In this document: in pieces, positions 1 through 38,626 of the stretch
Numbering within the stretch: the first letter of the stretch is position 1
How the letters are laid out: every line of letters begins with the position of its first letter
Assembly (NCBI GenBank): GCA_013697275.1
Contig: JACCXC010000056.1
Location: 1 to 38,626 of the forward strand
Direction: 5' to 3'
Length of the DNA stretch: 38,626 nt
Source of the DNA: Actinomycetota bacterium
Lineage (GTDB): Bacteria > Actinomycetota > Thermoleophilia > Gaiellales > Gaiellaceae
Made by a program: the position numbers and the translations under genes
The notes under the pieces: model-generated
Database searches by the model: none
What the model was told of the DNA's origin: nothing
What the model saw: the letters and a program-made list of their open reading frames with translations, nothing else

Positions 1-1
1 G

Positions 2-379
2 CTTGCAGCCGAGTCTGACCGGTTCTTCCGCCTTGGCCCCGCGCCGCTCGCGCCGCCTTCGGCCCCGCCGGCGGTCGCGCCGCAGGAGCCCGCCTCCCTC
101 GCCACCGCTCTGCGCCGCCTCGCGGTCGAGCCGTCCGCGCCGTCGCTTCGCCATCTCGGGGTCTTCCCGCCCGTCTCGCAGTTCCTCGAGCGGTTTCGCT
201 CAGTCTTGCGACGCAGGACGCGCTTCATCTTCGATCGTGAGGTCGACGGTCTCAGCCGCGTCGAGCAGGCCGTCGCCTTTCTCGCCCTCCTCGAGTTGCG
301 CAAGGCCGGCGAGGTCACGCTGCGCCAGCTCGCTCCCTTCGAGCCCATCGCCGTCGTATGCAGCCCAGCCTCCGTCTGA
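2..379 (+). CDS. scpA: Segregation and condensation protein A, C-terminal part (gene truncated by window start)
   Basis: Frame 2 reads ...LAAESDRFFRLGPAP...LRHLGVFPPVSQFLERFRSVLRRRTRFIFDREVDGLSRVEQAVAFLALLELRKAGEVTLRQLAPFEPIAVV..., a ScpA C-terminal winged-helix-like end; it overlaps scpB. Confidence 0.85.
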   Translation, partial: LAAESDRFFRLGPAPLAPPSAPPAVAPQEPASLATALRRLAVEPSAPSLRHLGVFPPVSQFLERFRSVLRRRTRFIFDREVDGLSRVEQAVAFLALLELRKAGEVTLRQLAPFEPIAVVCSPASV

Positions 380-954
380 TCGACAACCCCGTCGACCGCC
401 TCGCGCGGACGCTCGAAGCCCTGCTCGTCGTGGCGCCGCGCCCCCTCTCCGTCGACGAGCTTGCCGAGGCCACCGAAGCGGATGAGGAGCGGGTCGAGAC
501 GGCGCTCGGCCTCTTGGCGGGCCGCTACCGAGAGGGGCGCAGCGGAATCGTGCTCGAGCGGGCGGCCGGCGGCTACGCCTTCCGGGCGGCGCGCGACGCG
601 TCCGAGGCGTGCGCCCGCCTCTTCGACCGCCCAGTCCAGCGGGGGCTCTCGCCTGCGGCGCTCGAGACGCTCGCCGTGGTCGCCTACCTGGGCCCGGTCA
701 GCCGCCCGGAGATCGCCCGCATCCGGGGCGTCGCGGCCGACGCCACCGTCGCCGGGCTCGTCGAGCGTGGCCTCGTGACGGAGGCTGGTCGAGAGGGGCA
801 CACCGGCGCAGTGCGTTACGAGACAACGCCGCTCTTCGAGCGCGTGTTCGGCCTTGCGGACAAGGACGAGCTCCCCGACCTCGAAGATGTCGGCGCGGAC
901 GCTGACGAGATCCGCGCCCGCCTCGAGTCGATCGCCGAGCACCGCGGCGCCTGA
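358..954 (+). CDS. scpB: Segregation and condensation protein B
   Basis: 198 aa; ...LARTLEALLVVAPRPLSVDELAEA...ALETLAVVAYLGPVSRPEIARIRGV... typical ScpB; adjacent to scpA. Confidence 0.93.
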   Translation: MQPSLRLIDNPVDRLARTLEALLVVAPRPLSVDELAEATEADEERVETALGLLAGRYREGRSGIVLERAAGGYAFRAARDASEACARLFDRPVQRGLSPAALETLAVVAYLGPVSRPEIARIRGVAADATVAGLVERGLVTEAGREGHTGAVRYETTPLFERVFGLADKDELPDLEDVGADADEIRARLESIAEHRGA

Positions 955-1058
955 CTATCCACAAGATTGTCCCCAAGGACAGACCCTCAGCGGAGCGCGC
1001 GCGGAGGTGTGACGAAAGGCGCGCCGGGTCGGCCCCGCTGGACGGGTCAGTCGCCCGA

Positions 1059-1349
1059 TCAGACGTTCTTGACGATCGCCTCGGCTTCCTCTCGGCTGAA
1101 GCCGCGAAGCGTCTCGGTGTGGACGCTCCCGTGCTTGGCGACCGCGAGGAGGATCTGGTATGCCGTCTCGTCGTCGGGCGCCTCGAAGATCTCCACGAGG
1201 TCGTACCGTCCGAGCGTCACGTACGTGTCGAGGAGTTTCCCGCCGCGCTCGCCGATCTCCCGCTCGGCCTCTTCGATCCGGTCCCGCCAGGCGGGGAGGC
1301 CGCCGATCCCCTGCGACGTCCATTTCATGAGGGAGATGTAGACGGGCAC
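1059..1349 (-). CDS. GYD domain-containing protein
   Basis: 96 aa, MPVYISLMKWTSQGIGG...GKLLDTYVTLGRYDLVEIFEAPDDETA, GYD-family pattern. Confidence 0.8.
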   Translation of the reverse strand: MPVYISLMKWTSQGIGGLPAWRDRIEEAEREIGERGGKLLDTYVTLGRYDLVEIFEAPDDETAYQILLAVAKHGSVHTETLRGFSREEAEAIVKNV

Positions 1350-1388
1350 CCCTGCAGATCATGAACGGCGCCGCGAGCATTTCCTAAC

Positions 1389-2078
1389 GTGAGGCTGAAC
1401 GCCTATCTCGCGCGGGCTGGGATCGCTTCTCGCCGGGGCGCCGAGGAGCTGATCCGGGCCAACCGCGTGCGCGTGAACGGCGAAGTCGCCGGCCTCGCCA
1501 CGTTCGTGGAGCCGCGCGACGTCGTCGAGGTCGACGGAGAGCGGGTCGAGCCCGAGCCGCTCGCTTACGTGCTCCTGCACAAGCCCGCGGGCGTCGTCAC
1601 GACGGCGCGCGATCCCCAGGGTCGCCCGACGGTCGTCGAGCTCGTCGCCCACGAGCAGCGCGTCGTCCCGGTCGGGCGCCTCGACGCCGACACGACGGGC
1701 GCGCTCCTCCTGACGAACGACGGGCCGCTCGCGCACCGGCTCGCACATCCGCGCTACGAGGTCGACAAGGTCTACGTGGCGGAGGTCGAGGGCCGGCCAT
1801 CCGACGAGACGCTCCACCGCCTGGCCGAGGGCGTCGAGCTGGAGGACGGACGCACCGCCCCCGCACGCGCGCGCCGTCTCGGCCCCTCCCGACTCGAGCT
1901 CGTCCTCCACGAGGGGCGAAAGCATCAGGTGAAGCGGATGTGCGAGGCCGTCGGCCACCCCGTCCGGAGCCTGCACCGCTCGTCGTATGCCGGCCTCGAT
2001 CTCGCCGGGCTCGCCCCCGGCAGCTCGCGGAAGCTGATCCGAGCCGAGGTCGAGCGTTTGCGCCGAATCGGCCGGTGA
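1389..2078 (+). CDS. Pseudouridine synthase, RsuA/RluB family (S4 domain)
   Basis: MRLNAYLARAGIASRRGAEELI S4 domain; VGRLDADTTGALLLTNDG catalytic motif; EGRKHQVKRM. Confidence 0.93.
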   Translation: MRLNAYLARAGIASRRGAEELIRANRVRVNGEVAGLATFVEPRDVVEVDGERVEPEPLAYVLLHKPAGVVTTARDPQGRPTVVELVAHEQRVVPVGRLDADTTGALLLTNDGPLAHRLAHPRYEVDKVYVAEVEGRPSDETLHRLAEGVELEDGRTAPARARRLGPSRLELVLHEGRKHQVKRMCEAVGHPVRSLHRSSYAGLDLAGLAPGSSRKLIRAEVERLRRIGR

Positions 2079-2109
2079 CCCGCTTGGCAGCTAGCCTCGC
2101 CGGCGGACA

Positions 2110-3120
2110 GTGAGACGACTTGCGATTGCCTCGGCGTGCCTCATGCTCGCCTCCTGCGGCGGGGAGGATGAACCGGCACGAGCGCCGGCCGCATCGGGCG
2201 ACGACGGCAGGATCGCGTTCGCGAGCAATCGAGACGGCGACTTCGACATCTACGTGATGAACCCGGACGGCAGCGGGGTGCGGAACCTCACGCGAAACGA
2301 GACCACGGCGCGGACGGAGGCCGACGACGACCGCCCCGCCTGGTCGCCGGACGGAGCCCGGATCGCGTTCACGAGCACGCGCGACCACCGAGGCGATGGG
2401 ACGCAGCACAACGAGGTCTACGTGATGAGCGCGGACGGGAGCGGCCAGCGGCGCCTGACGCCCGAGGACCGCTTCTTAGTCCTCGATCCCGGCTGGCTTC
2501 CGGACGAGCGCGTCTTCTACACGCGCTGCGAGCTCGGGCTCCGCGAGTGCGTCCTCGTGGCGGTGGATGCCACAGGCGGCAAAGGCGACGAGTTGACCGC
2601 CCCGACGTACGCACCCGAGGAAACGGCCTTTTCCTCGGACGGGACTAGGATCGCCTACGCGCTGGGGAGCGAGGACGGCGACGGCACCGCGCCGGACATC
2701 TGGGTCAGCGCGCTCGACCGCTCCGGGCGGCGCGAGCTCACGGACAGCCGCGGCTTCGACGCGAGCCCGACCTGGTCGCCCGACGGGGCGAGGATCACGT
2801 TCCTCAGCGAGCGGGACAGGAACGGCCGGTGCCCCTGGGAGCACTGCTTCGGCTTCAACCCTGAGGTCTACGTCATGGACGCCGACGGCGAGAACGAGCG
2901 CCGGCTGACTCGCGACCCGGGCGATGAGGTCTCGCCCGCCTGGTCGCCCGACGGCACGCGCATCGCGTTCGCGGCCTACCGCGACGGGAGCGACTACGAG
3001 CTCTACGTCATGAACGCGGACGGAACCTGCCCGACGCAGCTCACGGACAACGGGGAGTGGGACTGGAGCCCGGCCTGGTGGAGCCCGTCCGAGCGCGGGG
3101 AGGGCCGGATCTCCTGCTGA
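2110..3120 (+). CDS. TolB-like beta-propeller (WD40/PD40) lipoprotein
   Basis: Lipobox-like MRRLAIASACLMLASCGG; repeated SPDGTRIAF and DIYVMNPDGSG blades. Confidence 0.88.
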   Translation: MRRLAIASACLMLASCGGEDEPARAPAASGDDGRIAFASNRDGDFDIYVMNPDGSGVRNLTRNETTARTEADDDRPAWSPDGARIAFTSTRDHRGDGTQHNEVYVMSADGSGQRRLTPEDRFLVLDPGWLPDERVFYTRCELGLRECVLVAVDATGGKGDELTAPTYAPEETAFSSDGTRIAYALGSEDGDGTAPDIWVSALDRSGRRELTDSRGFDASPTWSPDGARITFLSERDRNGRCPWEHCFGFNPEVYVMDADGENERRLTRDPGDEVSPAWSPDGTRIAFAAYRDGSDYELYVMNADGTCPTQLTDNGEWDWSPAWWSPSERGEGRISC

Positions 3121-3121
3121 C

Positions 3122-4144
3122 CTAGAGCTCGCGGGGCCGCGCGGCGCCGAAGTTTCGGCCGACCTCGGAGCGGACGAGCCCCATCCGGTCGAGCATCGTC
3201 TGCAGGGTCGGCTCGGAGACCTCGCGCGCCTTCTCGGCTCCGCGGGCGAGCAGGCGCTGGAGCTCGCGGGGGTCGGAGCGAAGCTCTTCGTAGCGCCGCT
3301 GGATGGGGCCGAGGAGCCCGACGACGGCTTCGCCGACCTCCTCCTTGAAGCGCCCGTAGCCCTCCCCGTCGTAGCGTGTCTCGATCGCGTCCATCCCGTC
3401 GCCCGTCACGGCCGAGAGGATCTCGATCAAATTCGAGATGCCCGGCTTGTCCGGCGCGCGGCGCACCTCGCTGCCCGAATCGGTCACGGCCGTCTTGAAC
3501 TTCTTCCGCAGGACGTCGGGCGGGTCGAGCAGACGCACGGTGCCCTGAGGCGAGCCGCCCGTGGTGGACATCTTCCGCTCGGGCTCCTGGAGATCCATAA
3601 TGCGGCCGCCTTCGCTCGGTGCGATCATCTCGGGGAGGGCGAGCGTGTCGCCGTAGCGCGCGTTGAAGCGCTCGGCGATGTTGCGCGCGAGCTCGATGTG
3701 CTGGCGCTGATCCTCGCCGACCGGCACGCCGTCGGCCTGGTACAGCAGGATGTCCGCGGCCTGGAGGACGGGGTAGCTGAACAGGCCGGCCGAGACGAAC
3801 TCCTGGCGGTCTGCCTTGTCCTTGAACTGCGTCATGCGGCGAAGCTCGCCGAAGCTCGCGACCGAGGCGAGGAGCCAGGCGGCCTCGGGATGCGCCGGCA
3901 CGTGACTCTGGATGAAGACGGTCGAGCGCTCGGTGTCGAGGCCCGTCGCAAAGAGCATGGCGGCGAGGTCGAGCGTGCGCTCGCGCAGCTCCTCGGTGTC
4001 GTATTCGACGGTGATCGAGTGGAGGTCGACGATGCAGAAGAACGCGTCGCCCTGCTCCTGCGTGGCCGCGTACTGGCGAAAGCCACCGCTCCAGTTGCCG
4101 AGGTGCTTGTCGCCCGTCGGCTGGATTCCCGAGAAGATCCGCAT
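3122..4144 (-). CDS. trpS: Tryptophanyl-tRNA synthetase
   Basis: MRIFSGIQPTGDKHLGNWSGG; KMSTT (KMSKS-like); FKTAVTDSG. Confidence 0.95.
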   Translation of the reverse strand: MRIFSGIQPTGDKHLGNWSGGFRQYAATQEQGDAFFCIVDLHSITVEYDTEELRERTLDLAAMLFATGLDTERSTVFIQSHVPAHPEAAWLLASVASFGELRRMTQFKDKADRQEFVSAGLFSYPVLQAADILLYQADGVPVGEDQRQHIELARNIAERFNARYGDTLALPEMIAPSEGGRIMDLQEPERKMSTTGGSPQGTVRLLDPPDVLRKKFKTAVTDSGSEVRRAPDKPGISNLIEILSAVTGDGMDAIETRYDGEGYGRFKEEVGEAVVGLLGPIQRRYEELRSDPRELQRLLARGAEKAREVSEPTLQTMLDRMGLVRSEVGRNFGAARPREL

Positions 4145-4194
4145 CCGGATCGAAGCATGCCACCCGTCAGGGATTCGGGCCGCGAAGCCGAAAC

Positions 4195-4200
4195 TAGACT
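4195..4200 (+). promoter_or_regulatory. Putative -10 box (TAGACT) giving a leaderless aroF transcript
   Basis: TANNNT hexamer 7 nt upstream of the aroF ATG; part of a pattern recurring across the window. Confidence 0.5.
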
Positions 4201-4207
4201 CAGGACG

Positions 4208-5248
4208 ATGGCTGCGACCGGCTCCCCGGAACTCCTGATCGTCATGCGCTCGGGCGCGACCGACGAGCAGGTCGACGATGTCGTCTCACGCCTCTCCGAG
4301 GCTGGCGCCGATGCGCACGTGACGCCCGGGAAGGACGCGACCGTGATCGGGGCAATCGGGGCGCGCGACCTGCTCGCCACGTTGCCGCTCGAGGGGTTTC
4401 CGGGAGTCGAGCAGGTCGTGCCGATCCTCAAGCCGTACAAGCTCGTCTCGCGAGAGATGCGGCGCAGCCCGACCGTGATCGAGTCGCGCGGGCGGCGGAT
4501 TGGGAACGGCTACTTCGGGCTGATCGCCGGCCCGTGCACCGTCGAGTACCGCGAGCAGACGCTCGAGACCGCGCGGGCTGTGAACGAGGCCGGTGCGACC
4601 ATGCTCCGCGGGGGCGCGTTCAAGCCACGCACGTCGCCGTACTCCTTCCAGGGGCTCGGCGTCGAGGGGCTCAAGATTCTCGCGGAGGCGCGCGACGAGA
4701 CGGGGCTGCCGATCGTGACCGAGCTCATGGATCCGCGCGACGTCGAGGCGGTCGTCGAGATGGCCGACGTGATCCAGATCGGCGCGCGGAACATGCAGAA
4801 CTTCACGCTTCTCGCCGAGGTCGGGCGGGCCGAGAAGCCCGTGCTCCTGAAGCGCGGCCCCTCGGCCACGGTGGAGGAGCTCCTGATGGCCGCCGAGTAC
4901 GTCGTCCGCGAGGGGAACGCCGAGGTGATCCTCTGCGAGCGCGGAATCCGGACGTTCGAGCGCTCGACGCGCTACACGCTCGACATCGGGGCGATCCCCG
5001 TCCTGAAGCAGGAGACCCACCTCCCGGTGATCGTCGACCCCTCGCACGCGGCGGGGAAGAAAGAGCTCGTCGCGCCGCTCGCTCGGGCGGCCGTCGCAGC
5101 GGGGGCGGACGGGATCATCGTCGAGGCCCACCCGCACCCGGAGGAGGCGCTCTGCGACGGGCCGCAGCTCATCCCGAACGCCGAGTTCGCCCAGTTCGCG
5201 GAAGAGATCCGCGCGCTTGCCTCGCTCATGGGCAAAGTGATCGGCTAG
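4208..5248 (+). CDS. aroF: 3-deoxy-7-phosphoheptulonate (DAHP) synthase, type I beta / KDO8P-like
   Basis: GPCTVEYREQTLETA...MLRGGAFKPRTSPYSFQGLGVEGL...VIVDPSHAAGKKELV, with an N-terminal ferredoxin-like domain. Confidence 0.95.
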   Translation: MAATGSPELLIVMRSGATDEQVDDVVSRLSEAGADAHVTPGKDATVIGAIGARDLLATLPLEGFPGVEQVVPILKPYKLVSREMRRSPTVIESRGRRIGNGYFGLIAGPCTVEYREQTLETARAVNEAGATMLRGGAFKPRTSPYSFQGLGVEGLKILAEARDETGLPIVTELMDPRDVEAVVEMADVIQIGARNMQNFTLLAEVGRAEKPVLLKRGPSATVEELLMAAEYVVREGNAEVILCERGIRTFERSTRYTLDIGAIPVLKQETHLPVIVDPSHAAGKKELVAPLARAAVAAGADGIIVEAHPHPEEALCDGPQLIPNAEFAQFAEEIRALASLMGKVIG

Positions 5249-5412
5249 TGCCCCTCCAGGCAATGCACGCCCGTCCCTCGCCCGCGATCACGCGGCGCAA
5301 GGAACCACCCTCGCGCTTGCCAAGGCAACCAGCCTTGGCAACGGACGAGTGCGGCCCCTGGCTTGGTGCTCGCGACCGAGAACCTGGGCAGCATCACCTG
5401 AAGGGGCACTAG
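5245..5412. repeat. 168-bp imperfect long inverted repeat (MITE-like or structured RNA) between aroF and tyrA
   Basis: Outer arms CTAGTGCCCCTCCAGGCAATGC (5245-5266) and GCATCACCTGAAGGGGCACTAG (5391-5412) pair about 19/22; the central hairpin TTGCCAAGGC-AACCA-GCCTTGGCAA (5317-5341) is perfect and lies at the midpoint. Confidence 0.8.
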
Positions 5413-6512
5413 TGGCCGCCCGCCGGCTGGCGATCGTCGGCACCGGGCTGATCGGCGCGTCCGTCGGACTGGCGGCCAAGCGCACGGGCGAATGGACCGT
5501 TGCCGGGTTCGACGCTGACGGGGATTCCCTTGCCGTGGCGCGTGAACGCGGCGCGATCGACGTGGCGGCCGGGTCGCTCGAGCAGGCGGTCGCTGGGGCC
5601 GGGCTGGCCCTCGTCGCAACGCCGGTGGCGACACTGCCCGCGCAGGTAACGGCGACGCTCGCCGCGAGCGAGGGTTGCACCGTCACCGACGTCGGCTCGA
5701 CGAAGAGGGCCGTGACCGCCTCCGCGGGCGATCGCGAGCGCTTCATCGGCGGCCACCCCGTCTGCGGGTCGGAGGCGCACGGGCCTCGCCACGCGAGCGG
5801 CGAGCTCTTCGAGGGCGCAACCTGGTTCCTGACGCCCCTGGCAGAGACGGAGCCGGAGCGCTACCGCGGGCTCCACGCGTTCGTCGCATCGCTCGGGGCG
5901 GTACCGGTCGCGGTCGACGCGCACGCGCACGACCGGCTCGTCGCCCTGACGAGCCACGTCCCGCACGCGCTCGCGAACGTCCTCCTGAACCAGGCGGGCT
6001 CGGTGCGGGTCGAGGGCCATGAGCCGCTCGCGGCCGCAGGCGGGTCGCTCCGGGACATGACCCGCGTGGCCGGGGCCAACCCGCGGATCTGGGTCGACAT
6101 CTTCCTCGACAACGCAGACGAGCTCGCGCGCGCGTTGGCCGAGCACCGGCGGCGGATCGAGGAAGTCGAGCGCGCGCTCGCGGAGCGCGACGGCGGTTAC
6201 CTCGCGCGGTGGATCGGCGAGGCGGCGGAGAACCGCCGGCGGCTCCTGGCCGAGGCGTATCCGGATCCTGGCTCGCTCATGCGCTTGCGCGTGCACGTCC
6301 CCGACCGGCCGGGCGTCCTCTCGGGGATCACCCAGGCGCTCGGGGCGGAAAAGATCAACATCGAGGACTTCGAGCTTCGGCACATGACCCCGGAGCGCGG
6401 CGGGACGCTCGACGTGCTGGTCGCGGGGGAGGAGCCGGCTCGGCGGGCGGTGGCACTCCTCGAGGCCCAGGGCTACTCGGTGATCGCCTCGCCCGCCGTC
6501 GAGGGCGCATGA
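5412..6512 (+). CDS. tyrA: Prephenate dehydrogenase with C-terminal ACT domain
   Basis: ARRLAIVGTGLIGASVGLA; FIGGHPVCGSEAHG; C-terminal ACT LRVHVPDRPGVLSGITQALG; GTG start assumed. Confidence 0.9.
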   Translation: MAARRLAIVGTGLIGASVGLAAKRTGEWTVAGFDADGDSLAVARERGAIDVAAGSLEQAVAGAGLALVATPVATLPAQVTATLAASEGCTVTDVGSTKRAVTASAGDRERFIGGHPVCGSEAHGPRHASGELFEGATWFLTPLAETEPERYRGLHAFVASLGAVPVAVDAHAHDRLVALTSHVPHALANVLLNQAGSVRVEGHEPLAAAGGSLRDMTRVAGANPRIWVDIFLDNADELARALAEHRRRIEEVERALAERDGGYLARWIGEAAENRRRLLAEAYPDPGSLMRLRVHVPDRPGVLSGITQALGAEKINIEDFELRHMTPERGGTLDVLVAGEEPARRAVALLEAQGYSVIASPAVEGA

Positions 6513-6637
6513 GAACCGTCACGACTCGGCGCGGCTCTCGTCACAGTTCGCGCGGCACACGCGCGAATTTCAGCGTCATACTCGAGGTAGGGGGGCAAAG
6601 GGCCGAAGGCCCCGGGGGCACAAGCATCACGCGCATG
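6513..6637 (-). repeat. Copy A of an intergenic two-hairpin (REP-like) repeat family, inverted relative to copies B and C
   Basis: Reverse complement GCGTGATGCTTGTGCCCCCGGGGCCTTCGGCCCTTTGCCCCCC... aligns with copies at 10577 and 25352; hairpins at 6600-6612 and 6548-6566. Confidence 0.75.
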
Positions 6638-6648
6638 CAAGGCCGCCG

Positions 6649-7932
6649 GTGCGCGTAGACCCGGCTGTCGCGCTGCGCGGTGGGCTCGCTGTTCCCGGCG
6701 ACAAGTCGATCTCCCACCGCGCGCTCCTCCTCGGCGCGCTCGCGGAAGGCGAGAGCGAGGTGCGGGGGTTCGGTGCTTCAGAGGACACGCTTGCGACTGC
6801 CGACGCCCTCCGGGCTCTCGGAGTCGACGTCGAGATCACGGGCGACACCGCCCGCGTGACGGGAGCCGGGCTCCGCGGGCTTCGGCCGCCCGTAGGCCCG
6901 ATCGACTGTCGGAATGCGGGGACGCTGATGCGCCTGCTCGCGGGCGTTCTCGCCGGACAGGATGGGCGCTTTCGGCTCGTCGGCGACGAGTCGCTCTCGC
7001 GGAGGCCGCTCGAGCGGGTCGCAGCTCCGCTCCGCGAGATGGGAGCGACCATCGAGACGACCGACGGCCATGCGCCCCTGATCCTCGAGAGCGGGCCTTT
7101 GCGGCCGATCCGTTACGAGCTCCCGGTCGCGAGCGCGCAGGTGAAGTCGGCCGTGCTCCTCGCAGGTCTCTTCGCGAAGAGCGGCCCGACCGTCGTCGTC
7201 GAGTCGCTCCCGACGCGCGACCACACCGAGCGCCTGCTCGAAGCCGCCGGCACCCGTCTCGGCCGCAAACCCGGCGAGGCGGCCGTCTGGCCGGTCGAAC
7301 GGCTGCGCCCGCTCTCGCTCGACGTGCCTGGAGACTTCTCCTCGGCCGCCCCCTTTGTCGCCGCGGCAACTCTCCTTGCCGGCTCCGAGCTCCGCCTCCA
7401 CGGCGTCGGAGTGAACCCCACCCGCATCGGATTCCTCGGCGTCCTGGAGCGGATGGGCGCGCGCGTCTCCCTCTTCAACCGCCGCACGATGGGCGGTGAG
7501 CCCGTCGCCGATCTCGCAGTGGCGCACGCCGAGCTCGTCGCGACGGAGGTGCTCGCCTCGGAGATCCCTCGTCTCGTGGACGAGCTTCCGCTGGTCGCGC
7601 TCGTCGCGGGTATGGCCCGGGGCGAAACCGTCGTCCGTGGCGCCGGCGAGCTCCGGCTCAAGGAGTCAGACCGGCTGGAAACGCTGAAGAACGTTCTTCG
7701 CCCGCTGGGAGTCCGCGTCTCGACCAAGGGCGACGAACTCCGTGTACGCGGAGTTCCGACCCGCCCCCGCGGTGGGGGTACCGTCGACGCGGCCGGTGAT
7801 CACCGAATGGCCGTCCTCGCGGCGATCGCGGGGCTGGTCTCGCGGGAAGGGGTAGAGGTCAGCGGGGCCGAGAGCGTCGCCGTCAGCTTCCCGGACTTCT
7901 TCCCGGTGCTCGACTCTGTCGCGCTGCGATGA
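6649..7932 (+). CDS. aroA: 3-phosphoshikimate 1-carboxyvinyltransferase (EPSP synthase)
   Basis: GGLAVPGDKSISHRALLLGALAEGES; RNAGTLMRLL; LRLKESDRLE; DHRMAVLAAIAGL. Confidence 0.97.
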   Translation: MRVDPAVALRGGLAVPGDKSISHRALLLGALAEGESEVRGFGASEDTLATADALRALGVDVEITGDTARVTGAGLRGLRPPVGPIDCRNAGTLMRLLAGVLAGQDGRFRLVGDESLSRRPLERVAAPLREMGATIETTDGHAPLILESGPLRPIRYELPVASAQVKSAVLLAGLFAKSGPTVVVESLPTRDHTERLLEAAGTRLGRKPGEAAVWPVERLRPLSLDVPGDFSSAAPFVAAATLLAGSELRLHGVGVNPTRIGFLGVLERMGARVSLFNRRTMGGEPVADLAVAHAELVATEVLASEIPRLVDELPLVALVAGMARGETVVRGAGELRLKESDRLETLKNVLRPLGVRVSTKGDELRVRGVPTRPRGGGTVDAAGDHRMAVLAAIAGLVSREGVEVSGAESVAVSFPDFFPVLDSVALR

Positions 7933-7956
7933 TGCGGCCGTGGCGGGGAGGCGGCG

Positions 7957-8589
7957 ATGATCATCGCGATCGACGGGCCGGCGGGCGCCGGTAAGAGCAC
8001 CGTCGCGCGGCGGCTCGCAGAGCGGCTCGGGTTTCGCTACCTCGACACGGGCGCGATGTACCGGGCTCTCACGTGGCTCGCCCTCGAGCGCGATGTCGAT
8101 CTCGACAACGGGGCGGAGCTGACCGCCCTCGCGCGCGAGAACGAGGTCACGGTCGAAGAGGCCGGCCGCGTGACCGTCGCCGGGCGCGATGTCAGCACAG
8201 CCATCCGGACAGTGGAGATCGATCGCGTCGTCTCGTCGGTGGCGCGCCACCACACCGTCCGGGAGGTGCTCCGTGAGCGCCAACGCGCCCTCGCCGCCGA
8301 GGGGAATGCGGTGATGGAGGGTCGCGACATCGGCGCCGTCGTGTGCCCGGGAGCGGACGTGAAGGTGTTCCTGACCGCGGAGGCGGCCGAGCGCGCTCGG
8401 CGTCGCACGGACGAGCGGCCCGGTCTCGGTGCGGACGCCCTCGCGACCGACCTGCGACTGCGCGACGCACGCGACGCGGCGCAGATGGAAGCCGCGGCGG
8501 ACGCCGAGACGATCGACACCACCGACCTGACGATCGACGAGGTGGTCGACCGGATCGAGGCCCTTGCGGCCACGCGGACGCGGGGGTGA
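7957..8589 (+). CDS. cmk: Cytidylate kinase
   Basis: MIIAIDGPAGAGKSTVARRLAERLGFRYLDTGAMYRALT; VMEGRDIGAVVCPGADVKVFLTA. Confidence 0.96.
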   Translation: MIIAIDGPAGAGKSTVARRLAERLGFRYLDTGAMYRALTWLALERDVDLDNGAELTALARENEVTVEEAGRVTVAGRDVSTAIRTVEIDRVVSSVARHHTVREVLRERQRALAAEGNAVMEGRDIGAVVCPGADVKVFLTAEAAERARRRTDERPGLGADALATDLRLRDARDAAQMEAAADAETIDTTDLTIDEVVDRIEALAATRTRG

Positions 8590-8591
8590 AC

Positions 8592-9266
8592 ATGCACGCT
8601 TTCTTCTGGTGGGGCATCGGGAAGACGGTGATGGCCGCCGCGACGCTCGCTCTCACTCCCGTCCGGACTTACGGCCTCGAGCGCTTGCCGCGGAGCGGGG
8701 GTGCCGTACTCGCAACGAACCACCTCGCCTGGGTGGATGTCCCGGTGCTCGGGGCTATCTGCCCGCGGAGGATCGTGTATCTCGCCAAGGCCGAGGCGCA
8801 CCGAGCTCCCGGCCTCGGGCAGGTCATTCGGGCATTCGGCACGCTGGCAGTGCGCCGCGGCGAGTCTGACCGCGAGGCGGTCCGCCTGGCGCGCGACGCA
8901 GTCCGTAAGAACCACCTCCTGGGCATGTTCGTCGAGGGCACGCGCCAGCAACGCGGGGAGCCCGGGAAAGCGCTCCCGGGAGCGGCCATGGTCGCCATTC
9001 AGGAGGGGGTGCCTGCCGTGCCGGCCGCCATCTTCGGCTCGCATCTCTGGCGTCCGGGGAACTTCGCGCCCGTCTCGGTCGCCTTCGGTGAGCCGTTGCG
9101 CTTCGACCATCTCCCCAAGAACTCGAAGGGCTATCGCGAGGCAACGGCAGAGATCGAGGTCGAGATTCGCCGGCTCTGGGAGTTCCTCGGCGAGATGCAC
9201 CGCCTCGGCCGGCCGCGCGGGGCTCCGCCTCGCCGGGCGCACGTCCCCTCACGCGCCGGCGAATGA
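8592..9266 (+). CDS. plsC: 1-acyl-sn-glycerol-3-phosphate acyltransferase
   Basis: NHLAWVD (NHxxxxD) and [10 protein letters not shown] motifs of PlsC acyltransferases. Confidence 0.9.
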
Positions 9267-10576
9267 CTGGGCCGCTCCTCGGCACCGTCGCAGTCGTGGG
9301 CTTTCCGAACGTCGGCAAGTCGACGTTCGTTAACCGCCTGACGGCGACGCGCCAGGCTGTCGTCTTCGAGACGCCCGGCGTGACGCGCGACCGCAAGGAG
9401 CTCGTGTGCGAGTGGGCCGGACGCCGCTTCTTCCTCGTCGACACGGGCGGCGTCGATCTCGCCGACTCCTCGCCGATCACGCGCCAGGTGGCCGAGCAGG
9501 CGCGGCGCGCCGTCGCGGAGGCTGACCTGATCCTGTTCGTGGTCGACGCCAAGGCTGGCGTGACCCCCGGCGACGAGGAGCTCGCGGAGATCTTGCGCCG
9601 CGCGCGAAAGCCGGTGATCGTGCTCGCGAACAAGGTCGACGACCCGAGCCGCGACCTCGAGGCGCTCGAGTTTCATTCGTTCGGCCTCGGCGACCCGGTG
9701 CCGGTGTCGGCTCTGCATGGTCACGGGACCGGCGATCTCCTCGACCGGATCGTCGCCGAGCTCGGGCAGCGCGGCGCGGAGCGTGAGGAGGTCGGTGACG
9801 ACGCGGTCAGGGTAGCGATCCTCGGGCGGCCGAACGTGGGCAAGTCGAGCCTCCTGAATGCGATCGTGGGCGAGGAGCGGGTGATCGTCTCCGAAGTCCC
9901 GGGCACGACGCGTGACGCGATCGACACCGTCGTTCGGCGCGGCGAGACGATGCTCGTCCTCGTGGACACGGCCGGCCTGCGGCGGAAGCGGCGTCAGCGG
10001 CAGGGCATCGAGTACTACTCAGAGCTCCGCGCGATTCAGGCGGCCGAGCGCGCGGACGTCGCGCTCGTCCTCGTGGACGCGAGCCAGGGCATCGTCGACC
10101 AGGATTTGGCCGTTGCCGACGTGGCTCGAACCGCGGGCTGCTCGACGCTCGTCGTGCTGTCGAAGTGGGACATCGCGGAGGTCGGCATCGAAGACGTGCG
10201 GCCTCGTCTGGAAGAGCGGCTCCGGCAGCGACCACAGCTCGTTGCGGTCTCGGCCAAGTCGGGCCGAGGCATCCAGCGCCTCCTCGATCGTGTCGAGGAG
10301 CTCTTCCGCAGGCACACCTCCCGGGTGACGACGGGCGAGCTGAACCGCTTCCTCCAGGAGCTGCGGGCGCAGCGGCCGGGGCCTGGGAGGAACGGCCGGC
10401 GGCTGAACCTCCTGTACGGGACGCAGGTGAGTGTCAGGCCGCCGCGGTTTCGCGTATTCGTGAACGACCCCGGACTGGTCACGCGCGACTACGGCTACTG
10501 GGTGGAGAACCAGCTGCGTGCGCGCTTCGAGCTCGCAGGCGTCCCGGTCGTGATCGACTTCGCGAGGCGCTCGTGA
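9263..10576 (+). CDS. der: Ribosome-associated GTPase Der (EngA), two tandem GTPase domains
   Basis: [14 protein letters not shown] and [15 protein letters not shown]-loops; GTTRDAID; C-terminal KH-like [21 protein letters not shown]. Confidence 0.96.
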
Positions 10577-10690
10577 CCTCACGCGTGACTCTGTCCCCCC
10601 AGGGGCCTTCGGCCCCTCGCCCCCTTCCTGACACTGTATCGCGCAATAGCGCGCTAATGGCTCGTGGAAAGTGCCGTGTTTGCAGCGATA
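10577..10690 (+). repeat. Copy B of the intergenic two-hairpin (REP-like) repeat family
   Basis: GCGTGACTCTGTCCCCCCAGGGGCCTTCGGCCCCTCGCCCCC...; hairpins at 10601-10617 and 10640-10653 (CGCGC-AATA-GCGCG). Confidence 0.75.
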
Positions 10691-10728
10691 ACGTGTCGGG
10701 GCTCTGCCACGAACCGAGGCTCGCATGA
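10657..10728 (+). CDS. Possible 23-aa Cys-rich micro-ORF overlapping the gpsA start (ATGA)
   Basis: ATG GCT CGT GGA AAG TGC CGT GTT TGC ... TGC CAC ... GCA TGA = MARGKCRVCSDNVSGLCHEPRLA. Confidence 0.2.
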   Translation: MARGKCRVCSDNVSGLCHEPRLA

Positions 10729-11684
10729 GGGTCGTAGTCGTTGGTGGGGGCTCTTGGGGCTCGGTCTTCGCAGCTCTGCTCGCCGAGCGCGGCCACGAGG
10801 TGGTCCTCGCCTGCCGTGACCCGGAGCAGGCTCGCGCGATCGTCGCGACAGGGCGGAACCCGCGTTACGTCCCGGACGTCGACCTCTCGGGCATCCGGGC
10901 GCTGTCGCTCGCCGATGCGCCGCTTGCGGAGGCCGAGCTCGTGGTCGTCGCCGTCCCCAGCCGCGCCTTCGGAGAGGTCGTGCGCTCGTTTCCGCCAGGC
11001 GAGGCCCCCGTTCTCAGCCTCGTGAAGGGCCTCGATCCTGACACCGACGAGCGCCTTTCGTGCCTCGTGCAAGGGCGTCCTGCCGCCGTCCTCTCGGGTC
11101 CGAACCACGCGGAGGAGATCGGTGCGGGGTTGCCCGCGGCCGCCGTGATCGCTTGCGTGGACGAGGCGCTCGGGCTCCGCCTCCAACACGCGGTGATCTC
11201 GCCGCGCTTCCGCGTCTACATGAATACGGATGTCGTGGGAGTCGAGCTCTGCGCGGCGGCAAAGAACGTGATCGCCATCGGCGCCGGAGCCGCGGACGGC
11301 CTCGGAATGGGCGACAACGGCAAGGCTGCCCTCGTGACTCGCGGTCTCGCAGAGATGTCCCGCCTCGGCGAAGCCGCGGGCGCGCGGCCGGAGACCTTTG
11401 CGGGACTCGCCGGGATGGGCGACCTGATCGTGACGTGCTGGAGTCGTCACAGTCGCAACCGCCGCGCCGGCGAGCTGATCGCCCTCGGCGCCTCCCCCGA
11501 CGAGGCGCGCGCGACGATCGCGATGGCCGTCGAGGGGCTCACGACGGCTCCGGCCTTGCGCGACCTCGGCCGCCGCCTCCGGATCGAGCTCCCCATTACC
11601 GAGGCCGTCTGCCGCGTGCTCGAGGGCGAACGCGTCCGCGAGGCGGTCGGGGCCCTCATGGAACGCCCTCCGACCGAGGAGTGA
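10725..11684 (+). CDS. gpsA: Glycerol-3-phosphate dehydrogenase [NAD(P)+]
   Basis: MRVVVVGGGSWGSVFAALLAERGHEV; LSGPNHAEEI; CAAAKNVIAIGAGAADGLGMGDNGKAALVTRGLAEM. Confidence 0.96.
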   Translation: MRVVVVGGGSWGSVFAALLAERGHEVVLACRDPEQARAIVATGRNPRYVPDVDLSGIRALSLADAPLAEAELVVVAVPSRAFGEVVRSFPPGEAPVLSLVKGLDPDTDERLSCLVQGRPAAVLSGPNHAEEIGAGLPAAAVIACVDEALGLRLQHAVISPRFRVYMNTDVVGVELCAAAKNVIAIGAGAADGLGMGDNGKAALVTRGLAEMSRLGEAAGARPETFAGLAGMGDLIVTCWSRHSRNRRAGELIALGASPDEARATIAMAVEGLTTAPALRDLGRRLRIELPITEAVCRVLEGERVREAVGALMERPPTEE

Positions 11685-11704
11685 CGACAACTACAGTGTG
11701 GGGC

Positions 11705-13153
11705 GTGCGCCAAGTCGCAGCTCTGGCCGCCCTCACGCTCGCCCTCCTCGCCGCCGGCTGTGGCGGCGAAGGGAGCGCAGTCGGCGGCGCGGCCGACGTC
11801 GCCCCGGCTGATGCTCTGGCGTTTGTCGCGCTGGACACTGATCTTGACGGTGATCAGTGGAAGCAAGCGCAGGATCTCGCCGCCAGGTTCCCGTCGGGCC
11901 GGGACGCGTTCCAGAGCTTCATCGACGAGCTCGCCCAGGATGACCTCGACTTCGAGACGGACGTCAAGCCGGCGCTCGGGCCGGATGCCTACCTCGTCGT
12001 GCTCGCGGCCGAGACGGACGCCGGCGGGCCGCGAGCTGCGTTCCTAACACAGCCTGAAGACCCGGCGAAGCTCGACGAGCTCCTCGAGCGAAGCGGCGAG
12101 GAATTCGTCAAGGCGGAGATCGACGACTGGACGGTCGTCGCGCAGGACGAGGCAACGCTCGCTGCGCTGCGCGCTCGTGACGACTCCCTGGCGGACGAAA
12201 GTGCGTTCGAGGACGCGATGGGCAAGCTGCCCGAGGAGGCGCTCGTCCGCGTGTTCGTGGATGGCGGTGCCCTTGCGCGCCAGACGGAGAGAAGTGGCGG
12301 CCTCGACGAGGGAGAACGCGCGGCGGTGGACTGTCTCGGTAGCGAGGGCGCTGGCGGTGCTTCCGCCTTTGCGCTCTCGGCCGAGGACGGCGGCGTGCGT
12401 CTCACTGGAGTCACCAAGAGTGGAGAAACCGACGGTCCGGACTCGTCCTCCTCCGAGCTCTCGTCGAGCCTCCCGGGCGGTGCTATCGCCCTTGTCTCGA
12501 TCAATGGCCTCGGCGAGCAGGCCCGTCGCGTCCTTCGCTGCCTCGCCGACACGGACGAGGAGGTCGCACGGCAGATCGCTGCTGCAGAGCTGGGCCTCGG
12601 GGTCTCGATCGACGAGGACGTTCTGCCGCTCTTCGACGGCGAGACTGCGGTGGCGGTCTACGAAGGAACGACTCCTGCCGTCGTCGTCGCATCCGAGGTC
12701 GAGGACGAGGAGAAGGCTCGCGCCACCCTCGCGCGCATCATCGAGCGCGCGAGCGCGTTCCTCGACGAGATCGAGGCCGAGGGCGTCTCGGTGGGCGGAC
12801 TGCAGGCGTCACGCCTGACGATTCGCGGAACGCAGGTCTTCTACGCCGTAACGGACGGAAAGCTCGTCGTCACGTCGAGCGAGGAGCTGCTCGCCTCGGT
12901 TGCCGAGGGGGGCGGCGCACTGGCCGAAGACGACGCGTTCCGCGCAGCTGCCGAGGCGGCCGGCGCGCCCGACGAGACGGCCGGGCTCCTCTTCGCGGAC
13001 CTGGAGAAGCTCGTCGGCCTCGCGCTCGGGCTCTCCCCGGCTGATGTCCCGGCCGAGGGAGCGGCCAACCTCGAGCCCCTCGAGTCGCTCTTCCTCTGGG
13101 GCGAGCACGACGTCGACTGGTTCACGTTCGAGGGCCTGCTCGGGATCGACTAG
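11705..13153 (+). CDS. DUF3352-like secreted lipoprotein
   Basis: Lipobox MRQVAALAALTLALLAAGCGG; repeats such as DVAPADALAFVALDTDLDGDQWKQAQDLAARFP typical of DUF3352; the GTG start has TACAGT 7 nt upstream. Confidence 0.7.
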   Translation: MRQVAALAALTLALLAAGCGGEGSAVGGAADVAPADALAFVALDTDLDGDQWKQAQDLAARFPSGRDAFQSFIDELAQDDLDFETDVKPALGPDAYLVVLAAETDAGGPRAAFLTQPEDPAKLDELLERSGEEFVKAEIDDWTVVAQDEATLAALRARDDSLADESAFEDAMGKLPEEALVRVFVDGGALARQTERSGGLDEGERAAVDCLGSEGAGGASAFALSAEDGGVRLTGVTKSGETDGPDSSSSELSSSLPGGAIALVSINGLGEQARRVLRCLADTDEEVARQIAAAELGLGVSIDEDVLPLFDGETAVAVYEGTTPAVVVASEVEDEEKARATLARIIERASAFLDEIEAEGVSVGGLQASRLTIRGTQVFYAVTDGKLVVTSSEELLASVAEGGGALAEDDAFRAAAEAAGAPDETAGLLFADLEKLVGLALGLSPADVPAEGAANLEPLESLFLWGEHDVDWFTFEGLLGID

Positions 13154-13168
13154 CTACTCTGTCGAGTC

Positions 13169-14419
13169 GTGCCGCGGCACTTCCTCTTCACTTCCGAGTC
13201 CGTGACCGAGGGCCACCCCGACAAGGTGGCCGACCAGGTCTCCGACACCGTCCTCGATGCAGTCCTCGCGGAGGACCCGGGCGGCCGCGTCGCCTGCGAG
13301 ACGCTCGTCACCACCGGCCTCGCCGTCGTCGCCGGCGAGATCACGACGAAGACGTACGTCGACATCCCGCGGCTCGTGCGCCAGAAGATCGGCGAGATCG
13401 GCTACGACCGCGCCAAGTACGGCTTCGATGCCGAGACCTGCGGCGTAATCGTCGCGATCGACGAGCAGTCGCCGGACATCGCGCAGGGCGTCGACGCCTC
13501 CTACGAGATTCAGCACGACCCCGGCGACGTCGATCCGCTCGACCGCGTGGGCGCGGGCGACCAGGGAATGATGTTCGGCTACGCGTGCAACGAGACCGAG
13601 GAGCTGATGCCGCTCCCGATCATGCTCGCGCACCGGGTCACGAAACGGCTTGCAGAGGTGCGCAGGGCCCAGGTGCTCCCATACCTCCGCCCGGACGGCA
13701 AGGCGCAGGTGACCGTTCGCTACGAGGTCGACGACGAGGGCCGCCAGCGCCCGGTCGAGGTCGAGCGCGTGCTCGTCTCCTGCCAGCACCGGGAGGGGCT
13801 CGACGTCGACACGCTGATCAAGCCCGACATCATCGAGCACGTCCTCCACCCGATCCTCCCGCGTGATCTCTACGACGAGGGACGGCTGGAGGAGCGCGAC
13901 TTCGTCTACGTGAACCCGACGGGGAAGTTCGTGACGGGCGGCCCGATGGGCGACACCGGTCTAACCGGACGGAAGATCATCGTCGATACGTACGGGGGCT
14001 CGGCGCGCCACGGCGGCGGCGCCTTCTCGGGCAAGGATCCGACCAAGGTCGACCGCTCGGCCGCCTACGCGGCGCGCTACGTGGCAAAGAATGTCGTCGC
14101 GGCCGGTCTCGCCGACCGCTGCGAGCTCCAAGTCGCCTACGCCATCGGTGTTGCACACCCTGTCTCGATCGAGGTCGACTGCTTCGGCACCGAGAACGTT
14201 CCGACGCTGCGGATCGAGGAGCTCGTGCGCGAGCACTTCGACCTCCGGCCGGCCGCGATCCTGCGCGACCTCGACCTGATGCGGCCGATCTACGCGAAGA
14301 CGGCGTCGTACGGCCATTTCGGCCGCGCCGACGCCGACTTCACGTGGGAACGGACGGACAAGTCCGACGATCTTCGTGCGGCCGCCGGCCTGGCCGACGC
14401 GAGCCCTGCAGTCGCTTAG
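13169..14419 (+). CDS. metK: S-adenosylmethionine synthetase
   Basis: [52 protein letters not shown]. Confidence 0.98.
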
Positions 14420-14458
14420 CCCCCACTAGCCCCGTTCGGCGCTACTCTTTCGGGCGAG

Positions 14459-15178
14459 ATGGGGGTCATCTCTCCCGAGCGTGAGCGCACACGGCCGCCG
14501 GCCGAGCCGCCCGCCGCTCCACCGCCTCCCCCGCCTGAACGGCCGCGGCGCGATGTCCCGTGGACGGCGATCACCGTCGTCGCGCTGATCCTCGCCATCT
14601 TCGTGGGGGTCGACCGCGTCCGCGACTGGTTCCCGTCCTTCGACAACCCGTTCGCCTCGGAGACGGTCGACCGCACGCGCACGCCCGTCCTCAAGTCGAT
14701 CCGGGACATCGGCGAGTACCGCGCGGCGAGCGGAACTTACGAGGTGATCGTCGACCTCGAGAACGACACGAAGCTGCCTTCCCGGCTCCTCGGCGAGCGA
14801 ACGCTCTTCGTCGCAGTCGGCTCCGTCGACGCGGGCGTCGATCTCGGGTCGGTCGACGAGAGCGCGGTCGAGATCTCGGCTGACGGGCGCACCGCGACCA
14901 TCGTCCTGCCGCACGCGCGGGTCTACGACGCCGAGCTCGACCTCGGCCGCTCGTATGTCTACGAGCGCGACGAGGGGCTTCTGAACCGCCTGGGCGGAGC
15001 GTTTTCCGACGACGAGGGCTTCGAGCGCGAGGTCTATCTCGCCGCTGAGCGGAGGCTCGACGAAGCCGCCGGCGGAAACGACGAGCTCGCCACGCGGGCC
15101 GAGGCGAACACGCGCACGATGCTTGCGAGCCTCGTGCGAGCGCTCGGCTACGAGCGCCTCGACATCCGCTTCGAGTAA
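14459..15178 (+). CDS. Membrane-anchored DUF4230-like protein
   Basis: Proline-rich cytosolic N-terminus, one transmembrane segment (ITVVALILAIFVGV), then KSIRDIGEYRAASGTYEVIVDLEND and C-terminal ALGYERLDIRFE. Confidence 0.7.
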   Translation: MGVISPERERTRPPAEPPAAPPPPPPERPRRDVPWTAITVVALILAIFVGVDRVRDWFPSFDNPFASETVDRTRTPVLKSIRDIGEYRAASGTYEVIVDLENDTKLPSRLLGERTLFVAVGSVDAGVDLGSVDESAVEISADGRTATIVLPHARVYDAELDLGRSYVYERDEGLLNRLGGAFSDDEGFEREVYLAAERRLDEAAGGNDELATRAEANTRTMLASLVRALGYERLDIRFE

Positions 15179-15186
15179 CCGGCGGT

Positions 15187-15861
15187 CTACGCCGCGCGGA
15201 CGAAGAGGCCCGCGGCTTCCTTCTCCGCGAGGGTGCGTTCCCCGCCGGCGAACAGGATGCGCATGTCGCCGTTCGAGTCCGCGATCTCGACGGTCGTCCC
15301 CGGAACCAGCCCCGCGTCGTAGTACCAGTGCAGAAGCTCGCCGTCGTGCTCCGCGAGGCGAACGATCTCGGCGTGAGCTCCGGCCTCGAGGTCGGTGAGC
15401 GGCTGCAGCTCTCGGTTCTCGGCCTGCTCGAACCCGGTGTCGACCGGCCAGCCGTGCGGACAGCGGTCGGGGTTCCCGAGCCTCTCTGCGATCCGCTCGA
15501 TCATCTCGTCGGTGAACGTGTCGCCGAGGAGGTCGGCCTGGACGTGCGACTCGGCCGGCGTGTACCCCATGAAGTCCGTGAGGAGCCGCTCGATGATCCG
15601 GTGCTTGCGAACGACCTTCTCCGCGAGGTCGCGGCCCTTCGGCGTCAGAATCGCCTCCTTCTGCTCGCCTCGCTCGACGAGGCCCTCGGCCTCGAGCCGC
15701 TTCAGCATCTCGCCCGCGGAGGCGCGCGAGACGCCGAGCATGTCGGCCACCCGGACGGCCAGCGTCGAAGCACCCTTGGTCGCCGGCCGGTACTCGCCGA
15801 CCGGAAACGCGAGGAAATAGATCGTCTCGATGTAGTCGTCGACGGAGTGTCCCTGGGCCAT
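15187..15861 (-). CDS. DtxR/MntR-family metal-dependent transcriptional regulator
   Basis: HSVDDYIETIYFLA...VRVADMLGVSRASAGEMLKRLEAEGLVERGEQKEAILTPKGRDLAEKVVRKHRIIERLL; C-terminal FeoA-like SH3 domain. Confidence 0.93.
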   Translation of the reverse strand: MAQGHSVDDYIETIYFLAFPVGEYRPATKGASTLAVRVADMLGVSRASAGEMLKRLEAEGLVERGEQKEAILTPKGRDLAEKVVRKHRIIERLLTDFMGYTPAESHVQADLLGDTFTDEMIERIAERLGNPDRCPHGWPVDTGFEQAENRELQPLTDLEAGAHAEIVRLAEHDGELLHWYYDAGLVPGTTVEIADSNGDMRILFAGGERTLAEKEAAGLFVRAA

Positions 15862-15867
15862 GCGACG

Positions 15868-15873
15868 ATTCTA
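15868..15873 (-). promoter_or_regulatory. Putative -10 box TAGAAT of the DtxR-family gene (minus strand)
   Basis: + strand ATTCTA = TAGAAT on -, 6 nt before the ATG; partly overlaps TACGAT (15872-15877) on + facing priA. Confidence 0.5.
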
Positions 15874-15875
15874 CG

Positions 15876-17813
15876 ATCGCCCGCCCTCGCTATGCCTCCG
15901 TCGTCCCGCTCGTCTCCGCCCGGGCGCTCGCGCGTCCCTTCACGTATCTGGCAGACGGACTGGAGAAAGGGGCAGTCGTATCCGTTCCGTTCGGGCGCGC
16001 GACGCGACGCGGCGTGGTCGTCGCGCTCGACGAGAGCGTCCCGGCTGACGTCGAGCCCGTCGCCGTCGAGCGCGTCCTCGGAGAGATCCCACCCACGCTT
16101 GTCGACCTCGCGCTCTGGCTTGCCGAGCTGTACGGCTCGACGCCCGGGAGGGCGCTCGCGCTGGTCGCCCCGCCCGCACGTGCCCGCAGGGCCGGGGCGA
16201 AGCGGCGCGCGCAACCGGCCGACGTGCCTGCCGAGGCGCGCCCGGCAGAGCTCTCGGAGACGCAGGCCGCGGCCGTCGAGCGGATCGTCGAGTCGCTCGG
16301 CGCGCCCGCCCACTTCCTCCTCCACGGCGCGACGGGGAGCGGCAAGACCGAGGTCTACCTGCGGGCCTGCGAAGAGGTTCTGGCGCGTGGGCGCACCGCT
16401 ATCGTCCTCGTCCCGGAGATTGCCCTGACACCCCAGGCCGCAGCGCGGTTTCGGGCTCGCTTCGGCGACCGGGTCGCCGTGCTTCATTCCCGGCTGACCG
16501 AGGCCGAGCGGCGGGACGAGCGGGTGCGCATGGCTGCGGGGGAGGCGCGCGTGGTCGTCGGCGCGCGCTCGGCGGTCTTCGCGCCGCTTCGTGACCTGGG
16601 GCTCATCTGCGTGGACGAGGAGCACGACGGCTCGTACAAGCAGGACTCCGACCCGCGCTACGACGCGCGGACCGTCGCGGCCAAGCGCGCGGCCCTCGAG
16701 AACGCTGTGGCGGTCTACGGGAGCGCGACGCCGCGACCTGAGAGCTGGGCCCGCCTCGAGCATCTCGAGCTGGGCGGGCGCCTCGGAGCATCGCTGCCCC
16801 CCGTCCGGATCGTCGACCTCCGCCGCGAGCGGGCCTATCCGCTCTCGTCGCCGCTCCTCGCCGAGCTCGGGAGGATCGCCGACCGGGGCGGGAAGGCCGT
16901 GCTCCTCCTGAACCGGAGGGGCGTCGCGCCCGCTCTCCACTGCCGGGCCTGCGGGGCGACGCCGCGCTGCGACCAGTGTGACGTCGCGCTCACGCTGCAC
17001 GCCGACCGGCGGCTCCACTGCCACCACTGCGGCTACGCGGCGGCCGCCCCCGAGCTCTGCCCATCGTGCGGCTCGTCCGAGCTCGTCCGCCTCGGGGCGG
17101 GGACGGAGCGACTCGAGGCCGAGCTCGCCGCCCGCGTGCCCGAGCTCGAGCTCTATCGACTCGACGCGGACACCACCTCGAGCCCCCTCCGGCTCGCCGA
17201 TGTCCTCGGGCGCTTCGGTGCCGCCGACCGTGCCGTCCTCCTCGGGACGCAGATGGTCGCCAAGGGCCACCACTTCGAGGGGGTGGCGCTCGCGGCGGTG
17301 GTCGACGCCGACACCGGCCTTGGCCTGCCCGACTTCCGGGCCGAGGAGCGGACGTTCCAGCTCGTGACGCAGCTCGCCGGCCGAAGCGGGCGCGAAGCGC
17401 CTGGGCGCGTGCTCGTGCAGACGTTCCAGCCGGACGCGCGCCCGATCTTGCTTGCTGCGCGTCATGCGGTGGAGGAGTTCCTCGCCGGCGAGCTGGCCAG
17501 GCGCGAGCTCCTCGGCTATCCGCCTTACCGCGCCCTCGTCAGCATCGCCGTCTCCGGCCCCTCGCTCGACGGCCCGCTCCGCGCGCTTCGCGAGCTGCGC
17601 GCCGAGCTCGAGCGCCTCGCCCCCGACGCCGAGCTCCTCGGCCCGGCTCCGCTGCTTCGTCTCAGGGGGCGCTATCGCGCGCAAATCTTGGCCAAGACGG
17701 ACAACCCGCGCGCGATCGCCGGGCCCGCGGGCCGTTGGCTCTCGGCGGCCGCCCCGGCGATGCGCCGGGATGACCTGGCGGCGGTCGTCGACGTCGATCC
17801 TCAGTCGTTCTAG
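15876..17813 (+). CDS. priA: Primosomal protein N' (replication restart helicase PriA); start codon uncertain
   Basis: Conserved reading begins RYASVVPLVSARALARPFTYLADGLEKGAVVSVPFG; HGATGSGKTEVY; ICVDEEHDGSYKQDSDPRYDARTVA; Zn cysteines HCRACGATPRCDQCDVALTLH. First ordinary in-frame start is GTG 16014; the listed start (ATC) is only a placeholder. Confidence 0.9.
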   Translation: MARPRYASVVPLVSARALARPFTYLADGLEKGAVVSVPFGRATRRGVVVALDESVPADVEPVAVERVLGEIPPTLVDLALWLAELYGSTPGRALALVAPPARARRAGAKRRAQPADVPAEARPAELSETQAAAVERIVESLGAPAHFLLHGATGSGKTEVYLRACEEVLARGRTAIVLVPEIALTPQAAARFRARFGDRVAVLHSRLTEAERRDERVRMAAGEARVVVGARSAVFAPLRDLGLICVDEEHDGSYKQDSDPRYDARTVAAKRAALENAVAVYGSATPRPESWARLEHLELGGRLGASLPPVRIVDLRRERAYPLSSPLLAELGRIADRGGKAVLLLNRRGVAPALHCRACGATPRCDQCDVALTLHADRRLHCHHCGYAAAAPELCPSCGSSELVRLGAGTERLEAELAARVPELELYRLDADTTSSPLRLADVLGRFGAADRAVLLGTQMVAKGHHFEGVALAAVVDADTGLGLPDFRAEERTFQLVTQLAGRSGREAPGRVLVQTFQPDARPILLAARHAVEEFLAGELARRELLGYPPYRALVSIAVSGPSLDGPLRALRELRAELERLAPDAELLGPAPLLRLRGRYRAQILAKTDNPRAIAGPAGRWLSAAAPAMRRDDLAAVVDVDPQSF

Positions 17814-17831
17814 CGCGCCTAGACTTCCGGC

Positions 17832-18404
17832 GTGCCGGAGGTCGAAGGCCAGATCCGCGACGAGAAGCTCGATGCCGAGCGCGAGGCGCGCCGGAAGATC
17901 GCGCTCGCCCAGGTGCGGCAGTACCCGGATGCGGTACTCCGGATGCGCGCGAACGAGGTGGAGGCGTTCGACGAGCCGCTCGGGGCGCTCGTCGAACGGA
18001 TGGGCCGGCTCATGCAGGAGGCCCGGGGCGTCGGCCTGGCGGCTCCGCAGATCGGAATCCTCCAGCGCGTGCTCGTCTACCAGCTCGCCGACGACTCGGC
18101 GCTCGTCCCGCTCGTGAACCCGCGGATCGTCGCCCGAGGAGAGGAGCTCGAGACGCTGGACGAGGGGTGCCTCTCGCTCGGCGCCGCGACGGTCGTCGTC
18201 CCGGTCGAACGGTCGGTGGCGGTCACGCTCGAGGCGAGCTCTCCGACCGCTGAGCCGGTCACGATCGAGGCGGAGGGTCTCGAAGCGCGCGTGATCCAGC
18301 ACGAGCTCGACCATCTCGACGGCGTGCTGGCGATCGACCGCACGACGCCCGAGGCGCGCAAGCGGGCCCTCGCCGAGCTCCGCCCGCAGCCCGTTCTCGG
18401 GTGA
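17832..18404 (+). CDS. def: Peptide deformylase
   Basis: GVGLAAPQIG, EGCLSLG, HELDHLDG motifs; GTG start with TAGACT 6 nt upstream. Confidence 0.95.
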   Translation: MPEVEGQIRDEKLDAEREARRKIALAQVRQYPDAVLRMRANEVEAFDEPLGALVERMGRLMQEARGVGLAAPQIGILQRVLVYQLADDSALVPLVNPRIVARGEELETLDEGCLSLGAATVVVPVERSVAVTLEASSPTAEPVTIEAEGLEARVIQHELDHLDGVLAIDRTTPEARKRALAELRPQPVLG

Positions 18405-19189
18405 GGCTAGCCGTCGCGGCGACCGCTTCGCTCGGGGCGGCCGTCCTCGAGGGGCTGGCGGCGCGGCACGACGTGGAGCTCCTGCTCACGCGTCCCGATC
18501 GCCCGCGCGGCCGAGGGCAGCGGGTGGGCGCCCCGCCGGCCAAGGAGGTCGCCGAGCGGCTCGGCATCCCGGTCGCCCAGCCCGAGCGGCTGACCGAGGT
18601 TCCCGGCGACGCGCCGGTCGTGATTGTCGCTGCCTACGGCGCGCTCGTGCCCGGGAGCCTCCTCGGCGAGCGGCTCTGGTTGAACGTCCATCCCTCGCTC
18701 CTTCCGCGCTGGCGCGGCGCTGCGCCGGTCGAGCGGGCGCTCATGGCCGGGGACGCCGAGACCGGCGTGACGATCCACAGAACGACTGCAGAGCTCGACG
18801 CAGGGCCGATCGCGGCTCAGCGGGCTTTTCCGGTCGGCCGCGAGGAGGATGCCGGCGCGGTCTACGACCGGGCGGCGCAGGTCGCGCTCGAGCTTCTGGA
18901 CGAGGTGCTCCCGGAGCCGACCTTCGCCCCGCAGCCGACGGAAGGGGCTACCTACGCGGAGAAGATCCGGCCGATCGACCGCGAGCTCGATCTCTCGTGG
19001 CCTCCCGGAGAGTTGCACAACCGGATTCGGGCGCTCTCGCCGCACATCGGCGCCCGGACACAAGTCGATGGTCGGCGGGTTCTCGTCTGGCGCTCGCGCG
19101 TCGTCCAAGGGCGCCTCGAACTCCTCGAGGTGCAGCCCGAAGGCGGGCGGCGCATGCCATACGAAGCCTTTCTGCGCGGCGTCCGTTAG
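18401..19189 (+). CDS. fmt: Methionyl-tRNA formyltransferase (short, about 262 aa)
   Basis: LNVHPSLLPRWRGAAPVERALMAGDAETGVTIHRT; RGRGQRVGAPPAKEVA; adjacent to def. Confidence 0.95.
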   Translation: MRLAVAATASLGAAVLEGLAARHDVELLLTRPDRPRGRGQRVGAPPAKEVAERLGIPVAQPERLTEVPGDAPVVIVAAYGALVPGSLLGERLWLNVHPSLLPRWRGAAPVERALMAGDAETGVTIHRTTAELDAGPIAAQRAFPVGREEDAGAVYDRAAQVALELLDEVLPEPTFAPQPTEGATYAEKIRPIDRELDLSWPPGELHNRIRALSPHIGARTQVDGRRVLVWRSRVVQGRLELLEVQPEGGRRMPYEAFLRGVR

Positions 19190-19319
19190 TAACGGTCCGC
19201 GCGTGGGTAGGCGCGTAGTGCCTCGTCCGAGTCGGGCACGACCGCTCTGGGAGGCGTGCGTATGACGTAACGAGTGGGTCTTTTCGCCGACCGGCAACAC
19301 TCGGAACCGGGGGAACTAA
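19190..19319 (+). promoter_or_regulatory. Structured 5' leader; possible c-di-AMP (ydaO/yuaA-like) riboswitch
   Basis: 130-nt intergenic region directly upstream of a secreted protein; 3' end TTCGCCGACCGGCAACACTCGGAACCGGGGGAACTAA resembles the ydaO 3' conserved block from memory; hairpin GTGCC...GGCAC within it. Confidence 0.38.
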
Positions 19320-21494
19320 ATGCCTCTCCATCGTCTTGTCGTTGCAGTTTTGCTTTGTGCCGGGCTCGCAGTCGGAGCGGCGGGCGGGTCGTCCGCATCG
19401 TCTTCGACCACCGGCTCTTCGACCTCGCTGACCGTCACGCTCGATCCTGTCGAAGCGACCGCGCTCGACTGGACGACGACGGCCACGCCGACCGATCTCG
19501 GCGAGGCGATCACGTTCTCGATCGAGGACGGATGGGCCGCACACTCGTCGTTCTGGCAGGTTCAGCTGCCTTCGGGTGACTGGCTCCAGCTGCTCTCGGA
19601 CGGAAGCGTGGCCGTCCTTCGACCATGGCCCACAGACGGCCCTGTCAGCGCGGACACTCCCACGACCGGCGCCGAGCCCACCGCGTCCGAAGGAACCTCC
19701 TCCGCCTCGGACGGCACTGAGCCGGGAGTGTCCGGAGAGCTCACGGCCACCCCCGACCCGGACGGGGTCTACTACACGGACGAGACCGTGTCGACTCCTT
19801 CGACCGACGAGTCGATGTACGCCGAGAGCGGTTACTCCGACCCGGCCGCGCTCGACGGCGTCTCCGACACGAGCGCTGAGGCAGACGCGAAGGCGGCGGG
19901 TAGCGGCGACATGTCGTCGGACGCCCAGTACTCCTCCGACCTTGAGGCGGTCTACGACGGTGCCAATGTCGCGTATCCGGGCGCCGACGGCCTCTCCGCA
20001 CTGCACGACCGGCTGGCTTCCCTCTCGGGCGAGATCGTCGCCTGGCTTCCCGCCCCGACGGCCGTGGACGCCGCAGGAACGAGCGTCCCGGCCTGGTTCT
20101 CCGTCTACGGGGACACCATCACGCTGACTGTGGACTCGGGCGGCTGGTACGACCCGAATCCCTACGATTCGGCGTCTCCGTCCGAGTCGACGACAAGCTC
20201 CGCGGATCCGGGCTACCGCTATCCGTACGGCTACGCCTATCCGCTCCAGGCGAGCTCCGAGGCCATTGCGAACCCCGACGCGAACAGGGCGCCCAGGGCC
20301 GAGTGGCCGAACCTCGCCCCGCCGAGCTGCCCGACCCTCGGGCGAGTCTCGACGCACAACCCGCATGGCTGGAACCGGCTCGTGAACGCCTTCGCCACGT
20401 GGCCGGCGACCTGCACCCGCTACTACACCGAGATTCCCGGGAACACCGGCCCGCGAGGCACTCCTCCGTGCAATAAGTACAAGCGGACTTTCGCCTCGGG
20501 CCGGGCGGAGGGGATCCGCGCGCGCAACAGCTGGCCGGCCGTTCGGCGGGCGCAGAGTCGTTTCGCGGCAGCCGCGTCCTTCCACTGGTGCTCCTGGGGA
20601 CTGAACAGCACGGCTCGGGTCAACGTCCGTGAGATCGCGAGGCAGTTCCGGACGAACATGTACAACGCAGGCTTCCGCGTGGCGGCGGGTGACACGTGGG
20701 TGATCGACGAGCTGCCGGAGACCGTCAGGCGCAACGGCACGATGCGAGATCGCTTCGAGTTGCTCGTCCGCTACCTCTACCGGCCGAGCACCTCGTTCAG
20801 GCCGGCGCCCGGGATCGCGTGGGTGCAGGTCGAGTGGCCGGAGAAACGTCTCGACAAGGTCGACACGATCACGTCGGCGACGGAGACGATTCGAGAGTAC
20901 AAGGCATCGCTCAAGGACTGGTCGGCCGATCCAACCTTCTTCGCCTCTGTCAGGCCGTACGTCCAGCTCTGGGGGACGGAGGTGTACACGACCTGCCGCT
21001 TCGCCTGCCTCTCGGGGGCGACGGTGGCACAGAAGGCGACGCGCGTGAACCAGTACATGCAGCATCACGCGCGCCTGGCCTTCGCTCCGGGTGCGCCGAA
21101 CACCGCCCTCGAGGAGTACTTCGATGCGAGCTACTTGCCCTTCGGGAACGCGTTCTGGCGGAACTCGACCTACCGGACGGAGAGCCTGAGTGCGGGCCAG
21201 ATGATGCGGCTCGTCAGCCTGCAGATCTTCGCGACGAGATCGTGGGCCCACTCGCACGACTATCCCGACCGGAGGATCGGCTTCGCCTGGAACGAGCAGG
21301 CGGGCACCGACTCCGAGGTGAAGGGGCTCGCCAAGCGGATCGCGGTTGGGCTCCAGGGGGCCTACAGCTACAACGGGCAAGCGCGGTTTGCGTGCAGCAG
21401 CAACTCGAGGGTGACCGACCGGCGCCTCTGCGATTCGGTAGCTCCCGCACCAGACTGGCACGCGGACTGGGACGTCTTCGGGTCCTGGAACTGA
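19320..21494 (+). CDS. Large secreted protein of unknown function (signal peptide, Ser/Thr/Asp-rich linker, Trp/Arg-rich C-terminal domain)
   Basis: 724 aa; MPLHRLVVAVLLCAGLAVGAAGGSSA signal peptide; low-complexity middle; C-terminal domain not recognised. Confidence 0.75.
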   Translation: MPLHRLVVAVLLCAGLAVGAAGGSSASSSTTGSSTSLTVTLDPVEATALDWTTTATPTDLGEAITFSIEDGWAAHSSFWQVQLPSGDWLQLLSDGSVAVLRPWPTDGPVSADTPTTGAEPTASEGTSSASDGTEPGVSGELTATPDPDGVYYTDETVSTPSTDESMYAESGYSDPAALDGVSDTSAEADAKAAGSGDMSSDAQYSSDLEAVYDGANVAYPGADGLSALHDRLASLSGEIVAWLPAPTAVDAAGTSVPAWFSVYGDTITLTVDSGGWYDPNPYDSASPSESTTSSADPGYRYPYGYAYPLQASSEAIANPDANRAPRAEWPNLAPPSCPTLGRVSTHNPHGWNRLVNAFATWPATCTRYYTEIPGNTGPRGTPPCNKYKRTFASGRAEGIRARNSWPAVRRAQSRFAAAASFHWCSWGLNSTARVNVREIARQFRTNMYNAGFRVAAGDTWVIDELPETVRRNGTMRDRFELLVRYLYRPSTSFRPAPGIAWVQVEWPEKRLDKVDTITSATETIREYKASLKDWSADPTFFASVRPYVQLWGTEVYTTCRFACLSGATVAQKATRVNQYMQHHARLAFAPGAPNTALEEYFDASYLPFGNAFWRNSTYRTESLSAGQMMRLVSLQIFATRSWAHSHDYPDRRIGFAWNEQAGTDSEVKGLAKRIAVGLQGAYSYNGQARFACSSNSRVTDRRLCDSVAPAPDWHADWDVFGSWN

Positions 21495-21503
21495 CGCAGG
21501 ACT

Positions 21504-21533
21504 ACGCGGGCCCGGCTTTGGCCGGGCCCGCGT
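21504..21533 (+). terminator. Strong terminator-like hairpin after the secreted protein gene
   Basis: ACGCGGGCCCGGC-TTTG-GCCGGGCCCGCGT, 13-bp perfect stem with 4-nt loop, 10 nt after the stop codon. Confidence 0.7.
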
Positions 21534-21544
21534 ATCGTCTCCCC

Positions 21545-22786
21545 GTGACTGCGCGTCAGGTCGCGTTCGAGGTCGTCTGGCGCGTCTTCGAGGACGGGGC
21601 CTACGCTGACCGCGCGTTTCGCGGAGCGGCCGCCAAAGCCGGGCTCGACGAGCGTGACCGTTCCTTCGCCATGCAGCTCGCGTACGGGACGGTGCAGCGG
21701 GCCCGCACGCTCGACCACGCGATCGAGACGCTCGGAAAGCGCCCGGTGCGTAAGCTCGATCCGCCCGTCCGTGCGGCGCTACGACTCGGTGCCTACCAGC
21801 TCGCCTTCACGGGTGGCATTCCGTCCCACGCCGCCGCGAACGAGTCCGTCGAGCTCGTGCGGCGGGCGGGCCTCGAGCGCGCGGTGCCCTTCACGAACGC
21901 CGTTATGCGCCGGCTCGCCGCTGGCATCCACGATCTGCTTGCGGGGCTTGGCTACTCGACTCCGGAAGAGGCCGGCCTCGCGCACTCCTATCCCGACTGG
22001 ATCGCCGAGACCTTCTGGCGCGAGCACGGCCGCGAGGGCGCGCTCGCCCTGTTGAAGAGCCAGAACGAGCCGCCGCCGACGGTTGTGCGGGTCCTGGATG
22101 CGGGGGCCGTCGCGGAGGAGGGGGAGCGCGAGCCCGAGCTTCCCGCTGCGCTCCGGCTCGATCGCATCCCGGACGAGTGGATCGAGCGCGGGTGGGCTTG
22201 GCCGCAGAGCAAGGGCTCCCAGCTCGCGGGGGTCGCAGTAGGTGCTCGCAAGGGCGAGCGGATCCTCGATCTCTGCGCTGCGCCTGGCGGGAAGGCGACG
22301 CAGCTCGCCGAGCTCGCGGCCGAGGTCGTCGCGGTCGAGAAGCATCCGGGCCGCGCACGGGAGCTGGAGGAAAACGTGGCTCGCCTCGGCCTCTCGAACG
22401 TCCGGGTCGTCAACGCCGACGCGCTCGAGCTGCCGGCTGACCTCCGCGGCTTCGACCGCGTGCTCGTCGACGCGCCCTGCTCGGGCCTCGGCGTCCTCGC
22501 GTCGCGGCCAGACCTGCGCTGGCGTGCCGAGCCCCTCCCGGATCTCCAGCAACGCCTGCTCCAGGTCGCGTCCGAGCGGGTAAGGCCGGGCGGCTCCGTC
22601 ACCTATGCGGTCTGCACGATCCACCGCGCGGAGAACGAAGATGTCGTCGACGCGAGCGGGCTCGAGCCGGACGACCTCGGTGCCGAATGGCCGGGCTTCC
22701 GGCACCCGACACGCCCGAAGTTTCTCCTCACCCTTCCGCACGTCCACCGCACGTCCGGCTTCTTCGTCGCGAGAATGCGGGCGTGA
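21545..22786 (+). CDS. rsmB: 16S rRNA (cytosine-967-C5)-methyltransferase RsmB/Sun
   Basis: NusB-like N-terminus; GERILDLCAAPGGKATQLAEL; VDAPCSGLGVLASRPDLRW; TYAVCTIHRAEN. Confidence 0.94.
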   Translation: MTARQVAFEVVWRVFEDGAYADRAFRGAAAKAGLDERDRSFAMQLAYGTVQRARTLDHAIETLGKRPVRKLDPPVRAALRLGAYQLAFTGGIPSHAAANESVELVRRAGLERAVPFTNAVMRRLAAGIHDLLAGLGYSTPEEAGLAHSYPDWIAETFWREHGREGALALLKSQNEPPPTVVRVLDAGAVAEEGEREPELPAALRLDRIPDEWIERGWAWPQSKGSQLAGVAVGARKGERILDLCAAPGGKATQLAELAAEVVAVEKHPGRARELEENVARLGLSNVRVVNADALELPADLRGFDRVLVDAPCSGLGVLASRPDLRWRAEPLPDLQQRLLQVASERVRPGGSVTYAVCTIHRAENEDVVDASGLEPDDLGAEWPGFRHPTRPKFLLTLPHVHRTSGFFVARMRA

Positions 22787-23460
22787 GCTGGGCCAAGTGG
22801 GTTCGCGGGGCCGAGGTGGAGCCGTCGCTCTACGCGGCCGACTTCGCCCGGCTCGGCGAGCAGGTCGGGGAGCTTCTCGACGCCGGCGTGCGGATCTTCC
22901 ATTTCGACATGGGCGATGGGCACTTCGTCGAGCCGGTCACGATCGGCCCGGTCGTGCTCGGGTCCATCGCGCCGCTCGTGCGCGAGCGCGGCGGCGTGCT
23001 CGACTGCCACCTGATGGTCGAGAACCCGGACCGGCACATCCCGCAGATCGCGCGAGCGGGCGGCCACAGCGTGACCTTTCACCACGAGGTGACGCGCGAG
23101 CCGGGCCGGCTCGTTGAGCTCGCCCGCGCTCACGGGCTTGGCGCCGGGCTCGCCTTCAACCCCGAGACCGCGGTCGCGGACGCGGCAGCCGCCGCCAACG
23201 GCTGCGACCTCGTGCTCTGCATGAGCATTCACCCGGGCTACTCGGGGCAGGCGTTCATGCCCGAGGCGCTCGACCGGATCCGGGAGCTGCGCGGGCGGCT
23301 TCCGGACGACGTGCACGTCCAGGTGGACGGCGGGATTGGCCCCGAGAACGCGGAGGAGGTGCGCGAGGCCGGCGCCAACCTTCTCGTTGCGGGAAGCGCG
23401 GTCTTCGGCGCCGAGGACGTGGCGGGCGCGTACGCCCGACTCACGAGCGCCCTCTCGTGA
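22783..23460 (+). CDS. rpe: Ribulose-phosphate 3-epimerase
   Basis: EPSLYAADFARLGEQV; IFHFDMGDGHFVEPVTIGP; DCHLMVENPDRHI; VDGGIGPENAEEVREAGANLLVAGSAVFG. Confidence 0.95.
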   Translation: MSWAKWVRGAEVEPSLYAADFARLGEQVGELLDAGVRIFHFDMGDGHFVEPVTIGPVVLGSIAPLVRERGGVLDCHLMVENPDRHIPQIARAGGHSVTFHHEVTREPGRLVELARAHGLGAGLAFNPETAVADAAAAANGCDLVLCMSIHPGYSGQAFMPEALDRIRELRGRLPDDVHVQVDGGIGPENAEEVREAGANLLVAGSAVFGAEDVAGAYARLTSALS

Positions 23461-24446
23461 GCCACCGCCATCACCTCGAGCGGGCACTCGAGCTTGCCGA
23501 GCAAGGACGGGGCAGGACTGCGCCGAATCCGATCGTCGGCGCGGTGCTCGTGCGCGATGGCGCGGTGGTCGGGGAGGGTTGGCACGAGGGCGCCGGAGGC
23601 CCCCACGCCGAGGTCGTCGCGCTCGAGGTCGCGGGAGAGCGCGCTCGGGACGCCACGCTCTACGTCACGCTCGAGCCTTGCGCCCACCACGGCCGAACCG
23701 GACCATGCGCCGAAGCCCTCATCGCTTCCGGAGTTCGGCGCGTCCTCTGTGCGGCCGCCGACCCGAATCCGAAGACGGATGGTCGCGGCTTCGCACGGCT
23801 CCGCGAGGCCGGCATCGACGTGGAGCTCGTCGAGGACGACCTTGCTGTGCGGGCGCGGCGCCAGAACGAGGCGTTTCGCACGTGGACCGCCGAGGGCCGG
23901 CCGTTCGTCACGTACAAGGCAGCCATGACGCTCGACGGACGCCTTGCGCCGGCTGAGGGAGATGCTCGCTGGATCTCGGGAGAGGAGAGCAGGAGGCTTA
24001 CCCACGAGCTTCGTGCGGCCTCTGACGCGGTCGCCGTCGGGATGGGCACGGTCCGCGCCGACGAGCCTCGCCTGACCCCTCGCGACGTCGAGGTGAGGCG
24101 CCAGCCGCGGCGCCTCGCGTTCGGGTCTGGGCCGCTCCCCGCCGGGTCGGCGCTCGAGCTCCTCTCCGGCCCGCTGGAGGAGGAGCTGGCCCGCCTCGCC
24201 GACGAGGAGGTTCAGTCGGTCCTGCTGGAAGGCGGCCCGACCCTCGCAGGCGCGTTCCTGCGGGCTGGCGTCCTGGACAAGCTCATGCTCTTCGTCGCGC
24301 CGACGCTCATCGGCGGGGACGACGCGCCTCCCCTCTTCCGCGGCCCCGGGGCCCGCACGCTTGCCGACGCCGTGCCCCTCCGCTCTCTCGAGGTGACGCG
24401 GATCGGCGAGGACGTGCTTCTGACCGCGTACGTCCATGAACCGTGA
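23457..24446 (+). CDS. ribD: Bifunctional diaminohydroxyphosphoribosylaminopyrimidine deaminase / 5-amino-6-(5-phosphoribosylamino)uracil reductase
   Basis: GGPHAEVVAL; TLEPCAHHGRTGPCAEAL; YKAAMTLDGRLAP; LLEGGPTLAGAFL. Confidence 0.96.
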   Translation: MSHRHHLERALELAEQGRGRTAPNPIVGAVLVRDGAVVGEGWHEGAGGPHAEVVALEVAGERARDATLYVTLEPCAHHGRTGPCAEALIASGVRRVLCAAADPNPKTDGRGFARLREAGIDVELVEDDLAVRARRQNEAFRTWTAEGRPFVTYKAAMTLDGRLAPAEGDARWISGEESRRLTHELRAASDAVAVGMGTVRADEPRLTPRDVEVRRQPRRLAFGSGPLPAGSALELLSGPLEEELARLADEEVQSVLLEGGPTLAGAFLRAGVLDKLMLFVAPTLIGGDDAPPLFRGPGARTLADAVPLRSLEVTRIGEDVLLTAYVHEP

Positions 24447-25351
24447 GAGCGGCTCGCGTCTGGCTCGGGCCGGACACTCATCCGCTCCTCGTTGAGGCGG
24501 TCGAGCGCGGGGGCGGGTCCCTCGTCGATTCGAATGCAGCGAACGTCATCGTCTGGCACGGCTGGCCGCCGGGCCGGATCCGCCAGGTGCTCCATGCGGG
24601 GATCGAATGGGTCCAGCTCGACCTCACGGGCGTCGAGCGCTGGCTCGAGGAAGGCCTCGTCGACCGGGAGCGGAGCTGGACGATCGTTCGGGATGCCTAC
24701 GCGCCAGACGTCGCAGACCATGTGGTGGCCTTTGTCCTCGCCGCGGCCCGGCGGCTCCCTGAGGCCGCGCGGCGCGTTGCCTGGGGGCTGCTCGACGGCG
24801 AGCGCCTGGCGGGTCGAACGGTCGGCTTTGTGGGTGGGGGCGCGATCGTGCGCGAGTCGATTCCTCGCCTGCAGCCGCTCGGCGTGCGGATCCTCGGGCT
24901 GACACGCTCGGGGCGAGCGGTGGAGGGCGCTGAGCGTTCGTACGGTCCGGAGGGGCTCGCCGAGCTGTTGCAAGAGAGCGACTACGCCGTCCTCGCTGCG
25001 CCGCTGACCCCCGACACGCGGGGACTGATCGGCCTGGACGAGCTGGATCTCATCGGCCCGCGCGGTTGGCTCGTGAACGTCGCCCGCGGAGCGCTCGTCC
25101 AGACGGACGCCCTCGTGCGGGCGCTCGAGGAAGGCCGCCTCGGCGGAGCATGCCTCGACGTCACAGACCCCGAGCCGCTCCCGGAAGGACACCCACTCTG
25201 GCGGTTCGCGAACGTTCTCGTCACGCCGCACACGGCGAACCCACCGGGAACCGTCGAGGAGCCGCTTGCCCGCCTGATCGAGGAGAACGTCAGTCGCTTC
25301 CGCGAGGGCCGTGAGCTCCTCGGCCTCCTCGACCACGAGCGCGGCTACTGA
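24443..25351 (+). CDS. D-isomer-specific 2-hydroxyacid dehydrogenase
   Basis: LAGRTVGFVGGGAIVRESIPRLQPLGVRILGLTRSGR; LVNVARGALVQTDALVRALEEGRLGGACLDVTDPEPLPEGHPLW; NVLVTPHTAN. Confidence 0.92.
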   Translation: MRAARVWLGPDTHPLLVEAVERGGGSLVDSNAANVIVWHGWPPGRIRQVLHAGIEWVQLDLTGVERWLEEGLVDRERSWTIVRDAYAPDVADHVVAFVLAAARRLPEAARRVAWGLLDGERLAGRTVGFVGGGAIVRESIPRLQPLGVRILGLTRSGRAVEGAERSYGPEGLAELLQESDYAVLAAPLTPDTRGLIGLDELDLIGPRGWLVNVARGALVQTDALVRALEEGRLGGACLDVTDPEPLPEGHPLWRFANVLVTPHTANPPGTVEEPLARLIEENVSRFREGRELLGLLDHERGY

Positions 25352-25480
25352 CCCTCGTGCGTGATGCTGGACCCCCGGGGGCCTCCGGCCCCTTGCCCCC
25401 ATACGGACAGCGTACGACACGGTTTCGCGCGCGTGGCGCGCAGCTCGTGTCGGCTTCGCGCCGGAGCCGTGCCAAGGGCA
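25352..25480 (+). repeat. Copy C of the intergenic two-hairpin (REP-like) repeat family
   Basis: GCGTGATGCTGGACCCCCGGGGGCCTCCGGCCCCTTGCCCCC...; hairpins at 25378-25392 and 25416-25451 (GACAC...GTGTC enclosing GCGCG...CGCGC). Confidence 0.75.
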
Positions 25481-25497
25481 CGCGTATCGTTCAGGCC

Positions 25498-26100
25498 GTG
25501 TTCACGGGGATCGTGCGCGAGGTCGGCCGGGTCGCAGCGCTCGACCGGGAGGACGGATCGGCACGGCTCCGCGTCCGCGCTCCCGAAACGGCCTCCCGCA
25601 CGGCCGTCGGTGACTCCGTCTCCCTGAACGGTGTCTGCCTGACGGCGACCGAGGTGACCAACGCCGAGCTCACGTTCGACGCGGTTCCCGAGACACTGAC
25701 CCGCTCATCGCTTCGCCTCCTCCACGAAGGCTCGACGCTCAACGTCGAATCTGCCCTGCGCGCCGGCGAGCCGCTCGGCGGCCACATCGTGCAGGGTCAC
25801 GTCGACGGCGTGGCGCGCGTCCTCTCGCTCGACGCCGAGGGCGAGGGCATGCGCCTGAAGGTCGAGATGCCCGACGAGCTCGAGCGCTACTGCGTCGAGA
25901 AGGGCTCGATCACGCTCGACGGCGTCAGCCTGACGGTGGCGGTCTCGAGGCCGGGGCGCCTCGAGGTCGCCCTCGTCCCACACACGCTCGAGGCGACGAC
26001 GCTCGGCGGTCTGAAGCCAGGCGCTGAGGTGAACGTCGAGGTGGACGTCCTCGCGAAGCACGTGGAGCGGCTCCTCGAGGCCCGCGGCCGGCTCGGGTAG
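25498..26100 (+). CDS. ribE: Riboflavin synthase alpha chain
   Basis: VFTGIVREVGRVAAL; GDSVSLNGVCLTATEV; GGHIVQGHVDGVARV; SITLDGVSLTVA; GTG start with TATCGT 7 nt upstream. Confidence 0.96.
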   Translation: MFTGIVREVGRVAALDREDGSARLRVRAPETASRTAVGDSVSLNGVCLTATEVTNAELTFDAVPETLTRSSLRLLHEGSTLNVESALRAGEPLGGHIVQGHVDGVARVLSLDAEGEGMRLKVEMPDELERYCVEKGSITLDGVSLTVAVSRPGRLEVALVPHTLEATTLGGLKPGAEVNVEVDVLAKHVERLLEARGRLG

Positions 26101-26118
26101 CCGCGTTACGATTCTGGG

Positions 26119-27372
26119 ATGACCCAGACGCTCGTAGAAGCGCCGTTTGCCACGATCGAAGATGCGATCGAGGACATCCGGCAGGGCAAGTTCGTCGTGG
26201 TCGTCGACGCGGCCGACCGCGAGAACGAGGGCGACCTGACGATTGCCGCGCAGTTCGCAACCCCCGAGGCGATCAACTTCATGGCCACGCATGGGCGCGG
26301 GCTCATCTGCCTCTGCCTGACCGACGAGCGCTGCGACCAGCTTGGCCTCCGCCCGATGACCCCGGTGAACGAGACCCCGTACGGAACCGCCTTCACCATT
26401 TCGATCGAGGCGCGCGAGGGGATCACGACCGGGATCTCGGCGCCCGACCGCTCGCGAACGATCCAGGTGGCGATCGACCCGAGCAAGGGTCCCCACGACC
26501 TCGTCCAGCCGGGCCATATCTTCCCGCTCCGCGCTCGCGGCGGAGGCGTTCTGCAGCGCGCGGGCCAGACCGAGGCGGCCGTTGATCTTGCCCGCTTGGC
26601 CGGCCTGATCCCGGCCGGCGTCGTCTGCGAGATCATGAACGAGGACGGGACGATGGCGCGCGTGCCCGACCTAGTCCGCTACTGCGAGCGGCACGACTTG
26701 AAGATGATCACCGTCGCCGACCTGATCGAGTATCGCCGCCGCACGGAGAAGCTCGTCGAGCGGATGACCGCGGTGCGGCTTCCGACCGCGTACGGCGAGT
26801 TCACGGCGCTCGCCTTTCGCGAGACGCTCACGGGGCGGCTGCATGTCGCGCTCGTGAAGGGCGAGGTGGAGGGTCAGGAGGACGTGCTCGTCAGGGTGCA
26901 CTCGGAGTGCCTCACGGGGGACGTCTTCCACTCGCTCCGCTGCGACTGCGGCGAGCAGCTCGACGAGGCGCTGCAGACGATTGCGTCCGAGGAGCGCGGC
27001 GTGCTGCTCTACATGTCGCAGGAGGGGCGTGGAATCGGCCTCCTCTCCAAGCTGCAGGCCTACGAGCTTCAGGAGACCGGCCTCGACACCGTGGAGGCAA
27101 ACGTGGAGCTTGGCTTTCCGCCCGACGCGCGCGAGTACGGCATCGGATCCCAGATCCTGGCCGACCTCGGCCTCACGACCATTCGCATCCTCACCAACAA
27201 CCCGCGCAAGATCACGGGAATCGAGGGCTTCGGCCTCAGGGTGAGCGAGCAGGTCCCGATCGAGGTCTCGCCGAACGCGGAGAATCGCCGCTACCTCGAG
27301 ACCAAGCGCGAGAAGCTCGGCCATCGCCTGCACCACCAGGAGCTGCGCTTCGAGGAGCCTGCCGGTGAATGA
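26119..27372 (+). CDS. ribBA: Bifunctional 3,4-dihydroxy-2-butanone-4-phosphate synthase / GTP cyclohydrolase II
   Basis: DAADRENEGDLTIAAQFATPEAINFMATHGRGLICL; VRVHSECLTGDVFHSLRCDCGEQLDEAL; YMSQEGRGIGLLSKLQAY. Confidence 0.97.
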   Translation: MTQTLVEAPFATIEDAIEDIRQGKFVVVVDAADRENEGDLTIAAQFATPEAINFMATHGRGLICLCLTDERCDQLGLRPMTPVNETPYGTAFTISIEAREGITTGISAPDRSRTIQVAIDPSKGPHDLVQPGHIFPLRARGGGVLQRAGQTEAAVDLARLAGLIPAGVVCEIMNEDGTMARVPDLVRYCERHDLKMITVADLIEYRRRTEKLVERMTAVRLPTAYGEFTALAFRETLTGRLHVALVKGEVEGQEDVLVRVHSECLTGDVFHSLRCDCGEQLDEALQTIASEERGVLLYMSQEGRGIGLLSKLQAYELQETGLDTVEANVELGFPPDAREYGIGSQILADLGLTTIRILTNNPRKITGIEGFGLRVSEQVPIEVSPNAENRRYLETKREKLGHRLHHQELRFEEPAGE

Positions 27373-28072
27373 GGAGCGCGAGATGCAGATCGAAGGCGCC
27401 GAAGAGCTTCGCCTTGCGAAGGACTCCGACGAGGCGATCGCGCCCGACGAGCAGGCCGTCGAGAACGTGCTTCCGGCTGAAGTAGAAGCGGCCCCGGAGC
27501 CGGAGGTCACGGCGGAGACCCCCGAGTCCTCGGCCGACCCTGTCGAGCACGCCCCCGGCGGGCTCGACATCCCCGACGGCGTAGGTGTCTTCATCGGCTC
27601 ACCGAACGGGACGCGCCGGTCGGTCGGCATCGCGATCTCGAGCTTCAACGGCGACATTTCGACGCGCCTTCTGAACGGCGCGCTCGAGGCGCTCGAGGAG
27701 GCGGGCGTCGATCGGGCCCGCGTCGACGTCATGCAGGTGCCGGGCGCCTTCGAGTTGCCCCTCGCGGCCATGGCCCTCGCCAAGACGCGGCGCTACGCGT
27801 GCGTCCTCGCGCTTGGCTGCATCATCCGCGGAGACACCCCGCACTTCGAGTACATCGCCTCCGAGGCGGCCAGCGGCATCCAGCTCGCCGCGCTCGAGAC
27901 CGGCGTCCCCGTCTCCTTCGGCGTCCTGACCTGCGACAGCCGCATGCAGGCGGAGTCGCGTGCCGGCGGGCGTCACGGGAACAAGGGCGCCGAGGCCGCC
28001 CGCTCCGCCCTCGAGATGGCGGACGTCTTCGCGCGCCTGCGCTCCGACGCGGTCGTCGCGAACAGGCGCTGA
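27365..28072 (+). CDS. ribH: 6,7-dimethyl-8-ribityllumazine synthase with about 70-80 aa acidic N-terminal extension
   Basis: Core VGIAISSFNGDISTRLLNGALEAL...VPGAFELPLAAMALA...ALGCIIRGDTPHFEYIASEA...GNKGAEAA; acidic Glu/Ala/Pro-rich N-terminus. Confidence 0.94.
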   Translation: MNEEREMQIEGAEELRLAKDSDEAIAPDEQAVENVLPAEVEAAPEPEVTAETPESSADPVEHAPGGLDIPDGVGVFIGSPNGTRRSVGIAISSFNGDISTRLLNGALEALEEAGVDRARVDVMQVPGAFELPLAAMALAKTRRYACVLALGCIIRGDTPHFEYIASEAASGIQLAALETGVPVSFGVLTCDSRMQAESRAGGRHGNKGAEAARSALEMADVFARLRSDAVVANRR

Positions 28073-28095
28073 GCCTTCGCTAGAATCCGCCGCCG

Positions 28096-28287
28096 ATGTC
28101 GAAGGTCTGCGCAGTCTGTGGGAAGGCACCGGCGTTCGGGAATAACCGGAGCCACTCCATGGTGGCGACGAAGCGCCGCTTCAACCCCAACCTCCAGCGC
28201 GTCCGCATCCTCGTGAACGGGGTCGCCCGGCGTGCGTACGTCTGCACGCGGTGCCTGAAAGCCGGAAAGGTCCAGAAGGCCCTCTAG
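28096..28287 (+). CDS. rpmB: 50S ribosomal protein L28 (four-Cys, Zn-binding form)
   Basis: [30 protein letters not shown]...[15 protein letters not shown]. Confidence 0.96.
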
Positions 28288-29855
28288 CCGCCCGCGCGCT
28301 CGTCGGTGCGGCGCTGGCCTCGCTCGAAGCCGGCCGGGAGCGGATCGACAACTTGAACGTGTACCCGGTTCCGGACGGGGACACGGGGACGAACATGGCC
28401 CTGACCGTGCGGGCGGCTCGTGACGTGCTGGCGGCATCGCAGGCGCCGACCCGGGCGGACGTGGCCCGTGAGATCACTCGAGCCTGCCTGATGGGCGCGC
28501 GCGGGAACTCCGGCGTCATCCTCTCGCAGCTCGTGCGAGGCGCGGCCGAGGCGCTCGCGGAGGCGGGACGGATCGACGCAGCCAGGCTCGCCGAAGCACT
28601 TCGTGCCGGCAGCGACGCGGGCTACGCGGCCGTCCGCGAGCCGCAGGAGGGAACGATCCTCACCGTCGCACGCGAGCTGGCCGAGCGCGCCGAGGCGCTC
28701 GCCCCCGGGGATCCCTCCCTGGGAGACGCTCTTGGCGAGCTCGTCCGTCATGGGGAGGAGGCGCTTGCCCGCACGCCCGAGCAGCTCCCGCTTCTGCGTG
28801 AGGCAGGCGTCGTCGACGCGGGCGGCGCGGGACTCCTCGAGCTGCTTCGCGGAATCGCCGCCCACGTCCGCGGTGAGGCGCTCGCCGAGTCCGCTTCCCC
28901 GGCCGAGCCGCTCCCACTGGACGCGATTCACCAGGAGCTCTCGCGCTTTCGCTACTGCACGAGCTTCTTCGTCGAGGGCCCCGACGCCGATCCCGACCTC
29001 CTGGAGCGGGAGCTCGGGGAGTTCGGCGACTCCGTGCTCGTGGTTGGGGCATCGGGCGCCGTGAAGGCGCACTTCCACACGGACGAGCCTGGACGCGCGC
29101 TCTCACTCGCAACCGCCCTCGGGGTGGTCGAGGAAGTCGACATCAGGAACATGCACGCCCAGGCTGCCGAGCGAACCGAGCGCCTGCTCTCACATGTGAG
29201 CACGGGAGCGGCCGCGGTGATCGCCGTCGTCGCCGGCGAGGGGAACGCGAGACTCTTTCGAAGCCTCGGGGCCTCGAGGATCGTGACCGGCGGCCAGAGC
29301 ATGAACCCACCGACGTCGGAGATCGTCGCGGCGATCGAGGCAGTGCCGGAGCCTGAGGCGATCGTCCTACCGAACAACAAGAACGTCGTCCTCGCGGCCG
29401 AGCAGGCCGCCGCGGCCGCCTCGAAGCCGACCCTAGTCGTCTCGACGCGCTCGATTCAGGCGGGGCTCGCGGCGATGGTCTCGTTCGAGGCATCGCGCCC
29501 AGCGGCCGTCAATGCGACCGCGATGGAGGCTGCCGCCATGCTCGTCCGCTCCGGCGCGGTCACGCGCGCGTCCCGGACGACCGCCCTCGGTGGGCTCGAG
29601 GTCGAGCAGGGCCAGTTCCTCGGTCTCGTGGACGGTGAAGCCGTCGCGGCCGCCTCGACATGCTCGGAGGTGGCCCGAGCAGTCGTGGAGCGCCTACTCG
29701 ACGGCAGGGCGGACGTCCTCACGATCCTGCTCGGCGAGGGGGCCGAGGTGATCGACATGTTGGTGGCGGAGATCGAGGAGGCACACCCGCAGCTCGAGGT
29801 CGAGGTGCACCAGGGTGGCCAGCCGCACTACCCGCTGCTCCTGTCCGCGGAGTAG
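28251..29855 (+). CDS. DAK2/DhaL-domain fatty acid kinase-like protein (FakA/YloV family)
   Basis: [63 protein letters not shown] start overlaps the rpmB 3' end by 37 nt. Confidence 0.92.
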
Positions 29856-29872
29856 CACCGACCAATCAGGGC

Positions 29873-29916
29873 TTTTCCACATGGCGTCTTTCGCCGATAC
29901 TCCCAGCTGTGGAAAA
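29873..29916. promoter_or_regulatory. Perfect 9-bp inverted repeat TTTTCCACA...TGTGGAAAA at the receiver gene start
   Basis: 29873-29881 and 29908-29916, centres 35 bp apart; each half is one mismatch from the DnaA box TTATCCACA. Confidence 0.4.
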
Positions 29917-30301
29917 CTCGCGGCCGATCTCCGTGCTGCTCGTAGAGGACAACGACGTCTTCCGCGAGGCACTCGAGCTCATGCTCGCGGTCATGCCGGA
30001 CCTCCGGGTCGCGGGCTCGGTCGGGGACGGGGAAACGGCGCTCGAGCTCTGCCGCGAGGACTGCCCGGACGTCGTGCTAATGGACTACCGGCTCCCTGGG
30101 CTGGACGGCGTCGAGGCAACCGCGGCGATCAGCGACGGCTGCGACGCGGCCGTCGTCGTGCTGACGGCGACTGCCGACCGTGGCGAGCTTGAGGCGCTGC
30201 GCGATGCGGGCGCCGTCGCCTGCCTGACCAAGGACAGCGAGCTGAACGAGATCGTCGGCGCGATCCGCGACGCCGCGGCCCGCGGTGCATCTCTCGTCTG
30301 A
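29909..30301 (+). CDS. Stand-alone response regulator receiver domain protein
   Basis: ISVLLVEDNDVFREALELML...CPDVVLMDYRLPGLDGVEA...VVVLTATAD...ACLTKDSELNEIV; about 130 aa, no output domain. Confidence 0.9.
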   Translation: MENSRPISVLLVEDNDVFREALELMLAVMPDLRVAGSVGDGETALELCREDCPDVVLMDYRLPGLDGVEATAAISDGCDAAVVVLTATADRGELEALRDAGAVACLTKDSELNEIVGAIRDAAARGASLV

Positions 30302-31139
30302 GAACACCGCGCTCGTCCTCGACTCGACGGCTGATCTGCCGGATCCGTCTTCGCGCCACCCGAACTGGCGCCTCGTTCCGCTGTACGTCCACTTCGGCGA
30401 CGAGACGTTCCGTGACCACACGGAGCTGACGCCGCTCGACTTCTATGCCCGCCTGCGCGGCGCGGCCGTCTCGCCCAAGACGTCGCAACCGACGCCGGGC
30501 GACTTCGCCGCGGCGTTCGAAGGCCTGACCGGGTACGAGCGGATCTTCTGTGTCCTCATCTCGGGGAAGCTCTCGGGGACGGTCGAAAGCGCGCGCCTGG
30601 CAGCCCGGGATGCCGGCGGGGTGGTCACCGTGATCGACTCGGAGAGCGCCTCGGGTGGCATCGTCGTGCTCGCCGACGCGATCCAGCGGCAGCTCGAGCG
30701 CGGCACGACCGATGAGGAGGTGGACGAGCTCGCCGCGCGGTTTCGCCGGGAGTCGGGCTTGCTCTTCACCGTGGACACGCTGGACTACCTCGTGCGGGGC
30801 GGCCGGATCGGCAAGGCCGCCGGACTGGCGGGCCAGCTCATGAATGTGAAGCCGATCCTCACGATCCGGGGAGAGGTGGAGCCCCTGAAGCGGGTTCGCG
30901 GCCGGTCGAAGGCCCTCGCCGAGTTCGAGCGGCTGTTCGTGGAGGCGACGGACGACACTCCCGATCTTCACGTCGGCGTGGCGCACGCCGACGCTGCCGA
31001 CGAGGCGCGGGCGCTGGTCGAGCGGCTTCGTCGCGCCAGGCCGAGCGCATCGTTCGACTTCGAGGCGGAGCTCGGCCCGGTGATCGGCACCCACGGAGGC
31101 CCGGGCACGCTCGGCCTCTTCTGGTTCCGCGACCCGTAG
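30285..31139 (+). CDS. DegV family (FakB-like fatty-acid-binding) protein
   Basis: TALVLDSTADLPDP...PLYVHFGDETFRDHTELTPLDFYARL...SPKTSQPTPGDFAAAFE...ISGKLSGTVESARLAA...VDSESASGG-like...VDTLDYLVRGGRIGKAAGLAGQLMNVKPIL. Confidence 0.95.
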   Translation: MHLSSENTALVLDSTADLPDPSSRHPNWRLVPLYVHFGDETFRDHTELTPLDFYARLRGAAVSPKTSQPTPGDFAAAFEGLTGYERIFCVLISGKLSGTVESARLAARDAGGVVTVIDSESASGGIVVLADAIQRQLERGTTDEEVDELAARFRRESGLLFTVDTLDYLVRGGRIGKAAGLAGQLMNVKPILTIRGEVEPLKRVRGRSKALAEFERLFVEATDDTPDLHVGVAHADAADEARALVERLRRARPSASFDFEAELGPVIGTHGGPGTLGLFWFRDP

Positions 31140-31149
31140 GCTAGGCGGT

Positions 31150-32091
31150 GTGCCGCCGACCGCCCACTGGGACGACGCCGAGGCCGTCCGGCGTGAGCGT
31201 GGCCACATTGCGGGCTCGTGGCGCGACCTCGGGTCGGCGGCCGGATCGGTGGCAGTGGGCCTCCAGCGGATCGAGGTCGATCCCGGCCGCTGGTCGACGC
31301 CGCTCCACATGGAGGGCGCGGAGGAGGAGATCTTCTTCGTCCTCGGCGGATCGGGGATGTCGCTCCACTGGGACGGCGAATCGACAAGCGCCCACGCGAT
31401 CGGAACGGGCGACTGCATCGTCTACCTGGCGCTCGAGGTCGGGCACACGCTGCGCGCCGGCCCTGAGGGTCTCGACGTGCTCGCCTTTGGCATGCGGACC
31501 TACGCCGACTCCGCGACCTACCTCCCGCGCGCCGGCGTCTCCTGGCTCGGGGCGAGCTGGGTCGTGTCCGGCGGCGAGGAGAACCATCCCTGGACCCGCG
31601 AGGCCGCAGCCGGCGAGCCGGAGGTAGGTGAGCTCCTCGAGCGCCCGCCCACGATCGTGAACGTCGGAGACGTCGAGGTGGAGGAGTTCGCGGGGGAGAC
31701 CGTCGAGGGATCCCACCGTGATCTCGGCCGGGCCGCCGGGTCCCTTCGCACCGGCATCCAGCACTGCACGGCCGCCCCGGGGAAGCTTGCCGCCCCGCCG
31801 CACGTCCATTCGGCCGAGGAGGAGCTCTTCGTCGTCCTCGAGGGGGAGGGCACGCTGGCGCTCGGGGACCGGAAGCACCCGCTTCGTCCCGGAGACGTTG
31901 TCTCGCGTCCCGCCGGGACCCGAGTGCCGCACGCCCTCTGGGCCGGAAAGAGCGCTCTTACCTACCTCGCCTATGGAACCCGCGAGCCCAACGACATCGC
32001 CTACTACCCCCGCTCCGGAAAGATCTCTTTCCGCGGCGTCGGCGTGATCGGGCGGCTGGAGCGCCTCGACTACTGGGACGGCGAGCGGTAG
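31150..32091 (+). CDS. Cupin domain protein (two cupin domains)
   Basis: Two similar cupin modules: PLHMEGAEEEIFFVLGGSG...LHWDGE and PPHVHSAEEELFVVLEGEGTLALGDRKHPLRPGDVVSRPAGT. Confidence 0.9.
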   Translation: MPPTAHWDDAEAVRRERGHIAGSWRDLGSAAGSVAVGLQRIEVDPGRWSTPLHMEGAEEEIFFVLGGSGMSLHWDGESTSAHAIGTGDCIVYLALEVGHTLRAGPEGLDVLAFGMRTYADSATYLPRAGVSWLGASWVVSGGEENHPWTREAAAGEPEVGELLERPPTIVNVGDVEVEEFAGETVEGSHRDLGRAAGSLRTGIQHCTAAPGKLAAPPHVHSAEEELFVVLEGEGTLALGDRKHPLRPGDVVSRPAGTRVPHALWAGKSALTYLAYGTREPNDIAYYPRSGKISFRGVGVIGRLERLDYWDGER

Positions 32092-32137
32092 GGATACCGT
32101 CCGGCCAGGGCCCTAAGGTGATCCTGTCCTGGCCGTT

Positions 32138-34252
32138 ATGACCGCGACCCGCCCGGCTCTGGCCGGCTTTGCTGGCGTGGTCCCGTTCGCCCCGGAGCGG
32201 CCCAGGCGGTTCCAGGCGGAGGTCTCTGTGGAGACGCTCCCAGGCGTCGGCCCAAAGGTGACCGAGCGGCTCGCAGCGCTCGGGATCCGGACGCTCGGCG
32301 ACCTGGCCGAGTACGTCCCGCGGGAGCACCTCGACTGGTCGAAGGCCACCGGCTTCGGGACGCTCCGCGTCGGTGAGGAGGCCACGGTTGCCTGCACGGT
32401 CGAGCGCACACGCGTCCGCCCGACGCGCCGGCGCAACCTGAAGCTTCTCGAGGCCGCGGTCACGGACTCGGCGGGCGACCGGACGACCGCGATCTGGTTC
32501 AACCAGGCCTGGCTCGCGGAGCGCCTGCAGCCGGGGACTCGAGTCCTGATCCACGGCGCGCTCGCTCCCGGCGGGACGTTCAAGGTCGAGCGCCACGAGC
32601 TCGACGGCGAGTCGGCCGGCCTCCACACCGTCGGGCTCGTCCCCGTCTACTCGGCGAGCGAGACCGTCTCGACGGCCCGCCTGCGCGAGCTGACCGAGCT
32701 GGTCCTCCCGCGTGCTCGCTGGGCCCTGGACTCGTTGCCCGCCTGGTTGCGGGCCGACGAAGACCTGCCGCTGCGCGCGGACGCCCTCGCCGCCTGCCAC
32801 CGTCCGCTCGAGCGCGCCGACGTCGAGCGGGCCCGCAAGCGGCTCGCGTTCGAGGAGCTGCTCCTGCTCATGACGGGCCTCGCGCAGCGACGGCGCGAGC
32901 TCGAGGCGGGGGCCGCAGCGCCCGCCCTCGCCGAGCCGGGTGAGCTCCTCGCACGCCTCCGCGCGCTTCTTCCGTTCGACCTGACCCCCGAGCAGGAGGC
33001 TGCCATCCGCGCGATCGACCTCGACCTCGCCGGCACACGCCCGATGCAACGGCTCCTCCAGGGGGACGTCGGCTCGGGGAAGACGGTCGTCGCGCTCTAC
33101 GCCCTCCTGCGCGCCGTCGAGCGCGGTCACCAGGGGGCACTCATGGCGCCAACCGAGACCCTGGCCGAGCAGCACTTCCTTACGGTCGAAGGCCTCACCG
33201 CGAAGCTCGGCGTCCGAGCGGTGCTCCTCACGAGCTCGCTCGCGCCGAAGGCCCACGCCGCGGCCCGCGGGGCCGTGGCCGGCGGCGAGGCAGACCTGGT
33301 CGTCGGGACGCACGCCCTGATCCAGGAACACGTCGGATTCCGCTCCCTCGCCGTCGCGGTCGTCGACGAGCAGCATCGTTTCGGGGTCGAGCAGCGCCGG
33401 GCGCTCGGGGGCAGCGGCGGGGAGGCGCCTCACGTCCTCCACATGACCGCGACCCCGATTCCGCGCACGCTCGCGATGACTGTCTACGGCGATCTCGACG
33501 TGACCGAGATCGCGCGCCCTCCGCGCGACCGCGTCCCGGTCCGCACGGCCTGGGTCGCGCACGAGCGAAGTGGCGAGGCCTACACGCGGCTTCGCAGGCA
33601 CCTGCGGGAGGGCCGCCAGGCGTACGTCGTCTGCCCGCTCGTCTCCGAGAGCGAGACGAGCGAGGCGCGGGCAGCCGAGGTGGAGGCCGAGCGCCTGCGC
33701 CGGGCCGAGCTGAGCGACTTCCGCGTCGGCTGCCTGCACGGGAAGCTTCCGGCGGCTGAGCGGCGCGCCGTCATGGACGCGTTCAAGCGCCGCGAGCTCG
33801 ACGTCCTCGTCGCGACGACAGTGATCGAGGTCGGCGTCGACGTCCCGAACGCGACGATCATGATCGTCCAGGAGGCCGACCGCTTCGGCCTCGCGCAGCT
33901 TCACCAGCTCCGCGGGCGCGTCGGGCGCGGGGCGGAGCAGTCCTACTGCCTGCTCGTTTCCCGGCCGCGAGAAGATCTGACCGAGACCGCGCGGACGCGG
34001 CTCCAGGCGCTGGTCGACTCGACCGATGGGTTCGCGCTCGCGGAGGTCGACCTTCGGCTCCGCGGGGAAGGGGAGCTCCTCGGCACGCGCCAGTCCGGGC
34101 TTCCCGACCTTCGCTTCGCGAGCCTGACTCGCGACCGCGACCTGATCGTCCGGGCGAAGCGGCGCACCGCCGAGCTCGTGGACGAGGAAGGCCCCTTCGC
34201 TGACGCCGTCGCAGCGTTCTTCGCCGATGCGGATCATCGCGGGCTCGCATAA
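32138..34252 (+). CDS. recG: ATP-dependent DNA helicase RecG
   Basis: LPGVGPKVTERLAALGIRTLGDLAEYVPREHLD; LLQGDVGSGKTVVALYALL; VVDEQHRFGVEQR; HMTATPIPRTLAMTVYGDLD; QLHQLRGRVGRGAEQSYC. Confidence 0.96.
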   Translation: MTATRPALAGFAGVVPFAPERPRRFQAEVSVETLPGVGPKVTERLAALGIRTLGDLAEYVPREHLDWSKATGFGTLRVGEEATVACTVERTRVRPTRRRNLKLLEAAVTDSAGDRTTAIWFNQAWLAERLQPGTRVLIHGALAPGGTFKVERHELDGESAGLHTVGLVPVYSASETVSTARLRELTELVLPRARWALDSLPAWLRADEDLPLRADALAACHRPLERADVERARKRLAFEELLLLMTGLAQRRRELEAGAAAPALAEPGELLARLRALLPFDLTPEQEAAIRAIDLDLAGTRPMQRLLQGDVGSGKTVVALYALLRAVERGHQGALMAPTETLAEQHFLTVEGLTAKLGVRAVLLTSSLAPKAHAAARGAVAGGEADLVVGTHALIQEHVGFRSLAVAVVDEQHRFGVEQRRALGGSGGEAPHVLHMTATPIPRTLAMTVYGDLDVTEIARPPRDRVPVRTAWVAHERSGEAYTRLRRHLREGRQAYVVCPLVSESETSEARAAEVEAERLRRAELSDFRVGCLHGKLPAAERRAVMDAFKRRELDVLVATTVIEVGVDVPNATIMIVQEADRFGLAQLHQLRGRVGRGAEQSYCLLVSRPREDLTETARTRLQALVDSTDGFALAEVDLRLRGEGELLGTRQSGLPDLRFASLTRDRDLIVRAKRRTAELVDEEGPFADAVAAFFADADHRGLA

Positions 34253-34766
34253 GGGCGCACGGCTCTTCGCGCCCAAGGGTCTCGACACGCGTCCGACCGG
34301 CGACCGGGCACGCGAGGCCGCCTTCAACCTGATCGGGTCCGTGGTGGACGGCGCCCGCGTCCTCGACCTGTACGCAGGCTCGGGCGCGATGGGCCTCGAG
34401 GCGCTCTCCCGTGGCGCCGAGACCGCCGTCTTCGTCGAGCGGGACCGCGCGGCCGCCGAGGCGATCCTTCGTAACCTCGACAAGCTCGGCTTTGCCGGGG
34501 CGACCGTGCTGCGCGACGACGCGGCGAGGGTTCTTGCGGCGGACGCGGCGTCGGGAAGGCGCTACGATCTCGTGCTGGTCGACCCGCCTTACCGCATGCT
34601 TGCAGGGCTTTTGCCGATGTTGTCCACCCACCTTCCGTCTGTGCTCGAGCCCGGCGGCCTGGCCGCCGTCGAATCGGACGCCCACGAGGAGCCCGAGCTC
34701 CCGCTCCCGAAGCGGACGAGCCGGCGCTACGGCTCTGCGCGAATCACGCTCTTCGAGGCCCCGTGA
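34227..34766 (+). CDS. rsmD: 16S rRNA (guanine-966-N2)-methyltransferase
   Basis: MRIIAGSHKGARLFAPKGLDTRPTGDRAREAAFNLI; LDLYAGSGAMGLEALSRGA; LVDPPYRM. Confidence 0.95.
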   Translation: MRIIAGSHKGARLFAPKGLDTRPTGDRAREAAFNLIGSVVDGARVLDLYAGSGAMGLEALSRGAETAVFVERDRAAAEAILRNLDKLGFAGATVLRDDAARVLAADAASGRRYDLVLVDPPYRMLAGLLPMLSTHLPSVLEPGGLAAVESDAHEEPELPLPKRTSRRYGSARITLFEAP

Positions 34767-35293
34767 GCGCCGGCGAGCCAGTCACCGCGATCTGCCCCGG
34801 GGCCTACGACCCCGTCACGAACGGCCACCTGGACATCATCATCCGGGCCTCCGGGATCTTCGAGCGCGTCGTCGTCGGCGTCGTCCGCGAGCCGCGCCAC
34901 AAGGAGCCGCTCTTCCCGGTCGGGGAGCGCGTTCAGTTCCTCGAGGACGCACTGCGGGAGTACCCGAACATCGAGGTGGACGTCTTCTCCGAGCTCGTGG
35001 TCGAGTTCGCGCGCCGCTGGGGTGCCCGGACACTCGTCAAGGGCCTCCGCGCGATCTCGGACTTCTAGTGGGAGTTCCAGATGCACCACCTGAACCGGAG
35101 GCTCGCGCCGGACGTCGAGACGATGTATCTCATGTCGAGCCCGCAGTACTCGTTTCTCTCCTCGAGCGGGGTGAAGGAGATCGCCTCGTTCGGCGGCTCG
35201 GTGGAGAGCCTGGTCCCGGGCCCTGTGGCAGAGCGCTTCACGCGCCTGTACCCGCGCCCGCAGGAGGGAACGCCGATCAGCCCCCGCGAGTAG
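34763..35293 (+). pseudogene. coaD: Phosphopantetheine adenylyltransferase interrupted by an in-frame TAG at 35066-35068
   Basis: CPGAYDPVTNGHLDIIIRAS...[50 protein letters not shown]...; both halves are in the same frame and align with CoaD across the stop. Confidence 0.9.
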
Positions 35294-35304
35294 ACTCACC
35301 CGCC

Positions 35305-35793
35305 ATGGACGTACTCGTGCTCATCGACAAGCTCGACGACCTCGTGCACAACGCGAAGGCCGTGCCGCTCACCGATCAGGTTCGGATCGACCGCGAGGAG
35401 ATCTACGACATCCTCGATCAGATGCGGGCGACCATCCCCGAGGAGATCAAGCAGGCCCGCTGGATCGTCAAGGAGCGCCAGGAGATGCTGGCCGAGGCCA
35501 AGCGGGAGTCCGACCGCATCCTCGGCGAGGCGCGTGAGCAGGCGGTGCGCGAGGCGTCCCAGACCGAGATCGTCAAGCTGGCCGAGCGCCAGGCCCAGGA
35601 CATCGTCGAGGAAGCCCGCCGCCAGGCCCGCGAGACGCGGCTCGAAATGGAGGACTGGGCCGACTCGATCCTCTCGACGCTCGAGGTGAACCTGGACAAG
35701 TTCCTCGGCGCGGTCCGCCGAGGCCGCGAGCGCCTGAACGAGCGCTCGCAGGAGTCCGTGATGGCGGGCATCACGGACGAGACCGTCACCTAG
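35305..35793 (+). CDS. Coiled-coil protein (DivIVA/ATP synthase subunit b-like helical protein)
   Basis: MDVLVLIDKLDDLVHNAKAVPLTDQVRIDREEIYDILDQMRATIPEEIKQARWIVKERQEMLAEAKRESDRILGEAREQA; long heptad-like helix. Confidence 0.8.
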   Translation: MDVLVLIDKLDDLVHNAKAVPLTDQVRIDREEIYDILDQMRATIPEEIKQARWIVKERQEMLAEAKRESDRILGEAREQAVREASQTEIVKLAERQAQDIVEEARRQARETRLEMEDWADSILSTLEVNLDKFLGAVRRGRERLNERSQESVMAGITDETVT

Positions 35794-35877
35794 GCGCCGA
35801 CACGACCGGCGGTCGGGGAGTTCCCTCGCGGGCAACCCCGAGCTTCGGCTCCGCGACCCAGCGCTACCCTGACCCGC

Positions 35878-36387
35878 ATGAGCACGCTCGACCTTCGTTC
35901 GATCCGGATCCGCTCGGGCGAGCAATGGAGTGACACCCGCGAGGTCGACCTCCAGCCGTTCGAGCTCGGCGGCCAGCGCTACGTCGCCGCGCCCGAGCAC
36001 CCCGAGGCCGATGTGACCATCAGCCGGACGACCTCCGGCTTCCTCTTCGAGCTCGCCCTCGAGGCGCGACTCTTCGGCCCCTGCTTCCGTTGCCTCGCCG
36101 AGACGGGCGTCACGTCGCGGATTCGGGGCCGCGAGTACCAGGCCTCGAGCCAGGCGGAGTCGGACGAGCTCGAGACGCCGTACGTCGTGGACGACAGGCT
36201 CGATCTCTCCGCCTGGGCGCGCGATGCGGTCGCGTTCGCCCTGCCGGACAAGATCCTCTGCCGCGCCGACTGCGCGGGCCTCTGCCCGGTATGCGGGCGC
36301 GACCTGAACCTCGAGCCGCACGAGCACGAGACGGTGGTGGAGGATCCGCGCTGGGACGCCCTCGCGGAGCTCAAGGGACGCCTGTAA
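35878..36387 (+). CDS. YceD/DUF177 family protein
   Basis: LFGPCFRCLAETGVTSRIRGREYQ...ILCRADCAGLCPVCGRDLNLEPHEHE; immediately upstream of rpmF. Confidence 0.93.
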   Translation: MSTLDLRSIRIRSGEQWSDTREVDLQPFELGGQRYVAAPEHPEADVTISRTTSGFLFELALEARLFGPCFRCLAETGVTSRIRGREYQASSQAESDELETPYVVDDRLDLSAWARDAVAFALPDKILCRADCAGLCPVCGRDLNLEPHEHETVVEDPRWDALAELKGRL

Positions 36388-36411
36388 GGATCGGTACACT
36401 GATCCGCCGCG

Positions 36412-36600
36412 ATGGCTGTCCCCAAGCGAAAGACTTCCAAGTCGCGCCGCGACAAGCGGCGCGCGACGCACAAGCTCTCGACCCCTGTCGTCGTCGAGTG
36501 CCCGCAGTGCCACCAGCCCAAGCGGCCGCACCACGTGTGCCCGACCTGCGGGACGTACCGCGGTCGCGAGGTCGAGCCGCTCCGCAGCACCGCGCCGTAG
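36412..36600 (+). CDS. rpmF: 50S ribosomal protein L32
   Basis: [54 protein letters not shown]. Confidence 0.97.
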
Positions 36601-36604
36601 CGCG

Positions 36605-37600
36605 ATGAACCGAGCGGTCCGCGTCGCCGTCGACGCGCTCGGAGGAGACCGCGCCCCCGAGGAGATCGTGGCTGGAGCCCTTGCGGCGCGGACGGAACGC
36701 GTCGAGCCCATCCTGTTCGGCCCGCGCGAGGAGCTCGAGCGTCTCGCGCCCGACGCCGAGATCGTGGATGCGCCCGAAGCCGTCGGGATGGAAGACAAAC
36801 CCGGGGACGCTGTCCGGACGAAGCGGGCGAGCTCGCTCTTCGCCGCCTGTCGCGCGGTCGCGGAGGGGTCGGCCGATGCAGTCATCTCGGCGGGCAACAC
36901 GGGCGCGTTCCTTGCCGCCGGACTGGTGGAGATCGGCCGCCTGCGCGGAGTGCACCGCCCGGCGATCGCCGTGCCGCTCCCGACGAAGCGCGGGCCGTCC
37001 GTTCTGATCGACGGCGGCGCGAACGCGGATGCCCGTCCCGAGCATCTCCTCCAGTTCGCTCACATGGGCAGCGTGTTCTCGCAGGAGGTCCTCGGCGTCG
37101 ACGACCCCACCGTCGCGCTCCTGTCGATCGGCGAGGAGCGCGAGAAGGGGAACCGGCTCGTTCGCGAGACGCACGACCTTCTCGCCCAGGCCGACCTGCG
37201 CTTCACCGGGAACGTCGAAGGTCGTGACCTCCTCATCGGCACGGCCGCCGTGGTCGTCTGCGACGGCTTCACCGGCAACGTCGCGCTGAAGACGCTCGAG
37301 GGAGGGCTCGCCGTGGCCCTGGGGAGCCTGCGCGACGAGGTGACCGCCACGGTTCGCGGCAAGGTCGGCGGTGTCCTCATCCGTCCGGCGGCGGGGCGGC
37401 TCCGCGAGCGCCTCAATCCCGATACCTACGGGGGCGCCTACCTGCTCGGCCTCAAGGGGCTCGTGGTGATCGCCCACGGAAACTCGTCGAGCGCTGCGAT
37501 CGAGAACGCCGTTCGCCTCGCGGCCCGCGGAGTCGAGGGCGGAGTGGTCGAGCGCCTGGCGCGGAGCCTCGCGCCCGAGCCGGCTGCTGCTCAGAGCTGA
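36605..37600 (+). CDS. plsX: Phosphate acyltransferase PlsX
   Basis: VRVAVDALGGDRAPEEIVAGAL; VISAGNTGAFLAAGL; CDGFTGNVALKTLEG; YGGAYLLGLKGLVVIAHG. Confidence 0.96.
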   Translation: MNRAVRVAVDALGGDRAPEEIVAGALAARTERVEPILFGPREELERLAPDAEIVDAPEAVGMEDKPGDAVRTKRASSLFAACRAVAEGSADAVISAGNTGAFLAAGLVEIGRLRGVHRPAIAVPLPTKRGPSVLIDGGANADARPEHLLQFAHMGSVFSQEVLGVDDPTVALLSIGEEREKGNRLVRETHDLLAQADLRFTGNVEGRDLLIGTAAVVVCDGFTGNVALKTLEGGLAVALGSLRDEVTATVRGKVGGVLIRPAAGRLRERLNPDTYGGAYLLGLKGLVVIAHGNSSSAAIENAVRLAARGVEGGVVERLARSLAPEPAAAQS

Positions 37601-37666
37601 CGCAGCGTGCGTGTTAGCATCCGGCGTCCATTTCGGCCCGACACGGAGAGAGGGTAGAGACCAAAC

Positions 37667-37912
37667 ATGGCAGCGACCCGCGAGGAGATTCAGGAGCAGG
37701 TCAAGAACGTCCTGGTGGAGCAGCTCGGGATCGAGGAGAGCGAGATCACACCCGAAGCGAACTTCCAGGAGGACCTGGACGCCGACTCCCTCGACCTGGT
37801 CGAGCTGATCATGGAGCTCGAGGACCAGTTCGGGATCAAGATCTCGGATGAGGACGCCCAGGGCATCCAGACCGTCGGGCAGGCCGTCGACTACATCTCC
37901 TCCCACCAGTAG
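37667..37912 (+). CDS. acpP: Acyl carrier protein
   Basis: [72 protein letters not shown] with the DSL serine; GGAGAGAGGG purine-rich RBS region upstream. Confidence 0.97.
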
Positions 37913-38606
37913 CTCCGATCCGAGTGATGCCGGGCACGCCGAGCTCGGCGCGCTGATCGACGCGCTCCGTCCGGAGAACGCCGCCCCGGTCTTCACGCAC
38001 ACGTCCTGGGCGCCCACCCGCGAGGAGTCCTACGAGCGGCTCGAGTTCCTCGGCGACTCCGTGCTTGGGCTCGCGGTTGCGCGCGAGCTCTACGAACGCT
38101 TCCCCGAGTACCCGGAGGGACAACTGGCCAAGATCCGCGCACACGTCGTCTCACGTCAGAGCTGCGCGGTCGTCGGACGCCAGCTCGACCTCGGCGCGAA
38201 GCTCCTCGAGTATGGAGCCGACTCGAGTTCGTCCGACGAGCTCGAGAGCCTCTCGACGAACCGCAACGTCCTCGCCGCGCTAGTCGAGGCGGCGCTCGGC
38301 GCCATCTACCTCGAGCACGGCTTCGAGGCCGTCCGTCCCGCCATCCTCGCAGCGTTCGCCGACCGGGTCGACTACGCGCTCACGACGTACGTCGACTACA
38401 AGACCGAGCTCCAGGAGGAGCTCGCGCGGCGTAGTCTGAGCGTCTCCTACCAGGTAGTCGAAGTAGAGGGCCCGCCGCACGATCGCCGTTTCACCTGTGC
38501 CGCGGTGATCGACGGGGAGCAGGCCGGTCTGGGAAGCGGTGCCTCGAAGAAGGCGGCCGAGCAGAACGCGGCGCGCGAGGCGCGCCGCAAGCTCCTCGAT
38601 GAGTAG
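37848..38606 (+). CDS. rnc: Ribonuclease III; start uncertain
   Basis: [35 protein letters not shown]-terminal ds[44 protein letters not shown]...[17 protein letters not shown]; only ordinary in-frame start is ATG 37848 inside acpP. Confidence 0.93.
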
Positions 38607-38626
38607 ATAATTGCGCCGTCCACCGA

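Follow-up and report, generated by a model that had tools for sequence, protein, structure and literature searches.

The 724-residue protein studied here, encoded on the + strand at positions 19320-21494 of a 38,626-nucleotide stretch of Gaiellales DNA (the whole of which we call the window), is best read as a fast-evolving, divergent member of a secreted, glycosidase-like barrel family. In the explanation that we favour, and in which we place middling confidence, it is exported and built on a (β/α)8 barrel, belongs to a Gaiellales family that is not yet catalogued, and is most likely active on carbohydrates in the manner of glycoside hydrolases (GH), either at the wall or outside the cell. 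Soils commonly contain Gaiellales, of which very few members have been cultured; the papers found that name them together with glycoside hydrolases are, judged by their titles, community surveys or reviews. An unrecognised secreted barrel family would offer a concrete and testable clue to how Gaiellales handle polymers outside the cell, and a candidate for a new CAZy family; if it were inactive or a generic barrel, it would be an ordinary lineage-specific secreted protein. Since the family is small, is known so far from one soil actinobacterial group and is absent from the public libraries searched, we regard it as a lead, though a modest one, to an enzyme family not described before.

The protein and its family

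The original prediction had placed a 724-residue open reading frame at this site, and its coordinates and length were borne out when read from the sequence, with ATG as the start codon; GGGGGAAC, a plausible ribosome site, stands directly 5' of the ATG. At the level of sequence, the reality of the gene on the + strand is supported because homologues occur in many genomes. An antisense open frame of 837 residues (18948-21461, - strand) overlaps it; no homologue support like that of the 724-residue gene was found for this frame, which was treated as a probable by-product of high GC3.

Consistently with the signal peptide that had been proposed, the 13-residue Kyte-Doolittle mean reached 3.04 near residue 6 and stayed at or below 1.21 past residue 40; no lipobox was seen by eye in the signal region (MPLHRLVVAVLLCAGLAVGAAG). 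The Ser/Thr/Asp-rich middle that had been described was found at residues 106-205 (17% S, 13% T, 13% D; net charge -20), and a small beta-like patch lies at about residues 206-280 of the N-terminal half. Among the 102 other genomes of the taxonomic family no clear homologue of this half was detected, the single marginal match (E 6e-4, 28% over 92 residues) carrying an in-frame stop. Residues 331-724 have a net charge of +17 and contain 4.1% W, 10.2% R and 8 Cys, in agreement with the folded, Trp- and Arg-rich, Cys-containing C-terminal domain of the original prediction, and were modelled as a barrel.

Table 1. Features of the 724-residue gene and its flanks (positions in the window).
Feature	Position	Strand	Basis
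fmt-to-ATG spacer, 130 nt, putative leader	19190..19319	+	shuffle folding, Rfam, promoter scan
Sec-type signal peptide (predicted), about residues 1-25	19320..19394	+	hydropathy peak at residue 6; MPLHRLVVAVLLCAGLAVGAAG
N-terminal half, residues 26-330, S/T/D-rich, acidic, linker- or spacer-like	19395..20309	+	composition; no Pfam match
C-terminal (β/α)8 barrel domain (predicted), residues 331-724 (394 aa)	20310..21491	+	homologues, profile match, AlphaFold2 models
Candidate acid/base, Asp463-Glu464 at the β4 end (most family members have Asn-Glu)	20706..20711	+	alignment, strand assignment
Candidate for the second catalytic residue, Glu554-Val-Tyr556 at the β6 end (both Glu and Tyr invariant)	20979..20987	+	alignment, model
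Asn610 and Trp613 on β7 (Asn where clan GH-A has the nucleophile Glu)	21147..21158	+	alignment, model
Trp657 on β8, GFAW motif, Trp invariant	21288..21290	+	alignment, model
Strong GC hairpin between the 724-residue gene and rsmB, possible terminator	21499..21540	+	-37.3 kcal/mol, z -5.6

Searches of Pfam, NCBIfam, PHROGs and PDB sequences with the window protein, its relatives and the derived profiles returned nothing significant, the best library matches being at chance level (GGDEF_2, 0.007, below the cut-off; LAGLIDADG_3, 0.044; F-spondin, 0.29). The claim that the protein belongs to no recognised family thus survived its check, as no confident match linked the C-terminal domain to any characterised family. 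The description of the protein as an orphan had to be given up: homologues are spread through Gaiellales, and its own genome contains a paralogue, a second copy of the C-terminal 394 residues at about 30% identity (E 6e-19).

A survey of phylogenetic distribution had been suggested along with the original prediction. Homologues of the C-terminal domain were present in 20/103 genomes of the protein's own taxonomic family (tblastn matches of the window domain to the family, E 5e-27 to 8e-11), and a family profile from which the window protein had been excluded matched it over 356 columns with an hhalign probability of 99.9% (E 4e-35). Profile searches, which scored a few leading candidates in each genome and may therefore undercount, recovered the family in at least 24 of 399 genomes of the class, one of them belonging to another family and the rest to the same family or order, and in at least 2 of the 397 genomes sampled across the phylum, namely its own genome and one of the same family. 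The named relatives are MAGs labelled Gaiellaceae, Gaiella, Thermoleophilaceae, Thermoleophilia or unplaced Actinobacteria. A short archaeal match (26% over 88 residues) was taken as chance, and a plasmid, phage or viral origin of the gene was rejected, no viral, phage or plasmid match having been found.

The usual layout in the family is a signal peptide, the barrel and then Ig-like-looking repeats (weak, below-cut-off Pfam matches, e.g. Big_13), with a subset of relatives having the barrel alone (e.g. L003, L009, L010, L014); a hydrophobic N-terminal leader was recognised by eye in nearly all relatives examined. Comparison with the family (own-genome paralogue L002; L004, L011, L025-L036) showed that the window protein has in common with it the signal peptide, the barrel of about 370 residues and the invariant Glu-x-Tyr, Trp, Cys and GFAW positions. 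The order of parts in the window protein is the reverse of that in most relatives, which begin with the barrel and continue with the Ig-like repeats: a unique S/T/D-rich part of 300 residues comes first and the barrel last. Moreover, it is 22-29% identical to the family in the alignment and has an extra β5-β6 insertion and four extra Cys. The branch leading to its domain is very long (3.14 changes per site vs a median of 0.28), and the tree gave it no firm place. The window protein is a real, strongly diverged member of a barrel family of Gaiellales and near kin that is unnamed in the libraries searched.

The canonical member of the same genome, L002 (G000:C138, 428-2878), is 76% identical to L011 and has C-terminal repeats. 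The family is worth a biochemical test, for which this paralogue is a better structure or assay target, and the window member a harder starting point. In L023, L006, L017 and L019, duplicated C-terminal repeats follow the barrel with the pattern CYxxKVxxVxxxGYxWDG...C, apparently a second uncatalogued secreted repeat.

Predicted fold and residues of the barrel mouth

An AlphaFold2 model built with 13 sequences predicted eight strands alternating with helices in the canonical member L025 (pLDDT 87.4, pTM 0.90), and the model of the window domain has the same strand order at lower confidence (pLDDT 68, pTM 0.76). The fold comparison of the C-terminal domain that had been advised at the outset gave weak TIM-barrel matches in the PDB (Foldseek TM ≤0.41 by query length, ≤0.55 by target length), glycoside hydrolases and other TIM barrels being nearest and none of them close: for the window model a GH20 module (the best), GH164, GH5, GH51, TrpA and TIM, and for the L025 model GH18-type endo-N-acetylglucosaminidases, GH168, GH10, GH5, isomerases and aldolases. 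With good confidence, the models thus predict that the family domain is a (β/α)8 barrel close to no solved structure. Because the matches are weak and heterogeneous, with TrpA, TIM, aldolases and xylose isomerase among them, a glycosidase function does not follow from the fold alone; the recurrence among them of glycosidases (GH5, GH10, GH18, GH20, GH164, GH168) was counted in favour of the carbohydrate-active reading.

The presence in the same list of xylose and rhamnose isomerases, psicose epimerase and class II aldolases would also suit a secreted TIM-barrel enzyme with a chemistry other than glycoside cleavage, such as a lyase, an epimerase or isomerase, an esterase or a phosphoesterase. 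We consider such an enzyme unlikely, since the listed isomerases, epimerase and aldolases are mostly cytoplasmic metal enzymes, whereas no metal cluster is obvious in the family, its lone conserved His lies outside the mouth and is lost in the window protein, and the conserved set is rich in Trp, as in sugar-binding clefts.

We defined the mouth of the barrel, for the purpose of this analysis, as the last three residues of each strand together with the next five. In the L025 model, conserved D/E/N/Q/H/K/R/W/Y residues occupied 11/64 mouth positions vs 10/311 elsewhere (Fisher p 1.4e-4), the mouth set comprising Glu70 (β3), Asn114-Glu115 (β4), Gln158 (after β5), Glu193-x-Tyr195 (β6), Asn249 and Trp252 (β7) and Trp297 (β8). 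Four acids are near-invariant in the family, three of which are at the mouth, and the window protein keeps two of those three.

How far the window member has drifted from this set bears on a further reading, in which the family is enzymatic and the window member is a degenerate paralogue whose barrel binds wall or environmental polysaccharide without catalysis. Its very long branch points in this direction, as do the replacement of the β3 Glu by Ser and of the β4 Asn by Asp, the loss of the β5 Gln and of His66, and a retention of conserved residues that is no higher at the mouth (10/14) than elsewhere (20/27). Against degeneration stand the β4 Glu464, the β6 Glu554 and Tyr556, the β7 Asn610 and Trp613 and the β8 Trp657, all of which are kept, together with a fully open frame, a codon usage near that of its neighbours and 8 Cys, the family's conserved Cys among them. 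Overall, we find a degenerate paralogue rather doubtful. As the mouth retains its conserved residues no better than the rest of the domain, conservation does not mark catalysis out as preserved; the window protein may still have an activity.

Comparison with known glycoside hydrolases and possible activity

In GH5, the mouth has Asn-Glu on β4, His-x-Tyr on β6, Glu on β7 and Trp on β8. The family resembles clan GH-A and GH5 (PF00150 type), many members of which are secreted, in its TIM barrel, in the Asn-Glu at the end of β4 (the GH-A acid/base site, at which the window protein has Asp-Glu), in the x-x-Tyr of β6 and in the Trp of β8. It differs from them at β7, where the nucleophile Glu is replaced by an Asn that is conserved in at least 95% of 23 relatives and shared by the window protein, and at β6, where Glu occupies the position of His; moreover, Foldseek scores are weak, and homology to GH5 was rejected on the absence of profile similarity (hhalign 1.3% against a GH5 alignment, positive control 99%) and of any Pfam match to PF00150.

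With clan GH-K (GH18, GH20), the family has in common the TIM barrel, an acidic β4 residue, the β6 Tyr and the β8 Trp, and GH20 and GH18-type structures are among its top weak Foldseek matches; in contrast to that clan, it has Asn-Glu and no DxE motif. Homology to GH18 was likewise rejected (hhalign 0.3%, no Pfam match to PF00704, DxxDxDxE at β4 absent from the family alignment). GH20 enzymes have Asp-Glu at β4, and in GH18 the β6 Tyr and the β8 Trp also occur. A GH18/GH20-type hydrolase of peptidoglycan or another wall polymer, with substrate-assisted catalysis through the β4 Asp-Glu and the β6 Tyr, would accommodate the GH20-like Asp-Glu of the window protein, the GH20 module as the best match of its model, the GH18-type endo-N-acetylglucosaminidases among the matches of the canonical member and the GH18-like Tyr and Trp of the family. 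It is nevertheless very unlikely in our judgement, since the residue pair of the family as a whole is Asn-Glu, neither DxE nor DE, the TM scores are low and similarity to the GH18 profile is absent. The family may work like a glycosidase, and we file it under neither clan GH-A nor clan GH-K.

In the carbohydrate-active reading that we favour, the signal peptide would direct export of the protein, and the acidic S/T/D-rich half would present the barrel on a flexible spacer or on a linker spanning the wall. The conserved Trp residues of β7 and β8 would bind a sugar, which would be cleaved with the β4 Glu464 as acid/base and the β6 Glu554 as its partner. Because it has lost the β3 Glu and the β5 Gln and has Asp-Glu for Asn-Glu at β4, the window member probably acts on a substrate other than that of the canonical paralogue of its own genome. 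The more specific proposal of a new, Gaiellales-specific GH family with a GH-A-like mouth, in which the β4 Glu would work with a β6 Glu in place of the usual β7 nucleophile and of which the window protein would be a divergent branch with a different substrate, is tentative and rather doubtful.

Genomic place and transcription signals

Consistently with the housekeeping surroundings that had been described, Pfam matches identified priA-def-fmt upstream of the gene and rsmB-rpe-ribD downstream. In all relatives with both genes readable (29/29), fmt lay directly beside rsmB, never more than 190 nt away, and the gap was about 100 nt in the relative with the closest rsmB (80% identity); here (region 18401-21544 of the window) the gap is 2.36 kb and contains the 724-residue gene. 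Thus, the gene interrupts an otherwise constant pair of translation genes, and the simplest reading is that it was inserted or moved between fmt and rsmB in its own lineage. Its GC3 (0.82-0.89) and its codon index, inside the neighbours' range or near it, gave no clear foreign signature, so that recent foreign DNA was set aside as its source. No shared neighbour genes were seen around family members among the 12 loci inspected.

The original prediction had also inferred an independent transcription unit from a leader of the gene's own and a strong downstream hairpin. The hairpin was confirmed (Table 1), and the other signals were not: it has no U-tract and no intrinsic terminator was called there, while the spacer 5' of the gene was no more structured than its shuffles (z +0.82) and contained neither an Rfam match nor a sigma-70-like consensus promoter. 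An RNA leader or riboswitch in the spacer was therefore rejected, and, for the same reasons, we grade an independent transcription unit as plausible. Elsewhere in the window, a 697-residue open reading frame (11060-13153) matches DUF3352 (PF11832, E 6e-21), a protein of unknown function.
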